From Ilyobacter polytropus DSM 2926 (GTDB taxonomy: Bacteria; Fusobacteriota; Fusobacteriia; Fusobacteriales; Fusobacteriaceae), in the NCBI RefSeq assembly GCF_000165505.1, contig NC_014632.1, forward strand, positions 1,054,001-1,118,000: a stretch of DNA of 64,000 bases, written 5' to 3'. Below, piece after piece: positions 1 through 64,000 of the stretch. The notes beneath the pieces are model-generated. The model was given only the letters and a program-made list of their open reading frames with translations. It was not told the origin of the DNA and ran no database searches. Numbering within the stretch: position 1 is the stretch's first letter; every line of letters starts with the position of its first letter. Both the position numbers and the translations under genes were made by a program.

Positions 1-1
1 T

Positions 2-493
2 GTACCTCTCAAACTTCTTGAGCATGAAAAGTTTTTTGACTTTCTTTCTGACTTGAAATCTTCTGGAAAACCAATCAATAAAATTCAGTTTGAGATAATA
101 GAGAGGGATCTTGTTAAGGATTTTGAAGCTACATCCTCACTCATATTGAAATATAAAGATCTTGGAATTCGTTTTGCACTAGATGACTTTGGCACAGGAT
201 ATTCTACACTGTCATACCTTCAGCAGCTTCCGTTAGACAAGATAAAAATAGACAGGCTCTTTATAAAGAATCTTAAAACAGACAAAAAGGACAGTGATAT
301 AGTAAAATCTTCCATCGACATTGCACATATTTTAAATCTAAAAGTTGTGGCTGAAGGGGTAGAGGACAGAAAATCTCTTGATATTTTGAAAAAAATGGGA
401 TGTGATTTTGCTCAAGGATACTATTTTACTAAGCCCGTTGTATACGAGAAATTTATAGACTGGTATAAAAATTATACTGAAAATCATCAATAA
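2..493 (+). CDS. EAL-domain cyclic-di-GMP phosphodiesterase, 3' part only
   Basis: The reading frame is open from the first bases of the window, so this is the C-terminal part of a larger protein whose start lies upstream. It shows the second half of an EAL domain: the conserved Glu in KIQFEIIERDLV, the metal-binding DDFGTGYS segment, KIDR, and AEGVED near the end. EAL domains hydrolyse c-di-GMP to pGpG with Mg or Mn. The retained metal and catalytic motifs suggest an active enzyme, but the EAL signature itself and any sensor or GGDEF domain are outside the window. An in-frame TTG at 53 has no ribosome site and is not the start. Confidence 0.9.
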   Translation, partial: VPLKLLEHEKFFDFLSDLKSSGKPINKIQFEIIERDLVKDFEATSSLILKYKDLGIRFALDDFGTGYSTLSYLQQLPLDKIKIDRLFIKNLKTDKKDSDIVKSSIDIAHILNLKVVAEGVEDRKSLDILKKMGCDFAQGYYFTKPVVYEKFIDWYKNYTENHQ

Positions 494-529
494 AACAAAG
501 AATAAATTAATTTTAATATATTTATATTA

Positions 530-680
530 TTTAGGAGGAAATTACGCTAAGACACAGAAAAATATAACAGGTGACACCTACCCCACCTAACCGTATTATG
601 AGAGCATCTAAGTATAGAGGTGCACTCATAAAAAAAAGAAAGTCCTCTGGTATTCCCAGAGGGCCTTCTTTTTTTATTTT
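530..680 (+). ncRNA. possible structured RNA or structured 3' UTR
   Basis: Between the EAL gene and a strong terminator lies about 150 bases with no credible ORF but clear folding potential. AGGTG-A-CACCT is at 569-579, with a second CACCT at 583-588. A long hairpin at 598-629 pairs ATGAG and GCATCT with AGGTGC and CTCAT around an 8-base loop. The terminator follows directly. An AGGAGG at 533-538 is followed by no ATG, GTG or TTG at a usable distance. I do not recognise a riboswitch or RNA family. It may be a small RNA or simply a structured 3' end of the EAL transcript. Confidence 0.4.
636..675 (+). terminator. intrinsic terminator
   Basis: GTCCTCTGG at 642-650 pairs with CCAGAGGGC at 656-664 around TATTC, extended by AAGAA/CTTCTT, and is followed by a T run. 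It ends the EAL gene or small-RNA transcript. Confidence 0.85.
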
Positions 681-717
681 ATATGGGAATAAGGCCTATT
701 AAGCTACCAAATTGGCC

Positions 718-1641
718 TTAATATTCTGTATAAAATTTACCCTGATAGGAGTTTTTTTCCTTTAAAAGTTTGTCCACACCATTTAATATAGACCTCTTAT
801 CCAAACTCCATAAAGGTCCAATAAGTGTATCTCTGGTACCATCTCCTGTTATCCTGTGTACAGTCATCTCTGGGTTCAGTATTTCTAATATTTCAACTAC
901 CAATTCTATATAATTTTCTTTCTCCATTAGAGGAAAGGAATTTGTTTTGTAATATTCATGGAGGGGTGTCTCTTTTATAATGTGTAATAGATGAAGTTTT
1001 ATACCCCAACTTTTTGATTTATTTACAAATCTGACACTGTTTAAAATATCTGTTTTTGATTCTCCAGGAAGTCCTAAGATCAAATGTGTTACAAAGGGTA
1101 TTTTCTTTTCTAGGAGATTTTCAACAGATATTATGAACTGCTCTAAAGAATATCCCCTATTGATCAGTTCTGAAGTTTTTTCATGGATTGTCTGAAGACC
1201 TAGTTCTATCCAGATAAAGTTTTCCTTCCCTAGCTCCTCTAAAAGATCTAAAACTTCCTCTGGAATGCAGTCTGGTCTTGTTGCTATGGCAAGGCCTGAT
1301 ACTCTAGGATGGGACAAAGCTTCTGTATATATTTTTCTCAGTTTTTCTATAGAGGCATAGGTATTTGTAAAATTCTGAAAATAGGCAATTACCTTCCCCT
1401 TGGGAAACTTTTTTTCTATGAGTTTCAACTGGTCATCTATCTGATCCCCTATACTCTTTCTTCTGTCACCTGCAAACTCCCCGCTTCCTTTGTCACTGCA
1501 AAATATACATCCTTTATTGCCTAAAGTCCCGTCCCTGTTTGGGCATGTGAATCCCCCGTCTAAGGATACTTTATATATTTTTTCTCCGAATTTTTTTTTC
1601 AATTCATAATTAAGTGTATGAAATCTTTTATTATCCCACAT
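718..1641 (-). CDS. radical SAM protein, YhcC/TIGR01212 family
   Basis: A 307-residue protein, close to the usual length of the family (E. coli YhcC is about 309). The N-terminus has the family pattern with cysteines 33, 45 and 48 (TCPNRDG then GCIFC) that should hold the [4Fe-4S] cluster, followed by radical SAM segments FWIELGLQT and LILGLPGE. The family is related to the Elp3 radical SAM fold; its substrate is not established to my knowledge. The ATG at 1641 is preceded by AGGAG. It stands alone between terminated units. Confidence 0.88.
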   Translation of the reverse strand: MWDNKRFHTLNYELKKKFGEKIYKVSLDGGFTCPNRDGTLGNKGCIFCSDKGSGEFAGDRRKSIGDQIDDQLKLIEKKFPKGKVIAYFQNFTNTYASIEKLRKIYTEALSHPRVSGLAIATRPDCIPEEVLDLLEELGKENFIWIELGLQTIHEKTSELINRGYSLEQFIISVENLLEKKIPFVTHLILGLPGESKTDILNSVRFVNKSKSWGIKLHLLHIIKETPLHEYYKTNSFPLMEKENYIELVVEILEILNPEMTVHRITGDGTRDTLIGPLWSLDKRSILNGVDKLLKEKNSYQGKFYTEY

Positions 1642-1783
1642 AAAACTGCTCCTGTTCTAATCTATTTTAGATATTTTACAATATTTTAAATAATATTCAA
1701 AACTTAATATAAATTTCCCTTGATTTCTAGTTTTTAAGATGTTATCATTGATTTGTAATCATTACAAAAAGAGAGGTGTTTTT

Positions 1784-1960
1784 ATGGAATTAAAAAACGA
1801 GGTTTTAGAACTTTTAAAAAAATCAGAACCACTGAAGGCTGGTGAAATAGCTGAAAAATTAAATGCAGATAAAAAAGATGTTGATAAAGTCATAAAAGCC
1901 TTAAAAAAAGAAAACGCTGTTGTTTCTCCAAAAAGATGCTTTTATTCTGTAGATAAATAG
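1784..1960 (+). CDS. small winged-helix DNA-binding protein
   Basis: A 58-residue basic protein. ELLKKSEPLKAGEIAEKLNADKKDVDKVIKALKKE reads as a complete helix-turn-helix, and the C-terminal VVSPKRCFYSVD as the beta wing, so the whole protein is one winged-helix unit. An upstream in-frame ATG at 1739 lacks a ribosome site, whereas GAGAGGTG sits just before the ATG at 1784. It has no partner domain and no co-transcribed neighbour. A role in transcription or nucleoid binding is inferred from the fold only. Confidence 0.75.
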   Translation: MELKNEVLELLKKSEPLKAGEIAEKLNADKKDVDKVIKALKKENAVVSPKRCFYSVDK

Positions 1961-1990
1961 AATCTTGTAAATGAGTTTCTTATACATAAG

Positions 1991-2027
1991 AAAAAGTGGC
2001 TGGATTTTTTATCCAAGCCACTTTTTT
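1991..2027. terminator. bidirectional terminator
   Basis: AAGTGGCT-GGAT and ATCC-A-AGCCACTT form a long stem with A and T runs on both sides, between converging genes. Confidence 0.85.
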
Positions 2028-2043
2028 ATAAAGTCAGATAAAT

Positions 2044-2676
2044 CTATCTTATAAAGTGCATAAACTGTTTAGCCTCTTTTTCAGGGGCCTTTACCTTATC
2101 CTTGCCATTCTCTACAAGCTTTAGTGCCCAAGCCATATTCTTCCCGAGGATTCTCATTATCTGTACACCCTCTTCATCTTTTAGGGCCTCTCCTGGAGTT
2201 GTTCCGTGTATCACATTCCAATAATTAGATGTAGGAATAATCATCTCAGAATAGTTTAAAAAGTTATTCAGCTGATCAAAGGTAGGCAGACCTCCAGAAC
2301 GTCTGACTGCTACAACAGCTGCTCCAACCTTATGACGGAACAGACTTCCATTGACTCCTGCCACGTAGAAAACTCGGTCTAAGAAAGACTTCATAGTCCC
2401 TCCTATAGCAGAATAATGTACCGGGGACCCCAATAACAGCCCGTCTGCTTCCTTGATCTTTTGGATGGCCTCATTTACCTCGTCGTCAATAATACATTTT
2501 TCATTTTTATTTTTTATACATGCTCCACAAGCTGTACAGCCTCTTATGGCTTTATTACCTATGTGTAGTATCTCAGTTTCTATCCCCTCGTTTTTTAGCT
2601 CGTTGATGACCATATTCAGTGCGTGGTATGTATTTCCGTCTTTTTTAGGACTTCCGTTTATAGCGATTACTTTCAT
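2044..2676 (-). CDS. iron-sulfur flavoprotein / FMN reductase family
   Basis: A 210-residue flavodoxin-like protein. The N-terminal NGSPKKDGNT is the FMN phosphate loop. Four cysteines at about 47, 50, 53 and 61 (CTACGAC then KC) form the compact spacing of the archaeal and clostridial iron-sulfur flavoproteins that bind a [4Fe-4S] next to FMN. Family members pass electrons from ferredoxin to small acceptors, and some reduce O2 or H2O2. Start choice: an earlier ATG at 2694 overlaps the GGAGGTG that serves the ATG at 2676, so the later start is preferred. It is divergent from an HxlR regulator across a strong palindrome, which suggests control by that regulator. Confidence 0.85.
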   Translation of the reverse strand: MKVIAINGSPKKDGNTYHALNMVINELKNEGIETEILHIGNKAIRGCTACGACIKNKNEKCIIDDEVNEAIQKIKEADGLLLGSPVHYSAIGGTMKSFLDRVFYVAGVNGSLFRHKVGAAVVAVRRSGGLPTFDQLNNFLNYSEMIIPTSNYWNVIHGTTPGEALKDEEGVQIMRILGKNMAWALKLVENGKDKVKAPEKEAKQFMHFIR

Positions 2677-2743
2677 ATTGTTTGACACCTCCATTGTTTT
2701 ATATATATAATGTATCAGATATTATAATTTATTAAAAGTAGGC

Positions 2744-2773
2744 ACTTTTTCGTAAGTATAGTTACTAAAAAGT
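2744..2773. promoter_or_regulatory. 30-bp near-palindromic operator in the HxlR/flavoprotein intergenic region
   Basis: ACTTTTT at 2744-2750 and AAAAAGT at 2767-2773 enclose GTAA...TTAC around a central TATA. 26 of 30 positions are palindromic. It lies between divergent genes and resembles HxlR/YodB-type TACT...AGTA operators, so it is the likely binding site of the product of the gene at 2826. Confidence 0.65.
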
Positions 2774-2825
2774 AAGTTTATTGAAATTAATGGATACTAA
2801 GCAAATTTTATAGGAGTGAATTTTT

Positions 2826-3173
2826 ATGTTAACCGTTGATGACAAAAATTACATCTGTTCATTGGATTATGCCATGAGTATAATAAAAGGCAAATGGAAA
2901 TCCGTTATAATCTGTCATCTAAACCGATCATCAACTAGGTTTTTAGAGCTTCAGAGACAGCTCCCTGGAGTGAGCCAGAAAGTTCTCACAGAAAATCTAA
3001 AAGAACTTGAAGCTGACAAAATAATTAAAAAAATTGTCTTTCCAGAGGTTCCTCCAAGAGTAGAGTACGAGCTCACAGAGACAGGTTATAAGCTTTTTGA
3101 AATAATTACTCTGCTGGAAACCTGGGGGAAGGAATATATAAAAGAATTCAAAATCAATAATTCTCCTAATTAA
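2826..3173 (+). CDS. HxlR-family transcriptional regulator
   Basis: A 115-residue winged-helix protein with the HxlR/YodB layout: CSLDYAMSIIKGKWKSVIICHL (with Cys and GKW), LPGVSQKVLTENLKELE as the recognition region, and VPPRVEYELTETG as the wing. Members often sense electrophiles or oxidants through the N-terminal Cys. Here one Cys is at residue 11 and another in the IICHL strand. The ATG at 2826 is preceded by AGGAGTG. It probably controls the divergent iron-sulfur flavoprotein and itself. Confidence 0.9.
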   Translation: MLTVDDKNYICSLDYAMSIIKGKWKSVIICHLNRSSTRFLELQRQLPGVSQKVLTENLKELEADKIIKKIVFPEVPPRVEYELTETGYKLFEIITLLETWGKEYIKEFKINNSPN

Positions 3174-3209
3174 ATTAGAATAAATAGCAAGCTATATTTT
3201 TTACAAAAG

Positions 3210-3902
3210 TCATGAGTCTGCGGGATTATTTATGGGGAAACTCCACAATAGGCCTAGAAGCCCCATAAAGGAGCCTAAAGCTAAAAATTCTCCAGATAAC
3301 AATTTAAAAGATTCTTCAAAAATAGTAGAAGAAACAGTTCTTGGTTGAAAAGTTGAATCAATGAAAGTATGAATAAAATAAAAGATAAAAGCCATCAAAA
3401 AAAATTCCATGACCATTGGGTAGCGGACTCCAAGTGGAAAAAGAAAAAATATTCCCATTAATGCTATCGGGCCGTACATAATCACAATAATGTCATTCCA
3501 ACTTCTAAAAATAGAAGGCGGTTCTATTATGTTATGAATTATTCTTCCAGCTCTTTCATGAAACTGTAAAAGTTCATCAAATCCTAAAAACATAAATGCA
3601 AAAAATAATATTAACCAGAACCATTTACACCTGTCTTTGTATTTTAGAGTTACAATGGCAGAACTCAAGGAGAATGCTCCGGCAGATATGAGAAAAATGG
3701 CAGACATCACTGTTATTGTGCCGCGTTCATTTATAAAATTAAAATTTTGTGGTCCGTTTTCAGGAATTATTACTATAGATGCAAAAATATATAAAAGCGT
3801 AAATATCGTTAAAAAGATAGTAATATAAACAAAATTAGGAACTACTATATTTTTTCTATAATCCAGTGATTCTTTTATTTTTTCTGTGAAATATCCTGTC
3901 AT
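3210..3902 (-). CDS. six-helix membrane protein of unknown function
   Basis: A 230-residue protein with about six hydrophobic segments (near residues 23-45, 60-82, 92-110, 135-158, 163-183 and 203-222). The third segment ends in FLGFDELLQFHERAGR, an Asp-Glu-x5-His-Glu cluster at the membrane face, and another His lies in the fifth segment (FIHTFID). Such buried acidic and His residues suggest a metal site, as in CREST-type membrane hydrolases, but I cannot place it in a named family. The ATG is preceded by GGGAGGAG. It appears to be monocistronic. Confidence 0.7.
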   Translation of the reverse strand: MTGYFTEKIKESLDYRKNIVVPNFVYITIFLTIFTLLYIFASIVIIPENGPQNFNFINERGTITVMSAIFLISAGAFSLSSAIVTLKYKDRCKWFWLILFFAFMFLGFDELLQFHERAGRIIHNIIEPPSIFRSWNDIIVIMYGPIALMGIFFLFPLGVRYPMVMEFFLMAFIFYFIHTFIDSTFQPRTVSSTIFEESFKLLSGEFLALGSFMGLLGLLWSFPINNPADS

Positions 3903-4081
3903 TTTAATCTCCTCCCTTTTTAATAAATTAATAGTTTGCGTTAGAAACGAAAAACATTTTATTCTATATTAATTTATACCAATAACAGGATAATTCCTCT
4001 AATATGTGTATTTAGATTTATTAAAATTTTTGATCATAAACTTCCATGTATGATGGGCGTTATCAAAAAAATCTTTTTACC

Positions 4082-4119
4082 AACAAAAAAGTCCGGACAA
4101 AAATCCAGACTTTTTTGTT
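4082..4119 (-). terminator. terminator of the ybaK-queH operon
   Basis: AACAAAAAAGTC-CGGA and TCCA-GACTTTTTTGTT form a long stem directly after queH. Confidence 0.85.
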
Positions 4120-4122
4120 ATT

Positions 4123-4746
4123 TTATTTAGTTTCTCTCTCTAATTTGGAAAAAACGCAACCACAGTAATCCTGTCTATAAAGGTCATGATTTTTAGACAG
4201 TTCTACAGACCTTTTATAACCATTTTTCTTTTTAAAATCTCCTATAAGGAATTTTACTTTATATTTCTCCTGTAGCTCTTTTCCTATTTCATTTATTTTC
4301 TGAGAATTTTTCAGTGGACTTATTGAGAGCACAGTAGAAAAATAATCAAATCCCTTTTCCTTGGCTTTTTTTGCAGTATCTTCAAGCCTTAGAGCATAGC
4401 ATCTGAAACATCTCTCCCCTCCTTCTTTAGAATCCTCTAGACCCTCTATACATTTAAAGAACTCCTCTACATCATACCTTCCCTCTATAAGGTTAATCTT
4501 ATTCTTTACCGCTATATCTCTGTTGAAAATTTTCTGTTCCTCTAGCCTCTTTTGGTATTCTTTTTCAAAGGTTATATTTGGGTTATAAAAATTTACAGTG
4601 ATATCAAAATACTCACTAAGGTACTCAAGGACATACGAGCTGCATGGAGCACAGCATGAATGTAAAAGAAGCTTAGGCTTTTTTTCAGATTTCTTTATTT
4701 TTTCCAATATTTGTTCTAACTCTTTCTGATAATTAATTTTCATCAT
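4123..4746 (-). CDS. queH: epoxyqueuosine reductase QueH
   Basis: QueH (DUF208) reduces epoxyqueuosine to queuosine in tRNA, replacing the unrelated QueG. The protein shows the family cysteines: HSCCAPCSS near the N-terminus, CFRCYALRLEDTA in the middle, and YCGCVFS at the C-terminus, which together bind the [4Fe-4S] cluster and a metal. LSISPLKNSQ is also typical. The frame could begin at 4770, but AAGAGG lies just upstream of the ATG at 4746 while the first ATG follows only an inverted repeat, so the later start is preferred (207 residues). It is the last gene of a five-gene operon. Confidence 0.92.
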   Translation of the reverse strand: MMKINYQKELEQILEKIKKSEKKPKLLLHSCCAPCSSYVLEYLSEYFDITVNFYNPNITFEKEYQKRLEEQKIFNRDIAVKNKINLIEGRYDVEEFFKCIEGLEDSKEGGERCFRCYALRLEDTAKKAKEKGFDYFSTVLSISPLKNSQKINEIGKELQEKYKVKFLIGDFKKKNGYKRSVELSKNHDLYRQDYCGCVFSKLERETK

Positions 4747-4805
4747 CTGTTGATACCTCTTATTTTTCATATGACAGTCAAAACTGTCATCAATTTTATT
4801 TTAAT

Positions 4806-5339
4806 TTACTTTTCACGTAGAGAAGGAGTCCCTAATATCTCAAGATGCTTTATTGCAAGTATTGATTTTCCATCTACTAGGCTTAGAGTTTGTACTTCTT
4901 CAAAAGAAGCCTCTATAATCTCTAAAAATTCATCATCATCCAAGGACTGCTTTGTCTTTACCAAAGATTTTGCCAGGAAGATATGTGTTTTAGACTTTGA
5001 TATACCTGGACTGGAGTAATATTCATATATTTTCTCCATACTTTCTGCCCTGTACCCGGCTTCTTCCTCTAGTTCTCTGTATGCAGTTTCTTCTGGAGAC
5101 TCTCCAGGTTCTATAAGTCCGGCAGGTATCTCTAATACAAAATCCTGTACCGCTGGTCTGTACTGCTTTACCAGGATAACCTTGTTGTCATCTGTAAGAG
5201 CAAGTATCCCAACAGCATCTACTCCCTCTATAAAACTCCACCATACCTCTTTTCCTCCTGGAAGTATCAACTTTTCCTGGGATATTTCAAAGTGATCATT
5301 CTTGTAGACTACTTTTTTATCTATATGCTTGAACTTCAT
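4806..5339 (-). CDS. NUDIX hydrolase, ADP-ribose pyrophosphatase type
   Basis: A 177-residue protein with a complete NUDIX box, GLIEPGESPEETAYRELEEE followed by AG (Gx5Ex7REUxEExGU), preceded by VKQYRPAVQDFVLEIPAG, typical of ADP-ribose pyrophosphatases (NudF/YqkG). It hydrolyses ADP-ribose to AMP and ribose-5-phosphate. The frame extends upstream to 5405, but GGGGGATTGAT precedes the ATG at 5339, just after the stop of the rRNA methyltransferase, so translation is probably coupled. It is the fourth gene of the operon. Confidence 0.9.
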   Translation of the reverse strand: MKFKHIDKKVVYKNDHFEISQEKLILPGGKEVWWSFIEGVDAVGILALTDDNKVILVKQYRPAVQDFVLEIPAGLIEPGESPEETAYRELEEEAGYRAESMEKIYEYYSSPGISKSKTHIFLAKSLVKTKQSLDDDEFLEIIEASFEEVQTLSLVDGKSILAIKHLEILGTPSLREK

Positions 5340-5349
5340 ATCAATCCCC

Positions 5350-6105
5350 CTAAACCAAAAGTTCTCTGAACTTATAAAGAACAATACCCGTAGCCACTGC
5401 CACATTTAGAGATTCAGCAGAGCCGTATATAGGTATTATTACCTTACTATCACTGACTTCTATTAGTCTCTCTGACACACCCTGCCCCTCGTTTCCGAAT
5501 ATTATGGCATTTTTTGAACCTGGAATGATATCAGTATATGATACTGCATCCTCTCTTAAGGCAGTTGCAGTGGACTTATAATTTTTTTCAGCCATAAATT
5601 TTATAAGCTCGTCTTCTTCCATATAGATAAAGTTCATGTTAAAGAGAGATCCCATGCTGCTTCTCACTGTTTTTTCGTTATATACATCTACACTACCCTT
5701 TAAAAGGACTATATCTTTGTATCCAGCTGCATCAGATACTCTTATTATTGTCCCTAGATTTCCTGGATCCTGAATTCTGTCAAGGATTACTATGTTATCA
5801 CCTATACTCGCTATAGAGGATTCTTTCATAGGGTAAATTAGAATTATCCCCTGAGAATTTTCCTGAGAGCTTATTTCATTAAAAAGTGATTCAGAGAAAA
5901 TATATTTTGGACATACAAATTCTTCTACCTTGTCCTGGTATCTATCGTCACCGTCTCTTAAGATTATCGCCTTAGGAATTTCTTTAAAATCCAAAAACTT
6001 ATGACCCTCTGCAATAAAGAGCTTTTCTTTTTCTCTGTATTTTCTGGTTTTTAACTTTTTTATTGTTTTATAGAGTTTATTCTCTTTACTTTTTATAAAT
6101 TCCAA
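5350..6105 (-). CDS. SpoU/TrmH-family RNA 2'-O-ribose methyltransferase
   Basis: A 251-residue SPOUT methyltransferase. The C-terminal knot carries DRIQDPGNLGTIIRVSDAAGY (Arg of motif 1), IIFGNEGQGVS (motif 2) and IPIYGSAESLNVAVATGI (motif 3). The N-terminal 80 residues form the substrate-binding domain of 23S rRNA or tRNA methyltransferases of the RlmB/TsnR type. The TTG start at 6105 follows TGGAGG. It lies 44 bases after the GIY-YIG-like gene and 10 bases before the NUDIX gene, in the same operon. The exact target nucleotide cannot be read from sequence. Confidence 0.9.
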   Translation of the reverse strand: MEFIKSKENKLYKTIKKLKTRKYREKEKLFIAEGHKFLDFKEIPKAIILRDGDDRYQDKVEEFVCPKYIFSESLFNEISSQENSQGIILIYPMKESSIASIGDNIVILDRIQDPGNLGTIIRVSDAAGYKDIVLLKGSVDVYNEKTVRSSMGSLFNMNFIYMEEDELIKFMAEKNYKSTATALREDAVSYTDIIPGSKNAIIFGNEGQGVSERLIEVSDSKVIIPIYGSAESLNVAVATGIVLYKFRELLV

Positions 6106-6149
6106 ATTTATCCTCCAGATAATAGTTGTTATCAGGATAATTATATCTT

Positions 6150-6730
6150 TTATTGATGATGTTTATCAAGTTTTTTTATTCTTTCAGATAAAAACTCCAG
6201 GTCAATACTATCTTCAACGTTGATTTTAGAAGTTTTAAAGTTTCGAAGATGCCAAAATCCCTTTTTCCTAATATGGGCCTTAGATGAGCTTTTTCCAAGC
6301 CAGTCTGGTGATGGCTTATAATGTTCTGCCAAATCCATGCATTTTATGAATTTTCTTACCATTCTTTTTCTAACACGGGAAGAACGGATTTTCACAAAAC
6401 TTATCTTCATATTTTCTCTTATATACTGATCTAAGAAAGCATTTATCTCTTCAGGATTTTTATAATTTCTATATCTCTTCTGTACAGCTTTCCTCAGATT
6501 TTTTCTGAAAGAGGAAGATCCCCATAAGACTTCCCTGATCTTATTTGGAAGGTTCCCTTTTTTTTGTTAAACCCTATTCTTACGATTCTCTCTAGGCCTT
6601 TATAGGTCTCTCCTGTCTCTGTGATAAAGTATATCCCATCACTTGGTATGTTTATATAATCCATTTCTTTTATGTATAATTTGGGTATCTTATCCACCAA
6701 AATGTGAAGTCTATTGCATTCAACACTCAT
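6150..6730 (-). pseudogene. GIY-YIG-like protein split by a -1 frameshift at an A8 run
   Basis: Two overlapping minus-strand frames, 6494-6730 and 6150-about 6570, make one protein when joined. The upstream frame begins MSVECNRLHILVDKIP and holds SDGIYFITETGE and ERIVRIGFNKK. The downstream frame continues KKGNLPNKIREVLWGSSSFRKNLRKAV, then YIRENMKISFV, YKPSPDWLGKSS and IRKKGFWHL. This order matches hypothetical proteins of the GIY-YIG superfamily (recognised from family patterns). The switch lies in eight consecutive A (coding strand, near 6558-6565), read AAC AAA AAA AAG. One extra A, or a -1 slip on A-AAA-AAG, restores the frame. The downstream frame has no start codon of its own. It sits between ybaK and the methyltransferase with a good ribosome site (GGGAGAG). 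Confidence 0.75.
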
Positions 6731-6748
6731 AGCTCTCTCCCTATATAG

Positions 6749-7222
6749 TCAAATAAAAGATATTGAGGTAACCTCTGCATCTAGGACTTCAGCCAGCTTT
6801 TCCGGCTCTAACTCTATCTGCACCCCTCTCCTACCGCCACTTATTAGTATAGATGAAAATTTCATTGCACTTTCATCTATATAGGTAGGATACTTTTTCT
6901 TCATCCCAAGAGGAGAACAGCCTCCTCTTATATATCCTGTTATTTTTTCCAAATCCTTCATAGGGATCATCTCTACTTTTTTATTTTTACTTGTCTTTGC
7001 TAGGGTTTTAAGATCTAGCTCTCTCTCTCCTGGAATACACGCCACAAGGTAACCGCTTTTATCTCCTAAAAGCACAAGAGTCTTAAAAATTCTTCTTATA
7101 TCCTCTCCTGTCTTTGCTGCTGCCGATACTGCACTAAGATCATTTTCATCTACAGGATATTCTGCTGTTTTATATTTATATTTTTTACTATCTAATAAAC
7201 GCATCGCATTTGTTTTTTTCAT
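6749..7222 (-). CDS. ybaK: YbaK/EbsC-family Cys-tRNA(Pro) deacylase
   Basis: A 157-residue protein of typical length. It begins KTNAMRLLDSKKYKYK and has the family's KTLVLLGDKSGYLVACIPGERELDLKTLAK with the catalytic Lys, then IRGGCSPLGMKKKYPTYID and ILISGGRRGVQIELEP. YbaK hydrolyses Cys-tRNA(Pro) made in error by prolyl-tRNA synthetase. The ATG at 7222 follows AGAGGTGAT. It is the first gene of the operon running to queH, whose members otherwise modify RNA or clear nucleotides. Confidence 0.92.
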   Translation of the reverse strand: MKKTNAMRLLDSKKYKYKTAEYPVDENDLSAVSAAAKTGEDIRRIFKTLVLLGDKSGYLVACIPGERELDLKTLAKTSKNKKVEMIPMKDLEKITGYIRGGCSPLGMKKKYPTYIDESAMKFSSILISGGRRGVQIELEPEKLAEVLDAEVTSISFI

Positions 7223-7369
7223 TTAGTATCACCTCTTTATAATTATATCACAAAAAATAATAAAAAAAAGGACTACGTGATTTTTTTATTTTGAATTTTT
7301 ATTTTTATTTTTCTTATAAAGGAATATAGTCAATTATATATAAAATTACTATATAAGGGGGAGTTTATT

Positions 7370-8854
7370 ATGGAAAAAATTATTATTATAGGAGCCGGAC
7401 CCGGAGGACTTTCTGCTGGTATGCTTCTGGCGTCTAAAGGATATGATGTAAATATATTTGAAAAACAAAATCATATAGGGGGAAGGAACTCCCGTCTGAG
7501 CGTAGGTGAGTTTTCATTTGATCTAGGGCCTACCTTTTTCCTAATGAAGAATATATTAGAGGAGATATTTACTGAAACTGGTAGAAAACTCGAAGATTAT
7601 GTGAATCTTATGGAGATAAATCCCATGTATAGACTTAAGTTTTCAGAAAAAAAAGAGTTTTATCCTTATTCCATGGGCAATGATGAAAAAATGAAAGAGG
7701 AGATAGACCGAGTCTTTCCAGGAGAACATAAAAATTATTTGCAGTATATAGAGCGAGAGGAGAAAAAGTTTCAGAAACTTCTTCCCTGTCTTCAGGTGCC
7801 CTACGACAATTTTTTAGATTTTTTAAAGCCTAATTTTCTCAAAAGCCTGCCCTATCTTGATGCGCACAAATCAATATATAATGTTCTCAGTGATTACTTC
7901 ACCGATGAAGATTTAAAACTTTCCTTTACATTTCAGGCAAAATATATAGGAATGTCTCCTTGGGAGGCACCGGGAACTTTCAGTATAATATCCTATCTTG
8001 AGCATAAATTTGGCGTATACCATGTAGAGGGAGGACTAAACAGACTTTCTAGCGCCATGGGAAAAGTTATAGAGGAAGAAGGTGGTAAAATATCACTCTC
8101 TACTTCGGTAAAGGAGATCCTTTTTGATGACACAAAGGCTATAGGGGTTCTGCTAGAAGATGGTGAAAAAATCTTTGGAGATCATATTATTATGAATGCA
8201 GACTTTGCCTACGGGATAAAGAATCTTGTTCCAGCACCCATTAAAAGCAAGTACAGTGATAATAAATTAAAAAGTAAGAAATATTCATGCTCTACATTTA
8301 TGATTTATCTGGGCTTAAATAAAATTTACAACACACTACCCCATCATAATATCATCTTTGCAGAGGATTATAAGAGAAATGTAGAAGAAATGTCCCATAG
8401 AAAAATACTTTCAGATGATTTTTCTTTTTATGTTCAGAACGCATCTGTAACTGATTCTACCCTAGCACCTGAAGGAAAATCGGCTCTGTATATTCTGGTA
8501 CCAGTTCCAAATAATAAATCATCTATTGACTGGGAAAAGGAAAAGACAGATTATAAAAATAAGGTCTTAGATGCCATGGAGAAAAAAGGTAATTTTAAGA
8601 ATATAAGAGAGAGTATAGAGGTGGAAAAAATCATTACACCTAAGGACTGGGAGACTGAAAGAGACGTCTACCTTGGTGCTACTTTTAACCTCGGACATCA
8701 GGTGTCTCAGATGCTTGTGTTTAGGCCTCACAATAAATTAGAGGGATATAAAAATTTTTACATAGTTGGAGGAGGGACACATCCTGGAAGCGGACTTCCT
8801 ACCATATATGAATCTGGAAGAATTGTTTCCAAAATTATTTTAAAGGAGGAATAA
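7370..8854 (+). CDS. CrtI/phytoene-desaturase-like FAD oxidoreductase
   Basis: A 494-residue flavoprotein. The N-terminus has the dinucleotide fold GAGPGGLSAGMLLASKG, then FEKQNHIGGRNSRL. The C-terminus has the CrtI signature YIVGGGTHPGSGLPTIYESGR. CrtI-type enzymes desaturate or isomerise isoprenoid chains; a relative acts on prolycopene and others act on unrelated lipids. No phytoene or squalene synthase is in the window, so a carotenoid role is unproven. GGGGGAG precedes the ATG. The ribosome site of the following ABC1-kinase gene lies inside its last codons, so the two are translationally coupled. Confidence 0.88.
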   Translation: MEKIIIIGAGPGGLSAGMLLASKGYDVNIFEKQNHIGGRNSRLSVGEFSFDLGPTFFLMKNILEEIFTETGRKLEDYVNLMEINPMYRLKFSEKKEFYPYSMGNDEKMKEEIDRVFPGEHKNYLQYIEREEKKFQKLLPCLQVPYDNFLDFLKPNFLKSLPYLDAHKSIYNVLSDYFTDEDLKLSFTFQAKYIGMSPWEAPGTFSIISYLEHKFGVYHVEGGLNRLSSAMGKVIEEEGGKISLSTSVKEILFDDTKAIGVLLEDGEKIFGDHIIMNADFAYGIKNLVPAPIKSKYSDNKLKSKKYSCSTFMIYLGLNKIYNTLPHHNIIFAEDYKRNVEEMSHRKILSDDFSFYVQNASVTDSTLAPEGKSALYILVPVPNNKSSIDWEKEKTDYKNKVLDAMEKKGNFKNIRESIEVEKIITPKDWETERDVYLGATFNLGHQVSQMLVFRPHNKLEGYKNFYIVGGGTHPGSGLPTIYESGRIVSKIILKEE

Positions 8855-8856
8855 AG

Positions 8857-10062
8857 ATGAATGGAATATCATTTTTAAGACTTATTAAATCATTTTATTC
8901 TTCTAAACTCCCAGATCTTGAAAAAATCGAAAAAAAGGGCCTTTTAGCTGTAAAAATCGCTCAGCATTATGCTTTAAGAGTTGACTTTATAAAAGAAGAG
9001 ATGTGTTATCATCTTTCTAAACTTTACACTCACAGTTTCCCAGCAGAAAAAAAGAGTTTTTCCCAACTTGTGTCGCATGATTCTGAAATACTGAATCAGT
9101 TTAAATCTTTGGATGAAAACCCTTTTTCTTCTGCCTCAGTGGGACAGGTTCATAAAGCAGTCTTGCAAAATGATGAAGTAGTGGCTGTAAAAATAATAAA
9201 AAAAGATTTTAAAAATGGGTTTATAGAGGATATTGAAAGAATTGAAAAACCCATAAAAAAAATTGGGTTTCTCTGGCCAAAATTCAACAGAATATTTAAC
9301 CCTATTGGGATAATAGAAAATATAAGAAACTATACTCTAGATGAATTAGATCTCAAGAATGAAGCTAAAGGTATAGAGGTATTAAGATTATATAAAAACA
9401 ATTTTTCAAAGGAGTTTAACCTTTCAAATTTGAAGTTTCCAAAGGTTTATCCAGAGCTTTCAAGTGAAAAAATTTTAGTGACTGAATTTATAGAGGGAGA
9501 AACTTTTGACTCTTTGTTAAATGATAAAAAACTTACTTATGAGACTCTTTTAGAGCTTTTTAGACTTCACAGTTTTTATATATTTAAAATAGGCGTTTTT
9601 CACGGAGACATACACCCTGGTAACGTCATTTTAGGAAAAGATAAAAACATCTATCTTGTAGATTGTGCTTCTCTCTCTGAAATTACACTAAAATTAAAAA
9701 AAGGGTTATTTTGGTTTTTTTATTACCTAAGCCGATACGACTATAAAAATGCAGCAAAATACCTTCATGAGATGTCCACAGAGAGATTGGACGGGCCTGT
9801 ATTTGATGAGTTTGAAAAGGAATTTTTAAAACTATACAGTGATTTTACCATGGCCACAGTGAGTGAAGTAAGTCTCACACGAAGAATGATGGAAACCATC
9901 AAAATGGGGATAAATTTTGGAATGAATTTTGGCGATCAGATGTTCCCGGTAATTAAAAGCCTTATGTATTTAGACGGTATGGTTATGAGATGCAATCCGA
10001 ATGCTATACTGATGGAAGATATGAGAAATTTTACAGTGGATTTAGAAGATGAAATGAAATAA
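8857..10062 (+). CDS. ABC1/AarF/UbiB-family atypical kinase
   Basis: A 401-residue ABC1 protein kinase-like protein starting two bases after the CrtI-like gene. Visible motifs are VKIAQHYALR in place of the KxGQ segment, SSASVGQVHKA (the A-rich loop, here Ser-rich), VAVKIIKK (the ATP-binding Lys), VTEFIEGE, FHGDIHPGNVIL (catalytic loop) and LVDCAS where DFG is expected. The altered loop and DFG suggest a divergent member. UbiB/COQ8 proteins are ATPases or kinases that help isoprenoid-quinone biosynthesis, so pairing with an isoprenoid-type flavoenzyme implies a shared lipid substrate (inference). Confidence 0.85.
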   Translation: MNGISFLRLIKSFYSSKLPDLEKIEKKGLLAVKIAQHYALRVDFIKEEMCYHLSKLYTHSFPAEKKSFSQLVSHDSEILNQFKSLDENPFSSASVGQVHKAVLQNDEVVAVKIIKKDFKNGFIEDIERIEKPIKKIGFLWPKFNRIFNPIGIIENIRNYTLDELDLKNEAKGIEVLRLYKNNFSKEFNLSNLKFPKVYPELSSEKILVTEFIEGETFDSLLNDKKLTYETLLELFRLHSFYIFKIGVFHGDIHPGNVILGKDKNIYLVDCASLSEITLKLKKGLFWFFYYLSRYDYKNAAKYLHEMSTERLDGPVFDEFEKEFLKLYSDFTMATVSEVSLTRRMMETIKMGINFGMNFGDQMFPVIKSLMYLDGMVMRCNPNAILMEDMRNFTVDLEDEMK

Positions 10063-10099
10063 AAAAAGGCGCTATATTTGCTTATAGCCTGCCTTTTTT
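10061..10099. terminator. bidirectional terminator after the ABC1-kinase gene
   Basis: AAAAAAAGGC-GCTATA and TATAGC-CTGCCTTTTTT pair, with A and T runs on both sides. It also ends the small minus-strand ORF at 10099-10191. Confidence 0.85.
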
Positions 10100-10191
10100 C
10101 ATTTTTTGAAAATTAAAAGTATCTTGTGAAATATTTTTTTAAAAATCTCCTCGTAAAAACTATCTGTATTCTCCATGCAATATCTGCACAT
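10099..10191 (-). CDS. 30-residue small protein beginning MCRYC
   Basis: A short ORF on the minus strand that starts MCRYCMENTDSFYEEIFKK and ends in a hydrophobic, basic tail (IFHKILLIFKK). AAGGAGGAAATAAA precedes the ATG at ideal spacing, and the shared terminator lies directly after the stop. The N-terminal CxxC could bind metal and the tail may be amphipathic. No family is recognised. The evidence is limited to the ribosome site, the terminator and a full-length open frame. Confidence 0.5.
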   Translation of the reverse strand: MCRYCMENTDSFYEEIFKKIFHKILLIFKK

Positions 10192-10356
10192 TTTATTTCC
10201 TCCTTCTCAAAATAATGTCTATCTTAAAAATCTATGCCAGACTTACTGAAATATGCCAACTTTTACTTTTATTTATTCGTCAAATCTGAAAAGGGTTTAC
10301 TTTAATAAGCTAATATGATATCTATATTATATAATAACATAAGGAGAGTGGTTTTC

Positions 10357-11196
10357 TTGAAAACTTTAAAAACATTTTTATTAATGTTTGTAATGACTAT
10401 TATACTGATGTTTTTTGGAAACATTTTAGGCGGACAAAGAGGTATGACCATAGCACTTTTATTTTCATTTGGAATGAACTTTTTTTCATATTGGTTTAGT
10501 GACAAGATGGTATTGTCTATGTATAAAGCCCAGCCTTTGACCCAAGACTCAAAGGTATATCAAATCGTAAGAAGGCTTGCAAGAAACGCAGACCTGCCCA
10601 TGCCTAAGGTATACATTATAAACCAGTCACAGCCAAATGCCTTTGCAACAGGTAGAAATCCTAAACATGCTGCTGTGGCAGTTACAAGAGGTCTACTAGA
10701 CATTCTTGATGACAATGAACTTTCTGGAGTAATAGCACATGAATTAGGTCATGTTAATAACAGAGATATCCTAATTGGTACTATCGCAGCCTCTATGGCT
10801 GGAGCAATTACCTATCTGGCTCATATGGCAAGATGGGCGGCTATCTTTGGAAGAAGCGATAATGACAGAGATGAAAATCCCTTTGCACTTATAGCCACAA
10901 TGATTTTAGCCCCTATAGCAGCAATGCTTGTGCAGATGGCTATATCAAGAACTCGTGAGTACAAGGCTGATGCCTATGGAGCAAAGGTGAGCGGAAACCC
11001 CCTATACCTAGCCAGAGCTCTTAGAAAACTGGAGATGTCTAGTAAAAGAATTCCCATGTCGGCTAATCCTGCAACATCACACATGTTTATCGTAAATCCA
11101 TTGTCAGCAGAGAAAATGGCTTCGCTTTTCAGCACTCACCCTAGTACTGCAATGCGTATCGCAAAACTTGAAGAGATGTCTGAAAACGGATTATAA
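10357..11196 (+). CDS. htpX: membrane zinc metalloprotease HtpX
   Basis: HtpX degrades misfolded membrane proteins. The protein has two N-terminal hydrophobic helices, then MPKVYIINQSQPNAFATGRNP, the zinc site AHELGHVNNRD (His 128 and 132 from this start), two further hydrophobic segments, and REYKADAYGA with the third zinc ligand Glu. The start is taken as TTG at 10357 because AAGGAGAG precedes it by 8 bases; an upstream ATG at 10315 has no ribosome site. The length of 279 is near the family's 280-295. Confidence 0.93.
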   Translation: MKTLKTFLLMFVMTIILMFFGNILGGQRGMTIALLFSFGMNFFSYWFSDKMVLSMYKAQPLTQDSKVYQIVRRLARNADLPMPKVYIINQSQPNAFATGRNPKHAAVAVTRGLLDILDDNELSGVIAHELGHVNNRDILIGTIAASMAGAITYLAHMARWAAIFGRSDNDRDENPFALIATMILAPIAAMLVQMAISRTREYKADAYGAKVSGNPLYLARALRKLEMSSKRIPMSANPATSHMFIVNPLSAEKMASLFSTHPSTAMRIAKLEEMSENGL

Positions 11197-11200
11197 CAAA

Positions 11201-11233
11201 AATTAAAAAGGGAGCCTTGCTCCCTTTTTAATT
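11201..11233. terminator. bidirectional terminator between htpX and the CuA lipoprotein gene
   Basis: AAAAAGGGAGC-CTTG-CTCCCTTTTT with flanking A/T runs between convergent genes. Confidence 0.85.
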
Positions 11234-11631
11234 TACTTTACTATAAGCCAGCCCTTCATTTTCATATGTCCAGGTCCACAGAACACAGAACATCTGAATT
11301 CATAAGTTCCTATTTCATTGGCATAAAACTCTACAATATTATCTTTCCCAGGTTCTATTCTCTTATTTATTCCGATTTCTTCAAGTTTAAACCCATGAAC
11401 GACGTCTAAAGAAGTTAATCTCAACCTCACCTTGTCTCCTGCATTTACAACTATAATATCGGGATTAAATCCAAACTTATAAGCCTCAACATCAATTATT
11501 CTAACTCCATTTTCTACTTTTCCCGATAAACTATAATACATAGGGCTTATTTCCTCTTTTGTCATCGACTCCCTACTTGTACACCCTAAAATAGCAGTAA
11601 GCAAAATCAATAAAACAAATATTTTTTTCAT
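11233..11631 (-). CDS. lipoprotein with a cupredoxin domain and a CuA-type site
   Basis: A 132-residue protein with a lipoprotein signal (lipobox AILGC, Cys 17) and a single cupredoxin fold. The ligand set matches a binuclear CuA site: His 79 in DVVHGF, then Cys 114, Cys 118, His 122 and Met 125 in CSVFCGPGHMKM (CxxxCxxxHxxM), as in subunit II of haem-copper oxidases and NosZ. No oxidase subunit I is nearby. It is probably an outer-leaflet or periplasmic electron carrier or copper-binding protein. The ATG at 11631 is preferred over the GTG at 11640, which overlaps the GGGAG ribosome site. Confidence 0.85.
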   Translation of the reverse strand: MKKIFVLLILLTAILGCTSRESMTKEEISPMYYSLSGKVENGVRIIDVEAYKFGFNPDIIVVNAGDKVRLRLTSLDVVHGFKLEEIGINKRIEPGKDNIVEFYANEIGTYEFRCSVFCGPGHMKMKGWLIVK

Positions 11632-11696
11632 ATTCCTCACTCCCTTTACTCTTTGAAGTTTTATATGGTGCAGCAGGGATAATTCCTTTTAAATTT

Positions 11697-12869
11697 TTAT
11701 AGTGCCATTGTGTATATCTCTAATACATCTTCCTTTTCAAGAGCCTTCATAGTACCAAGAGGGCCGTTTTTTACAGCTTTTTCTGCCATTATTTCAAATT
11801 TTTCATGATCTATCCCAACTTCAGTCAATGTTTTCGGAATTCCCAAGGATGTAAAAAACTCTCTTGTTTTATCTATGGCTTTTCTCGCAACACTCATCTC
11901 AGAGTCACCCTCTATACCCCATACATTTTTGGCATAATCTACAAATCTGTGAGCATTTTCTTCAGAAAGCACATAATCCATCCAGTACGGTGTCAGTATC
12001 CCTAGTCCCATCCCGTGGGTAATATCATACTGGGCACTTAGCTCATGTTCCATGGCGTGAGTGGCCCAATCTGTTGACTCTTTACCGCAAGACATCATTC
12101 CGTTTAAAGCCAGAGAACTTGACCACATGAGATTTGCCCTGGCTTCATAATCTTTTGGATCTTTTAAAGCTATAGGACCAAAGTGAACTGCAGTCTTTAA
12201 TATTCCTTCCATAAGTCTGCTCTGAAGGTACCCTCTCTTGTCTGGGGAGAAATACTGCTCAAAAACATGACTCATAATATCTACAACCCCAGCTGCAGTA
12301 TGAAATTTATTAACTGTAAATGTATAAGTCGGATCAAGTATGGAGAAGACAGGTCTTAGCTTTCCGTGACCAATTGCAAGTTTTTCATTCGTCTCCATTT
12401 TGGAGATGACAGAGTTTCCGTTCATTTCACTTCCTGTAGCTGCGAGAGTAAGTATAGAGGCTACTGGTAATGCATCACGTAGTTCACCGAGCTTACTGTC
12501 TACATATAAGTCCTGCCAGACGTCTCCTTCGTATTTAGCCTGCACAGCTATAGCTTTTGCACAGTCAATTACACTTCCACCACCGGCAGCTAACACCAGT
12601 CCTATATTATTTTCTTTACATATCTTTGCTCCCTCATAGACACTTTCTATTCTTGGATTCGGATCTACTCCTGCCAGTTCAAAACATTTGATATTAAAAT
12701 CAGTAAGCTGTTTTTTAATAAGATCATAAAGCCCAGATTTTTTTATGCTTGACATTCCGTATACAAGAAGGACTTTAGAAGTGTATTTATTTACTTCAGA
12801 TCCTAATTTCTCGGCTTTTCCCTTTCCAAAAAGCACCTTTGTCGGAATATTGTAATTAAAATTTTTCAT
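11697..12869 (-). CDS. iron-containing alcohol dehydrogenase, YqhD/BDH type
   Basis: A 390-residue group III alcohol dehydrogenase. It begins FNYNIPTKVLFGKGKAE, has the nucleotide-binding AAGGGSVIDCAKAIA, LAATGSEMN, and the metal ligands in DIMSHVFEQYF and HAMEHELSAQYDITHGMGLG. Members reduce butyraldehyde and other short aldehydes with NAD(P)H. It is preceded by GGAGTG and is not in an operon. A second member lies at 21570-22742 with MerR control; this copy has no regulator beside it. Confidence 0.93.
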   Translation of the reverse strand: MKNFNYNIPTKVLFGKGKAEKLGSEVNKYTSKVLLVYGMSSIKKSGLYDLIKKQLTDFNIKCFELAGVDPNPRIESVYEGAKICKENNIGLVLAAGGGSVIDCAKAIAVQAKYEGDVWQDLYVDSKLGELRDALPVASILTLAATGSEMNGNSVISKMETNEKLAIGHGKLRPVFSILDPTYTFTVNKFHTAAGVVDIMSHVFEQYFSPDKRGYLQSRLMEGILKTAVHFGPIALKDPKDYEARANLMWSSSLALNGMMSCGKESTDWATHAMEHELSAQYDITHGMGLGILTPYWMDYVLSEENAHRFVDYAKNVWGIEGDSEMSVARKAIDKTREFFTSLGIPKTLTEVGIDHEKFEIMAEKAVKNGPLGTMKALEKEDVLEIYTMAL

Positions 12870-13025
12870 TATATCACTCCTTTATAGATTGATTTTTTAC
12901 ATTTTAGTATACATTATTTTTTTCTCTTTTTCATTGATAAAATATCAGATAAGTGATAGATTCTAAATATCATTTTTAGATATTATAGGAATATCTATAG
13001 AAAAAACTGGAGGTTAAGAAAAATT

Positions 13026-13439
13026 ATGTTTATAAGTAAATATCAAGTGAGAATATCGGATATAAACTACGGAGGGCATATGGGAAATGAAAGGGCTTTA
13101 GTGGCATTTCAGCAAGCAAGAATCGAATGGTTAAAAACTATAGGCCTGTCAGAGATCAGTATCGGTGAGGATAAAGGCTTAATACAAAGAAGGGCCAATG
13201 TAGAGTACCTTAGGGAAATTTCCTTAGGAGATATTTTAAATATTAAAATTTATCCTGTAGAGATAAGGGGAAGTTATTTCGTCCTTTCACATGAAGTAAC
13301 CAACCAAGAGGGTGTTAAAGTATTGACTGGAAACGTAACTCTTGGATCTTTTGACTATAGTGATAAAAAACTGGCCAAAATTCCAAATACTTTGAAAAAA
13401 ATACTCGAAAAAGAAAAATCACAAAACGATAGGGTTTGA
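13026..13439 (+). CDS. hot-dog-fold acyl-CoA thioesterase
   Basis: A 137-residue single hot-dog domain (4HBT family). The N-terminal SDINYGGHMGNERALVAFQQARIEWL holds the conserved Asp and the start of the long helix, and RRANVEYLREISLGD follows. It probably hydrolyses acyl-CoA or acyl-ACP thioesters; the chain preference is unknown. The ATG at 13026 follows GGAGG at somewhat long spacing. It lies 49 bases before the lipoprotein gene at 13489, possibly in the same transcript. Confidence 0.85.
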   Translation: MFISKYQVRISDINYGGHMGNERALVAFQQARIEWLKTIGLSEISIGEDKGLIQRRANVEYLREISLGDILNIKIYPVEIRGSYFVLSHEVTNQEGVKVLTGNVTLGSFDYSDKKLAKIPNTLKKILEKEKSQNDRV

Positions 13440-13488
13440 TTTTACAAAACCTTTAGAGTATAATCAAAGAAAAAATTAGGAGGACTAG

Positions 13489-14202
13489 ATGAAACTTTAC
13501 AGATATTTTATACTGATACTTTTTGTACTAGCAACTTTCACAGGATGTAGCAACGCAAATCGAAGCAGACTACATTTTGATTCTAAGCCCTATAACTTTA
13601 TCACAGGGGAAAACAATACTGAATATATGGAATTATTTTTATTAAAAGTTGATGATATAGACAATCGTTTTTATATACAGATTAAATCAAAGAAAAATTT
13701 GAAAATTTCAAAAGAAATAAGAGGGAAATGGAGTATGAAAAACGGTATTTTGTTCATGACCCCAGAAGACAGCAACAAATTAATCAAAATATCAGGATAT
13801 AACAGTTATCCAAGGGTTATTTACTCTGATATTCCCCAACTTTATTATTTTAATCTTAATCTGTCACCAAGTATATACAGATATAGTGAAAATTTTAGGA
13901 AAGACAACTCTAAATATAATATAGATTTAAAACTTTTTGAAAAAGAAAAATCTATACCATTCTATATAATACCTCCTGACGAGCAGAAAAATAGTTTTTT
14001 TATAACAGTTGTCGAGTCAATTGATGGAAAAACAGTCTCTTATGAAGAGTTCACCGGAGACTGGATTATCAAGGAAAAAATACTTTATCTTCGGCTAGAC
14101 GATGACACCATGTACTTTAAAACAAGCAGAGATAGTATAGAGCTAGTTAATTATGAAAATAGGTATGATATCGATCAAATTATACTAAAAAAAGTAAAAT
14201 AA
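13489..14202 (+). CDS. lipoprotein of unknown function
   Basis: A 237-residue protein with a lipoprotein signal (LFVLATFTGC, acylated Cys 20). The mature part looks like two related beta-rich halves: a FYIQIKSKKN...EIRGKWSMKNGILFMTPED unit near residues 63-100 and a FFITVVESIDGKTVSYEEFTGDWIIKEKILYLRLDD unit near residues 167-205, each ending in a short basic stretch. This points to an internal duplication. No family is recognised. AGGAGG precedes the ATG and a terminator follows. Confidence 0.7.
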   Translation: MKLYRYFILILFVLATFTGCSNANRSRLHFDSKPYNFITGENNTEYMELFLLKVDDIDNRFYIQIKSKKNLKISKEIRGKWSMKNGILFMTPEDSNKLIKISGYNSYPRVIYSDIPQLYYFNLNLSPSIYRYSENFRKDNSKYNIDLKLFEKEKSIPFYIIPPDEQKNSFFITVVESIDGKTVSYEEFTGDWIIKEKILYLRLDDDTMYFKTSRDSIELVNYENRYDIDQIILKKVK

Positions 14203-14203
14203 T

Positions 14204-14234
14204 AAAAAATTCGGCTCTGAGCCGAATTTTTTTA
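14204..14234 (+). terminator. terminator after the lipoprotein gene
   Basis: AAAATTCGGCTC and GAGCCGAATTTTT form a 12-bp stem with a T run. Confidence 0.88.
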
Positions 14235-14310
14235 ATCTTATATTTATTTGAGATGATTATTAACCTTGCTACGACAAATTTGTTGAAACCAAGTTGATTT
14301 TTTTCTTTAA

Positions 14311-14722
14311 ATTAAAGTATTGAATTTATCCGAAAGGCTGTGTTACTTTCTTTGCTTGCCCAAAGAAAGTAACCAAAGAAAAAGCACCCCTAAAAAATAC
14401 CTAAAATCCCTTCTGAACTAACTTTCTATTGAAATATAGTCGGTAAACCTCCTTATTTCAATGAAAGTGGATTTCACAAGATGATTTCTTAACGGTATTT
14501 TTTTAAAGGGGAATTTAAAATCTTTAAATAATTTTTTTAAATCTTTTGAAATTCTTTCGGCCATTGACAAAATCAGCGTTAAGAATAACCGCAGGGAAAT
14601 CCGTAAAAAAAATCGACTGTCTGAGCGTAGCGAGTTTCGAGTTTTTCTTGGATTTTCAAGGTTATTTAGCTTATTTTTCACAGGCCTTGATTTTTGGTTA
14701 CTTTTCATCAAGGAAAAGTAAC
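14311..14722. repeat. dispersed repeat with GTTACTTT terminal hairpins (complete copy)
   Basis: This gene-free stretch holds a repeat whose left 210 bases recur, at roughly 80-85 % identity by eye, at 35031-35240. The left end has a perfect 13-bp inverted repeat, GTTACTTTCTTTG/CAAAGAAAGTAAC at 14342-14373. The right end has GTTACTTTTC/GAAAAGTAAC at 14697-14722. So the element is bounded by related hairpins, as in MITE-like or other mobile repeats. Open frames inside it (for example 14546-14800 on the plus strand) have no ribosome site and look spurious. The remaining bases of 14235-14780 hold nothing I can identify. Confidence 0.7.
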
Positions 14723-14780
14723 GGAACTTTAAATAAAGTCAGTAATTTATCTGAATTTCTGACAAATAACAACTTAACTT

Positions 14781-16361
14781 CTATTCAATTACCTCTGTAA
14801 AAACTAAATCCACTATTTTCAAGCCGTCAACAGCGGCACTCATTATCCCTCCGGCATAACCAGCACCCTCTCCTACAGGGTAGACACCTTGGACACTTAC
14901 AGAGTCTCCAGATTCTTTTCTGGTAATCCTTACAGGAGCAGAGGTTCTAGTCTCTGGTCCGATTAGATTTGCTCTTGGTGAAAGAAAGTATTTATTTTTC
15001 CCCCAGTGTTCTAAAGCCATTTTCATATTTCTACTGATAAACTCAGGGAAAAAATCATTTAAATTATGGGATTCTAGCCTCATTTTATAGCTAGACTCTA
15101 TCTCCATGCTGCTTTTTTGGTTTTTCAGAAAATCTTCTGCCCTCTGATAAAGGGCTCCGTAGTTTGAGATAGTATCATAGGCCTTTTTTTCAAGTTCTCT
15201 CTGAAACTTCATCCCAGAGAAAAGTTCTTCTCCAAATTCGTTCTCTTTTACGGCGACCACCAAAGCAGAGTTGGAAAATTCTCCATCTCTTGTGGAATTA
15301 CTCATTCCGTTAACAAGAGTCCCTCCATTTTCTGAGGCTGCATTGACAATCTCTCCTCCAGGGCACATACAAAAAGAAAATATTCCTCTTTCTTCAGCCT
15401 TATTATTATAAGCCATATTGTATGTGGCCGCTCCCAAAAGAGGGTGATCTGCATAATCACCATACTGCATTCTGTCTATATCAGCTCTAGGATGCTCTAT
15501 ACGTGCTCCAACTGCAAAGGCCTTGTTCTCCATATATATGCCCCTTTCGTGAAGCATCTGATATGTATCTCGTGCCGAATGCCCTATGCAGAGAAGAAGG
15601 TGATCCACCTCTATACTCTCCCTGCTCTTATTTTTATTCTGAATTTCAATCTTTTTGATCTTACCGTTTATCACATCTATATCCGTCATCTTAGTCTCAA
15701 AATAAAATTTACCTCCCATTGATATAATCTTCTCCCTGAGGTTTTTTACCACATCTTTTAACACATCAGTACCCACGTGAGGTTTATAGTCCCACATAAT
15801 CTCTTTTTGAGCCCCGTGATCCACCAGTTCCTTAAACACCTTGTTTATATACTCACTTTTTATCCTCGTATTAAGCTTACCGTCAGAATAGGTCCCGGCT
15901 CCTCCCTCTCCAAACTGTATATTAGAGTCCTCATCTAGCTGGTCCATAGTATAAAAAAGATCCACTGACTTATGTCTTTCATCTACTTTTTTCCCTCTTT
16001 CAAAGATAAGAGGTTCATAGCCATATTCACATAACCTTAAAGCTGCAAAAAGTCCAGCAGGGCCTGTTCCAATAATGGCTATCTTCCCCATATTATCTTT
16101 TACTTTTCTTTTAGGAAAGATTTTTTCATTTATCAGGGAGACGTTATTCAGCCTATTTAGATCCAGTTCTTTTTCAAGTGTTACAGAGATATTATACACA
16201 AGCTTGATATCTTTTTTCTTTCTGCTGTCTATAGATTTTTTTTCATATTCTATATGGCCTATATTATTTTTTCTTATTCCACGTTTTTCGATTTCTTTAA
16301 TAAGGGCTTTCTTCTGATCTTTTTCTATTGAAACCATTATATTATTTATTGCGACTTTCAT
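14781..16361 (-). CDS. COG2509 FAD-dependent dehydrogenase
   Basis: A 526-residue flavoprotein. Residues 1-75 form an N-terminal domain, then IGTGPAGLFAALRLCEYGYEPLIFERG is the FAD fold, FGEGGAGTYSDGKLNTR the conserved loop, and YPVGEGAGYAGGIMSAAVDG the C-terminal FAD motif. The family is widespread in anaerobes and uncharacterised. The ATG at 16361 follows GAGGTG and overlaps the end of the upstream CGGC-domain gene by 20 bases, so the two are co-transcribed. Confidence 0.88.
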   Translation of the reverse strand: MKVAINNIMVSIEKDQKKALIKEIEKRGIRKNNIGHIEYEKKSIDSRKKKDIKLVYNISVTLEKELDLNRLNNVSLINEKIFPKRKVKDNMGKIAIIGTGPAGLFAALRLCEYGYEPLIFERGKKVDERHKSVDLFYTMDQLDEDSNIQFGEGGAGTYSDGKLNTRIKSEYINKVFKELVDHGAQKEIMWDYKPHVGTDVLKDVVKNLREKIISMGGKFYFETKMTDIDVINGKIKKIEIQNKNKSRESIEVDHLLLCIGHSARDTYQMLHERGIYMENKAFAVGARIEHPRADIDRMQYGDYADHPLLGAATYNMAYNNKAEERGIFSFCMCPGGEIVNAASENGGTLVNGMSNSTRDGEFSNSALVVAVKENEFGEELFSGMKFQRELEKKAYDTISNYGALYQRAEDFLKNQKSSMEIESSYKMRLESHNLNDFFPEFISRNMKMALEHWGKNKYFLSPRANLIGPETRTSAPVRITRKESGDSVSVQGVYPVGEGAGYAGGIMSAAVDGLKIVDLVFTEVIE

Positions 16362-16779
16362 TATTCACCTCATGTTTTTTATATGTTCCCAATTCTCTTT
16401 TTATCTGGGCTTTTTTACTTATATAAGATCCTTCTATTATTGTTTCTATTCCTGCTTTGTTTATTATTGACTTCATAAAGTCCACATTTGGACACCTATC
16501 TGAATGACGGTTATCAAATGTTATACACGAAGAAAGATGAACAGCAATTTCATTCTTTTTTATATCTGCTAACTTTGGCATTCTTCTCACTAGGTTACTT
16601 ATCTTTGGACCAACTCCTTTTCCGTTACAACCTCCGCATGTAAAAGAGAGGTATTGAGTTTTATTGTTATATTCACTAAATGAATTTATTTTTTTATAAA
16701 ATGAATCAGAACATGCATATCCACTGCATCTATTTTTTGCTTTTTCACACTGAATTATTGCTACTAATTTTATATTCAA
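16342..16779 (-). CDS. CGGC-domain protein (putative metal binding)
   Basis: A 145-residue protein with the CGGC motif (FTCGGCNGKGVG) and further conserved Cys and His in CEKAKNRCSGYACSDSF, HLSSCITFDNRHSDRCP. CGGC-domain proteins are small, presumably metal-binding, and of unknown function. The TTG start at 16779 follows AGGAGG. It overlaps the COG2509 flavoprotein gene, suggesting they work together, perhaps in redox chemistry (inference). Confidence 0.85.
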   Translation of the reverse strand: MNIKLVAIIQCEKAKNRCSGYACSDSFYKKINSFSEYNNKTQYLSFTCGGCNGKGVGPKISNLVRRMPKLADIKKNEIAVHLSSCITFDNRHSDRCPNVDFMKSIINKAGIETIIEGSYISKKAQIKRELGTYKKHEVNNESRNK

Positions 16780-16983
16780 TTTTACCTCCTAAAATGATCT
16801 TTTAAATTTTATGTTTTTTATTATAACATAATTTAAATTTTTATGTTTTAAAATAAAATGTAATAATAAATAAATTATAGGACTTTATTTATTTTGGTTG
16901 ATGTTTTATCCCTATATTAAAACTAATCATTTTATGTTAAAATGAATCAGTGTATTAATCATATTTTTAAGTGAGGTGATATT

Positions 16984-18249
16984 TTGCCTTGGAAAAGGAA
17001 AAATTTTGAAAATATATTTATTGTTTGTGTAATAACAATATTTATGGGACAGATATATATGAGTCCCTTTTCATCATGGTTTAGGTTTTCTATCGCAGGA
17101 GTTGTACTGCCTATTGCTTTATTATTTTTTTCGGATATACCTATTTTTATTACATGTGTGATCATAGGGTTCTTTATCCCATTTTTCAGAGCTTTTGTAG
17201 AATTTCTAAATGTTTCTGATATTTCATATATAGATGCTTTTCATAAATATCTGCCAACCATAGGATATTATGTAATGTATGCCCTTTTATTTATGGCTTT
17301 GGACATAAGAAATAAAAAAAATAAATTCTCTATATTTATTCTGAGTATGTGGATCTGTGATTCAACATCAAATATTTTAGAGTTGTCTATTAGAAACATT
17401 TGGTGGGATTTTCCATTTAAAGTGGCCATATTTCAGGCTATTCTAGTTGGATTTGTAAGAGCCTTTGTAGTTTATCTTTTTTATAACTTTGTTCTCTATG
17501 TAAAAAACAGATATGATAAAGATAAAAAAGATAAGGAATATAAAGAATCTCTTATTTTTGTTTCAAAACTTAAAACAGAGGTTTTCTTTTTAAAAAAATC
17601 AATAGATGACATTGAACACACTATGGAGAAAAGTTACCTTTTATATGATGAACTTAAAGATGCTGAACTGAAAAACTATGCCCTTGAAATTTCAAGAAAT
17701 ATACATGAGATAAAAAAAGATTACTTTAGAGTAGTTACCGGAATAGAGAGTACCCTAGAAACAGAGATGGAAGAGCGAAACTTCACTATGAATCTTTTTG
17801 ATGTGTTGAAGATCATAGAAGACAGTACAAGAAAAATCCTTAATTCTGTAGATAAAGATATCTACCTCAAGTTTGATGTCAAAAAAAATATAAAACTTAT
17901 AAATTATCTCCCTTTAATATCGTTGATTAATAACCTTATTATAAATTCAATTGAGGCAATTGACAAAAACGGCCTCATAACAGTAGAGGGAACAACTGAA
18001 AATAAAAATCTTGTGATCACAGTTACTGACAACGGACCGGGTATTGAAAAAGAAGATTTAAAACTTATCTTCCAACCGGGATTTTCCACCAAATATGACT
18101 TGGTCTCAGGAAAGATGTCCACTGGAATAGGGTTGTCACACGTGAAGAACTTGGTAGATGAATACTATCAGGGGGAATTATGCTGCGATAGTATTCAAAA
18201 TGTCTTTACTTCATTTACCATAAAAATCCCAGTTACCAATCTAATATAA
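16984..18249 (+). CDS. sensor histidine kinase, GlnK (YcbA)-like
   Basis: A 421-residue kinase. The N-terminal 165 residues contain about five or six transmembrane helices, followed by a linker with NIHEIKKDYFRVVTGIE, which holds the probable phospho-acceptor His. The ATPase domain shows LINNLIINSIEAID (N box), VTDNGPGIEKEDL (G1) and STGIGLSHVKNLV (G2). The layout and the partner at 18265 match Bacillus GlnK/GlnL, which controls glutamine use. The TTG start follows GTGAGGTGAT. The next downstream unit is a symporter gene, a plausible target. Confidence 0.85.
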   Translation: MPWKRKNFENIFIVCVITIFMGQIYMSPFSSWFRFSIAGVVLPIALLFFSDIPIFITCVIIGFFIPFFRAFVEFLNVSDISYIDAFHKYLPTIGYYVMYALLFMALDIRNKKNKFSIFILSMWICDSTSNILELSIRNIWWDFPFKVAIFQAILVGFVRAFVVYLFYNFVLYVKNRYDKDKKDKEYKESLIFVSKLKTEVFFLKKSIDDIEHTMEKSYLLYDELKDAELKNYALEISRNIHEIKKDYFRVVTGIESTLETEMEERNFTMNLFDVLKIIEDSTRKILNSVDKDIYLKFDVKKNIKLINYLPLISLINNLIINSIEAIDKNGLITVEGTTENKNLVITVTDNGPGIEKEDLKLIFQPGFSTKYDLVSGKMSTGIGLSHVKNLVDEYYQGELCCDSIQNVFTSFTIKIPVTNLI

Positions 18250-18264
18250 AGGAGTGAATTGATA

Positions 18265-19146
18265 ATGAATTTTTATATAGTCGATGACGATCCCGGAATA
18301 CAGAAAATATTAAAGAATATATTGATCAAAAATAAACTCGGTGAGATCGTAGGGACAGCAAATGAAGGAGCAAAGGCTATAGAGGATATCAAAAGTTTAA
18401 AACCCGATATTGTGTTGGCCGATCTACTTCTTCCAAAGGTTGACGGAATAGGAATTGTTAACGCTCTTAGAAACACAGATATTGACACAAATTTTATAAT
18501 GATCTCTGAAGTTCGTTCTCCTGAGATGATCTCTAGAGCCTACGAAAGCGGGGTAGAGTTTTTTATAACTAAGCCTATAAATGTGGTAGAGGTCCTTTCT
18601 GTAATAAAAAAGGTTCAAGAAAAAATTAAAATGTCAAATGTAATAGCTTCTTTTGAAAGTGCCTTTAAAAGTATGGATATTCTCCGAAACAATCCACAAA
18701 AGACAGAGACTGAGAAAACCGATATCAAAAAAGAGATAAATATAGTTTTGGGGGAACTTGGTATTTTAGGAGATCTTGGCTGTAATGATATTTCCGACGG
18801 AATTTTATGGATAAAGGATCAATCTGACAAATCCAAACAACAGTATAAGCTTTCTGATGTATATACTTTTCTAAGGTCAGTCCATGAAAAGAACGAAGGA
18901 ATAGAGATAAATACAAGCACAATAGAACAAAGAATCCGAAGGACTATAAGTAAAGTTCTCCAGAATATTTCTAATCTGGGTATAGAGGACTATGGAAATG
19001 AGATATTTTTAAAGTATTCAGGAACTATTTTTGATTTTAAAGAAGTTCGTAAACAAATGGATTTTGAAAGAGGTAAATCTCCCTACTGTGGAAAAATCAG
19101 TGTAAAAAAGTTCTTTGAAGGTATTTTACTGATGCTAAAAATTTAG
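18265..19146 (+). CDS. response regulator, GlnL (YcbB)-like
   Basis: A 293-residue protein: an N-terminal receiver with acidic pocket VDDDPGI, phospho-Asp in PDIVLADLLLPKVDG and Lys in FITKPIN, followed by a C-terminal YcbB-type DNA-binding domain (residues about 155-290) with IVLGELGILGDLGCNDI and IEQRIRRTISKVLQNISNLGIEDYGNE. The ATG at 18265 has GGAG 10 bases upstream; the TTG at 18259 is too close to it. It follows the kinase gene by 15 bases and forms an operon with it. GlnL of Bacillus activates glutaminase and transporter genes. Confidence 0.85.
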   Translation: MNFYIVDDDPGIQKILKNILIKNKLGEIVGTANEGAKAIEDIKSLKPDIVLADLLLPKVDGIGIVNALRNTDIDTNFIMISEVRSPEMISRAYESGVEFFITKPINVVEVLSVIKKVQEKIKMSNVIASFESAFKSMDILRNNPQKTETEKTDIKKEINIVLGELGILGDLGCNDISDGILWIKDQSDKSKQQYKLSDVYTFLRSVHEKNEGIEINTSTIEQRIRRTISKVLQNISNLGIEDYGNEIFLKYSGTIFDFKEVRKQMDFERGKSPYCGKISVKKFFEGILLMLKI

Positions 19147-19172
19147 TATGAATGTTCTTTTTATAACTAAAT

Positions 19173-19208
19173 TAAAAGTCTTAAACAAAAAGTTTAAGAC
19201 TTTTTTTT
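19173..19208 (+). terminator. terminator of the two-component operon
   Basis: AAAGTCTTAAAC and GTTTAAGACTTTTTTTT pair around AAAAA. Confidence 0.88.
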
Positions 19209-19221
19209 ATTTTTTATGTTT

Positions 19222-19314
19222 TTTTGTGTCGGATTTTGTATGTTGCACTGTAGTATTATTAATATAATAAATAGTGCAACTGATAAACATTTTAACAATG
19301 AATATTTGTTGCAA
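19222..19314 (+). promoter_or_regulatory. candidate response-regulator binding region upstream of the symporter gene
   Basis: Two direct TTTTGT repeats (19222-19227 and 19234-19239, 6 bases apart) resemble, with wider spacing, the TTTTGT-N4-TTTTGT site I recall for Bacillus GlnL. Just downstream, GTTGCACT (19242-19249) and AGTGCAAC (19273-19280) form an inverted repeat around an AT-rich core, and a third GTTGCA occurs at 19309-19314. The arrangement fits an activator-controlled promoter. Confidence 0.5.
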
Positions 19315-19384
19315 GTTTAATTTTATATATGGTTTATTTAAACTAAAGACATAATTAATAATTTAAAATTGGGAGGAATGTTAT

Positions 19385-20638
19385 ATGAAAAAAATGCAGC
19401 TGACAACAAAAATTTTCATCGGCCTGCTTCTAGGAGCAATTATTGGAGCTATGCTTTATCCTGTGAGAGAAGTTCCATTTGTAAATGACTATGTTATAGG
19501 ATTTGCTTTCCATCTAATGGGCAGAATCTTTATGAATGCTATAAAAATGATGGTTGTACCACTAGTTTTCTTTTCACTAATCATGGGAACTGCTTCAATG
19601 AAGGATATCAAAAAACTCGGTAGAATAGGTACTAAAACTCTTGGTTTCTATCTGACAACAACTGCAATTGCTATCACTATCGCACTTGGACTTGCGAACA
19701 TTGTTAACCCTGGTAAAGGATTGGATCTAGGAACTGTAGAAAAATCAGCCTTTGCAATAAAAGAATCGAAATCATTTGTTAATGTTCTAATTGATATGGT
19801 TCCTACTAACCCAGTAGCTGCAATGGCAAACGGTAATATGCTTCAAATAATCATCTTTGCTATTTTATGTGGTGTTTCTCTAACTCTTATGGGTGAAAAA
19901 GGGGAGAGATTAAAGGATATCTGCTCTGAAATCAACGACCTCGTTCTTAAGCTTGTAGAAATTATCATGTTATTTGCACCAATTGGTGTTTTCGGACTTA
20001 TAGGTAAAACTTTTGCAACTCTTGGATACGATGCCATGAAGCCACTTTTCGTTTATATGCTTACTGTCTTAGCAGCTTTATTGATCCATGCAATCATTAC
20101 TTATCAAGGATTACTCTTTGCTTTTGCAAGATATAACCCTATTACATTCTTTAAGAAATTTGCACCTGCAATATCTGTAGCTTTCTCTACATCAAGTAGT
20201 GGTGCTACTATTCCAGTAACAATGGATACTCTTTTGACAAGATTTAAAGTACCTGAGGATATAACTTCTTTCACTATCCCACTTGGAGCAACTGTAAACA
20301 TGGATGGAACTGCTATAATGCAGGGAGTCGCTACAGTATTTATCGCTCAGGTATACGGTGTAAACCTTGGCCCTGCTGACTATCTAGCTGTTATACTTAC
20401 GGCCACTCTAGCTTCTGTTGGTACTGCTGGTGTTCCTGGTGTAGGACTAATCATGCTGTCTATGGTTCTTACTCAAGTAGGAATTCCTGTAGAAGGTATA
20501 GGTCTAATCATGGGGGTTGACAGAATCCTAGACATGACTAGAACTGCGGTTAACATCACTGGAGACGCTGTTTGTACTCTAATCGTTGCAAAAACAGAAG
20601 GAGAACTTCTTACTGCAGAAGAGTTAGAAGTAGCATAA
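19385..20638 (+). CDS. dicarboxylate/amino acid:cation symporter (DAACS family)
   Basis: A 417-residue membrane protein of the GltP/GltT/DctA family. Signature segments are MMVVPLVFFSLIMG, the hairpin VAFSTSSSGATIPVT (Ser-rich re-entrant loop), GATVNMDGTAIMQGVATVFIAQ, TATLASVGTAGVPG and MGVDRILDMTRTAVNITGD. It imports glutamate, aspartate or C4-dicarboxylates with Na+ or H+. GGGAGG precedes the ATG. The upstream intergenic region carries repeats that may bind the response regulator encoded just before it, which would fit an amino-acid substrate. Confidence 0.93.
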   Translation: MKKMQLTTKIFIGLLLGAIIGAMLYPVREVPFVNDYVIGFAFHLMGRIFMNAIKMMVVPLVFFSLIMGTASMKDIKKLGRIGTKTLGFYLTTTAIAITIALGLANIVNPGKGLDLGTVEKSAFAIKESKSFVNVLIDMVPTNPVAAMANGNMLQIIIFAILCGVSLTLMGEKGERLKDICSEINDLVLKLVEIIMLFAPIGVFGLIGKTFATLGYDAMKPLFVYMLTVLAALLIHAIITYQGLLFAFARYNPITFFKKFAPAISVAFSTSSSGATIPVTMDTLLTRFKVPEDITSFTIPLGATVNMDGTAIMQGVATVFIAQVYGVNLGPADYLAVILTATLASVGTAGVPGVGLIMLSMVLTQVGIPVEGIGLIMGVDRILDMTRTAVNITGDAVCTLIVAKTEGELLTAEELEVA

Positions 20639-20659
20639 CTTTAAAATAATAATCAGAAG

Positions 20660-20696
20660 ACCCCCCCTTTAGGAAGTGCCTAGAGGAGGGGTTTTA
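20660..20696 (+). terminator. terminator after the symporter gene
   Basis: CCCCCCCTTTAGG and CCTAGAGGAGGGG pair with G-T wobbles, followed by TTTT. Confidence 0.8.
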
Positions 20697-20722
20697 AATT
20701 TATCTTACCTAGATTGATTATC

Positions 20723-21544
20723 TTATTTCCACGATATTTTAGGAGACTTTCGAGGGACTGTTCTTTTATATTTTATATCTGGATAACCTATGATCATGCA
20801 TGTTGCAACTTCTTTTCCTTCTTTTATTCCAAGTAACTCTCTTATCTTTTTATTTCCTTCTGCAGCCCTAACAAAAAAGCCGCTAAATAGAGCTCCGAGA
20901 TCTAGAGCGTTTGTCATAAGCTCCATATTTGAAGACGCTAAAACACCGTTGATTTGAAAGTTTGCAGTTACAACTATAACAGCAGGTGCATTAAAGAATA
21001 GCTCATCTTCTTTATCTGGATTTTCTTTGTATTTCTCATACATCTTTACCCAAAGTTTTGCATACTTCACATATATTATATTTTCTGGAGTTATATTGGA
21101 TAAAATTTTATTTCCTATATCATTTAGAGTTTCTAACGTTAATCTCCTCAGTTCCTGTAAACCTTCTCTAACAACAATATAAGAAACATCCTGCATATTT
21201 GCGGCTGTTTCTGTAAATCTTCCAGCCTCTATAATTTTAGAAAGCTTTTCTTCCTCTACCTCTTTGTCTTTAAACTGCCTTATGCTCCTTCTGAATTTTA
21301 TGAAATTTAACAAATTATTAGGGTCTACCTGGAATTTTTCCTTATCATACTCAATGACTTCTGACATATCAAATTCATCTGTAGTAACTGCATCTGTTGG
21401 ACAAACAGCAATACAATGACCACATTTAAAGCATGTTACATTGTTAATCTTGGCTTTTTTATCTATCAACTCTATATCCTTTGGAAAGCAGTCTTTAACA
21501 CAAAGCCCACACCCTATACATTTTTCTTCGTTTACAATCATCAT
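20723..21544 (-). CDS. ferredoxin-nitroreductase fusion protein
   Basis: A 273-residue protein. The N-terminal 60 residues hold two [4Fe-4S] motifs, CIGCGLCVKDCFP and CFKCGHCIAVCP; residues about 80-270 are a nitroreductase/FMN domain beginning FIKFRRSIRQFKDKEVEEEKL. Such fusions reduce nitro compounds or other acceptors with ferredoxin electrons. It is the last of a three-gene minus-strand operon with an alcohol dehydrogenase and a MerR regulator. The ribosome site is AGGAGTG. Confidence 0.9.
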   Translation of the reverse strand: MMIVNEEKCIGCGLCVKDCFPKDIELIDKKAKINNVTCFKCGHCIAVCPTDAVTTDEFDMSEVIEYDKEKFQVDPNNLLNFIKFRRSIRQFKDKEVEEEKLSKIIEAGRFTETAANMQDVSYIVVREGLQELRRLTLETLNDIGNKILSNITPENIIYVKYAKLWVKMYEKYKENPDKEDELFFNAPAVIVVTANFQINGVLASSNMELMTNALDLGALFSGFFVRAAEGNKKIRELLGIKEGKEVATCMIIGYPDIKYKRTVPRKSPKISWK

Positions 21545-21569
21545 AATCTTTACACTCCTAATTTCAATT

Positions 21570-22742
21570 TTATAAAGCTTTTCGTAAAATTTCCTCAGAA
21601 ATTTCTAAAGTAACCTCTCTACTCTCTGATAAAGCTGTCATTCCATGTTTTTCCAAAGAATTAATAATCTTTTGTATATCATCTTCCCCGATATTATAAT
21701 CTGAAAGTTTTGTTTTTATACCTAAACTGTGGAAAAACTTCTCAGTTTTCATGATAGCTAGATCTATTTTTTCATCTTCTTTACCATCTTTTATATTCCA
21801 TACTCTTTCTGCATACTGCAGAAGTTTTTCTTTTTTCGATGATTTCCTCACTTTCCATATTGCTGGCTGAACTACTGCCAAGGTTTTAGCATGATCCAAA
21901 CCAAATAAAGCGGTCATTTCGTGCCCTATCATATGTGTGGTCCAGTCCTGAGGCACTCCTGAGCCGATAAGACCGTTTAAGGCCATAGTGGCACACCATA
22001 CAAGGTTTGCTCTGGCGTCATAATTTGTAGGATTTTCTATGGTTTCTTTCCCTACTTCTATAAGGGTCTGTAGTATTCCTTCAGCTGTTCTGTCCTGAAA
22101 ACCTGCATTTACTGGATAAGTCACATATTGTTCCACAGTATGAATAAATGTATCTACGACACCGTTGGCAACCTGGGTAGCAGGAAGGCTATATGTAAGA
22201 GTCGGATCAAGGATCGAAAATTTTGGAAATGTAAAATTACTGAATATAGGTAGTTTGTCTATCCCTTTAGTTATAACTGCACCGTTATTCATTTCGGAAC
22301 CTGTAGCAGGAAGAGTCACCACTGTCCCAAATGGTAGTGCAGTTTTTACGGGGATGGGATTAAAACCAAATTTTAAAAGTTCGCTCTCTTTTCCTATAAA
22401 CTCGTCGGTAGTTGATGCTATTGCTATGAATTTTGTTCCGTCCATTACAGAACCTCCTCCAACGGCAAGAAGAAAATCAATTTTTTTATCTCTAACTATT
22501 TCAACGGCTTTCATAAGAGTTTCAAATCTTGGATTGGCCTCTATACCTCCAAACTCAAATATTTCTCTTTCAGATTTCCCAAGTTCCTCCTTGACCTTAT
22601 CTAGTGTCCCAAATCTTTTTACAGAACCCCCTCCGTATGTGATAAGAATTTTTGCATTTTTAGGTACAAGGGTGTCTAAGTTTTTCATCTGATCTTTACC
22701 GAAAATTATATTGGTAGGGTTATAAAAACTAAAATTTAACAT
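21570..22742 (-). CDS. iron-containing alcohol dehydrogenase, YqhD/BDH type (second copy)
   Basis: A 390-residue group III alcohol dehydrogenase related to the one at 11697: FSFYNPTNIIFGKDQMK, LAVGGGSVMDGTKFIA, LPATGSEMN, VVDTFIHTVEQY and HMIGHEMTALFGLDHAKTLAV, with the His metal ligands. AGGAGG precedes the ATG. It lies 38 bases after a MerR regulator gene and 25 before the ferredoxin-nitroreductase. MerR control is typical for aldehyde-response alcohol dehydrogenases such as AdhA, so detoxification of aldehydes or electrophiles is a likely role (inference). Confidence 0.93.
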   Translation of the reverse strand: MLNFSFYNPTNIIFGKDQMKNLDTLVPKNAKILITYGGGSVKRFGTLDKVKEELGKSEREIFEFGGIEANPRFETLMKAVEIVRDKKIDFLLAVGGGSVMDGTKFIAIASTTDEFIGKESELLKFGFNPIPVKTALPFGTVVTLPATGSEMNNGAVITKGIDKLPIFSNFTFPKFSILDPTLTYSLPATQVANGVVDTFIHTVEQYVTYPVNAGFQDRTAEGILQTLIEVGKETIENPTNYDARANLVWCATMALNGLIGSGVPQDWTTHMIGHEMTALFGLDHAKTLAVVQPAIWKVRKSSKKEKLLQYAERVWNIKDGKEDEKIDLAIMKTEKFFHSLGIKTKLSDYNIGEDDIQKIINSLEKHGMTALSESREVTLEISEEILRKAL

Positions 22743-22780
22743 GTTTTCCTCCTAGATATATTTATTTGACATTTATCTGT

Positions 22781-23170
22781 TTAATTTTTTCTATCTGACG
22801 AACATTTTATAATACATACTCCCTTTTCGTCATCATATTTTTTGATCTGCTTTTGAAGATCTTTCTTAGTTAAAATGAGCTCCTGTATTTTTTCATCTAT
22901 AAGCTCTATATGATCAAGAAGAATATCTTTTCTTTCATCCACAGTTTCTATTCCGCCTTTTTTCAAAGAGATATAGTGTTTTATATCTTTTAAAGACATC
23001 CCTGTTCCTTTCAGATTCAAAAAAAACTCAATCCACAAAAGATCCTCTTTTGTATAAAGTCTATTATCATTCTTGTCTCTGGCAATCTTTCTGATTACAC
23101 CGTTTTTTTCATAATATCTTAATTTTGATTTTGTTATATGAAAATGTTTTGCTACCTCATCTATATTCAT
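22781..23170 (-). CDS. MerR-family transcriptional regulator
   Basis: A 129-residue MerR protein: NIDEVAKHFHITKSKLRYYEKNGVI is the HTH, NDNRLYTKEDLLWIEFFLNLKGTGMSLKDIKHYISL the second part of the DNA-binding domain, then a dimerisation coiled coil near residues 80-115. Two cysteines lie in the C-terminal tail (GVCIIKCSS). It is first in an operon with an alcohol dehydrogenase and a ferredoxin-nitroreductase, and its own promoter has the stretched spacing recognised by this family. Confidence 0.9.
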   Translation of the reverse strand: MNIDEVAKHFHITKSKLRYYEKNGVIRKIARDKNDNRLYTKEDLLWIEFFLNLKGTGMSLKDIKHYISLKKGGIETVDERKDILLDHIELIDEKIQELILTKKDLQKQIKKYDDEKGVCIIKCSSDRKN

Positions 23171-23199
23171 ACGGCTCCTCCCTTCCTATGTATTATATA

Positions 23200-23230
23200 A
23201 ATATACACCTTAGACCATAGTTTAAAGCAA
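23200..23230 (-). promoter_or_regulatory. MerR-type promoter with 19-bp spacer and dyad operator
   Basis: On the minus strand TTGCTT (23230-23225) and TATATT (23205-23200) are separated by 19 bp, the stretched spacing that MerR regulators correct. A dyad, CTTTAAAC-TATG-GTCTAAGG, 14 of 20 positions symmetric, occupies 23208-23227 between them. It drives the MerR/alcohol dehydrogenase operon and implies autoregulation. Confidence 0.65.
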
Positions 23231-23395
23231 GTTTTTTTTAATTTTTTATAAAAAATACATGAATTTTTGGTAGCATTCGCATAAATTTTGTCATAAAAAT
23301 AAAAATCTCTTTTGAAAGAAGATAGAATTTTTAGTGTATCTATATAATATATAGAAAATTTAAAATTGTGATTGAATTATTGAGGGGGGATTTAA

Positions 23396-24493
23396 ATGGA
23401 AAAGTTTGAGTACATGGAAAAATACGGTCATGAACAATTGGTTTACTTTTTTGACAAGATCACCGGCCTCCGAGGAGTCACATGCATTCACGATACAAGC
23501 CTAGGACCAGCTTTAGGCGGTACAAGGATATGGAACTACGAAAATGAAGAAGAAGCTATTTTAGACGCTTTCAGGCTTTCTAGAGGGATGACATATAAGG
23601 CCGCCTGTGCAGGACTTAATCTAGGAGGAGGAAAAACTGTTTTATACGGAGATCCTAAAGTCGTTAAAAGTGAAGCTTATTTCAGAAGTCTCGGAAGATT
23701 TGTACAAAGTTTAAATGGGAGATACATAACTGCTGAAGACGTAAATACAAATACGAAAGATATGTCTTATGTCGCCATGGAAACCGACTATGTAGTTGGA
23801 CTGCCAGGTAAAAGCGGAAATCCTTCGCCTGTAACAGCCTGGGGAATTTTTATGGGTATCAAAGCTACTTTAAAAGAAGTCTTCGGAGATGATTCTATAA
23901 AAGACCGTAGTTTTGCAGTACAGGGAGCAGGTCAAACAGGGTATTACCTTATAAAATATCTTTTAGGAGAAGATTATCCAGATAAAAATTACAAAACCGA
24001 AAAAGCCTCTAAAATATATTTTACAGAAATAAATGACGATCATATAAGAAGAATGAAAAATGAGCATCCCCAGGTTGAATTTGTCAAACCAGACGACATA
24101 TACTCCTTAGAGGTTGATATTTTCTCACCATGTGCTTTAGGGGCTGTTATAAATGATGTCACAGTGCCTCAATTCAAGTGCAAAGCCATAGCCGGCAGTG
24201 CAAATAATGTACTGAAAGATGCAGTTCACGGAAGGCAGTTAAAGGAAAGAGGGATATTGTACGCACCTGACTATGTAATAAATGCTGGTGGACTTATAAA
24301 TGTCTATCACGAACTTCAAGGATACAACAGAGATATGGCAGTGAAAGACGTAGAACTTATATATGACCGTTTAATGGAAATATATAAAATTTCAAAAAAT
24401 AAGAACATTGCCACCAGTGATGCTGCAGACCGATTTGCAGAAAACCGGATCAAGATCATAAAGGAGATAGAGAGCAATTATATACGAAGATAA
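23396..24493 (+). CDS. leucine dehydrogenase family amino-acid dehydrogenase
   Basis: A 365-residue Glu/Leu/Phe/Val dehydrogenase. It starts EKFEYMEKYGHEQLVYF and has LGPALGGTRIWNYENEEEAILDAFRLSRGMTYK, the catalytic Lys in GLNLGGGKTVLYGDP, NGRYITAEDVNT and the NAD fold AVQGAGQTGYYLIKYL. It matches Bacillus leucine dehydrogenase in length and motif order, so it should oxidatively deaminate Leu, Val and Ile with NAD. It lies 32 bases before the butyrate kinase gene, as in branched-chain amino acid operons. The ribosome site is GGGGGG. Confidence 0.9.
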   Translation: MEKFEYMEKYGHEQLVYFFDKITGLRGVTCIHDTSLGPALGGTRIWNYENEEEAILDAFRLSRGMTYKAACAGLNLGGGKTVLYGDPKVVKSEAYFRSLGRFVQSLNGRYITAEDVNTNTKDMSYVAMETDYVVGLPGKSGNPSPVTAWGIFMGIKATLKEVFGDDSIKDRSFAVQGAGQTGYYLIKYLLGEDYPDKNYKTEKASKIYFTEINDDHIRRMKNEHPQVEFVKPDDIYSLEVDIFSPCALGAVINDVTVPQFKCKAIAGSANNVLKDAVHGRQLKERGILYAPDYVINAGGLINVYHELQGYNRDMAVKDVELIYDRLMEIYKISKNKNIATSDAADRFAENRIKIIKEIESNYIRR

Positions 24494-24525
24494 ATTCTTA
24501 ATCTTTAAAGTACAGGAGGAAATAT

Positions 24526-25605
24526 ATGAAAAAGTTTAAAATCCTGGCAATAAATCCAGGTTCCACTTCTACAAAAATATCTGTTTTTGAAAATGATGAT
24601 GAGATATTCACCGAAACCATCAGACATTCTTCAGACGATATACAGCAGTTCAAAAGAATTATAAATCAATTTGAATTTAGAAAAAAAATAATAGAGAAAG
24701 TACTTGATGAGAACAATCTTTTAAATGAAGGACTTCATGCTGTAGTGGGACGTGGTGGACTTCTCAGACCTTTATCAGGCGGAACCTATCTCATAGAAGA
24801 CGCTATACTGAGAGATCTGCGAGTCGGAGTTTCAGGAGAACATGCCTCAAATTTAGGAGGAATAATTGCTTATGAGATAGGGAAAGATTTTCATATCCCT
24901 TCATATATAGTAGATCCAGTTGTAGTAGATGAACTTGAACCTGTTGCCAGGATATCCGGAATCCCAGAAATTGAAAGAAAATCTATTTTTCATGCACTGA
25001 ACCAAAAGGCAGTGGCTAGAAGTTACGCCAAGGAGATAGGAAAACCCTATGAAAGCTTAAACCTTATTGTGGTGCATATGGGTGGCGGTATAACTATCGG
25101 GTCACACAAAAATGGTAGAGTCATTGATGTCACAAATGCACTAGATGGTGAAGGACCTTTATCTTCTGAGAGATCAGGAGCCTTGCCAGTTGGTGATATT
25201 ATCAAAATGTGTTTTGAAAAAAAATATAACGAGGATTTTTTAAAGAAAAGAATGGTTGGGAAAGGCGGGGCAGTTGCTTATCTTCGAACCAATAGTATTA
25301 TAGAGGTTTTAAATCTCATTGAAAAAGGGGATAAAAAAGCCAAACTAATCTTTGATGCTATGATATACCAGATTTCAAAAGAAATTGGAGCTTTTTCTAC
25401 AGTCTTAAAGGGTAATGTAGATACCATAATTCTAACGGGAGGTATGGCTTATTCTGAAAAAATCATCGATCTTATAAAAGAACGGGTGGATTTTATTGCT
25501 CCCATAAAAGTATATCCGGGGGAGCATGAGATGTCAGCCTTAGCCCAAGGGGCATTAAGGATACTAAAAAAAGAGGAAATTCCTTTGATATATAATCCAG
25601 ATTGA
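24526..25605 (+). CDS. buk: butyrate kinase family (butyrate or branched-chain acid kinase)
   Basis: A 359-residue ASKHA-fold acyl kinase: INPGSTSTKISVFEN at the N-terminus, VVGRGGLLRPLSGGTY, VVHMGGGITIGSHKNGRVIDVTNALDGEGP and ILTGGMAYS. It converts butyryl- or isobutyryl/isovaleryl-phosphate to the acid with ATP formation. Coupled to leucine dehydrogenase it probably serves branched-chain amino acid fermentation. No phosphotransbutyrylase (Ptb) or keto-acid dehydrogenase gene is adjacent, so the pathway is completed elsewhere. AGGAGG precedes the ATG. Confidence 0.92.
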   Translation: MKKFKILAINPGSTSTKISVFENDDEIFTETIRHSSDDIQQFKRIINQFEFRKKIIEKVLDENNLLNEGLHAVVGRGGLLRPLSGGTYLIEDAILRDLRVGVSGEHASNLGGIIAYEIGKDFHIPSYIVDPVVVDELEPVARISGIPEIERKSIFHALNQKAVARSYAKEIGKPYESLNLIVVHMGGGITIGSHKNGRVIDVTNALDGEGPLSSERSGALPVGDIIKMCFEKKYNEDFLKKRMVGKGGAVAYLRTNSIIEVLNLIEKGDKKAKLIFDAMIYQISKEIGAFSTVLKGNVDTIILTGGMAYSEKIIDLIKERVDFIAPIKVYPGEHEMSALAQGALRILKKEEIPLIYNPD

Positions 25606-25789
25606 AATATAAATAAAATGATTCTTGAATTATTTAAAAAAAGATATTTTAAAACCTGCATTGTCAAATCAAATATAAAAATTGTATATATTTAAATAAA
25701 ATTTTGTAATTTAGAATATATGGTCATATATTCTAAACTAAAAACACAAATTAATATGATATCTGAAAAATATTGGAGGAGATTAGAAA

Positions 25790-26671
25790 ATGAGATTGGC
25801 AACAATTAAACTTGATGGTTTGGAAATTGCTACGATAGTAACTGATAGTGGTATGTTACCTATAGCTAAGATTAATGAAACGACAGGCAACAGTTGGTTA
25901 ACTGATATGCAAGAAATAATTAATTCAGGACAATTAGAAGAGATAAAAGATTGGTATTTATCTGGTGGAAAATCTCAGTCAGAAGCGATGACTGAGTACA
26001 CTATTCCTAAAGAAAAGGCAGTATTAGCACCTCTATACCGAAATCCAAGTAAAATTTGGGGTATCGGTCTAAATTATGTAGATCACGCCGGAGACCTTGC
26101 AGAGAAAGCTCCAACGATAGCTCCAGCCAGTTTCCCTAAATTTACGACTACAATCATAGGACCGAACGATGAAATTAAAATTCCTGTGCAATCTGAAAAA
26201 ACTACAGGTGAAGCTGAATTAGCGGTAATTTACGGGAAAAAATGCAAGGACGTAGAAGAAAAAGATTGGCTAAGTGTAGTTGCAGGATTTACTACTGTAA
26301 TTGATATGACAGCTGAAGATATTCTTCGTCTTAATCCCCGTTATCTTACTAGAGCTAAAAATTTTGATACCTTTTTAAGCTTGGGTTCAATCCTGGTTAC
26401 ACCAGATGAAATTGAAGATGTTAAAAAATTAAAGGTATCAACTGTTATTAATGGTGAAATATATGCTCAGAATTTTGTTTCGAATATGACTTTTTCTCCA
26501 GACTATTTAGTTTCATTCCACTCTAAAGTATCAACTATGCTGCCTGGAGATATTATATCAACAGGTACTCCTAGAGCTGTACATATAACTGATGGAGATA
26601 TTGTAGAGTGCAGAATTGAAGGTTTTGAATCAATGTCAAATCCAGTAATAGATCTTAAATTAAAAAAATAA
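25790..26671 (+). CDS. fumarylacetoacetate hydrolase (FAH) family protein
   Basis: A 293-residue protein with an N-terminal domain and a C-terminal FAH domain: KIWGIGLNYVDHAGDL, FPKFTTTIIGPNDEIKIP, the metal-binding GEAELAVIYGKKCKDV, MTAEDI, and LLPGDIISTGTPRAV-like residues near the end. Members are hydratases, decarboxylases or C-C hydrolases acting on 2-oxo acids; the substrate cannot be told. GGAGGAG precedes the ATG. It stands alone, with 184 bases upstream and no terminator visible after butyrate kinase. Confidence 0.85.
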   Translation: MRLATIKLDGLEIATIVTDSGMLPIAKINETTGNSWLTDMQEIINSGQLEEIKDWYLSGGKSQSEAMTEYTIPKEKAVLAPLYRNPSKIWGIGLNYVDHAGDLAEKAPTIAPASFPKFTTTIIGPNDEIKIPVQSEKTTGEAELAVIYGKKCKDVEEKDWLSVVAGFTTVIDMTAEDILRLNPRYLTRAKNFDTFLSLGSILVTPDEIEDVKKLKVSTVINGEIYAQNFVSNMTFSPDYLVSFHSKVSTMLPGDIISTGTPRAVHITDGDIVECRIEGFESMSNPVIDLKLKK

Positions 26672-26808
26672 TTATAACATTACAATTCAAGATCATTTTC
26701 AGATTATGATAAGCGACTTAACCTACGCTAGATTGGGAAATGCTTAGAACTATCTCTGTGTCTTAATATATCTTTTTAAAAGAGAAATAAAAGAATAAAT
26801 ATTTGATT

Positions 26809-26833
26809 TAAAAAAGTGATCCAACTGGATCAC
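26809..26833 (-). terminator. second hairpin with T run downstream of aroF
   Basis: GTGATCCA and TGGATCAC at 26816-26833 are perfectly paired around ACT, and on the minus strand are followed by a T run. It backs up the main aroF terminator. The rest of 26672-26880 shows nothing recognisable. Confidence 0.55.
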
Positions 26834-26885
26834 CTATAAATGACTAGGAATATAATTTAAATGTAATTTGGGATAGACCCATTTA

Positions 26886-26919
26886 ATAAAAAAGGAGAGG
26901 AATGACCTCTCCTTTTTTG
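26886..26919 (-). terminator. terminator of aroF
   Basis: AAAAAAGGAGAGG and CCTCTCCTTTTTT pair around AATGA just after the aroF stop. Confidence 0.88.
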
Positions 26920-26927
26920 TGTTATCC

Positions 26928-27941
26928 TTAAATTCTTTTATCTACAAGTTCAGCTATCTTCTTTACGTCTACCATAACTTCGGCAAATCCTGCAGGTGTA
27001 AGTGACTGTGCTCCGTCACAAAGAGCATTTTCAGGATCATTGTGAACCTCTATCATAAGTCCGTCTGCCCCTACTGCTGCTGCTGCCATAGCCAGATTTT
27101 TTACCATCCATCTCTTTCCTGTTGCATGGCTAGGATCTACTATTACAGGAAGATGTGTTAGTTTCTTTACAGCTAGTACTGCACTTAGATCTAAAGTATT
27201 TCTTGTGTATTTTTCAAATGTTCTTATCCCTCTTTCACAAAGAATTACATTTGGATTTCCTTCTGACATGATGTATTCTGCAGACATTATCCATTCCTCT
27301 ATAGTCGCCGACATACCTCTTTTAAGAAGTACTGGAGTCTGAGTTTTTCCTAATGCCTTAAGTAAGTCAAAGTTTTGCATATTTCTAGCCCCTACCTGGA
27401 TTATATCTACATCTTCTACAAATTTATCCACAAGTGAAGGAGACATAATCTCAGTTACTATAGGCATACCTGTAATTTTTCTGGCTTCTTTCAGAAGATC
27501 AAGTCCTTCTAATTCTAACCCTTGGAATGCATATGGAGATGTTCTAGGTTTGAAGGCCCCTCCTCTTAAGATTTGAGAACCTGCTGCTTTCACTCCTTCT
27601 GCTACTTCTATTATTTGATCTCTTGATTCTACAGAACAAGGTCCTGACATAATTGTGAAGTTACCTCCACCGATTTTTATTCCCTTTACATCTATTACAG
27701 TATCTTCACTTTTTAGAACCCTATTAGCCTTTTTAAAAGGTTCCTGAATTCTAGTAACTGTTTCCACACCTGGAAGACCCTCTATACTACCCATATCCAA
27801 TCCAGAAGTATCCCCTATAACTCCTATGATTCTGTATTCCTCACCATTTATATCATGTACTCCCAGTCCTTTTTTCTTAAGAGAATCCATTATCTTTTCT
27901 ATTACACTCCACTCAGCATCTTTTTTCATCTTGATTATCAT
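26928..27941 (-). CDS. aroF: 3-deoxy-7-phosphoheptulonate synthase, type I-beta
   Basis: A 337-residue DAHP synthase, first step of aromatic amino acid synthesis (PEP + erythrose-4-phosphate). The N-terminal 70 residues form the ferredoxin-like regulatory domain of the beta subfamily (MIIKMKKDAEWSVIEKIM). The barrel shows MSGPCSVESRDQ, RGGAFKPRTSPYAFQG, QVGARNMQNFDLL, LKRGMSATIEEW and VDPSHATGKRW. GGGGGATT precedes the ATG. It is monocistronic, with a palindrome overlapping its probable promoter. Confidence 0.95.
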   Translation of the reverse strand: MIIKMKKDAEWSVIEKIMDSLKKKGLGVHDINGEEYRIIGVIGDTSGLDMGSIEGLPGVETVTRIQEPFKKANRVLKSEDTVIDVKGIKIGGGNFTIMSGPCSVESRDQIIEVAEGVKAAGSQILRGGAFKPRTSPYAFQGLELEGLDLLKEARKITGMPIVTEIMSPSLVDKFVEDVDIIQVGARNMQNFDLLKALGKTQTPVLLKRGMSATIEEWIMSAEYIMSEGNPNVILCERGIRTFEKYTRNTLDLSAVLAVKKLTHLPVIVDPSHATGKRWMVKNLAMAAAAVGADGLMIEVHNDPENALCDGAQSLTPAGFAEVMVDVKKIAELVDKRI

Positions 27942-28014
27942 TTTTTAATCCCCCTTATTGGCTATCACTTAAACTAATTTTTTGTGATTTAATTTAAAAT
28001 TTATTTTTCTATTT

Positions 28015-28027
28015 GATACATTGTATC
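28015..28027. promoter_or_regulatory. palindrome GATACATTGTATC upstream of aroF
   Basis: A perfect 13-bp palindrome 74-86 bases before the aroF start, overlapping TACAAT -10-like hexamers on the minus strand. It is a candidate operator. The remainder of 27942-28225 is AT-rich and shows no gene. Confidence 0.4.
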
Positions 28028-28225
28028 CTATTGTAACTTTTGCAGATAGATAACAATTTTTTTTTTAATATGTTCGTATTCTTCAAGACTAAATGACTAT
28101 TTTTATTGACTTTATACCTTTTAATCCCATAAATTCTTGTAGGAATCATTGGGTTTGTTTTTATTTTTTTTGGTTCTTTTCAGTTAAAATAAACTAAATT
28201 TTTCTTGTAGAAACAGAGTTGTATA

Positions 28226-28268
28226 AAGAAAAAGACCCTCTTCAATAATCCTTTGAAGAAGGTCTCTG
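28226..28268 (-). terminator. terminator of the lactate locus
   Basis: AGACC-CTCTTCAA and TTGAAGA-AGGTCT pair, and the minus-strand side ends in TTTTTCTTT. It follows the small ORF after lctP. Confidence 0.8.
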
Positions 28269-28304
28269 TTAAAATTTTACTATTTTATTCAAAAATAAGC
28301 TATT

Positions 28305-28472
28305 TTATTTATCTGTATCTCTACCAAATATCTTTTTATTCTTATGGTAAAATTCAATCTCTTCTATAGTTACTGCTAGAGGGCTCAAGTATATCTTATT
28401 CTGTATTTCCTTATATTTTTTTATAAGGTCCTCTTGACCCCGGTATATAAAACATCCCTCACATTTTTCCAT
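28305..28472 (-). CDS. 55-residue CxxC small protein downstream of lactate permease
   Basis: A small ORF starting one base after the lctP stop. GGAG in the end of lctP serves as its ribosome site. The protein begins MEKCEGCFIYRGQEDLIKKY and ends IFGRDTDK. A CxxC pair at residues 4 and 7 may bind metal; the rest is charged and predicted helical (LIKKYKEIQNKI, TIEEIEFYHKNKK). It is translationally coupled to lctP and followed by the operon terminator, so it is probably a real accessory gene of lactate uptake. No family is recognised. Confidence 0.7.
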   Translation of the reverse strand: MEKCEGCFIYRGQEDLIKKYKEIQNKIYLSPLAVTIEEIEFYHKNKKIFGRDTDK

Positions 28473-28473
28473 A

Positions 28474-30147
28474 TTAGAGGACTCCGTTAACTACAAATCC
28501 TAATAGACCTACTACCACTGCATAAAACATCGCTGCAGGAAGTGTCTTTCTTATTATATTCCCCTCTTGCCCTGTCAGACCTACCACTGCTGCTGCAGCT
28601 ACCACATTATGTATACATATCATGTTTCCTGCTGCTCCTCCTATTACCTGCTGAGCCAGTACAACAGTTGGATTAATCCCAACTGAATTAGCTACCTGAT
28701 ACTGAATAGGAGAGAAAGTCAAAGTAGATACTGTTGCTGAACCAGTTATAAAGGCCCCTAATTCGCCTAGGAAAGGAGCTATTCCAAGCCAGCTTCCTTG
28801 AAATACAGAAGATAAAATATTAGCCAAGTAATTTGGCATCCCTATTCCCACTGCAGAATTTGCCGAATTACTGAAAATCTGAACAACAGCAAGTGTAAAG
28901 CAAAGAGCTACCGAAGCATTTTTTACAGAATCAAGTGTTTCCTTGGTTGCTTTTTTAAGTGCCTTTCCATCTCCCTTTAGAGATAATAAAGCTATAAGTG
29001 AAGCAATCGCCAGTACAGTTCCAGGAGAATAAAGTATCTGCCATTTAGAGGTAACACCCTCTCCCAAAATGTTTCTCCAGCTAAAGTCAGCATGTGTTAG
29101 AACAAATGTTTTCACCGGAAGTACAATCCTGGTTACAAGTAGCATCATTACTACTGCCACATAAGGCATCCAAGCTGAAAAAATATCTTTTGCAGAAACT
29201 GATTCTGATAAAGTTATTGTACCGTTTTCATTAAAAGTTACTTTTCCTCCTGAAGTATTGTTTTTCTTAAGGGTTTTAGTTTTAACCTCTACCTCATTTT
29301 CTGCTGCAGACTCTGTCTTCCACTCACAATTTTTAGGTATTAATATGCCTTTCTTAGCAGTAAAACAAGACACTACAAGCCCTGTAAGAGAAGCAAGTAT
29401 AGATACAAATTCCGCTCCTAAAAAAGTAGAATAAAGAACAGCCGATCCTGCATAAGATGCACCTACTAAAACTGACCATGGAAGTATTTCAAAGGCAGCC
29501 TTAAAAGATTTTTCCTTACCGAAAAATTTAGTTAGTATCATAATAATCATTGTAGGAAGCAGTGTAGCAGTTATAAGATCCATTCTTGTTACTGTTCTTC
29601 CTATAAGGTCAAAGAACTCAGGACTTGCTCCTGGAATATTTCCTAAGCCAACAATAATCGGAGTTCCTACTGCTCCAAAAGATACTGGACTACTGTCTCC
29701 TATAAGTGCTATAGAGGCTGCTGCCAAAGGATTGAATCCTAATGCCACAAGAAAAGGCCCTGCAACTGCAGCTGGAGTTCCAAAACCTGCTGCTCCCTCT
29801 ATAAGTGCCACAAAGAAAGCTCCAACAATAACTGCCTGGACTCTCATGTCCTTAGTAACACTGCTAAATCCTCTCTTTATTATGTCCACTCCCCCTGTAT
29901 GGGTCATGACTTTTAAGAGTAAAATAGCACCAAATAATATCCATAGTATGGTTACAGACTTATGCACTCCCTGAAGTATTGAAGCTGTAATTATGTCTCC
30001 ACCCATTCCCCACACACCAAAAGCTAAAAGCAAAAATATGACAAAAGTCAAAAACATTCCTTTTTTTGCAGGCATTCTCAAAACTACCAAAAATATCAAA
30101 GGTAACAAAATAGGCATCATAGCCACTAAAATCTGAATCATACTCAT
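28474..30147 (-). CDS. lctP: L-lactate permease
   Basis: A 557-residue membrane protein of the LctP family with about 13-14 transmembrane helices. Family segments include [40 protein letters not shown], and [19 protein letters not shown] near the C-terminus. It imports lactate with H+. The frame runs upstream to 30219, but GGGAGGAAG precedes the ATG at 30147. It lies downstream of the lactate dehydrogenase complex genes on the same strand, after a 326-base structured gap. Confidence 0.95.
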
Positions 30148-30295
30148 ATACTTCCTCCCTATAAAAACGTCACAATAATCAAGCAAACAATATAAAAATT
30201 CAATCCATTTACACACCACTTAGCTATAAAATTATTTCTGTTTCACATTTAACTGTTGTTGGTTATAAAACTTTATATAAAGAAAGGAAGTAATG

Positions 30296-30440
30296 ATCAA
30301 TTTTTATGCCTATCTTGCTGATTAGCAGAATAATTTTTCAGATTCAACTATCATCCTAAGGCACTCCGCCTCTCTTTAACAAACTATGTTTCAACGGCTA
30401 CTGCCCTTGTAGCCGTCTACACATAATACGTAAGATTACT
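30296..30440 (-). other. structured intercistronic region between lctD and lctP
   Basis: Within the 326-base gap the minus strand can form a strong hairpin, ACGGCTAC/GTAGCCGT around AAGGGCA at about 30393-30415, then a GGC-GGAGT-GCC stem and TGCT-AATC-AGCA. The hairpin lacks a T run on either strand, so it is not a standard terminator. Short peptide-like traces in this strand faintly recall the 3' end of IS200/IS605 tnpB genes, so a transposon right-end remnant is possible but unproven. It may also be an RNA stability or attenuation element. Confidence 0.3.
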
Positions 30441-30473
30441 TTGTTACAATGAATATTTTTGGAGTTTTGTGAT

Positions 30474-31874
30474 TTACTGACAGACTTTTCCTGGATTCAG
30501 AATGTTCTTTGGATCAAACACCTGCTTTATCCCTCTCATTATTTCAATATTATTTTCGCAATATTGGTCAAACATGTAATTCTTTTTTGCGTATCCTATA
30601 CCGTGCTCTCCAGATACAAGTCCGCCTAACTCTTCAGATCTAGTATACATTTTCTTGAACACTGCACTTAATTTTTCTTCCCACTTTTCCTGCTCTAGAC
30701 CATCTCTGCATATATATATATGAAGGTTTCCATCACCAGCATGTCCGAAGCTTGGGATTCTTATATCAAATTCTTTTTCTAATTCCTTTGTATATTTTAT
30801 GAATTCTGAGACACAGTTTCTAGGAACAACTACATCACATTCATCCATTTCGTCAGTAGAGGCTTTTATAGCTTCTAGAAAAGCACCTCTTGCAGACCAA
30901 ACACTCTCTTTTCTTTCTTCTGTATCTACTATATATACATCAGTAGCTCCTATTTCCAGACATAGATCTGCAACTACTTCATAGTCTTTTTCTACTTGCT
31001 CTTTGGAATTCCCATCAAATGTCAAAAGAAGATATGCATCGCTTGATTTGTCTGGAAATGTCTTTCCAAGGAATTCTTCTGCAGAATAGATAACTTCTTT
31101 TTGCATAAACTCAACAGCTGTTGGAATAGCTTTTGATCTTATTATTGTAGGAACTGCATCTATTGCATTATCGATGTTTCCAAATGGAATCAAAAGACTT
31201 ATAGAATACTTTGGTAAAGGTAATAGTTTAAGTACTGCCTTAGTTATAATTCCAAGAGTTCCCTCTGATCCTATAACAAGATCCTTGAGACTGTATCCGG
31301 CAGAGTTTTTTACAACCTTACCTCCCATTTCCATTATGTCACCATTTGGAAGTACTACTTCTAAACCACGGACATAATCACGAGTCACTCCATATTTTAC
31401 AGCTCTCATTCCACCTGCATTGGTACTTATATTTCCACCTATAGTTGCACTTTTTTCTCCGGGATCAGGTGGATAAAAGAAATCTCTGTCTTCTACGTAT
31501 TTTCCTATTTCCATAAGCAGAACTCCAGGTTCAACTGTAAGAGTAAGGTTATCTTCATCTAGTTCTAGTATTTTGTTCATCTGAGTAGTTTCTATCATTA
31601 TCCCACCATGAATTGGTACCGATGCTCCTACAAGACCTGTTCCAGATCCTCTAGCTACGATAGGTATAGAGTGCTCATAAGCGTATTTTACAACTTTAGA
31701 TATTTCAGATGAATCTAGTGCCTTTACCAGAATATCCGGTTTTCTGCTTATTCCTCCTAGTTCATCATGGGAGTAATCTTCACTTATGCCATCTTCCCAG
31801 AGTACTCTCTCTTTGTTACCCAAAATTTCAGCTATATTTTCATAATCTTCGATATTCACATTTTTATAATTCAT
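30474..31874 (-). CDS. lctD: FAD-dependent lactate dehydrogenase subunit (GlcD/LctD type)
   Basis: A 466-residue FAD_binding_4 oxidase. It shows [77 protein letters not shown] and [14 protein letters not shown]. With the two Etf genes directly upstream it matches the LctBCD complex of Acetobacterium, which oxidises lactate with NAD+ by spending reduced ferredoxin (flavin-based electron confurcation). It starts two bases after the EtfA stop, with GGAAGGAG as ribosome site. Confidence 0.92.
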
Positions 31875-31876
31875 AA

Positions 31877-33091
31877 TTACTCCTTCCCAGCAGAGATTAT
31901 ATCTCTTCCAGTTTTTATTTTTTCCATAAGTTCTGGTATTATCTGGTACATATCACCTACTACACCCCAATGAGCCACATTAAATATAGGGGCATTTTCA
32001 TCTGTATTTATTGCCACTATTGTGTCTGAGTTTTCCATTCCCGCAGTAAACTGAACCGCTCCGTGGATTCCGCATGCAAAGATTATTTTCGGTTTTACAG
32101 TTCTTCCACTAAGTCCTATCTGGGTCTTGCAGTCCATCCATCCGCTCTCTATAAGAGGTCTTGTACACGCTAACCTTCCTCCTAAAAGATCTGCAAATTC
32201 CTGCATCATATCCATGTCTGATTCTTTCTTCAAAGCTCTTCCTACTGCAACTATTACTTCAGCATCAGATATGCAGCTTTCTTTTTCCTTTTTAAATATA
32301 TTTCTAACATTTATCTTTGAGATAAGTTTGCTCTTATCTACATCATGGCTGATTATCTCACCTGACTTAGTTTCACTTCTAACTGGTGCATCAAATATTT
32401 TATTTCTTACTGTACAGAATTGAGGTCTATGATTTTCAGTTACTATCTGAGCCATTATGTTTCCACCAAAAGCCGGTCTTATCTGAATTAAGTCACTGTT
32501 TTTTTTCATTTCAAGTATTGTACAATCTGCAGTAAGTCCAGTTCTAAATCTTGCTGCCACTCTAGGAGCTAAAGATCTTCCTAAAGTTGTTGCTCCTACA
32601 AGTACTGAAGATGGCTTTATCTCATCTATATAAGACTCAAATACACCTGTATAATTTTCTATCTTGAAGTGTTCTAATTCTTCATCTTCATAAAGATGAA
32701 CTTGATCTACTCCGTAATGCAGAAGTTCTTCAGCCAGAGGTTTTACATTATATCCCATTATTATTGCCTGTACCGGATGCTTAGTAACTTTAGCTAATTC
32801 CTTAGCTTTTCCTATAAGCTCAAGTGTCACAGGATGTATCTCACCTGCAAAATGGTCAACATATACTGTTAATCCCTTCCAAAGCTCTTTATCAATTTTT
32901 TCAATTTCTGTATCCTCAAGTAGTTCTATTGCTCCCTTTCCCTGCTTCACACAGAGTCTGCACATTTTACATCCAGCGTTGATATCTAGCTTCCCGTTGC
33001 TTTCCTCTATAGCATTAAAAGGGCATAGCTCTATCAATTCTCTCATAAGTTTATGATCAACCTTATCGTGATTTATATGTAATTGTCCCAT
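31877..33091 (-). CDS. lctC: electron transfer flavoprotein alpha subunit with N-terminal Fe-S domain (LctC type)
   Basis: A 404-residue EtfA. An N-terminal domain carries one [4Fe-4S] ligand set (CPFNAI plus GCKMCRLC at residues 42-48), as in LctC. The EtfA part begins near residue 72 ([23 protein letters not shown]) and has [38 protein letters not shown] and the FAD motif [25 protein letters not shown]. The Fe-S domain probably connects the flavins to ferredoxin. It lies between EtfB (9-base gap) and LctD. Confidence 0.93.
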
Positions 33092-33100
33092 TTTTACCTC

Positions 33101-33889
33101 CTAAGCAAATTTATATTCTCTCATTCTCTTGTATAATTCCTCGGCTATCTCAACTGAACTTCCTGTTATTGTTTCTCTGTCCTCTGATTTCTCAGGGTTA
33201 AATATTCTTTCTACCTGAGTAGGAGAACCTTTTAAACCATACATAAATTCTTTTTTATCAGGAAGATCGTCTAGAGACATCACTTTTATATCTTTTTGCA
33301 TTGCAGCAAATTTTCTTTTATATGATGGAAGTCTAGGAGTATAGATACCTTTTTCTACTGTAATAAGACAAGGATAAGGTATATCTTGTACCTCTATAGT
33401 CTCACCCATATCCGCCTCTACTGTGATATACTCTTCTCCTATCTCTAGTAATCTACTTACATTGGCTATGTGTGGAATGGCAAGATATTCAGCCATTTCA
33501 GGACCAACTTGAGCTGTATCTCCGTCTGTAGTTTGCTTTCCACAGATTATAAGATCAATATTTCCAAGGGCTTTTATTCCCTGTGCCAGAGTATAAGAAG
33601 TAGCTAGTACATCTGCACCTGCAAATCTTCTGTCTGATAAGAGTATCCCTTCATCGGCTCCCATCATAAAAGACTCTCTTATTACTTCTTTTGCCTGAGG
33701 TGGACCCATAGAGATTATTCCTATCTCTGAGCCTTTCTCTTCTTTGATTTTAAGTGCAGTTTCTAGTGCATAAAGATCATAAGGGTTAACCTTCGAATCC
33801 ACACCATCTCTTAAAAGTACTCCAGTATCTGGATCTACCTGGACATCACTATTACCCGGTACCTGTTTCACACAAACAGCAATTTTCAT
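33101..33889 (-). CDS. lctB: electron transfer flavoprotein beta subunit (LctB type)
   Basis: A 262-residue Etf[100 protein letters not shown] and [11 protein letters not shown]. It carries the bifurcating-type FAD/NAD site region. The frame extends to 33949, but GGGAGG precedes the ATG at 33889 and the upstream part overlaps the operators. It is the first structural gene of the lactate operon. Confidence 0.94.
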
Positions 33890-33903
33890 TTTAAACCTCC
33901 CAT

Positions 33904-33950
33904 TTTTGGTCTGACCAAAATAAAGTTTAAAAAAATTTGGTCTGACCAAT
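33904..33950 (-). promoter_or_regulatory. tandem GntR operators of the lactate operon
   Basis: TTTTGGTC-T-GACCAAAA at 33904-33920 and TTGGTC-T-GACCAA at 33937-33949 share the same 13-bp palindrome, with centres 31 bp (three helical turns) apart, directly upstream of lctB. The TNGTNNNACNA core is that of the FadR/LldR/PdhR branch of GntR regulators, matching the GntR gene at 34221-34889. The rest of the gap to 34220 holds no gene. Confidence 0.8.
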
Positions 33951-33963
33951 TATTCATATTAAT

Positions 33964-33994
33964 TAAAAAGAGAAATCATGAGATCTCTCTTTAT
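33964..33994 (-). terminator. weak terminator after the GntR gene
   Basis: AAAGAGA and TCTCTTT can pair, with a T run on the minus-strand side. It may separate the regulator transcript from the lct operon. Confidence 0.4.
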
Positions 33995-34220
33995 TGATCT
34001 AATATATGATAGTACTTTTTTTTCATAAAAGTCAACACTATATCCTTAATTACTTTTTTCACTTCAGCCCTGTGAAATCAAGCTTTACAGGAGTATCAGT
34101 GTGCACTATTACCACTTTTCCTTTTGTTTTTAGTTACTCTAAGACTTTGTTAATTATTTATTTAATATATAAGACACCTGTAATTCAACCTAAAAAAAAT
34201 TATAAAAATATTGTACTTTT

Positions 34221-34889
34221 TCAATTTATAGTTTTCTCTATATGATCAAAATGTTCTTTTATAGCCTTTTTAGCTTTTTCTAAATTTCTTTCTTTCAGAG
34301 CGTCTACAATAGCTTGGTGATCTTGATCGATTGTCTTCTTTCCAAATTTTTCAATAACTCTTTGCCTCGATGTTTTTACTGAATTTTCCAAAATTTCAGA
34401 AACAGAGTTTAAGATAGATATTATAAGCGGATTTTTAGAAGCCTTTGCAATAATAGAGTGGAACTCCAAATCTACCAGACTCATCTGTGCCTCGTTTGTG
34501 CTTTCTAATAGTCTCTGATGAACTTCTTCCATGTCTCTTATCTCCTCATCTGTTATTCTGCCTACACACAGCTCTATCGAAGATTCTTCAAGCATCTTTC
34601 TCAGCTCATACACATCATTATAAGTTCCATTCTGAAGAGAAAACATAAGAGTTATAGGATTATAGAGCATTTTTTCAAAATTATTTGTAATATAATTACC
34701 TCCACCTCTTCTACTCTCTACAAGCCCCATAATTTCTAAAACTTTTATTCCTTCTCTCACGGTAGACCTACCAATATGAAGTTTTTCAGCAAGAACTCTT
34801 TCAGGAAGTAATTTTTCCCCATATTTGATACTTCCTTTTTTTATCCCATCTTTTATATATTCGACAACTATGTCATATTTTTTTACCAT
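34221..34889 (-). CDS. GntR-family (FadR subfamily) regulator of lactate use
   Basis: A 223-residue regulator. The winged helix carries IKYGEKLLPERVLAEKLHIGRSTVREGIKVLEIMGLVESRRGGGNYI. The C-terminal FCD domain has YELRKMLEESSIELC, LVDLEFHSIIAKASKN and DHQAIVDALKERNLEKAKKAIKEHFDHI, with the His and Asp residues that usually bind metal plus ligand. The GGGGGAT ribosome site points to the ATG at 34889. By position and the tandem operators it is an LldR/LctA-like lactate-responsive repressor. Confidence 0.9.
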   Translation of the reverse strand: MVKKYDIVVEYIKDGIKKGSIKYGEKLLPERVLAEKLHIGRSTVREGIKVLEIMGLVESRRGGGNYITNNFEKMLYNPITLMFSLQNGTYNDVYELRKMLEESSIELCVGRITDEEIRDMEEVHQRLLESTNEAQMSLVDLEFHSIIAKASKNPLIISILNSVSEILENSVKTSRQRVIEKFGKKTIDQDHQAIVDALKERNLEKAKKAIKEHFDHIEKTIN

Positions 34890-35030
34890 TTCATCCCCCG
34901 TTTTCACTTAATTTTCTATAACTTAATTATAACATTTAAAAATGCCTTTAAAAAACTTATATTAGTAATTTGATAATTTATTTTCTCGTCAGACTCATCT
35001 AAAATTAACATAAAGCTAATTTTTTATTGT

Positions 35031-35240
35031 AAATTACAGTATTAATTTTATTCGAATACCTATGTTACTTTCTTTGATTTCCCAAAGAAAAATAATCAAA
35101 GAAAAGGCACCCCTAAAAAATAACAAAAATCACTTCTGAACTAAGTTTCTATCGAAATATAGCCGGTGAATCTCCTTATTTCAATGAAAGTGCATTTTAC
35201 AAGATGATTTCTTAACGGTTTTTTTTAAAGATAAGAATTT
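35031..35240. repeat. dispersed repeat, truncated second copy
   Basis: Aligns over about 210 bases with the left part of the element at 14311, including CACCCCTAAAAAATA, CTTCTGAACTAA, CTCCTTATTTCAATGAAAGTG and AAGATGATTTCTTAACGGT. The first hairpin is degenerate and the right half with its hairpin is missing, so this copy is decayed. It occupies part of the gene-free stretch 34890-35390. Confidence 0.65.
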
Positions 35241-35273
35241 AAACTCAGGTTAACTATATATTTATAATGTTAA

Positions 35274-35361
35274 AAAGTTAACTTTACACTATATTGTGAT
35301 TTTATGATATACTTTTTTAGTATGATTTAAATTTTTTTATCATTCAAATAAAGTTAACTTT
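35274..35361 (+). promoter_or_regulatory. two AAAGTTAACTTT palindromes upstream of the Cys-rich gene
   Basis: Identical perfect 12-bp palindromes at 35274-35285 and 35350-35361 flank an AT-rich promoter-like stretch (TATACT at 35308) ahead of the gene at 35391. They are candidate operators; no cognate regulator is apparent. Confidence 0.45.
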
Positions 35362-35390
35362 TCTTAAATTTCAAACAGGAGTTGATAAAG

Positions 35391-35654
35391 ATGAAATGCC
35401 CATGTAAAGCCACAACATGCTCAAGACACGGAAAATGTCATGAGTGCAGGATGAAACACAGAAATTCTAGAACCGCATGTGTAAAATATGCTGTAGAAGA
35501 CAAAAAAGAAAATTTATTTTGTCCAAAAAATAAAAATGATGAACTCTTTGGAAAGTGTTGGACTTGCAGAGAACAAGCTGAGATAAATAAAAATCTTCCA
35601 TTATGCCAGGAGATAGGCCACAGATTATATAATGAGCATAACCCAGAAGCATAG
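35391..35654 (+). CDS. small cysteine-rich protein with two GKCxxCR modules
   Basis: An 87-residue protein rich in Cys, His and Lys. The first module, CPCKATTCSRHGKCHECRMKHR, resembles small clostridial Cys-rich proteins with a C-RHG-C-x2-C pattern. The second, FCPKNKNDELFGKCWTCREQ...PLCQEIGH, repeats the GKCxxCR core. It is likely a zinc-binding protein of unknown role. AGGAG precedes the ATG at 35391; an in-frame TTG at 35382 is too close to it. Confidence 0.7.
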   Translation: MKCPCKATTCSRHGKCHECRMKHRNSRTACVKYAVEDKKENLFCPKNKNDELFGKCWTCREQAEINKNLPLCQEIGHRLYNEHNPEA

Positions 35655-35663
35655 ACTAACATA

Positions 35664-35694
35664 TTGAAATGGGCTGAAAGGTCCATTTTTTATT
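35664..35694 (+). terminator. short terminator after the Cys-rich gene
   Basis: AAATGGGC and GGTCCATTTTTT can pair, followed by a T run. Confidence 0.5.
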
Positions 35695-35762
35695 ATCTAA
35701 CCACAATGATATCTTGTTAAAATTCCAAAATTAATGTATAATTTTTTAGGAGGTGTGTTGCT

Positions 35763-36161
35763 ATGTTTAAATTAACTGTCTTATCTATGCTTTCCTTTAT
35801 AGTGTTGTTTTTAACCAATCCTACTCAGGAAGAATTTTTGAATTTCTATAATCAAAAGATAAATGAATCCAAAAAAGAAGAGACACTTACTAAAAAAATA
35901 TTCTTAGAAAGTAAAAAAATATTTACCCAGATAAAAGTAGAAAGAAAAGATCGATATGTTTATAGTGTATATACCGTTGATTTTTCTGGCGAGAGAGAGG
36001 TATATATCGGAATTTTCAAGAAATTTTTTCTCAAAGAAAAAGTTGAATCTGCCGAAGATGGAGCTATAAAAACATATAATAAAATAATTCATACTGCCGG
36101 TACAATCCTTGAAAACGGATCTTACAAGGTCGAAGAAATAGTAGAAAACGCATCAAAATAA
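35763..36161 (+). CDS. small exported protein, DUF4359-like
   Basis: A 132-residue protein with one N-terminal hydrophobic segment (FKLTVLSMLSFIVLFLTNP), then NPTQEEFLNFYNQKI. The NPs-x-EE-F pattern after a membrane anchor is typical of DUF4359. The mature part has a RKDRYVYSVYTVDF strand and a short FSGEREVYIGIFKKFFL unit. It is likely anchored facing the periplasm; its role is unknown. AGGAGG precedes the ATG and a terminator follows. Confidence 0.65.
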   Translation: MFKLTVLSMLSFIVLFLTNPTQEEFLNFYNQKINESKKEETLTKKIFLESKKIFTQIKVERKDRYVYSVYTVDFSGEREVYIGIFKKFFLKEKVESAEDGAIKTYNKIIHTAGTILENGSYKVEEIVENASK

Positions 36162-36177
36162 TTTTATAGTAAATTTT

Positions 36178-36204
36178 GGCTCTCTTAATAAGGGAGCTTT
36201 TTTA
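36178..36204 (+). terminator. terminator after the DUF4359-like gene
   Basis: GCTCTCTT and AGGGAGC pair, followed by TTTTTT. Confidence 0.75.
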
Positions 36205-36360
36205 TTTATAAGGCTATTTTTCAATTGATCTTTAATAATAAAATGAAGGTTTTTAGTAGCCCATGAAAATTTAAGTTAAATATTTCAACTTAAAGGAAGG
36301 AGTTCTATAGTTTTTCTAGAAAACTAACTTAGAGATATTATAAAAAGGAGGTATTGTATT

Positions 36361-36543
36361 ATGGAGATAGACTCTATGTACATAAAGGACTTTGAAATGG
36401 CACTTCATTATGCAGTTCAGTCAATCAAAAAAGAAATAGAAATATGCGAGGAAACCTCTGATAAAACCCAGAAAGAAATATTAGAAAAAAGACTTGAAAA
36501 ATTTGAATTCTTAATAAAAAAATTATCAAAAATGCAGCCCTAA
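36361..36543 (+). CDS. 60-residue small helical protein
   Basis: A short acidic and basic protein, MEIDSMYIKDFEMALHYAVQ followed by IKKEIEICEETSDKTQKEILEKRLEKFEFLIKKL. The whole length is predicted helical with a heptad-like pattern. AAGGAGG precedes the ATG, and the terminator stem begins inside the last codons, so expression of this frame is well supported. No family is recognised. Confidence 0.7.
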   Translation: MEIDSMYIKDFEMALHYAVQSIKKEIEICEETSDKTQKEILEKRLEKFEFLIKKLSKMQP

Positions 36544-36557
36544 AAGCTGCATTTTTA
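36528..36557 (+). terminator. terminator overlapping the stop of the 60-residue gene
   Basis: AAATGCAGC and GCTGCATTT pair around CCTAAAA, followed by T residues. Confidence 0.8.
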
Positions 36558-36588
36558 TTTGCAATATTATTTTTAAAAAAATTTATGA

Positions 36589-37266
36589 TTAATAATTATA
36601 TTCATCTCCAGGATTTAATATAACTACGTCACAGGTTTTGACTGCTTCTTTAAATTCATAAGGGTCACTGTTTATAACAGGGAATGTCTTATAATGCATA
36701 GGAATAGCAATTTTAGGTTTTATAAATTCTACAGCTCTCACTGCATCCTTTACATCCATTGTAAAGTTCCCACCGATAGGAATAAGAGCTATATCAATAT
36801 TCTCCTCTTCAAGAAGTTTCATATCTAAAGTGAGTCCGGTATCTCCTGCATGGTATATTTTTTTATTATTAACCTCAATAACAAAGCCTCCTGGATTACC
36901 TCCGCAGATCATTCCTTCTTCAGTAGTTATTCCAGATCCATGAAGGGCAGGAGTCATTTTTATCGTCCCAAAGTCCATCTTTATTCTTCCGCCTATATGC
37001 ATCGTATGTACTTGTACGTCAAATTTACCAAGATATGCTCCTATCTCATGGTTGGTTATAATAGTAGCTCCTGTAGCTTTTGCAATAGGTACTGCATCCC
37101 CAAAATGATCCCCATGTCCATGAGTTACAAATATATGAGTAAGTTCTCCAACTTCTTCTTTACTTATAGGAGACTGAGGATTTCCTGTGATAAAAGGATC
37201 AATAATGGCCTTAAAAGATCCTTCTTCTAAATAAAAACATGAGTGTCCTAAAAATTTTAATTTCAT
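36589..37266 (-). CDS. UPF0173 metallo-beta-lactamase-fold hydrolase
   Basis: A 225-residue protein of the YtkL/UPF0173 family: MKLKFLGHSCFYLEEG, FVTHGHGDHFGDAVPIAKATGA (HxHxDH metal motif), IYHAGDTGLTLDMKLLEE, IPIGGNFTMDVKDAVRAVEFIKPKIAIPMHYKTFP. It binds two metal ions; the natural substrate is not known. AGGAGG precedes the ATG. It is monocistronic. Confidence 0.92.
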   Translation of the reverse strand: MKLKFLGHSCFYLEEGSFKAIIDPFITGNPQSPISKEEVGELTHIFVTHGHGDHFGDAVPIAKATGATIITNHEIGAYLGKFDVQVHTMHIGGRIKMDFGTIKMTPALHGSGITTEEGMICGGNPGGFVIEVNNKKIYHAGDTGLTLDMKLLEEENIDIALIPIGGNFTMDVKDAVRAVEFIKPKIAIPMHYKTFPVINSDPYEFKEAVKTCDVVILNPGDEYNY

Positions 37267-37408
37267 AAACTACCTCCTTAAATTCTTTAAAATATTATAT
37301 TACACACTCCATAAGTATTCAAATAAAACTTTTAAAGACCTTTTATATAAATATATGATAAAATATAATTGTCATTAATTTACTTTGATAGTTAATAATT
37401 CAAATCAC

Positions 37409-37480
37409 TTTTGTCACTAATAAAAGCTAATGAAAATTTTATAAAAACTAAAGCTTTCTATAATCATCCAAGTGACAAAA
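37409..37480. repeat. inverted repeat in the 433-base gap before the L,D-transpeptidase gene
   Basis: TTTTGTCACT (37409-37418) and AGTGACAAAA (37471-37480) are exact inverted repeats, with an inner AAAGCT/AGCTTT pair. They could form a long hairpin or a protein-binding site. The remaining bases of 37267-37699 are AT-rich with no gene. Confidence 0.5.
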
Positions 37481-37699
37481 TGTCCTCACTAAATTATAAG
37501 AAACCAAATTACTTTTATTTAGGTAACGATTGAGTTTAATTGCTTAAATAATACATTTTTATACAAAATTATCAACTGTTATTTTTTTAAAGGAAAGCTA
37601 AGCCTAATTTTGAAAAAATCTACATAATATTATAAGATTATCCATATGAAACCATTAAATTTATAAAAAATTTCAAATACACTGTCAGGAGGTTGACCT

Positions 37700-39025
37700 A
37701 TGAAAAAATTTTTACTTATTATATTTGCACTCACTGCATTTTACGGATGTGCTTCCCTAGAAGAAGGTACTTCTAAAGTGCAACTTTTAGAATATAAGTT
37801 GTCAAAGATACAAAATGAAAATACCAATTCTGAAAAGGAGATAAAAAACTACAAAAAAAGAATCACAGCCTCTAAAAATGAAATCTCAGAAATAAACCAA
37901 AAGCTCTCTGAAATAAAATCTCTTGCAGAAGAATCTGAAACTATTCATGTTTTTCAGGAAAAAATTACACCTAATTTAAAATTTGAAAGAAAATATTTTG
38001 GTAAACTTCCTGAAACTTTAAATTATGTCTTTGTAAGAAGCCGTCGAATAAACCTGAGAGAAGGGCCTACTACTATAAGTACAATTATCTCAAATGCAAA
38101 TTATCTAGACAAACTTCCTCTCCTTGAAGAGGTTACGAACAAGCAGGGAACAAAATGGTACAAGGTATTAGACAAAAGTGGCAGGGAAGTCTATGTTCAC
38201 TCTGGCGTGGTAGTAAAAAGAATCTTTAGGTTTAACACAATGGTTGACAATCTAAACAAGTTAGACACTTTCATTAACGGTGAACTAGAAAAAAACCGTA
38301 CGATTGCTTTTATTAGGGCCTACGTTCCAAATCCCAACAGCGTAAACCTAAAAAGAAAAAAAGACAGATATGGAAATGTGGCAGATCAAAGTGCTGCAGC
38401 ACATTCTGAAAGAGGAACGCTATTTATTCCAGATAGTACAATAATATCAATAGACGAAAACGAAATCACTGAGAATAATATGACAAAAATTAAAGTCTCT
38501 TATGCCACTGAGAAATCAATCTCTGTGCACAATTCTTTTATATCAAAGTCACCTAAAATAAACAGGTCTCCCAATAAGGCAGTTGTTATTGATACAACCA
38601 ATCAAAACTTTGGAGTTTTCCAGAGAATAAAAGGTGAGTGGACTCTCATATCCTATGTCTATTCAAAAACAGGCTCAAAAAGTCGTCTGGGCTTTAGGAC
38701 TCCTAAAGGATTTTTTATGGTTCCCAATGCAAAAAAAATAATGACATATAACAGTGAAATAGGTGAAAAACAGGGGTATGCCCAGTACGCTATCAGATTT
38801 TCAGGAGGCGGCTATATCCACGCCACACCTTTTAGCTATGATGAGAATAAAGAGGCAACCAGAGGTTGGAAAGAAGGAACCCTAGGAACTTCCCCAGGAA
38901 CGAGAAAATGTGTAAGAAATGAAGAGGAACATGCAAAATTCTTGTTTGACTGGGTTCTTAGAGGAAAAATATCAAATGAAAATTATCAGAGTGTATACGA
39001 CAATGTGGCAGTAATTGTGATGTAA
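37700..39025 (+). CDS. lipoprotein with SH3b and L,D-transpeptidase (YkuD) domains
   Basis: A 441-residue protein with lipobox AFYGC (Cys 17), a coiled coil at about 30-85, an SH3-like domain at about 110-185 (NLREGPTTISTIISNANYL, KWYKVLDKSGREVYVHSG), and a C-terminal YkuD-type domain from about 292 (AVVIDTTNQNFGVFQ, FRTPKGFFMVPN). The active-site region reads YIHATPFS...GTSPGTRKCVR with catalytic His and Cys. It probably cross-links peptidoglycan or attaches proteins to it, from the outer membrane's inner face. AGGAGG precedes the ATG. Confidence 0.85.
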   Translation: MKKFLLIIFALTAFYGCASLEEGTSKVQLLEYKLSKIQNENTNSEKEIKNYKKRITASKNEISEINQKLSEIKSLAEESETIHVFQEKITPNLKFERKYFGKLPETLNYVFVRSRRINLREGPTTISTIISNANYLDKLPLLEEVTNKQGTKWYKVLDKSGREVYVHSGVVVKRIFRFNTMVDNLNKLDTFINGELEKNRTIAFIRAYVPNPNSVNLKRKKDRYGNVADQSAAAHSERGTLFIPDSTIISIDENEITENNMTKIKVSYATEKSISVHNSFISKSPKINRSPNKAVVIDTTNQNFGVFQRIKGEWTLISYVYSKTGSKSRLGFRTPKGFFMVPNAKKIMTYNSEIGEKQGYAQYAIRFSGGGYIHATPFSYDENKEATRGWKEGTLGTSPGTRKCVRNEEEHAKFLFDWVLRGKISNENYQSVYDNVAVIVM

Positions 39026-39026
39026 A

Positions 39027-39066
39027 TAAAAAAAGCTGAGAATCTTGATGATTCTCAGCTTTTTTC
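39027..39066. terminator. bidirectional terminator
   Basis: AAAAAAAGCTGAGAATC and GATTCTCAGCTTTTTT form a long stem between convergent genes. Confidence 0.88.
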
Positions 39067-39381
39067 TATCCAATGCTCTAAAAGCTCTTTTGCAAGAAAT
39101 GTATCTTCTGGTTTTTCTTGTGAAACTTCTACCTCTAAATCCTTGTTTAGGTATACATAATTGACAGTGTCGCAAATAGGACATTTAGAATAAAGCACCT
39201 CAGAATATTTGTATACGTAGAGATTATTTATATCTTCTTTTACTGCCTGAAACTCCCAGTGAGCTTTTTCTAATTTCTTTTTTTTCAAGGCTCTTGGTTT
39301 CAAAACATCGTAATGTTCTCGACAGTTACAGCAAGATATAATAGCTTTTTCATTTTTATCTTTAATATCAAAAACACCCAT
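39055..39381 (-). CDS. zinc-ribbon-like small protein
   Basis: A 108-residue protein with two Cys pairs: CCNCREHYDVL near residues 18-21 and SKCPICDTVNYVYL near residues 68-71, the knuckle arrangement of a zinc ribbon. Between them lies a basic helix (KPRALKKKKLEKAHWEFQ). Function unknown. The ATG at 39381 is preferred; the GTG at 39390 overlaps the GAGGGGGTG ribosome site. Confidence 0.7.
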   Translation of the reverse strand: MGVFDIKDKNEKAIISCCNCREHYDVLKPRALKKKKLEKAHWEFQAVKEDINNLYVYKYSEVLYSKCPICDTVNYVYLNKDLEVEVSQEKPEDTFLAKELLEHWIEKS

Positions 39382-39533
39382 AAAAAACACCCCCTCTACA
39401 ATGAAGTTATACGGTGTAATATTATATATCCTCCTTTGAAAAATTAATAAAATAAATTAAAATTTAGTTGATTTATTGGTACTTACAGGCTAAAATTTAA
39501 CTATAACAAAAAAGATTAAGGAGGTATACAATT

Positions 39534-39776
39534 ATGAAGAAAATTTTAATGTCGTTAGCTGTAATAACTGTCTTAGCAGGTTGTACTTCATCCAAGGTAG
39601 AAGAAGTAAATGAAAAAATAACAATGCTAGAGAAAAAGGTGGTTGCTGCTGAGAAAACTTCAGCTGGACTACAAGATGAAACTATGATCCTCAAAAATGA
39701 AACTATGACTCTGGAAAAAAATGTAGATATGCTAAATACAAAAGTTGAAGCAATTAAAGAATCACTATCTCAATAA
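39534..39776 (+). CDS. small coiled-coil lipoprotein
   Basis: An 80-residue Lpp-like lipoprotein with lipobox VLAGC (Cys 16) and a mature part that is one continuous heptad helix (VEEVNEKITMLEKKVVAAEK and on). It lies 12 bases before an OmpA-family lipoprotein with a similar signal and coiled coil, so the two are co-expressed and may trimerise or tether the outer membrane. AGGAGG precedes the ATG. Confidence 0.8.
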   Translation: MKKILMSLAVITVLAGCTSSKVEEVNEKITMLEKKVVAAEKTSAGLQDETMILKNETMTLEKNVDMLNTKVEAIKESLSQ

Positions 39777-39788
39777 GGAGGAAAATCT

Positions 39789-40415
39789 ATGAAGAAAATA
39801 GTAGTTATGCTTGCAGCTTTAGCAGCTCTTTCAGGATGTAGTTCTGCAGATGAAGAAACTGCAATGTTGAATAAAATGGAAAAAAATCTTAATAAAATAG
39901 AGGAAAATAATGCCACTACAGGATCAATGATAGACCAGTATAAAACTAGAATATTAGATGCAAAAACAAATGTGGCTAATTTAGAAAAAGATATCAATGC
40001 AATAGATTCCTTTATAAACCCAGAGACAGTATTTGAAAAAAATGGCGTAATCGTCAAGAGGGAGAGAGATCAGCTTACTCTTATTATGCCTACAGATGTA
40101 GTCTTTGATTTCAACAAGTCCGAGATCAAAGAAGATTTTAAACCTCTTCTTGATTCTCTTTATGAGGCTTTGACTATTTATAAAGGGTTGTCTGTAAAAA
40201 TCGACGGTCATACTGACAATATAGGTTCATATGACTACAACCTCAAACTTTCACAAAAGAGAGCTGAGAGTGCAAAGGAGTATCTTGTATCTAAAGGCCT
40301 TAATGCAGGAAGAATCATAACTGAAGGGCACAGTTTCTCTACACCTGCTGCAAGTAATGCAACACAGGCAGGAAGGGATAAAAACAGAAGAATAGAGGTA
40401 GTTATAAAAAAATAA
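39789..40415 (+). CDS. OmpA-family (Pal-like) lipoprotein
   Basis: A 208-residue lipoprotein with lipobox ALSGC (Cys 17), a coiled coil at about 25-75 and an OmpA peptidoglycan-binding domain at about 95-208: DVVFDFNKSEIKEDFKPLLDSL, VKIDGHTDNIGSYDYNLKLSQKRAESAKEYL, ITEGHSFSTPAASNAT and GRDKNRRIEVVI with the diaminopimelate-binding Asp and Arg. It should anchor the outer membrane to peptidoglycan. AGGAGG precedes the ATG. Confidence 0.92.
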   Translation: MKKIVVMLAALAALSGCSSADEETAMLNKMEKNLNKIEENNATTGSMIDQYKTRILDAKTNVANLEKDINAIDSFINPETVFEKNGVIVKRERDQLTLIMPTDVVFDFNKSEIKEDFKPLLDSLYEALTIYKGLSVKIDGHTDNIGSYDYNLKLSQKRAESAKEYLVSKGLNAGRIITEGHSFSTPAASNATQAGRDKNRRIEVVIKK

Positions 40416-40427
40416 TTATTTCATTCA

Positions 40428-40463
40428 GAGGTTTCTATAGCAAAACTATAGAAACCTTTTTTA
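40428..40463 (+). terminator. terminator after the OmpA lipoprotein gene
   Basis: GGTTTCTATAG and CTATAGAAACC pair around CAAAA, followed by TTTTTT. Confidence 0.88.
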
Positions 40464-40521
40464 CTTATATTTTTTCAATACAAAAATACCATTACTAGTA
40501 TAGATTATAGGGAGGAAAATT

Positions 40522-41070
40522 GTGCTTTTAGAGTTTGAAGGTATATTACCAAAGTTAAATGAAAAAACATTTGTGGCAGAAGGAGCAAAAGTAATAGGAG
40601 ATGTAGAAATGGATGAGTTTTCAAGCATCTGGTTCAACTGCGTAGCAAGAGGAGACGTGTCTAATATATATGTGGGAAAATATTCTAATGTACAGGACAA
40701 CTCAGTCTTACACGTGGCAGACAACAAACCTTGTATTATAGGGGATTATGTAACAGTAGGTCACAATGTCGTTCTTCACGGGTGTGAAATAGAGGATCAT
40801 TGCCTTATAGGAATGGGATCCACTGTACTCACAGGGGCAAAAATAGGTCGTGGGAGTATAGTCGCAGCTGGGGCACTTGTAAAAGAAAATCAAATTGTTC
40901 CACCAAACTCCCTTGTGGCAGGAGTGCCAGGTAAGATAATCAAAACTGTAGAAAACCAGTGGGACAGTATACATTCCCAGGCTGTAAAATATAAAACCCT
41001 CTGGACAAAAAGATATGGTATTATGCCCGACGCCGATGGCGAAGTCTACGGCGGTGAAAAAATAGTCTGA
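40522..41070 (+). CDS. gamma-carbonic-anhydrase family protein (YrdA type)
   Basis: A 182-residue left-handed beta-helix protein with hexapeptide repeats: VIGDVEMDEFSSIWFNCVARGDVS, NVQDNSVLHVADNKP, IGDYVTVGHNVVLHGCEI, CLIGMGSTVLTGAKI and IVAAGALVKENQIVPPNSLVAGVPGK. The three His ligands for zinc or iron are present (VLHV, VGHN, VLHG). Carbonic anhydrase activity is possible but many YrdA-type members lack it. The GTG start at 40522 follows GGGAGG. Confidence 0.9.
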   Translation: MLLEFEGILPKLNEKTFVAEGAKVIGDVEMDEFSSIWFNCVARGDVSNIYVGKYSNVQDNSVLHVADNKPCIIGDYVTVGHNVVLHGCEIEDHCLIGMGSTVLTGAKIGRGSIVAAGALVKENQIVPPNSLVAGVPGKIIKTVENQWDSIHSQAVKYKTLWTKRYGIMPDADGEVYGGEKIV

Positions 41071-41224
41071 TCTTTTGATAAGTAATTTTACCGTTTTTCG
41101 TAACAAGGGTACTTTTTAACCATATTTAATTTTTTTAATTTTTATCAAACAACACTCCTCCAGCCTTTGTTAAAAGTCTGTAAATAGTACAAGTTGTAAA
41201 GAGTGTGTTGTATACTGATCATTT

Positions 41225-41325
41225 ATCGACCTTTTAGAGAATAAAATAAGTTCGTTTTTTACTCATAATAATATAGACGAATTCTCTAAAAACAGTTATA
41301 ATATATTTTGTAGAGTTAGGTCGAT
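41225..41325 (+). promoter_or_regulatory. pfkA promoter region with nested inverted repeats
   Basis: TTTTAGAGAAT (41232-41242) and ATTCTCTAAAA (41281-41291) are an exact 11-bp inverted repeat, nested inside ATCGACCT (41225-41232) and AGGTCGAT (41318-41325). TATAAT at 41298-41303, with a weak TAGACG 18 bases before it, lies between the outer arms. This suggests an operator or looping arrangement controlling pfkA. The rest of 41071-41371 has no gene. Confidence 0.5.
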
Positions 41326-41371
41326 AGATATTTTTATAACTAAATATATTTACAATATAGGAGGTATTGCT

Positions 41372-42334
41372 TTGAAAAAAATAGCCATATTAACGAGTGG
41401 AGGAGACGCTCCTGGAATGAATGCTGCAGTAAGAGCCGCAGGTAAATTCGCCCTTAATACTGACCTGGAAGTATACGGAATAAAAAGAGGATACTTAGGT
41501 ATGCTAAATGATGAAATATTTAAAATAAGCTCTCAAGACCTTGGAGGAATAATAGACAGAGGTGGTACTTCGCTTCTTACTGCAAGATGTCCAGAGTTTA
41601 AGGACCCGAAAATAAGGGCAATTGCTGCTGAGAATCTAAAAAAGAGAGGTATTGACGGACTAATAGTTATAGGAGGAGACGGATCTTTCCACGGTGCTGA
41701 TCTTCTTTCAAAGGAACACGGTATAAAAGTAATCGGTATTCCTGGAACTATCGATAACGATATCGCTGGTACCGACTATACAATAGGTTTTGACACATGT
41801 CTAAATACTATTCTAGATGCTATACAAAAGGTAAGGGACACTGCTACTTCTCATGAGAGAACTATCCTTATAGAGGTAATGGGAAGAAATGCCGGAGACC
41901 TTGCTCTTTACGCTTCTATGGCTGGTGGGGGAGATGGAATATTGATCCCTGAGCAGGACAATCCTATCGAAGTGTTGGCTTATCAGATACAACAGAGAAG
42001 AAGAAGAGGTAAACTTCATGATATTATCCTAGTTGCTGAAGGAGTAGGATCAGCTCATACTGTTGCAGAAGAATTAAAGAAAAAAGTACATACTGACGTA
42101 AGAATCGTAGTGCTTGGTCATGTACAAAGAGGAGGTACTCCATCAGGGTTTGACAGAGTACTTGGTACAAAAATGGGCGCTAAGGCTGTACAACTTCTTT
42201 TAGAAGAAAAAGGATGTCTAATGATCGGTATAGAGGGTAACCAGATAGTTACTCACCCTATTGAATATGCTTGGGAAGGTCAGAGAAGAAACCATATGGA
42301 AGACTATGAATTAACTCAAGTCTTATCAAAATAA
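41372..42334 (+). CDS. pfkA: ATP-dependent 6-phosphofructokinase
   Basis: A 320-residue group A PFK: ILTSGGDAPGMNAAVRA, GGTSLLTARCPEF, IVIGGDGSFHGADLL, GIPGTIDNDIAGTDYTIGFDTCLNT (catalytic Asp), LIEVMGRNAGDLALYASMAGG and VVLGHVQRGGTPSGFDR. It phosphorylates fructose-6-phosphate in glycolysis. The TTG start follows GGAGGT. It precedes a gluconeogenic regulon (ccpN, PPDK), with a terminator between them. Confidence 0.96.
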   Translation: MKKIAILTSGGDAPGMNAAVRAAGKFALNTDLEVYGIKRGYLGMLNDEIFKISSQDLGGIIDRGGTSLLTARCPEFKDPKIRAIAAENLKKRGIDGLIVIGGDGSFHGADLLSKEHGIKVIGIPGTIDNDIAGTDYTIGFDTCLNTILDAIQKVRDTATSHERTILIEVMGRNAGDLALYASMAGGGDGILIPEQDNPIEVLAYQIQQRRRRGKLHDIILVAEGVGSAHTVAEELKKKVHTDVRIVVLGHVQRGGTPSGFDRVLGTKMGAKAVQLLLEEKGCLMIGIEGNQIVTHPIEYAWEGQRRNHMEDYELTQVLSK

Positions 42335-42349
42335 AACTAATATAATTTT

Positions 42350-42382
42350 TAAACAGAGATTCCAAAGGAGTCTCTGTTTTTT
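42350..42382 (+). terminator. terminator of pfkA
   Basis: AAACAGAGA-TT-CC and GGA-GTCTCTGTTT pair, followed by T residues. Confidence 0.82.
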
Positions 42383-42442
42383 TATTGCGATATTTTTTTT
42401 ATTTATCGCTTGAATAAAAAACAGCAAGAGAAAAACATATAT

Positions 42443-42609
42443 AAGTGTACACTTTTGAATTGATTGGTTATTCTGACCTAGATGTACATCAGTCTAAAAG
42501 TATTAAAAACTGCTTAAAAAGAACTTGAATTTTGCATATCTGCATAGTATACTCTATTCGAAGACAGACGATGAAAACAATGCTGTACACACTGATCTAG
42601 TGTACACTT
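42443..42609 (+). promoter_or_regulatory. ccpN promoter with four GTGTACAC-like sites
   Basis: A promoter TTGAAT (42525-42530), 17 bp, TATACT (42548-42553) lies among four palindromic sites: AAGTGTACACTT (42443-42454), GATGTACATC (42481-42490), CTGTACACAC (42583-42592) and AGTGTACACTT (42599-42609). The last two are 17 bp apart in the leader. They are candidate operators for the CcpN-like protein encoded just downstream. Confidence 0.65.
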
Positions 42610-42625
42610 AAAGAGGTGTTGAAAT

Positions 42626-43252
42626 TTGGATTATACAGAAAGACAAAGGAAAATAATAGATATTGTTAAAAAAAGAGGTCCTATTACAGGTGATGAAATC
42701 GGAAAAATATTAGAACTCACCAGAGGTGCCCTAAGAACTGACTTTTCTATATTAACTAAAAATAAAATTCTTAATTCCAAGCCTAGAAAAGGATATACAT
42801 ACCTAGGTGAGGGAAATACAAGTGGCAATAAACTAGGAGATAAACAGGTCAAAACTTATATGGGTGTCCCTAGTGTCCTTACTGAAGAATCTACTGTTTA
42901 TGAGGCTATCGTATCACTTTTTTTAAAGGATACAGGAAGTTTACTCATAGTAAAAGACGGATACCTATCAGGTATAGTATCTAGAAAAGATCTTTTGAAA
43001 CACGTAATGGGCGGAAAAGAAAATCATAAATCTCCAATTGGTATGATAATGACCAGAATGCCGAATATTATAGTGTGCTTACCCACCGACAGCATACACT
43101 CAGCTGCAGAAAAAATGGTCGAACACGAGATAGATTCCATTCCAGTAGTGGAGGAAGACATCCAGGATAAAAAAACAAGATACAAGGTTCTCGGAAAAAT
43201 TTCCAAAACAACTATAACAAGAATATTTGTAGACGAATTCAAAAAAAAATAG
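42626..43252 (+). CDS. ccpN: CcpN-family regulator (HTH plus CBS pair)
   Basis: A 208-residue protein. Residues 1-60 form a DeoR-like HTH (ERQRKIIDIVKKRGPITGDEIGKILELTRGALRTDFSILTK). Residues about 75-205 are two CBS domains (MGVPSVLTEESTVYEAIVSLF, DGYLSGIVSRKDLL, IVCLPTDSIHSAAEKMVEHEIDSIPVV). CcpN represses gluconeogenic genes in Bacillus with ATP/ADP as effectors. It is followed by the PPDK regulatory protein and PPDK, the same pairing as Bacillus ccpN-yqfL. The TTG start follows GAGGTG. Confidence 0.92.
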   Translation: MDYTERQRKIIDIVKKRGPITGDEIGKILELTRGALRTDFSILTKNKILNSKPRKGYTYLGEGNTSGNKLGDKQVKTYMGVPSVLTEESTVYEAIVSLFLKDTGSLLIVKDGYLSGIVSRKDLLKHVMGGKENHKSPIGMIMTRMPNIIVCLPTDSIHSAAEKMVEHEIDSIPVVEEDIQDKKTRYKVLGKISKTTITRIFVDEFKKK

Positions 43253-43265
43253 AGGTGGTTAAACT

Positions 43266-44093
43266 TTGGAGAAATTTACTATACACGTTTTTTCAGACTC
43301 TTTCGGAGAATCAGGAGAACAAGTTTCAAAATGTGCTCTCTCTCAATTTGGGTTTGGAGAATATGACATTATAAGGCATTCTCATATAAACAGCCTTGAG
43401 AAACTGAACCAAGAATTAAAAATAATAGATGGCGCCGAAAACATCCTGATAGTGCATACTATGATCAATTTAGACCATGTAGAAGTACTCAGCAGCTTTT
43501 GCAAAGAGAGAAATTTTAGAAATATAGATCTGCTGAATCCACTGGTAAGTGCAATAGAATCATTCACCAAAAGGTCTCCAAGAAGAGAATCAGGAATATA
43601 TAAAAAACTTGATGAAAAATACTTCCGTAGAATAGAGGCCATTGAATTTGCGGTAAAATATGATGATGGTAAAGATGCCAGAGGAATATATGAAGCCGAC
43701 CTCATACTTCTAGGTATATCCAGAACATCTAAGACACCACTTAGCATATACCTTGGAAATAAAAAACATATTAAAGTAATAAACATTCCACTGGTTCCAG
43801 AGATGGAAATTCCAAAGGATATATTTAAGGTTCCTAAGAAAAAAATCATAGGTCTTACTAATTCAATCGAAGTTTTAAATAAAATTCGTGAAGAAAGGCT
43901 CAAAACTATTGGATTTAAAGAGGGATCAGCTTATTCTTCAATGGGAAGAATCATAGAAGAGATGGATTATGCAGAAAATATAATGAAGAGAATAGGATGT
44001 CCTGTTGTGGATGTATCACAAAAAGCAATAGAAGAGACTTCTGAAATCATAATAAATATAATGAAAGAAAACGGATTTAAAATAATTTATTAA
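43266..44093 (+). CDS. pyruvate,phosphate dikinase regulatory protein (PPDK kinase/pyrophosphorylase)
   Basis: A 275-residue DUF299 protein: FTIHVFSDSFGESGEQVSKCALSQF at the N-terminus and the P-loop-like LILLGISRTSKTPLSIYLGNK at about 150-170, then INIPLVPEMEIPKDIF. These bifunctional enzymes phosphorylate the active-site Thr of PPDK with ADP and remove the phosphate with Pi. It lies 13 bases after ccpN and upstream of ppdK, so regulator and target are in one unit. The TTG start follows AGAGGTGG. Confidence 0.93.
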   Translation: MEKFTIHVFSDSFGESGEQVSKCALSQFGFGEYDIIRHSHINSLEKLNQELKIIDGAENILIVHTMINLDHVEVLSSFCKERNFRNIDLLNPLVSAIESFTKRSPRRESGIYKKLDEKYFRRIEAIEFAVKYDDGKDARGIYEADLILLGISRTSKTPLSIYLGNKKHIKVINIPLVPEMEIPKDIFKVPKKKIIGLTNSIEVLNKIREERLKTIGFKEGSAYSSMGRIIEEMDYAENIMKRIGCPVVDVSQKAIEETSEIIINIMKENGFKIIY

Positions 44094-44115
44094 AAATATA
44101 TTAGGAGGGATTATT

Positions 44116-44196
44116 ATGTCACAAAAAAAAATTGTAATCAAATACAAGGAAACTGCTCTTAAAAGAAGAAGAAAAATAATAAAAAACAGTAAGTAA
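44116..44196 (+). CDS. 26-residue basic small protein
   Basis: A short ORF between the PPDK regulatory gene and ppdK. It reads MSQKKIVIKYKETALKRRRK followed by IIKNSK. AGGAGGGATTATT gives an ideal ribosome site, 22 bases after the upstream stop, and 58 bases separate it from ppdK. Nearly half the residues are Lys or Arg, so it may bind RNA, DNA or an acidic protein surface. It could also act as a leader peptide. Function unknown. Confidence 0.65.
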   Translation: MSQKKIVIKYKETALKRRRKIIKNSK

Positions 44197-44254
44197 TAAA
44201 TATTTTTACTGAATTTTTTGTTACTATCTTTTATCCAAGGGGGAGTTTGGTATT

Positions 44255-46867
44255 ATGTCAAAATTTGTATACGCATTTGAAGAAGGCAGCAAAGAACTTA
44301 AAAACTTACTTGGAGGGAAAGGAGCAAACCTCTCAGAAATGACAAAGATCGGTTTGCCAGTTCCTCCTGGATTTACATTATCTACCGAGGCATGCAACGA
44401 ATACTATAATAAAGGGAAAATACTCTGGGATGATTTAAAACGTGAAATAGAAGATAATATGAAAAAATTAGAATCAAAAGCAGGTAAAAAATTTGGTTCT
44501 GAAAAAAATCCACTTTTAGTTTCAGTAAGGTCTGGTGCAGCAATATCAATGCCTGGAATGATGGATACAGTTCTTAATCTAGGATTAAATGATACAACTG
44601 CTGAAGCCATAGCTAAAGAGACTGGGAATGAAAGATTTACGTGGGATTCATACAGAAGATTTATACAGATGTTTTCAGATGTAGTTATGGAAATCCCTAA
44701 ATACAAATTTGAAATAGCCATCGATGAATTAAAAGAAAGTAAAGGTTATAATCTTGATGTAGATATGACTGCGCAAGACCTAAAAGACCTTGTAAGTCGT
44801 TTTAAAAGTATATACATAAAAGAGATAGGAAAAGATTTCCCTGAAGATCCATTTGAGCAGCTTCTTCAGACTATCCTGGCTGTTTTTGATTCTTGGAACA
44901 ATCCGAGAGCTATAGTATACAGGGAGTTAAATGATATTCCTGGGGATATAGGTACGGGAGTTAATGTGCAGAGTATGGTCTTTGGAAACATGGGTGAAAA
45001 TTCAGGAACTGGAGTGGCTTTTACAAGAGATCCGGCAACAGGTGAAAACAGTGTCTATGGTGAATATCTTATGAATGCCCAGGGAGAGGATGTAGTCGCT
45101 GGTATAAGAACTCCTCACAAAATAGAGAGGCTAAAAGATGACCTACCTGAAGTTTATGAAGAATTTTTAAGGATATGTTCACTTCTAGAAGATCATTATA
45201 AAAATATGCAGGATATAGAATTTACAATTGAAAAAGGTAAACTCTATATCCTACAGACTAGAAATGGAAAAAGAACTTCCAGTGCTGCTGTACAGATTGC
45301 TGTGGACATGGTGGATGAAGGATTATTAACCAAAGAAGAGGCTGTACTTAGAGTTGATCCTCAGAGTATTAGCCAGATGCTTCACAAGGCTTTTTGTGAA
45401 GAAAGTCTCGCTAATGCAAAACCTATCGCAGAGGGACTTCCTGCTTCTCCAGGAGCTGCTAGCGGGAAAGTTTTCTTTAATTCTGAATCAATAAAACTAA
45501 ACAAAGGCGGTATCCTAGTAAGGCTTGAAACATCTCCTGAGGATATAGAGGGTATGCACGGTTCTGAAGGAATACTAACTGTACGTGGAGGTATGACCTC
45601 TCATGCTGCAGTGGTAGCCAGAGGTATGGGTAAATGCTGTGTAAGCGGATGCAGCAATATAAAAATAAATGAAGAGAAAAAAGAGATGATCGTCGGAGAC
45701 GTAGTCATAAAAGAGGGAGAGTACATCTCCCTAGATGGAACTACCGGAAAAGTTTATCTTGGAAGCATAGAAAAGGAAGAAGCAAGCTTAGGTGGAAGCT
45801 TTAAGAAATTTATGGAATGGGCCGATGACATCAGAGTTATGGGAGTCAGAGCAAATGCTGACACTCCTGAAGATTCAGAAGTTGCTGTAAAATTTGGAGC
45901 TGAAGGAATAGGTCTTTGCAGAACAGAACACATGTTCTTTGAAGAAAAGAAAATATGGCCTATGAGAGAGATGATTGTGGCAAAAACAACTTATGAAAGA
46001 GAGAGAGCCCTTGATAAGCTTTTGCCTCTTCAAAAAGAAGATTTTGTCGGAATCTTTAGAGTCATGGGAAGTAAACCTGTAACTGTAAGACTATTGGACC
46101 CACCTCTACATGAATTCCTTCCTAGTAAAGCCGAGGAAATCAAGAGACTTGCCGATGATATGAATTTGGATTTTGATGAATTGAAACAAAGAGTTTCTTC
46201 TCTACATGAATTTAACCCTATGCTAGGTCACAGAGGATGCAGACTTGCAGTAACTTATCCTGAAATATATGAGATGCAGGCAAAAGCAATTATCGGAGCA
46301 GCTATAAAAGTGAGAGATGAAGGGATAAAAGTAGATCCTGAAATCATGATTCCTCTTGTAGGAGAAGTAAATGAGCTTAAATATGTAAAAAGTAAAGTAG
46401 TAGCAGCCATTGAAAAACTTTTTGAAGAGCTCGGTGAAACTATAGAATATAAACTAGGAACAATGATTGAGGTCCCTAGGGCATGTCTGACTTCTGATGA
46501 AATCGCAGGAGAAGCTGACTTCTTTAGTTTTGGTACAAATGACCTTACTCAGATAACTTTTGGATTTTCAAGAGATGACTCTCCTAAATTCCTAGGAGAA
46601 TATAAGTCAAAAGAGATCCTTCCAAGAGATCCATTTGAAAGTGTGGATACAAAGGGAGTAGGGAAACTTATAAAGATGAGTATCGAACTTGGACAAAGTG
46701 TCAAAAAAGATATTAAACTCGGAGTTTGCGGTGAACATGGAGGAGACCCTAAGAGTATTGAATTTTTCCACTCTGTGGGTTTAAACTATGTTTCATGCTC
46801 TCCTTACAGAGTTCCTGTGGCAAGATTAGCAGCAGCTCAAGCAGAATTAAAAAGCAGAAAAAAATAA
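44255..46867 (+). CDS. ppdK: pyruvate, phosphate dikinase
   Basis: An 870-residue PPDK of full family length. The ATP-grasp domain has LLGGKGANLSEMTKIGLPVPPGFTLST and SVRSGAAISMPGMMDTVLNLGLN, GEDVVAGIRTP and IEKGKLYILQTRNGKRT. The swivelling domain carries the phospho-His in LTVRGGMTSHAAVVARGMGKCCVSG, next to the regulated Thr. The PEP barrel has GIGLCRTEHMFF, NPMLGHRGCRL, GTMIEVPRACL, FFSFGTNDLTQ and LGVCGEHGGDP. It interconverts pyruvate + ATP + Pi with PEP + AMP + PPi. GGGGGAG precedes the ATG. Confidence 0.97.
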   Translation: MSKFVYAFEEGSKELKNLLGGKGANLSEMTKIGLPVPPGFTLSTEACNEYYNKGKILWDDLKREIEDNMKKLESKAGKKFGSEKNPLLVSVRSGAAISMPGMMDTVLNLGLNDTTAEAIAKETGNERFTWDSYRRFIQMFSDVVMEIPKYKFEIAIDELKESKGYNLDVDMTAQDLKDLVSRFKSIYIKEIGKDFPEDPFEQLLQTILAVFDSWNNPRAIVYRELNDIPGDIGTGVNVQSMVFGNMGENSGTGVAFTRDPATGENSVYGEYLMNAQGEDVVAGIRTPHKIERLKDDLPEVYEEFLRICSLLEDHYKNMQDIEFTIEKGKLYILQTRNGKRTSSAAVQIAVDMVDEGLLTKEEAVLRVDPQSISQMLHKAFCEESLANAKPIAEGLPASPGAASGKVFFNSESIKLNKGGILVRLETSPEDIEGMHGSEGILTVRGGMTSHAAVVARGMGKCCVSGCSNIKINEEKKEMIVGDVVIKEGEYISLDGTTGKVYLGSIEKEEASLGGSFKKFMEWADDIRVMGVRANADTPEDSEVAVKFGAEGIGLCRTEHMFFEEKKIWPMREMIVAKTTYERERALDKLLPLQKEDFVGIFRVMGSKPVTVRLLDPPLHEFLPSKAEEIKRLADDMNLDFDELKQRVSSLHEFNPMLGHRGCRLAVTYPEIYEMQAKAIIGAAIKVRDEGIKVDPEIMIPLVGEVNELKYVKSKVVAAIEKLFEELGETIEYKLGTMIEVPRACLTSDEIAGEADFFSFGTNDLTQITFGFSRDDSPKFLGEYKSKEILPRDPFESVDTKGVGKLIKMSIELGQSVKKDIKLGVCGEHGGDPKSIEFFHSVGLNYVSCSPYRVPVARLAAAQAELKSRKK

Positions 46868-46872
46868 CTTTT

Positions 46873-46901
46873 TAAAATAGCCGTTTAACGGCTATTTTTT
46901 T
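46873..46901 (+). terminator. terminator of ppdK
   Basis: AAAATAGCCGT and ACGGCTATTTT pair around TTA, followed by T residues. Confidence 0.88.
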
Positions 46902-46992
46902 ATATTAATTTTATATTGTATAAAAGAAGCTTGTAAAAAAAAGAGTATAAATATATTGAGTGTAAAAAAGATATAGAAAAGGAGGAATTATC

Positions 46993-48186
46993 TTGAAAGA
47001 AATAAGGCTAGGAATCCTTGGTTTCGGATCTATAGGTAAATCACTGGTAAATATAATACAGGAAAATCATACACGAATAATGAAAGAATATGGTATCGAT
47101 CTTATAATAAAGAGAATTTACAGTGAAGAAAAAGAGACGATAAAAGAATATAAATCAAAAGGTTTATTTATAACTGATAATATGGAAGAGGTTATTTTCG
47201 GAGAACGAATCGACATTGTCTGTGAGGCTCTAGAAGAAAAAGAAGCTGAATTTGTCAATAAACATATAATAAGAACTTTCAAGGGGAAGAGACCTATGAT
47301 TATCTCTAGCAGTAAGGCTCTGGCATCAGATATAAAAGAGGTCATAAAGGCCATGTCTGACAACAAGGTGGATATAAGGTACGATGCCTGTGTAGGCGGT
47401 GGAATTCCTGTGGCAAAAGTTTTGGAGACTGCTTTTACCGGAGATAAAATAATCGGTATAGGGGGAATTTTCAGTGATGTAAAAACAAGCTATTATTCCA
47501 TCTCTGAAGATGAAAAAAATACATCTTTTAATTTTATAGATTACGAAACTATGAGCCAGCTTGTAATCCTTGCTCTTTACGGTATGAATACTGTCATAGA
47601 TTTAAAAAATATGAAAATAGACCCTGTTTCTATTCCTGATGAAGCAGATATTAAAGGGTGCAAACAACTAGGGTATGCTGTAAAAGAAATGGGTATTTTA
47701 CATAAAATCAATAATGACTTATTTTATTATATCGGAGCTGTGGCAGTTAATACTAAGGATATTTTGGCAAATATATCACAAAAAGATTGTCTGATTTTTT
47801 TAGAGGGTGAAAAATACGGAAAACTGGAATTTCTTAGTCAAAATATGGGTGAAATACAGACAGCTTTAGCTATGTTTGACGATCTGATAAATCTTCTAAC
47901 TCTTAAAAGAAATAAAAACCCTGTAAAAATAGATATTAATGAGATGCCTCCTAAAAAGAAACTGGACGGCAAATATATATTCAGCATTCCATGGTATGAC
48001 GGAATAAAAGAGTTTATAACAGCAATTTCTTTGGAAGATAATATTCCCATAGAAAATATGTTTAAATTGGAAAAAAGACTGTTTTTAGAAACTAAAAAAG
48101 TATCTTGGGATATTAAAGAAGAATTTACAAGACACCTCATGGAAGAAGGTGTCCAAATAAAAATTGCAATTCCTGTATTTTCTTAA
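46993..48186 (+). CDS. divergent homoserine dehydrogenase-like protein
   Basis: A 397-residue protein with an NAD fold (RLGILGFGSIGKSLVNII) and a homoserine dehydrogenase-like core: YDACVGGGIPVAKVLETAF corresponds to the usual EASVGGGIP segment, and DEADIKGCKQLGYAVKEMGIL to the DxxG-x-Da-K region. The highly conserved NGTTNYIL stretch is replaced by GGIFSDVKTSYYSI, and there is no recognisable C-terminal ACT domain, so substrate or function may have changed. The TTG start follows GGAGG. rpiB follows after 59 bases. Confidence 0.7.
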   Translation: MKEIRLGILGFGSIGKSLVNIIQENHTRIMKEYGIDLIIKRIYSEEKETIKEYKSKGLFITDNMEEVIFGERIDIVCEALEEKEAEFVNKHIIRTFKGKRPMIISSSKALASDIKEVIKAMSDNKVDIRYDACVGGGIPVAKVLETAFTGDKIIGIGGIFSDVKTSYYSISEDEKNTSFNFIDYETMSQLVILALYGMNTVIDLKNMKIDPVSIPDEADIKGCKQLGYAVKEMGILHKINNDLFYYIGAVAVNTKDILANISQKDCLIFLEGEKYGKLEFLSQNMGEIQTALAMFDDLINLLTLKRNKNPVKIDINEMPPKKKLDGKYIFSIPWYDGIKEFITAISLEDNIPIENMFKLEKRLFLETKKVSWDIKEEFTRHLMEEGVQIKIAIPVFS

Positions 48187-48245
48187 TGTTGAATTTTAAC
48201 CTCCACTCCTGTATAATGTAAGAAATTATATTTTAGGAGGATCTT

Positions 48246-48701
48246 ATGATAATAGCATTAGGAGCAGACCACGGAGGATTTGAGCTTAAGGAAAAGATTA
48301 AAGAACATCTGATTGAAAAAGGACACGAGATACTAGACCTAGGGGCTCACTCGAAAGAGTCAGTGGACTATCCAGAATTTGGAAGAGCAGTAGGAGAAGC
48401 AGTTCTTGATAAAAAAGCAGAGTGCGGAATCATAGTTTGTGGTACTGGTATAGGAATCTCAATAGCAGCCAACAGAATTAAGGGTGTTAGAGCGGCTCTA
48501 TGTACAGATACCACAATGGCAAAACTTACAAGGCAACACAATGATGCCAATGTCCTAGCGCTAGGAGCGAGAATAATTGGAGATGTACTGGCACTGGATA
48601 TACTAGATACTTTCCTTTCTACAGAATTTGAAGGTGGAAGACATGCAGTCAGAATAGGTAAATTAGAAGAGAAAAATTGTAAATGTGGATGTAATCATTA
48701 A
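48246..48701 (+). CDS. rpiB: ribose-5-phosphate isomerase B
   Basis: A 151-residue RpiB/LacAB protein: IALGADHGGFELKEKIKEHL, the active-site Cys in GIIVCGTGIGISIAANRIKGVRAALCTD, and RQHNDANVLALGARIIG. It interconverts ribose-5-phosphate and ribulose-5-phosphate. The tail CKCGCNH adds three Cys and a His beyond the usual fold. AGGAGG precedes the ATG. The HIT gene follows by 17 bases. Confidence 0.95.
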   Translation: MIIALGADHGGFELKEKIKEHLIEKGHEILDLGAHSKESVDYPEFGRAVGEAVLDKKAECGIIVCGTGIGISIAANRIKGVRAALCTDTTMAKLTRQHNDANVLALGARIIGDVLALDILDTFLSTEFEGGRHAVRIGKLEEKNCKCGCNH

Positions 48702-48718
48702 TAACAGGAGGAAGATCA

Positions 48719-49063
48719 ATGGCTACAATTTTTACAAAAATAATCAATAGGGAGATACCTGCAGATATAGTTTATGAAGACGAAAATCTCATAGCCTTTA
48801 AAGACATTAATCCCCAGGCCCCTATACACATCCTTGTAGTGACAAAAAAAGAGATCCCCACTATAAACGATATAAGCCCTGAGGACCGTGTCCTAATAGG
48901 GGAGGCCTACCTTACCCTGGCCAAGATAGCAAAAGACCTCGGAGTAGCTGAAAATGGATATAGAGTGATCACAAACTGTAACAGCTATGGAGGACAAGAA
49001 GTTTTTCATCTGCATTTCCATCTTCTTGCGGGAAAACCTTTAGGACCAATGCTAAGCAAATAA
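48719..49063 (+). CDS. HIT-family nucleotide hydrolase (HinT type)
   Basis: A 114-residue histidine-triad protein: TIFTKIINREIPADIVYEDENLIAFKDINPQAPIHILVV and the HIT motif VFHLHFHLLAG. HinT-type enzymes cleave AMP-lysine and other nucleoside phosphoramidates. AGGAGG precedes the ATG. It is co-transcribed with rpiB. Confidence 0.94.
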   Translation: MATIFTKIINREIPADIVYEDENLIAFKDINPQAPIHILVVTKKEIPTINDISPEDRVLIGEAYLTLAKIAKDLGVAENGYRVITNCNSYGGQEVFHLHFHLLAGKPLGPMLSK

Positions 49064-49124
49064 AATAGTATCAATGAACAATTAAGAGAAAAGGTCAAAA
49101 ATACAGTTATTGAAATAACTCTGA

Positions 49125-49156
49125 AAGAGGGCTTGATTTTCAAGCCCTCTTTTTAT
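49125..49156 (+). terminator. terminator of the rpiB-HIT unit
   Basis: AGAGGGCTTGA and TCAAGCCCTCT pair around TTT, followed by TTTTTATT. Confidence 0.88.
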
Positions 49157-49162
49157 TATTAT

Positions 49163-49225
49163 CGGGCATGTAACTTATAATTTAATTTTTCTTACATAAA
49201 TTAAATTATATAGTTAACAAACCCG
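49163..49225. repeat. 63-bp inverted repeat between convergent genes
   Basis: CGGG...TAACT...ATAATTTAATTT pairs with AAATTAAATTAT...AGTTA...CCCG across a 9-base loop. Neither strand has a T run, so it is not an obvious terminator. It may be a small palindromic repeat. Confidence 0.55.
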
Positions 49226-49242
49226 GCTTTATTGGAAAATTG

Positions 49243-50193
49243 TCAATAAATAAGATATGCCAAGTAGAGTATATAAATCATTATAAAAAAGATACCTTCC
49301 CATCTCTCTACCTTTCTTCCCTTTCCTGAAAATACGAATAAAAATAAAAGAAGATTCAAGGATATATTTAAAGCTATGTCTAAATTTACCCCATCTAAAA
49401 GTGGTATGGGATAGATAATTGAAGATATCCCCAAAACAAATAATATATTAAAAATATTTGACCCAACTACATTTCCGATAGCTATATCAACGTTATTTTT
49501 TAATGCAGCAGAGATGGAGGTCGCTAGTTCTGGTAGAGAAGTTCCCATAGAAACTATAGTTAGGCCTATTATCCTTTCTGATATATCCATGGATTTTGCA
49601 AGTTTAACTGCAAATATTACGATGACCTTCCCTCCTATTACCAGCATTGCAAAACCCAGTATAGTTAACATGGAAGATTTTAAGACAGTGTATTCTTTTA
49701 TTTCTATCTTTTCCTCAGACTTGCCAGATTTTACAATAGAGAGTGTATAAGATAAAAATATTATAAAAAAAGATATTAGCACCATACCATCTATTCTTGA
49801 AAGTTCTGAAATTTTGTTTTTATCTATCGTAACATCGTTAATCATTATAACCACTAAAACAACAGCCATTAAAGCCATAGGTATCTCTTTCCAGGTGGTA
49901 CTCGTCTTTACATTAAGATTTTTTAAAACAGAGGTTACCCCGAGTATCACAGCAATATTAAATATGTTACTTCCTATGATGTTTCCCATGGTTATATCAC
50001 TGGTCTTTTGCAAAGAGCTAAACACATTCACAATTAATTCTGGAGCTGAGGTACCAAATGCAACTACTGTAAGACCAATAACAATATTGGGTATGTTAAA
50101 CTTTTTGGCTAGGGAAGAAGAACCGTCTACAAGGAAATTTGCACCGTAAATCAATGGAATAAAACCGATCAATAAAAATATTAAATTTTGCAT
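49243..50193 (-). CDS. calcium/sodium antiporter family membrane protein (YrbG type)
   Basis: A 316-residue CaCA-family exchanger with about ten transmembrane helices and the two inverted alpha repeats: VAFGTSAPELIVNVFSSL and GSNIFNIAVILG in the first half, SMGTSLPELATSISAALK and GSNIFNILFVLG in the second. It should exchange Ca2+ or a related cation for Na+ or H+. GGGGGTCAGGAA precedes the ATG. It marks the last core-type gene before the accessory island. Confidence 0.93.
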   Translation of the reverse strand: MQNLIFLLIGFIPLIYGANFLVDGSSSLAKKFNIPNIVIGLTVVAFGTSAPELIVNVFSSLQKTSDITMGNIIGSNIFNIAVILGVTSVLKNLNVKTSTTWKEIPMALMAVVLVVIMINDVTIDKNKISELSRIDGMVLISFFIIFLSYTLSIVKSGKSEEKIEIKEYTVLKSSMLTILGFAMLVIGGKVIVIFAVKLAKSMDISERIIGLTIVSMGTSLPELATSISAALKNNVDIAIGNVVGSNIFNILFVLGISSIIYPIPLLDGVNLDIALNISLNLLLFLFVFSGKGRKVERWEGIFFIMIYILYLAYLIY

Positions 50194-50351
50194 TTCCTGA
50201 CCCCCTATACAACTCTATGATTCTATTCTTATGTAGTTAAAATAGCATCTTTAAATTCCATTTGATTTTAATTTTCTTCCTCTCTAAAGCTTAAATAAGT
50301 AAACACACATTCAATCTCTATGCTTATATTCTATTTATTAAAATCTGAAAA

Positions 50352-50927
50352 TTATTTTTTTAATATAATATTGAGCCATTTTTCATTTTCTCTTCCAAGT
50401 CTAACATCTCTAGTAATCCAAATCTTCTCTAAAATAAATTCTGAATTTTCAACAACTTTTTTTATACTAGCTTCATCATAATAATTGAAAAATCTCCCAT
50501 TTCTAACTTCTTCAAAATCTCCATATTTAAAACTAGCATATAACACACCATTTTCCCTCAAGGCTTTGAAGCAATTGGACAAGACTTTAGAAACTTTATT
50601 TTTAGGAATGTGCAGTATAGAGGCACAGGCCCAGATTCCATCAAAGTCATTTTCAAATTTCATTTTAAGCATATCTAATTTTAAGACTTTTTGTTTTATA
50701 AATTTTGATGCTCTTTCAATTAACTCATCAGATAAATCAACAGAGGTAACATTATACCCTTTATCTAAAAAATATTTGCTGTCACGACCACTTCCGCAGC
50801 CTAAATCAAGAATAAAATCTCCATTATTAAAATAAGATAAAAATTGTTTATATGCTTCATTCATATCAGCTTCAACTGTATTATAAAAAAAATCTTCAGC
50901 ATTATTGTTGTAATAATCAATAGTCAT
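50352..50927 (-). CDS. class I SAM-dependent methyltransferase
   Basis: A 191-residue Rossmann methyltransferase: DFILDLGCGSGRDSKYFLDKGYNVTSVDLS (motifs I and II), DGIWACASILHIPKNKV and LYASFKYGDFEEVRNGRFFNYYDE. The pattern is that of small-molecule (UbiE/tellurite-resistance-like) rather than DNA methyltransferases; no DPPY or PCQ motif is present. It starts 9 bases after the PLD-helicase gene stops, so the two are coupled, which is notable for a restriction-like locus. AGGAGAAG precedes the ATG. Confidence 0.88.
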   Translation of the reverse strand: MTIDYYNNNAEDFFYNTVEADMNEAYKQFLSYFNNGDFILDLGCGSGRDSKYFLDKGYNVTSVDLSDELIERASKFIKQKVLKLDMLKMKFENDFDGIWACASILHIPKNKVSKVLSNCFKALRENGVLYASFKYGDFEEVRNGRFFNYYDEASIKKVVENSEFILEKIWITRDVRLGRENEKWLNIILKK

Positions 50928-50936
50928 AAACTTCTC

Positions 50937-53291
50937 CTAAAACTCATATTTTCTTTTAAAATAGTCCTTTATCCGATAAGTAATCCTTAATTTAATTTCA
51001 TTTATTAAATCAGAATTCTGATCTATATATTCAAAAAAATCATTTTTTATTTCAAAAGTCCCATTAGATTTGTCATAAAAAAATATTTTACTTGAACTTT
51101 TTATTAAAGCGTTAACTGGATTTCCTAAGATATGACTTCTCAATTTTTTGCTAGACCAATTGGTTAAATTTTTATTATTTTTATTATTCAGATCTTTTAA
51201 ATGTATTCTATTATCATAAAAACTTTTAAAGTTTTTTTCTAAATCTTTAATGGAAACGCTTTTTACTATTTTATCATTAGAAATGAAACTAAGTAGAATT
51301 GGCATCTTATAAGACTTAGTCATTTTAGTCTTTTCTAACATCATTAAAAAATCATGTATATTGTTATCAAGCCAATTTTTCTCTTGGTCAGACAAGTCTC
51401 CGACATACTTCAAAAAATTAAGCCAACTTTTAAATTCTGTTAAATATATTTTAATCGGATAATTCCCATGAGTGTAGACATCTAAAATAGTTGGCTTCTT
51501 TTCAATTTCAGATTTTATCCTAAAATATTCATTTTTTAACTTTTCTTTCAGTGGCTCAGATTTTTCCTTAACACTATTAAAATAGTCAATATATTTCAAA
51601 TCAAAATTCACGCTACATCCTGAAGGCAGATTCACGTCCAACGGAGATATAATTTTGGATTCTTTTTCTGAAGGTTTGTAATCTCCACTTAAAAATAAAG
51701 GTTTTAATATAGCACCTTTATAGTTACCTACAAAATCTAAAACTCTTAACTTTGTTTTACTTTCGGAAGTTCTTAACCCTCTTCCCAATTGCTGAATAAA
51801 AATTGTATATGATGTTGTAGGACGCAAAAACATCACAGTATCTATCGATGGTATATCTACACCTTCATTAAATACATCAACAACAAATAATAAATCTAAC
51901 TTACCATTTTTAAATTTATCAAGTATCTCAGTCCTGGATTTACTTGAAATTTCACCTACAATAAAATCACAATTAATATTCTTATTTTTAAAAAAATTAT
52001 TCATAAATTTACAATGGTTTACACTTGCACAAAAAGCTACAGTTCTTTTGTTTTTATAAAAAATATATTTTTCATAAATTTGTTCAGCTCTCTCTTTAAC
52101 CATAAGTCTATTTTCTAGTATATTTAAATCATACTTCCCACTTCTCCAAGGAATCGTATCATATTTTATCTCGTCATAAATTCCAAAATATTCAAATGGT
52201 ACAAGCCATCCATTATTAATACCTGTTTTCAAATTACATTCATATGCAATATTGTAGTCACATAACTCATAAATATCTCCATTATCAGCTCTATCTGGGG
52301 TAGCAGTCAATCCAAGTAAAAATTGAGGTTCAAAATACTCTATAATTTTTCTATATGTCGGGGAATCTGCATGGTGGAATTCATCTACAACAATATAGTC
52401 AAAATAATCCTTATCAAAATAATTTTCATTTAAATATCCATTTTTACCCAAGGTGCTTACACTTGCAAAAATAATATCTTTATCCTTATCTTTTGTATCA
52501 CCCTTGAAAAAACCGTATGCTTTTTCTTTCGAATGTACGTTTTGAAATGATTCCATAGCTTGAATTAAAATTTCTTCTCTATGGGCTATAAATAAAATCT
52601 TTTTAAAATTAAGAGAATCAAAAGCCGATAAAAAAGTCTTACCTAATCCTGTGGCAACGATAACCATTGCTTTTTTGAAACCTTCTTCTCTAGTTGCTGA
52701 AAGTTCATAAAGTGCTGGTATCTGAAATTTAATTGGCTCTAGAACTTTTGAAGATGGTAAAATATCAAATGAAATATTAGGATTATTTACAAACTCCTTC
52801 TCATATTTTCTTAACCACTCAATAGTTAAATCAAAGCTATTTTTTTCATACAACTCCTTAAAATGTTCAACTATTTGTTCAAAAGAATTTTTATTTTCAG
52901 TTTTTTTCAGATTATAATTCCACTCTACACCATCAACCAAAGCAGAATAAGATACGTTAGAAGACCCAATAAATACATCACCTTCGGTATCTGAGTATTC
53001 AAAAATGTAAGCCTTTGGATGAAAAGAAGTGTTATTGTCATTTTTAAATAATTTAATTTTCTGAAGAGAACTCAGCCTATAAAGTGCATTTGGCTCGGTA
53101 ATATTCATGTAATTGCTGGTCAGTATTTTTATTTCACAATTCCTTGATTTTGCATTTTCCAGTTCATTAATGAGCAGCTTTATCCCGCTATCTCTTATAA
53201 AAGAAACATTAATATATATTTTTTTTGCTTTTCCGATGCACTCAGAAAGAGTTTGATACATATTTTTGCTTTGATTCGTTATTAAATTCAT
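50937..53291 (-). CDS. PLD-nuclease and SF2-helicase fusion, restriction-like
   Basis: A protein of about 784 residues. The N-terminal 170 residues form a phospholipase-D-type nuclease with HPKAYIFEYSDTEGDVFIGSSN (HxK and downstream Asp/Asn). A DEAD/DEAH helicase follows: IPALYELSATREEGFKKAMVIVATGLGKT (Walker A), VVDEFHHADS (Walker B), LTATPDR (motif III), and SYTIFIQQLGRGLRTSE (motif VI). The last 200 residues are unassigned and basic. Such fusions occur in restriction and defence loci. Start: GAGGCGAATT precedes the ATG at 53291; the earlier ATG at 53336 has no ribosome site but cannot be excluded. Confidence 0.85.
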   Translation of the reverse strand: MNLITNQSKNMYQTLSECIGKAKKIYINVSFIRDSGIKLLINELENAKSRNCEIKILTSNYMNITEPNALYRLSSLQKIKLFKNDNNTSFHPKAYIFEYSDTEGDVFIGSSNVSYSALVDGVEWNYNLKKTENKNSFEQIVEHFKELYEKNSFDLTIEWLRKYEKEFVNNPNISFDILPSSKVLEPIKFQIPALYELSATREEGFKKAMVIVATGLGKTFLSAFDSLNFKKILFIAHREEILIQAMESFQNVHSKEKAYGFFKGDTKDKDKDIIFASVSTLGKNGYLNENYFDKDYFDYIVVDEFHHADSPTYRKIIEYFEPQFLLGLTATPDRADNGDIYELCDYNIAYECNLKTGINNGWLVPFEYFGIYDEIKYDTIPWRSGKYDLNILENRLMVKERAEQIYEKYIFYKNKRTVAFCASVNHCKFMNNFFKNKNINCDFIVGEISSKSRTEILDKFKNGKLDLLFVVDVFNEGVDIPSIDTVMFLRPTTSYTIFIQQLGRGLRTSESKTKLRVLDFVGNYKGAILKPLFLSGDYKPSEKESKIISPLDVNLPSGCSVNFDLKYIDYFNSVKEKSEPLKEKLKNEYFRIKSEIEKKPTILDVYTHGNYPIKIYLTEFKSWLNFLKYVGDLSDQEKNWLDNNIHDFLMMLEKTKMTKSYKMPILLSFISNDKIVKSVSIKDLEKNFKSFYDNRIHLKDLNNKNNKNLTNWSSKKLRSHILGNPVNALIKSSSKIFFYDKSNGTFEIKNDFFEYIDQNSDLINEIKLRITYRIKDYFKRKYEF

Positions 53292-53445
53292 ATAATTCGC
53301 CTCGAAATATTCATTATCACTGATTTTGTATAGCATAAAATAACTATAATAAATATTACCATAACTAATATTTGATTAACAAGGGGGACTTTATTAAAGA
53401 TTATCTTATTTTTAATGTTTTCTTTCTATAATATTTATAAAATAC

Positions 53446-53482
53446 AAAAAAAGAGAGGTCGATGAAAAAATCTCTCTTTTTT
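53446..53482. terminator. terminator between the helicase gene and the exported-protein gene
   Basis: AAAAAAGAGAG and CTCTCTTTTTT pair around a 14-base loop. The rest of 53337-53679 contains a short GC-richer stretch (near 53510-53540) but no gene. Confidence 0.7.
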
Positions 53483-53679
53483 ACAAATTTAATTAATTTT
53501 TAAAATCACTGGCGCCCCCAAGGGAACTAGCCTATCCACAAAATCATATTTTATATTCCATTCTAATTGTATAGTGTAAATATAATTTTTTTCTAACTAT
53601 TAAAAACTGTTAAATTTATTAGAAATTTGATAAAGATATTTATTTTCAAAATAATAACTTAGGTTATTTAATAAAATCA

Positions 53680-55128
53680 TTATCTTTTCCCAGGTATATA
53701 ATCTATCCCCGGACTATTATTGGGTATATAATCTATTCCAGAAGTATTACTAGGTATATAATCTATTCCAAAACTATTATTTGATATATATCCTAACCCT
53801 TTTCTATTTAAAAGTTCTTTAGAAACACTGCCTAAAACATGCTCAATATCAAAATAACTTTGAGCTACTGCACTTTCATATTTTTTTATACCTGCATCTG
53901 CAACTATGTACCCTCCAATTGATATCGCAGTAACTACAGCACCTCCAGGAACAATACCAAGAGCTACAGCACAAGTAGCAGCACCCCCAGTAATAGCCGC
54001 TCTAACACCTGCTCTAACTGTATCTTCAGTGAATTCATTTAAACTTATTTTTCCTTTTGACAAATAATATATTGTTCTTGTTTCGTCAAATATAAAGGTG
54101 GCTAATCCGTAGTTTAAAGACGTTCCGATTAATTTAGTTGAAATATTTACCCCATCTTTAGTTAATGCAGTTACAACATATTTTTCTCCTACTTTTTCTA
54201 TAATTCCTTCCGAAACATAAACTGCTACATAGGTTGTACCTGTATCTTCTGCAACATTAATTATTGCTTCTTCAATCTCTCGTTCTTCATTGTATACTTT
54301 CCATCCATTTCCCACGGTTGATATGAATCCTGCTACAAATGCTGCATTTCTTGCTACTTCTTTTTTACTAAAACTTTTTTGTTGGGGTTCATTTTTTTTC
54401 ACAAGTTCTTTCGTTGCTAACTTTATTTTATGATCTTGGAAATTCTTACTATAGATCTTCCCCATTTTTTCTCCTAGATTTTCTTTTTCTATAGTTTTTA
54501 TTGTTGACTTAACAATATTTTCTTTTGTAACAAATTTCTTAGGGATTTTTCTTAATCCATTTTCGATATTTTTTGCTTGCACTGACTCTTTCCCAAAGAT
54601 TGCACTAGTATTTTTTATTATGTCATCATGGATATATTTAATATCCTGTAGTGCAGAAGTTTTACTATCTAAATAATCCATTAAAATATGATCTGAATAA
54701 ATTAATCCTGCAAATGCTTTTGCCTGCTTTCTAGGAAGGCCTGTATATTTTATTACTTCATCTGTCATCGCATCAACTTGATTTCTCCATGCTGATACTA
54801 TTTCCTGTTTTGTGACTCCCTCCTTGATTAAGTTTTGTAAATATTCATTGTGCTCAAATGGAATGCTTCCCGAAAAACCCCAGTGCGCCCAATTTCGATG
54901 ACCTTCCATACCAAATTTTTTACTTACATCTCCAAAGGGCATTTTATTGATATCATCAACTATGGAGCTTATACTTTTAGCAGCCAACCTTAATTCTTTA
55001 TTATTCCCGCTACTAAAACCATAATGCTCAATAAAAATATTAGCGTGTTCTTGATTACTCGGAAGAGCTAACGAAAATCTTAAAATTATTAAATGAAAAA
55101 TTATTAGCGTTACATTTCTTAAAGCCAT
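53680..55128 (-). CDS. exported protein with C-terminal GIDYIP repeats
   Basis: A 482-residue protein with a signal peptide (NVTLIIFHLIILRFSLALP). Residues about 70-160 hold GHRNWAHWGFSGSIPFEHNEYL and a helical DEVIKYTGLPRKQAKAFAGLIYSDHILMDYL segment with several His and Asp, possibly a metal-dependent enzyme. Residues about 375-425 are a Gly/Ala-rich hydrophobic segment (AGVRAAITGGAATCAVALG, GGYIVADAGI). The C-terminus has three or four 10-residue repeats, GIDYIPxNxS. I do not recognise the family. GAGGAGAG precedes the ATG. It lies downstream of another exported-protein gene. Confidence 0.7.
   Translation of the reverse strand: MALRNVTLIIFHLIILRFSLALPSNQEHANIFIEHYGFSSGNNKELRLAAKSISSIVDDINKMPFGDVSKKFGMEGHRNWAHWGFSGSIPFEHNEYLQNLIKEGVTKQEIVSAWRNQVDAMTDEVIKYTGLPRKQAKAFAGLIYSDHILMDYLDSKTSALQDIKYIHDDIIKNTSAIFGKESVQAKNIENGLRKIPKKFVTKENIVKSTIKTIEKENLGEKMGKIYSKNFQDHKIKLATKELVKKNEPQQKSFSKKEVARNAAFVAGFISTVGNGWKVYNEEREIEEAIINVAEDTGTTYVAVYVSEGIIEKVGEKYVVTALTKDGVNISTKLIGTSLNYGLATFIFDETRTIYYLSKGKISLNEFTEDTVRAGVRAAITGGAATCAVALGIVPGGAVVTAISIGGYIVADAGIKKYESAVAQSYFDIEHVLGSVSKELLNRKGLGYISNNSFGIDYIPSNTSGIDYIPNNSPGIDYIPGKR
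53693..53800. repeat. 30-bp tandem repeats coding for GIDYIP units
   Basis: Three consecutive 30-bp copies starting at 53693, 53723 and 53753, each beginning GGTATATAATCTAT, plus a degenerate fourth at 53783. They are in frame with the exported-protein gene and could expand or contract without a frameshift. Confidence 0.8.
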
Positions 55129-55160
55129 AGCTCTCTCCTCATCTCATTAAAAAATTCAAT

Positions 55161-56251
55161 TTAATTTATTTCTATTTTCGGCAAAACTTTTAACCACTGC
55201 ATCTCTAATTTTGATTGGTCTGCAATTTCATTATACAAATTTTCTCCTAAGTAATTTTTAAATTTTTTTGAGTATTTATATAAAGTTGGTGCGTATTTGA
55301 GTGTACTGTATATCCAATAAGAGGACTTATCTTCGCAAAATTTAAAGCTGATCTTTTCATTAAATTTTGATTTTTTGAATTAACTTTTCCGAAGTCTCCG
55401 TACATAAGTGCTGTTGCGTAAATATTTTCATAGTTCATTGCATAATTTAACGGCAGATCAAAGATTTTTAATCTTGCTATAAAATCAACGTTTCTAAAGC
55501 ATGACTCTAAATTTTCTTGATATTTATTCAATATTTTTATTTTTAAATAATTTTTATCATAATCTCTATAAAGTATGGACCTTAATTCTTCTAGTTTTGC
55601 CCGAGAGTAAAAGTAAAGATTTCTTTCAGTTCGATAATCTCTTATCATTCTATAATAATTTTCTGTGAAAATATCTCTACTATTTTCTTTATAGAATGCG
55701 TTATAAATTCTTACAGCGGCATCATTTTCTGTTCTTTTTTTATATTTTTTTTTCTTAGTGTCCCAATAACGATAAAAGCCATCCCAATTTAAATTAAAAA
55801 ATAAATTATGAAAAGGTATTGCTTCTTTATAAAAATTTGTTACTACATCTCTCTTAGAATAATTCCATGTAATTTTTGAATTATCTTTTAATCCAGTTTT
55901 TATATCTACATAATTCCAATAGTAATCGTAATAGTAAGCTACATTCCATGTATTTACGAGATGTAAAAATTTAGCAAAATATAATTCATCTATCTCGTAA
56001 CCCGGTTTTTTAAATTTTTCAAGAAGCTCTTCCAACTTATAAATTGTTAAATTACTATACTCAATTGCACTATCTGAGTCATATATTGAATTAAGGTAGC
56101 TATAAATAATTTCTCTTTGGCTATCATTTAAGTTTAAATTTTTTGTTATCTCATTATTTTTCATAAGATATAGATCATATTCATCCCAGTTATCAGCTAA
56201 ACATAATATTTCTAAAATTATAATAAAAACTATAATACTTATTTTTCTCAT
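55161..56251 (-). pseudogene. exported protein, frameshifted at an A6 run near its C-terminus
   Basis: The main frame, 55247-56251, starts with a signal peptide (KISIIVFIIILEILCLADN) and is rich in Tyr, Asn and Lys, but loses sense at about 55390. Another frame continues KKSKFNEKISFKFCEDKSSY, WIYSTLKYAPTLYKYSKKF and ends WLKVLPKIEIN at 55161, giving a compact gene that stops 32 bases before the next start. The two join if the six A in AATTCAAAAAATC (coding strand) were seven. As written, the protein ends in an unrelated 30-residue tail. It is a secreted protein of unknown family. AGGAGAAG precedes the ATG. Confidence 0.65.
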
Positions 56252-56437
56252 ATTCTTCTCCTAAATTTTATTGAATTTAATATCTAAATCTCCCTATAAT
56301 TCATCTTACTTTTATTTATATTGGTACAATTGTGGTGAACTAGTTCATGAAGTTCGACACACTTATATATAATTTTTAGAATTTTCAAAATGCTAATATT
56401 TTAACTATAGTATATTGTCCAAAATTGTCTTGATCTT

Positions 56438-56827
56438 TCATTCATATTCTCCTCTAATAATTTTTTTTATAAAAGGTAGATCAGCTGCTAAAATATCATA
56501 GTTTTGATAATCTTCTGGATTAATCCAATGAATATCTTCATGTTCAATTAATAATACTTCTCCAATATAGTCTCTAATTAAAAATGAGTGTATCCTGACT
56601 TTAAAAGTATCATATTCGTGATCACTCGAAATATAGTATTCATGACCTCGTATAGAGATATTAAGTTCTTCCTTTAGTTCTCTTTTCATGCACTCCTCTA
56701 TAGATTCTCCAACTTCTAATTTCCCTCCTGGGAGTTCCCATTTTCCACCAAATTTTTTATCATAAGGTCTTTTAGCAATCAAAATTTTGTCATTTTTAAA
56801 AATTATTCCAGCAGTTACTTCAATCAT
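56438..56827 (-). CDS. NUDIX hydrolase, MutT-like 8-oxo-dGTPase type
   Basis: A 129-residue MutT-type protein: IEVTAGIIFKNDKILIAKRP, GGKWELPGGKLEVGESIEEC (beginning of the NUDIX box) and MKRELKEELNI. Members remove oxidised dNTPs or other modified nucleotides. Its ATG overlaps the stop of the SRA-HNH gene by 8 bases (ATGATTGA), so the two are coupled. MutT-type genes frequently accompany helicase or nuclease defence genes, and here the substrate could be a modified nucleotide. Confidence 0.9.
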   Translation of the reverse strand: MIEVTAGIIFKNDKILIAKRPYDKKFGGKWELPGGKLEVGESIEECMKRELKEELNISIRGHEYYISSDHEYDTFKVRIHSFLIRDYIGEVLLIEHEDIHWINPEDYQNYDILAADLPFIKKIIRGEYE

Positions 56828-57887
56828 TGAAATCACCTTTTACTTTTTCATTAAGTTTACTTTTATCAATTTCTAAATCTAAAGCATGCATTTTCCTATG
56901 ACAGTTAGGACAAAGAGCCGCCACATTTGTTATAGAATCTTCTCCACCATTTGACAACCATTGAATATGATGAACCTCTAAATAAGGTTGTTTATCCTTT
57001 GTTAAAAATGGGGCTTCCTCCTCACAAAGTTCACATTTACCCTTTGCTCTTCGTTTTGCATATTCTACAACATGTTGATTTCTTTCATAAGTTGTGGTTT
57101 CCACATTCCGTTTACTACTTACTTTTCTTGAATTGGCTATATTTTTTATGAGCTGTTCATCACTTAATTTCCTTATTTTATTTTCTCTTTTTTCTATTAT
57201 ATTTTTTAAATCTTTTAATCGAACTTCTTTTTCTACAGTTTTAAGTTTAAGTGGGAATATCCAAACTCTCCTTGAGTTTCCGTCTGCATCATTTTGTTCT
57301 TCTTGAAAAGGATTCTTTACTAGTTTTATTTCTCCCCTAAAAGTATATTCTCCAGCATTAAATACTTCAAACAAATAAACTGTAATTCCATTTTTTCCAG
57401 ATTCATTTAAAGTTTTATTTTGCATAAATTCTAAAGATTGGTCTCCAGTCTGGCCCATACCAGTATAATACAAAACATCCTCTTCCCATCTATCATCATA
57501 AAGAGATTTTGTATGATCTGAAATTATTAATAGACTATTTGTAGTATTACTTTTTCTCATGCCTCCTGAATTCCCACATTTAAAAACATTGTATAAATCC
57601 GAATTATTTAATATACCTCCTTGTTTTAATCCAGATGGGGTTATCTTATGAATATTTCTAAAATAAGTATGTGTATCTACCTCTATCCCATCATTATACA
57701 AGTACCCATTTTCATAAAGTCCTAATTGCTTAGCTTTTTCTCTTAGAAAAATTCTAGACTGCCTAGGATACTCTACACCACTGCTATCTTCAACTATTGT
57801 TGATGTAGAGCCATTTTGATATGAATGAGTGATTATAAAATTTTTACCTTTATGTTTTAATTCTATTTTTTTTACTATTCTGTTCAA
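56820..57887 (-). CDS. SRA-like/HNH endonuclease, McrA-type (type IV restriction)
   Basis: A protein of about 355 residues. The middle (residues about 95-235) matches the SRA-like domain of McrA-type enzymes: YNVFKCGNSGGMRKSNTTNSL, LIISDHTKSLYDDRWEEDVL, YYTGMGQTGDQ, YLFEVFNAGEYTFRGEI and RRVWIFPLKL. The C-terminus is a classic HNH: CELCEEEAPF, LEVHHIQWLSNGGEDSITNVAALCPNCHRKMH. Such proteins bind and cut DNA carrying modified cytosine or phosphorothioate. Start: TTG at 57887, 6 bases after AAGGAGG, is better spaced than TTG at 57893. It is the third gene of the operon from 59821. Confidence 0.9.
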   Translation of the reverse strand: MNRIVKKIELKHKGKNFIITHSYQNGSTSTIVEDSSGVEYPRQSRIFLREKAKQLGLYENGYLYNDGIEVDTHTYFRNIHKITPSGLKQGGILNNSDLYNVFKCGNSGGMRKSNTTNSLLIISDHTKSLYDDRWEEDVLYYTGMGQTGDQSLEFMQNKTLNESGKNGITVYLFEVFNAGEYTFRGEIKLVKNPFQEEQNDADGNSRRVWIFPLKLKTVEKEVRLKDLKNIIEKRENKIRKLSDEQLIKNIANSRKVSSKRNVETTTYERNQHVVEYAKRRAKGKCELCEEEAPFLTKDKQPYLEVHHIQWLSNGGEDSITNVAALCPNCHRKMHALDLEIDKSKLNEKVKGDFND

Positions 57888-57936
57888 AGCCAAACCTCCT
57901 TAATTTTTATCTATAATTCACTATATAAAATACTCA

Positions 57937-58713
57937 CTATGGAGTTTTCAAATAACCGATATATAATTCCATGTCTTGATAGTCTTGGAGTATGTATGGA
58001 CCTACAATTTGATTTTCATCGAGATTTTGATAATCTTGGAGTATGCACAGACCGAGATTTTTCCCCTTATCCTTTAAAATTTTGATAAGTTTATTCATCT
58101 CTTTATGATTTGCAGCTATTTTATTTTTATCACTAAAATTTGTATTGAAAACTTGAATAATAAAATAAGCTTTTTTAATATTTCTATTTATGGATTCTTC
58201 CAATGTTCCTATCAACCCTGTAAGCAATTGGTATTTAACTCCAGATATATTTTTAGGAATTTCAGTTCCAAATAACTTTTTTAAAATTCCTTCTATTCTT
58301 AAGCATTTGTTAGAATCCTGTCCATTTAGCATATCAATTTTAGATTTTAAGTAATAATTAGATAAATCATAATTCCCAAATGACTCATTAACTTTTCCTT
58401 CAACAGATATTAAAATATCTTCTGAATCATGAGTAGCTAGTAACAATAAATCATGTACCCTTCCTTGACCGTATTCATCAATTTTTGTTTGATATTCAGG
58501 GTATGCAAACTCAATATTAAGATTGGATCCTCTTCCATTTAATAAAAAAAGTTGCTGAATAGAAAGAGATCTATTAATTACGTATTCAGATGCTAATTCA
58601 TAGGCGCTATAACCTTTTTTCCATTGTTTCATAACGTTTTTAGGCGGGCATTCATTTTTCCAGTCAGTAACATTATTGATTATATTTCCTGTATTTTTAT
58701 TTTTTATAATCAT
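57937..58713 (-). CDS. DUF6946-like PD-(D/E)XK-superfamily protein
   Basis: A 258-residue protein: CPPKNVMKQWKKGYSAYELA at the N-terminus, then VHDLLLLATHDSEDILISVEGKVNESFGNY, in which Asp and the VEGK pair form a nuclease-like D...ExK motif, and GVKYQLLTGLIGTLEE. The layout matches the DUF6946 family of putative nucleases (recognised by pattern, moderate confidence). The C-terminus contains an internal duplication: ILQDYQ occurs twice, 17 residues apart, from a 51-base tandem duplication. AAGGAG precedes the ATG. It lies 19 bases after the HNH gene. Confidence 0.75.
   Translation of the reverse strand: MIIKNKNTGNIINNVTDWKNECPPKNVMKQWKKGYSAYELASEYVINRSLSIQQLFLLNGRGSNLNIEFAYPEYQTKIDEYGQGRVHDLLLLATHDSEDILISVEGKVNESFGNYDLSNYYLKSKIDMLNGQDSNKCLRIEGILKKLFGTEIPKNISGVKYQLLTGLIGTLEESINRNIKKAYFIIQVFNTNFSDKNKIAANHKEMNKLIKILKDKGKNLGLCILQDYQNLDENQIVGPYILQDYQDMELYIGYLKTP
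57976..58053. repeat. imperfect direct repeat within the DUF6946-like gene
   Basis: TTGATAGTCTTGGAGTATG (57976) and TTGATAATCTTGGAGTATG (58027) begin two 27-base copies with 4 mismatches, 51 bases apart and in frame. Confidence 0.75.
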
Positions 58714-58732
58714 TTTATTTCTCCTTTAATTT

Positions 58733-59821
58733 CTATTTGTCCCAGATCATAAATCCCTGATTATATGCTATCTGATAAATAGGAATAATCGTATTTTTCA
58801 AGTTTTCTATAAAATACTCCTTAGGAATATTTTTATTTAAGTCCATATATTTACTTATGGTAAAATAATCTTCAATTTCTTTTTTTCCAAAGTTATAATT
58901 AAGAGCTGTTTTTAATCCAATGTACTGAATATCACAGTATCTGTCTAAAAATTTATCCAGAGAAGGTAATTTATCACTCTTACTACTATTTATTTCCTTT
59001 GTTGTTGGTATTAAATTCCACAATTCGTCATGAAGAACAAAACTCCATGGTACAAAGTGATCAATACTTATAGTATCTTCTGATCCTAAAATTTTATCTG
59101 TATAAATGTTGTTTATTTTATTAATTTCAATTACATTTTTCCAGTATTTCTTGGCCCCGGTTAGATTTCTTTTTAGTGGAGCGCAGATTTTAAATGGTAT
59201 TGCAGGAACATTTGGATTTCTGGTTTGAAGAAAAAAAATGAGTTTATTTAAAATCCATCCCTCCATTATTGCTTGATTTTCAAATATATAGTTGAACCAC
59301 TTTTCATTAATTTCAATACTTTTTTCTTGCTTATTTATTTTATAAATTCCCATATCCCCTTTATTTGACAATTCCAAAATAATATTGTTTTTATATTGAT
59401 CCTTTATTCCTGTCAACTCAGGATAGAAAGGGGATAATAGTCTGTACGGAACAAATTTAGAAAACTCTTTTATAAAATAATTTAAGTTTTCATCCTTAAT
59501 TTCATTTAATTTCCCAATCAACTCTTCTTCCAATATATCTTTTTCAAATCCATAATTGTTGTATAAATAAATTACTACTCTATTTAACTGGTCTATCCCC
59601 CCAAAATGTAATTTATATTCAATTAAAGAGTACCAGGATTTTGCAATCATTCTTAAAATTAATTCTTTAAATAAAATTTTTTCTTTCCCATTTTTTATTT
59701 CTTCAAAAACCGCATAGAACCAATACAATTTATAACTATTTTGAATATATTTTAAATCCAACATATTAGAAAAAGCTTGGATATTTAATCTTTGACTTAT
59801 CGGCAATTTAATATATTCCAT
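58733..59821 (-). CDS. HNH endonuclease domain protein
   Basis: A 362-residue protein. Residues 1-170 are a helical, Tyr- and Lys-rich region (LKYIQNSYKLYWFYAVFEEI, LILRMIAKSWYSLIEYKLHFGG). The HNH core is near residues 255-295: ISIDHFVPWSFVLHDELWNLIPTTKEINSSKSDKLP, with DH, the WNL and the N-x3-K-x2-LP tail of this HNH class. It is the first gene of the four-gene operon ending with the NUDIX gene. TGGAGG precedes the ATG. DNA is the likely target. Confidence 0.85.
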   Translation of the reverse strand: MEYIKLPISQRLNIQAFSNMLDLKYIQNSYKLYWFYAVFEEIKNGKEKILFKELILRMIAKSWYSLIEYKLHFGGIDQLNRVVIYLYNNYGFEKDILEEELIGKLNEIKDENLNYFIKEFSKFVPYRLLSPFYPELTGIKDQYKNNIILELSNKGDMGIYKINKQEKSIEINEKWFNYIFENQAIMEGWILNKLIFFLQTRNPNVPAIPFKICAPLKRNLTGAKKYWKNVIEINKINNIYTDKILGSEDTISIDHFVPWSFVLHDELWNLIPTTKEINSSKSDKLPSLDKFLDRYCDIQYIGLKTALNYNFGKKEIEDYFTISKYMDLNKNIPKEYFIENLKNTIIPIYQIAYNQGFMIWDK

Positions 59822-59916
59822 CTAAACCCTCCAGAATCTTTTCATTGAAACCAATATCCCTTTCAGTAAATAGTATATCCCATTAAACTCCTATAGTCTA
59901 CGTATATAAGTCATAT

Positions 59917-59942
59917 AAAAAAGTCGGAATAATCCGACTTTC
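59917..59942 (-). terminator. terminator after the first OMP remnant
   Basis: AAAGTCGGA and TCCGACTTT pair around ATAA; the minus-strand side continues with a T run, three bases after the remnant's stop. Confidence 0.8.
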
Positions 59943-59944
59943 AC

Positions 59945-60043
59945 TTAAACTCTATATTTAAATTCACCCTCTATACTCAGTTTCTGATCTCCATTAAAAT
60001 CATTTCTATACCTAAACTCTGACGTACTACTTACACTCACCGC
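59945..60043 (-). pseudogene. 3' remnant of an outer-membrane beta-barrel gene (copy 1)
   Basis: A 32-codon open stretch with no start codon or ribosome site: AVSVSSTSEFRYRNDFNGDQ then KLSIEGEFKYRV and stop. It has the alternating polar/hydrophobic pattern and terminal strand of an outer-membrane barrel, and retains its own terminator. A nearly identical end occurs at 61508-61579. It is probably the displaced 3' end of a host gene split by integration. Confidence 0.65.
59954..60016. repeat. direct repeat copy 1, attachment-site-like
   Basis: This 63-bp stretch matches 61517-61579 with 6 mismatches, and contains an exact 27-bp core (59984-60010) shared with 61547-61573. The two copies flank the Fic gene, and the second abuts the prophage. 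Confidence 0.75.
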
Positions 60044-60064
60044 TTAAGCTTAATATTATATCAA

Positions 60065-61255
60065 TTAGTTGTTTTTTAATATATAATGAAATTTTCTTCC
60101 AACTTTTTTCTTGGAAAAAATCTCCATTTCTACCAGATCACTTAAATCCTTTCTAGCGGTTTCTTGAGAAACCTTATTTAATTTAATATAAAAAGCAATA
60201 TCAATAAAGCTTTTATCAAATTTAATAACTTTATCTATTAATTTTTCCTGACGATCATTTATTGATAAACCTCTATGCTCAATCTCACTGTAGATAACTT
60301 TTTTCAAATATTGTTTTTTAAAATCACCAGTAACTTTTTTTATGCTATCCAAAATCATTTTCGTATAAAAAAGAGCAAAATAGGTGACATCACTTTCATA
60401 ATCTTCAGAATTTTTTATGGCTTTATAATAGCTGCCTCTTGCTTCGGAAATTATATTAGATATTGAGAAATATTTAAAAAAATCATATCCATTTTGTAAA
60501 AGATACATATAAGTTAAAGCACGTGCAGTTCGGCCATTCCCATCATAAAAAGGGTGGACATATACAAAATAATAGTGAAAAATAACAGCTTTTAAAATAG
60601 GATGAATTCTCTCATCATCATCCTTACTCATAAATTCAAACAAAGAATCCATCATTTCTTGAACTTTTTCAGCTTCTGGAGGCACATATATCACTGCCTC
60701 TAAATTTCTTACTTCATTTTGATCCAGTCGATATTTAGCAACAATTTCATCTTTATCTAAAGTTTCATTTGTTACTATATTATATATTTTTAAAAGAACT
60801 TCTTCTGAAATGGCTTCTCCAATATTTCCCAGAATATAAAATAATGCCTGATAATTGTTAAATACCATTTTTTCATCTTTATTTTTAGGTTTCACCTCAT
60901 TTTCAATCATTTGTTTTGTACGCTTTTTAGTAGTATGGGCGCCTTCTATTACACTTGAATAAAAGGCTTCATCGGTTTGAGCGTCAATAACTACATTTCT
61001 TTTAACTTCTTCATCTAATTCTTCAAAAATATTTTTTTTAGCTAAATCATCAATTAAAGCTATTCTTTCTTTCAGTTCTTTTGACAAAACTACAAAAATA
61101 TTTTTACCCTTTTGATCAATTAAAGGTAATTCAACCGCCTCTTGTTTTCGATATTCCAATAATTCATTCCATTTTACTTCTAGTTCTTCCCCTGGTTTCA
61201 AGCGATATAATAGGTCTGTTTTATTCATATAATTTGGTGAATTGTATTTTTCCAT
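60065..61255 (-). CDS. Fic-family AMP-transferase with in-cis inhibitory motif and C-terminal winged helix
   Basis: A 396-residue protein. The inhibitory helix SSVIEGAHTT ([S/T]xxxEG) is at about 99-108, the Fic active site VHPFYDGNGRTARALTYM near residue 238, and a C-terminal HTH (INDRQEKLIDKVIKFDKSFI, VSQETARKDLSDLVEMEIFSKK) near 330-390. This is the class II Fic layout: AMPylation of a protein target, held off by its own Glu, perhaps with autoregulation through the HTH. GAGGGGGCG precedes the ATG. It lies alone between two attachment-like repeats. Confidence 0.92.
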   Translation of the reverse strand: MEKYNSPNYMNKTDLLYRLKPGEELEVKWNELLEYRKQEAVELPLIDQKGKNIFVVLSKELKERIALIDDLAKKNIFEELDEEVKRNVVIDAQTDEAFYSSVIEGAHTTKKRTKQMIENEVKPKNKDEKMVFNNYQALFYILGNIGEAISEEVLLKIYNIVTNETLDKDEIVAKYRLDQNEVRNLEAVIYVPPEAEKVQEMMDSLFEFMSKDDDERIHPILKAVIFHYYFVYVHPFYDGNGRTARALTYMYLLQNGYDFFKYFSISNIISEARGSYYKAIKNSEDYESDVTYFALFYTKMILDSIKKVTGDFKKQYLKKVIYSEIEHRGLSINDRQEKLIDKVIKFDKSFIDIAFYIKLNKVSQETARKDLSDLVEMEIFSKKKVGRKFHYILKNN

Positions 61256-61428
61256 AACTATCGCCCCCTCAATTAAATTTAACTCTAAATATTATACTTA
61301 TTTACTACTAGTTTCCTACTAATTTAATTCTAATTATAAACTTATTTAATAAGTATTCTATCTATATACAATAGAAAAGTCAATCAAAAGCTAAAGATAT
61401 AAATTAGATGTTTTTCATTTTTAAATTT

Positions 61429-61457
61429 AAAAAACCAGAGTTTAAAACCCTGATTTT
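61429..61457 (-). terminator. terminator downstream of the prophage late genes
   Basis: AATCAG and CTGGTT, with inner pairs, form a hairpin followed on the minus strand by a T run. The remaining bases of 61256-61507 are AT-rich with no gene. Confidence 0.5.
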
Positions 61458-61507
61458 CTAATATTTAAATATATATTTCAAAATTACATAACAATTAATT
61501 TGATTTA

Positions 61508-61579
61508 TTAAAACCGATATTCAAATCCACCCTCTATACTAAGTTCCTGATCTCCATTAAAATCATTTCTATATTTAAA
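61508..61579 (-). pseudogene. 3' remnant of an outer-membrane beta-barrel gene (copy 2), at the prophage edge
   Basis: 23 codons, FKYRNDFNGDQELSIEGGFE then YRF and stop, encode a typical C-terminal barrel strand ending in Phe. The phage holin-like gene runs into its first bases in another frame and stops there, so phage DNA is joined to the gene end exactly at this sequence. Confidence 0.65.
61517..61579. repeat. direct repeat copy 2, probable prophage attachment site
   Basis: Second copy of the 63-bp repeat (see 59954), with the exact 27-bp core at 61547-61573. Phage lysis genes begin immediately to the right, so this is the best candidate for the prophage att site. Confidence 0.7.
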
Positions 61580-62066
61580 GCCTGGCATACACCTTGCCAT
61601 CACCATTTAGTATTCCCACTTTTAAATCATCCGCTATATTTTCAATTTGAGAGTTACTCACTAAAGTTTTATCTCCAAAAAATTCAACGTTCAGAGCTTT
61701 ATTTTTAAATTTATCTATAACCTCTATTTTTGATTCTGTATTTTCTATATAGTGATTTCGAAAATATATATTGATTTGAGATACCAGTTTTTCTATATAA
61801 TTTATAATTTTTTTCTTGGAAAATAAAATCTTTAAAATAAACTTAGGAATAGATGGCAAAGAATTTATAGACTTATCATACAGGTCCAATACCCTGAACA
61901 ATTTTTCCTCTCCTTTCCCATTCCCTAGCTCAATTTCAGCCTGAACCATCAATTGATAAATGGCATTAAATATATACTGCTTTCCCCCAAATTTTACCAC
62001 CGCAAAAATTGATCCTACAAACATTATCAAAAATATAAAGTTTCCTATTGTCATAAACTCTTTCAT
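61575..62066 (-). CDS. phage holin-like protein (LLH superfamily)
   Basis: A 163-residue protein with one N-terminal transmembrane helix (TIGNFIFLIMFVGSIFAVV), then YIFNAIYQLMVQAEIELGNGKGEEKLFRVLDLYDKS, the helix-GxGKGEEK pattern of LLH-type holins. The C-terminal half is longer than usual and not recognised. It overlaps the preceding small gene by 4 bases (ATGA) and is next to an amidase, the usual lysis cassette. Its stop lies in the OMP remnant. Confidence 0.7.
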   Translation of the reverse strand: MKEFMTIGNFIFLIMFVGSIFAVVKFGGKQYIFNAIYQLMVQAEIELGNGKGEEKLFRVLDLYDKSINSLPSIPKFILKILFSKKKIINYIEKLVSQINIYFRNHYIENTESKIEVIDKFKNKALNVEFFGDKTLVSNSQIENIADDLKVGILNGDGKVYARL

Positions 62067-62320
62067 CTTATCCTCTCCTTCAAAAGTTCTATTGCTGTTT
62101 TTAAATGTTCCAGAATGCCTTTGTGCACCTCATTATGTGTGCCGCTATACAACTCAAAGTCCTCTTTATCCAATTTTTTCTTATCTAGATATATTTCCAC
62201 CTTTTTAAGCTCTCCCTGCAATCTCCCGATTTCTCTCCAAAGATATGATGAAATAAAAAACAGTACTGCTATTAGCCCCAATCTTACATCTTTTAATAAC
62301 AGACCTATTAATGTCATCAT
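62063..62320 (-). CDS. small phage membrane protein of the lysis cassette
   Basis: An 85-residue protein with one or two short hydrophobic segments at the N-terminus (MMTLIGLLLKDVRLGLIAVLFFISSYLW), then a long charged helix. The position between the endolysin and the LLH-like holin suggests an antiholin, spanin-like or second holin component. It starts one base after the amidase stop and overlaps the holin-like gene, so translation is coupled. Confidence 0.65.
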   Translation of the reverse strand: MMTLIGLLLKDVRLGLIAVLFFISSYLWREIGRLQGELKKVEIYLDKKKLDKEDFELYSGTHNEVHKGILEHLKTAIELLKERIR

Positions 62321-62321
62321 T

Positions 62322-62855
62322 TTATATCCGCCTATCTACAATTTCTCTTATTCCCTGCTTGAGGGCCGTTACTGTTTCAGTGAGCTTTAGTTCTTCTTTA
62401 TATTTCAGAGAATCTATAAAGCATGATTCTACTATTACACAGGGAGCTTTTGTCTTCCACAGGATATTAGCTCCTCTTTCTTCACTGCCTATTGCTTTAA
62501 TTCCTCTATCAGGATACTTAAGGTGCTTTACAAGCTTACTCTGTATAATCCCAGCCATCTCCTTTCCAGTCTTGGAGGATTCGCAGTAAAGAACCTCAGT
62601 GCCCTGGGCCTTTCCATCTGCAGCATTCAAATGCAACTCAATTACATAATCCGCATTCAACGAGTTAATTTCTTCAGGAAGAGTTCCATACGTGTTTCTT
62701 CCTTTCAAAACAATATCTATATCTTTCCAGTCATCGCCTTTAAAAAGCTCTAAGGTCATTTCTAATACGCAGTCATATTCTTTTAGATTCAATCTTCCAT
62801 TTACTGCTCCAGGATCAACAAACGAATGTCCAGGAACCAATACAACTCTTTTCAT
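62322..62855 (-). CDS. N-acetylmuramoyl-L-alanine amidase (phage endolysin)
   Basis: A 177-residue Amidase_3 protein without a signal peptide: VVLVPGHSFVDPGAVNG with the first zinc His, LNADYVIELHLNAA with the second zinc His, and APCVIVESCFIDSLKYKEEL with the catalytic Glu. It cleaves the amide bond between muramic acid and the stem peptide. GGGGGG precedes the ATG. The holin-type gene follows. Confidence 0.9.
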   Translation of the reverse strand: MKRVVLVPGHSFVDPGAVNGRLNLKEYDCVLEMTLELFKGDDWKDIDIVLKGRNTYGTLPEEINSLNADYVIELHLNAADGKAQGTEVLYCESSKTGKEMAGIIQSKLVKHLKYPDRGIKAIGSEERGANILWKTKAPCVIVESCFIDSLKYKEELKLTETVTALKQGIREIVDRRI

Positions 62856-62863
62856 ATTCCCCC

Positions 62864-63442
62864 CTATACAAAATACTTTATAGCTTCAGGCATATCTGGA
62901 TACAAAGTTTCAATTTCTATAGAAATATCGTTGTACTTTCCTGGAAGATCCAACCAAACATTCCTAAATGAATCTCTCACAGCTTTCATTTCCAAAGTTT
63001 CTTCAATATCCCCTCTAAGTACTGCCTTATCATAGAGGTCCAATGCGTCAAAATCCTTTTTCCTCTGCAGTCTTGCTTTTGTTTTTTCAGAATCAATTGT
63101 TACAGATTTTTCTGTAATATAGTCACCCCTAGTTTTCTCCATTATTGTTCCATCTATAATTTTTTGAGTTTCTGGGTTGTATAAAGTGATTCTCCCATCG
63201 AGTAATATTTCATTGGAATTAAGCTGCCTCTGCCCTCTTTCTAATTTCTCTTCTTCAGAGGCTTCTCTTATAGAGTCGCTCTCTTGAAGGTATGTTATGA
63301 AATGTGGGAGATCGTCCCCATAAAATTCAATGGCTTTTCCTTCATAATAACTTTTATAATCTTCTCTTGGAGACTCTCTAACTTCATATACTAACGACAT
63401 CCCTGTCTTTGCTTTATTCCTATCCAGATAGATATATCTCAT
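62864..63442 (-). CDS. phage tail-fibre-associated protein (assembly/chaperone candidate)
   Basis: A 192-residue protein without a signal, located directly after the tail-fibre gene (stop and start overlap as TAATG), the usual place of a fibre chaperone or assembly factor. It contains GRITLYNPETQKIIDGTIME, then a charged middle and LDLYDKAVLRGDIEETLEMK. Phage tail-fibre assembly proteins often hold such DG-x-I/E segments. The upstream TTG at 63460 overlaps the GGAGGAGGAC ribosome site, so the ATG at 63442 is preferred. Confidence 0.7.
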   Translation of the reverse strand: MRYIYLDRNKAKTGMSLVYEVRESPREDYKSYYEGKAIEFYGDDLPHFITYLQESDSIREASEEEKLERGQRQLNSNEILLDGRITLYNPETQKIIDGTIMEKTRGDYITEKSVTIDSEKTKARLQRKKDFDALDLYDKAVLRGDIEETLEMKAVRDSFRNVWLDLPGKYNDISIEIETLYPDMPEAIKYFV

Positions 63443-64000
63443 TACGCTGTCCTCCTCCAAATGTTAACTGCTCTATAACTATTTAAGACACTAAAAGCAG
63501 CTCCACTTCCTTGATAGTCTGTATAAGGTGAAGCTATTCCAGTACTTTCCCCTCCACTTGATGAGGTGTGAGGAAATCTTGCTGATACTGAGTTTTCCTG
63601 ATAGAATCTAGAACCTGCTCCGCTCGCCGAAGTATATCCATAGTCCTCGACATAGGATGAACTTCTCTCTCCCGATAATTTACCTGTTTGATGATAATGA
63701 AGTGGCTGAGTGTGGTTATGAGAGTTAACCTGATGCCTATGTGAAGGTATATTTGTAACTGAAAGTGTTAACTGAGAAACGCCATCTTCCTGTCCCACTC
63801 TATAAACTGATCCATCAGCACCAAACAACATCCTTCCCTCAAGCTTTTCCCAAGTAGTTTCTATCCATTTTACAGCTGGATTTTCTGAGCTTTCTGTTAT
63901 CCAGTAATCACCTATACCGTAATAACAATCGGAAGTTTTAAAAGTTGTGGCAAGACCGTCCTTTAATGCCTTTGAAGTTGCTATGACATTACTATCATCT
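63442..64000 (-). CDS. phage tail fibre or collar protein, C-terminal part
   Basis: The frame is open to the end of the window, so the N-terminus is outside. Visible: WEKLEGRMLFGADGSVYRVG, a collar-like head, then IPSHRHQVNSHNHTQPLHYH (His-rich), Ser/Gly-rich segments and the terminal SVLNSYRAVNIWRRT, all typical of trimeric phage tail-fibre tips (YRAVNIWRRTA is the common C-terminal element). It ends with a TAATG overlap with the next gene. This gives the prophage its host-binding tip. Confidence 0.85.
   Translation of the reverse strand, partial: DDSNVIATSKALKDGLATTFKTSDCYYGIGDYWITESSENPAVKWIETTWEKLEGRMLFGADGSVYRVGQEDGVSQLTLSVTNIPSHRHQVNSHNHTQPLHYHQTGKLSGERSSSYVEDYGYTSASGAGSRFYQENSVSARFPHTSSSGGESTGIASPYTDYQGSGAAFSVLNSYRAVNIWRRTA

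Follow-up and report, generated by a model that had tools for sequence, protein, structure and literature searches.

A restriction endonuclease of the SRA-HNH type and a NUDIX hydrolase, encoded by overlapping genes in a tailed-phage prophage, form a true and very widespread unit, and the locus that carries them is probably (at about 0.58) a prophage-carried type IV restriction locus acting on DNA that contains 5-methyl- or 5-hydroxymethylcytosine, in which the NUDIX enzyme would hydrolyse 5-modified dCTP. Type IV restriction is usually regarded as the work of a single nuclease. If the proposed reading is true, pool cleaning by a NUDIX enzyme in the company of unrelated modified-cytosine nucleases would add action on the modified nucleotide to action on modified DNA; it would suggest how a nuclease-carrying cell escapes self-poisoning once modified dCTP appears, and would provide a function for the widespread candidate PDC-S07. 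The pairing of an HNH_4 protein with a small methyltransferase is a second lead, of putative function.

Gene organization of the locus

Within the window (the whole stretch of 64,000 nucleotides analysed), four genes are found at positions 56438-59821 of the minus strand, in the order HNH_4 nuclease, DUF6946 protein, SRA-HNH endonuclease and NUDIX hydrolase. The ORF check agrees in all respects with the same-strand, tightly spaced run described by the first-pass annotation: the genes are separated by 19 bases and by about 49 bases, and the last two overlap by 8 bases. Purine runs resembling ribosome-binding sites precede the first three genes (HNH_4, DUF6946 and SRA-HNH). A hairpin followed by a T run (59922..59939, minus strand), a likely terminator recognized by inspection only and unlisted by the terminator scan, is located between a Fic gene and the operon, while matches returned by a sigma-70 promoter scan were no more numerous than in shuffled sequence. 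The run lies at the lysis end of the prophage, which resides in a fusobacterial genome. About 3-6 kb beyond it, a SauUSI-like PLD-helicase and a small methyltransferase are encoded, both of relevance and, like the prophage context, overlooked in the first-pass annotation; HNH_4 protein, methyltransferase, NUDIX hydrolase and modified-cytosine restriction enzyme are all contained within 9.5 kb of the window.

The SRA-HNH endonuclease

The SRA-HNH endonuclease (355 aa, minus strand) extends from 57887 or 57893 to 56820; both candidate starts are TTG, and the one at 57893 sits better behind an AAGGAGG. The protein consists of an extra N-terminal part (residues 1-84), an SRA domain (about 88-215) and an HNH domain (about 260-340; HNH 3.5e-11), and it is matched by phrog_15103 (8e-87) and by the PADLOC model mREase_IV (1.9e-19). 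The SRA domain gave no Pfam match; in the AlphaFold2 model, this region is mostly above a pLDDT of 90, and its Foldseek matches are ScoMcrA (2.8e-11, the top one), KRYPTONITE, SUVH5, UHRF1, MspJI and SauUSI. By model and Foldseek, the SRA fold stands N-terminal to the HNH nuclease, as in SRA-HNH type IV restriction endonucleases. The HNH profile matches EcoKMcrA, ScoMcrA and TagI, and C285, C288, H306, H307, N321, C326, C329 and H330, representing catalytic and putative Zn-binding positions, are invariant in an alignment of 26 sequences. The earlier assignment to type IV, modified-DNA enzymes is well supported by predicted structure and genome context.

The same arrangement, N-terminal SRA and C-terminal HNH, is found in the modification-dependent endonucleases TagI, ScoA3IV and TbiR51I (PMC6212794), although the sequence likeness to TagI is limited to the HNH domain (6e-6). 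It is also found in ScoMcrA (SBD-SRA-HNH; 5zmm; PMC7461809), which in addition has a sulfur-binding domain; none was identified in the window protein, and membership of the phosphorothioate-binding group was rejected. The papers searched on TagI and ScoMcrA make no mention of a NUDIX partner such as the one present here.

The NUDIX partner

The NUDIX hydrolase (129 aa, 56438..56827, minus strand, ATG start; NUDIX 5.4e-20) was recognized as such in the first-pass annotation, and its Nudix box is intact (G-x5-E-x7-RELKEE), with R49, E50, E53 and E54 invariant in an alignment of 21 sequences. The PADLOC check, which had been recommended, assigned it to PDC-S07 (2.7e-42), listed there as a single-protein candidate; here the protein proves instead to accompany type IV enzymes, as well as a set with HNH_4 and a methyltransferase. 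The family profile matches E. coli NudG (2rrk) at 8.6e-38; its best solved match is 5x1x, annotated as MutT (4.8e-45), and MutT itself (1mut) is matched at 4.5e-27. With NudG (Orf135), a 5-methyl-dCTP pyrophosphatase, the family shares the Nudix box and a C-terminal APADIP-type motif, which reads LAADLP in the window protein. Motif and profile are suggestive of a NudG-type enzyme, substrate calls within NUDIX being unreliable; the gene differs from nudG in being encoded beside restriction genes on mobile elements, and its substrate is putative.

The link between SRA-HNH and NUDIX, claimed from the window alone, proved to be general. Among 82 SRA-HNH loci taken from a diverse range of prokaryotes, 39 have a NUDIX gene that touches or overlaps the SRA-HNH gene, two of them being fusions, and every one of the 39 NUDIX domains found in these loci is adjacent to SRA-HNH. 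The same holds for 20 of 32 viral contigs, with one fusion. NUDIX may come before the SRA-HNH gene, after it, or fused to it; the pair therefore arose more than once or survives rearrangement. As about half of the genome loci are devoid of it, NUDIX is not essential. The Nudix box is kept in 38 of the 39 copies; the catalytic glutamates are lost in the fused NUDIX of one locus (L069), indicating that a non-enzymatic role exists somewhere. NUDIX proteins of the PDC-S07 type also adjoin SauUSI-type enzymes in other genomes, and the main trait that these have in common with SRA-HNH enzymes is that they read modified cytosine. An earlier paper remarked on MutT homologues next to homologues of SauUSI (PMC7641849), and in S. 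suis the NUDIX family was co-localised with type IV restriction in 23/23 cases (PMC12813430).

The analysis establishes gene content, domain identities, conserved catalytic residues, the pairing together with its conservation, the prophage context and the insertion described below; all biochemistry, specificity and antiphage activity of the locus we infer as follows. When phage DNA enters the cell, the SRA domain would flip out and read its 5-methyl- or 5-hydroxymethylcytosine, and the HNH domain would cut near the modified base. The NUDIX enzyme would convert the corresponding free triphosphate (5-methyl- or 5-hydroxymethyl-dCTP) into its monophosphate by hydrolysis, by which the invading phage would be starved of its modified precursor and host DNA would be kept free of modified cytosine, otherwise a target of the cell's own nuclease. 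The HNH_4 protein, as a second nuclease of the same locus class, may attack this target as well.

The HNH_4 protein and the wider gene set

The HNH_4 protein (362 aa, 58733..59821, minus strand) was modelled by AlphaFold2 with a mean pLDDT of 91.4. It is made of a helical N-terminal region and a Cas9-type HNH domain, in which DH 254-255, N269, N278 and K281 are invariant in the alignments; as anticipated, the two nucleases of the run belong to different HNH types (Pfam HNH_4 1.7e-10 versus Pfam HNH 3.5e-11). Its profile matches the Cas9 HNH domain at 1.2e-5 and the catalytic DH...N...N..K pattern is the same, but the protein is devoid of the RuvC and guide machinery of Cas9, and its N-terminal region is unlike solved structures: a search of the PDB with the model returned no fold match below 0.001 and no solved relative of this region. 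Membership of Cas9 was rejected, HNH_4 being the sole Pfam domain in a protein of this size and no Cas9-like overall fold being present. Zorya type II was also rejected, because the match to ZorE covers nothing but the HNH domain (8.2e-7) and the scanned neighbours gave no ZorA or ZorB match.

The SauUSI-like PLD nuclease-helicase (799 aa, 50937..53336, minus strand; PADLOC mREase_IV 9.6e-91; Pfam PLDc_2, ResIII and Helicase_C) aligns to SauUSI (7clg, 4.3e-91) over residues 17-643 only. It shares the PLD and helicase parts of this type IV PLD-helicase-SRA enzyme, whose relatives elsewhere have the same NUDIX; however, it gave no DUF3427 match and no C-terminal DUF3427/SRA reader was found, whereas a relative in locus L144 has DUF3427 (6.4e-91). 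The gene is absent from the sister species (G042), and lies outside the four-gene operon but inside the recurrent gene set. The small class I SAM methyltransferase (191 aa, 50352..50927, minus strand; Methyltransf_25 8.2e-17; PADLOC mad2 1.3e-20) is of the same family that adjoins HNH_4 genes in other genomes; a literature search on the mad2 link retrieved nothing relevant.

In 40 HNH_4 loci from Lachnospiraceae, the methyltransferase is adjacent in 19, NUDIX in 10 and a SauUSI-like enzyme in 6. The HNH_4 protein thus recurs with small methyltransferase, NUDIX and modified-cytosine restriction enzyme. HNH_4 relatives from two loci with the HNH_4-methyltransferase unit matched no PADLOC-DB 2.0.0 model. 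More tentatively, a modified-cytosine enzyme (SRA-HNH or SauUSI-like, interchangeably), a NudG-type NUDIX, HNH_4 and the small SAM methyltransferase could form an undescribed composite defence module, which would attack modified phage DNA and remove modified precursors, the window prophage carrying a scattered version of it. The suggested novelty holds only in part: this wider set was not found in the literature or libraries searched, but the NUDIX family is already known as the candidate PDC-S07, and its co-localisation with type IV enzymes is published.

Alternative explanations

The DUF6946 protein (258 aa, 57937..58713, minus strand) matches PF22187 at 1.1e-41 over profile positions 2-186 of 214. 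A candidate active site, an HD...VEGK pattern, was seen in its translation by eye only. The PD-(D/E)XK clan is CL0236. DUF6946 is assigned to CL0236 (PMC10584680). Compared to the sister species, the window contains an insertion of 1,069 bp (57630..58698, minus strand): in blastn, segments 53510-57629 and 58699-63563 abut at positions 15012/15013 of L112. The insertion takes in the DUF6946 gene, minus about its first 15 bases, together with some 85 codons from the start of the SRA-HNH gene. DUF6946 was found in none of 97 other Fusobacteriota, in 0 of 361 Clostridia, in no other SRA-HNH or HNH_4 locus examined, and in no viral contig or phage searched. The gene is a recent local insertion, and probably an independent nuclease gene. 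That all four genes act as one composite system, as first proposed, is accordingly highly improbable, in spite of their strand and spacing in this genome and of a small PD-(D/E)XK-like gene, unrelated to DUF6946, between NUDIX and HNH_4 in locus L072: DUF6946 and the extension of about 85 residues are missing at the orthologous site and at all other loci examined, and the four-gene system was rejected as the product of an insertion in this lineage. When co-occurrence of the four families was searched, the SRA-HNH/NUDIX pair was recurrent and HNH_4 appeared in the wider set, but DUF6946 did not recur.

The insertion also agrees with a prophage defence cluster in which SRA-HNH and NUDIX are one system and HNH_4, DUF6946, PLD-helicase and methyltransferase are independent genes gathered by island dynamics. 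Outside the genus, HNH_4 is found in just one (L072) of 80 SRA-HNH genome loci; 18 of the 40 Lachnospiraceae loci contain none of the partners, and on plasmids of cyanobacteria and Hymenobacter relatives of HNH_4 occur in loci with DUF4007, cysteine desulfurase and PAPS reductase. Such a cluster is nevertheless unlikely, given that HNH_4 overlaps or touches the methyltransferase and some NUDIX genes, that NUDIX-methyltransferase fusions lie beside HNH_4 (L311, L317), and that SauUSI-NUDIX-HNH_4-methyltransferase runs are contiguous in L144 and L302. None of the partner genes was present in 400 kb of control DNA, which was random genomic DNA rather than other defence islands, so that island clustering is still allowed for the non-contiguous sets. 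Two further explanations concern NUDIX itself. A role like that of MutT in clearing 8-oxo-dGTP, or a general part in the damage response, by which mutation or damage during restriction would be limited, would fit the MutT structures among the profile matches, the annotation of several relatives as 8-oxo-dGTP diphosphatase MutT and the presence in the window's own genome of only one other, distant match to this profile; it is rather improbable for a family that accompanies two nuclease types acting on modified cytosine, occurs in prophages and plasmids, and has the APADIP-type motif of NudG. NUDIX could also act by regulation or by degrading a signal, holding the nuclease inactive until a nucleotide signal appears or a modified nucleotide is bound. 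Gene overlap, fusions and the one degenerate fused copy speak for this role; the intact Nudix box of 38 of 39 copies and the half of SRA-HNH genes devoid of NUDIX speak against it, and it appears very improbable.

Cytosine methyltransferases and the N-terminal extension

No C5-cytosine methyltransferase was found in the window's genome or in the two other genomes of its genus, versus 45 of 98 genomes of the class, which counts in favour of the type IV reading; 10 of 44 SRA-HNH carriers do have such an enzyme. As this comparison is unmatched for phylogeny and those ten carriers retain the enzyme, depletion, considered as a proof of the target, was reduced to a suggestive observation.

Residues 1-84 of the SRA-HNH protein were ruled out as a known reader domain, having no Pfam match and low pLDDT, and a plasmid search gave no match to them. 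Their sole relative found is a 98-aa ORF in another fusobacterium (L118:8129-8425), whose neighbour is, by eye, GIY-YIG-like.

Organization and genomic setting of the locus

Four genes, all on the minus strand, make up the locus: an HNH_4 protein gene (59821-58733; Pfam HNH_4, 1.7e-10), a DUF6946 protein gene (58713-57937; Pfam DUF6946, 1.1e-41), an SRA-HNH protein gene (57887-56820; Pfam HNH, 3.5e-11) and a NUDIX protein gene (56827-56438; Pfam NUDIX, 5.4e-20), which overlaps the preceding SRA-HNH gene by 8 bases. The SRA-HNH gene most likely starts at the TTG at 57887, since AAGGAGG is found a few bases upstream. In PADLOC, the SRA-HNH protein is classified as mREase_IV (1.9e-19) and the NUDIX protein as PDC-S07 (2.7e-42). 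The SRA part had no match in the Pfam search; it is confidently folded in an AlphaFold2 model built from 26 sequences, where residues 1-84 are poorly modelled, and its Foldseek matches are ScoMcrA (2.8e-11), plant SRA proteins, UHRF1, MspJI and SauUSI. The locus is most likely a type IV restriction locus with accessory genes, a variant of that known kind. The first-pass annotation had proposed a four-gene composite system directed against modified phage DNA: all four genes are present as described and three of them occur in recurrent associations, but DUF6946 occurs in none.

The window covers bases 1,054,001-1,118,000 of one contig of the source genome, which belongs to Fusobacteriota and measures 3.13 Mb, in three contigs. 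Endolysin and tail genes lie beside the operon, and tail-fibre, baseplate, tape-measure, tail-sheath, portal and terminase genes follow over the next 30 kb; the operon is therefore part of the prophage of a tailed phage and sits at its lysis end. In the congeneric sister genome (G042), the orthologous locus aligns at 95.5% over 53510-57629 and at 93.7% over 58699-63563, while flanking core genes show 89.5%; values above the core agree with a mobile element that either spread later than the surrounding DNA or is under stronger constraint.

Other genes were also observed. The far end of the prophage (L115:9435-17704) holds what looks by eye like a type I restriction-modification system. Two prophage-end genes in 53680-56251, conserved in the sister genome, encode proteins of 482 and 334 aa with signal-peptide-like starts (by eye) and without significant match in Pfam or PHROGs; the first carries a C-terminal short repeat of GIDYIPxN units. 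A Fic protein gene (60065-61255; PADLOC SoFic, 3.1e-50) is flanked by direct repeats of about 100 bp, 80% identical, at 59945-60046 and 61508-61609, also found in the sister genome.

DUF6946 as an insertion

In the sister genome the two aligned blocks abut exactly (L112, 15012/15013), and an extra 1,069 bp (57630-58698) is found only in the window; it takes in DUF6946 almost entirely, together with roughly the first 85 codons of the SRA-HNH gene. The sister SRA-HNH gene, coding for a 274-aa protein, begins 23 bases after HNH_4. For this one genome pair, a gain of the segment in the window lineage is favoured over a loss in the sister genome, because DUF6946 is absent elsewhere: it was found in none of 97 other Fusobacteriota and none of 361 Clostridia, nor among the other fetched loci, one weak plasmid match excepted. 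The proposed membership of DUF6946 in a composite system is thus very unlikely.

The SRA-HNH and NUDIX pair

SRA-HNH and NUDIX form a real unit. Among 82 loci (80 from other genomes, of Firmicutes, Proteobacteria, archaea and others, plus the window and the sister genome), NUDIX lies directly beside the SRA-HNH gene, on the same strand, in 39; the open frames mostly overlap, and two are fused (L066, L069). No NUDIX of the same family was found away from the SRA-HNH gene within the 82 loci. On viral contigs, NUDIX accompanies 20 of 32 close relatives, one of them fused. The order varies: NUDIX can precede the nuclease gene or follow it.

The Nudix box is kept in 38 of 39 copies, the sole exception being the fused L069, where the glutamates are lost. 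Against solved structures, the family profile matched 5x1x, which is annotated MutT (4.8e-45), as well as NudG of E. coli (2rrk, 8.6e-38), with which the family shares an APADIP motif, read as LAADLP in the window copy and with D116 invariant. The same NUDIX also adjoins SauUSI-type PLD-helicase type IV genes (L144, L146, L250 from Hymenobacter, L251 from an S. aureus record, L288, L294, L302, L323), in agreement with the MutT homologues reported adjacent to SauUSI homologues (PMC7641849) and with the co-localisation of type IV restriction and PDC-S07 in 23 of 23 S. suis cases (PMC12813430). Since two nuclease types, both readers of modified cytosine, share this partner, a modified-cytosine nucleotide would be the most economical substrate.

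Neither the source genome nor the other two genomes of the genus yielded a C5-cytosine methyltransferase, which fits a 5mC/5hmC nuclease; the enzyme occurs in 45 of 98 genomes of the class and in 10 of 44 SRA-HNH carriers, sets compared without phylogenetic matching. In the proposed mechanism, SRA would recognise 5mC/5hmC in incoming DNA, which the HNH domain would then cleave, while NUDIX would convert 5-modified dCTP to the monophosphate, draining the modified precursor of the phage and keeping the host from incorporating modified cytosine into its own DNA.

The source genome also encodes a free-standing 138-aa SRA-like protein (L116:9444-9860, contig 2, about 546,450), 42% identical to the SRA region of SRA-HNH; its relatives are short frames in many Fusobacteriota.

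HNH_4 and a wider gene set

HNH_4, probably an additional, second nuclease, belongs to a wider set with a small methyltransferase, NUDIX and a SauUSI-like enzyme. Its relatives, rare in Fusobacteriota and patchy elsewhere, occur in 64 of 319 Lachnospiraceae genomes. Among 40 fetched Lachnospiraceae loci, the methyltransferase lies within 300 nt of HNH_4 in 19, NUDIX is present in 10 (in two of them fused to the methyltransferase) and a SauUSI-like gene in 6; none of the three was found in 20 control regions (400 kb) of the same genomes, which represent random DNA rather than other defence islands. The absence of any partner in 18 of the 40 loci, and the DUF4007, cysteine desulfurase and PAPS reductase genes that surround plasmid relatives, advise caution against over-reading this set.

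SauUSI, NUDIX, HNH_4 and methyltransferase genes form a gapless run in L144 and L302; L072 is the SRA-HNH version, with SRA-HNH, NUDIX, a small PD-(D/E)XK-like gene, HNH_4 and methyltransferase. In the window these parts are divided between two places: one operon contains HNH_4, SRA-HNH and NUDIX, and the PLD-helicase and methyltransferase genes lie 3-6 kb on. This PLD-helicase (50937-53336) is SauUSI-like, without the SRA/DUF3427 reader, its C-terminal 155 or so residues being unmatched.

Some HNH_4 loci show further arrangements. In L311 (3342-4358) and L317 (5052-6086), NUDIX and the small methyltransferase share one open frame, directly followed by HNH_4. In L142 (6674-10040), HNH_4 is followed by a NERD-like and then a C5-cytosine methyltransferase-like gene (by eye). 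MazG-like nucleotide pyrophosphohydrolase genes, possibly replacing NUDIX, occur near HNH_4 in L128 (annotated) and in L142, L143 and L146 (by eye).
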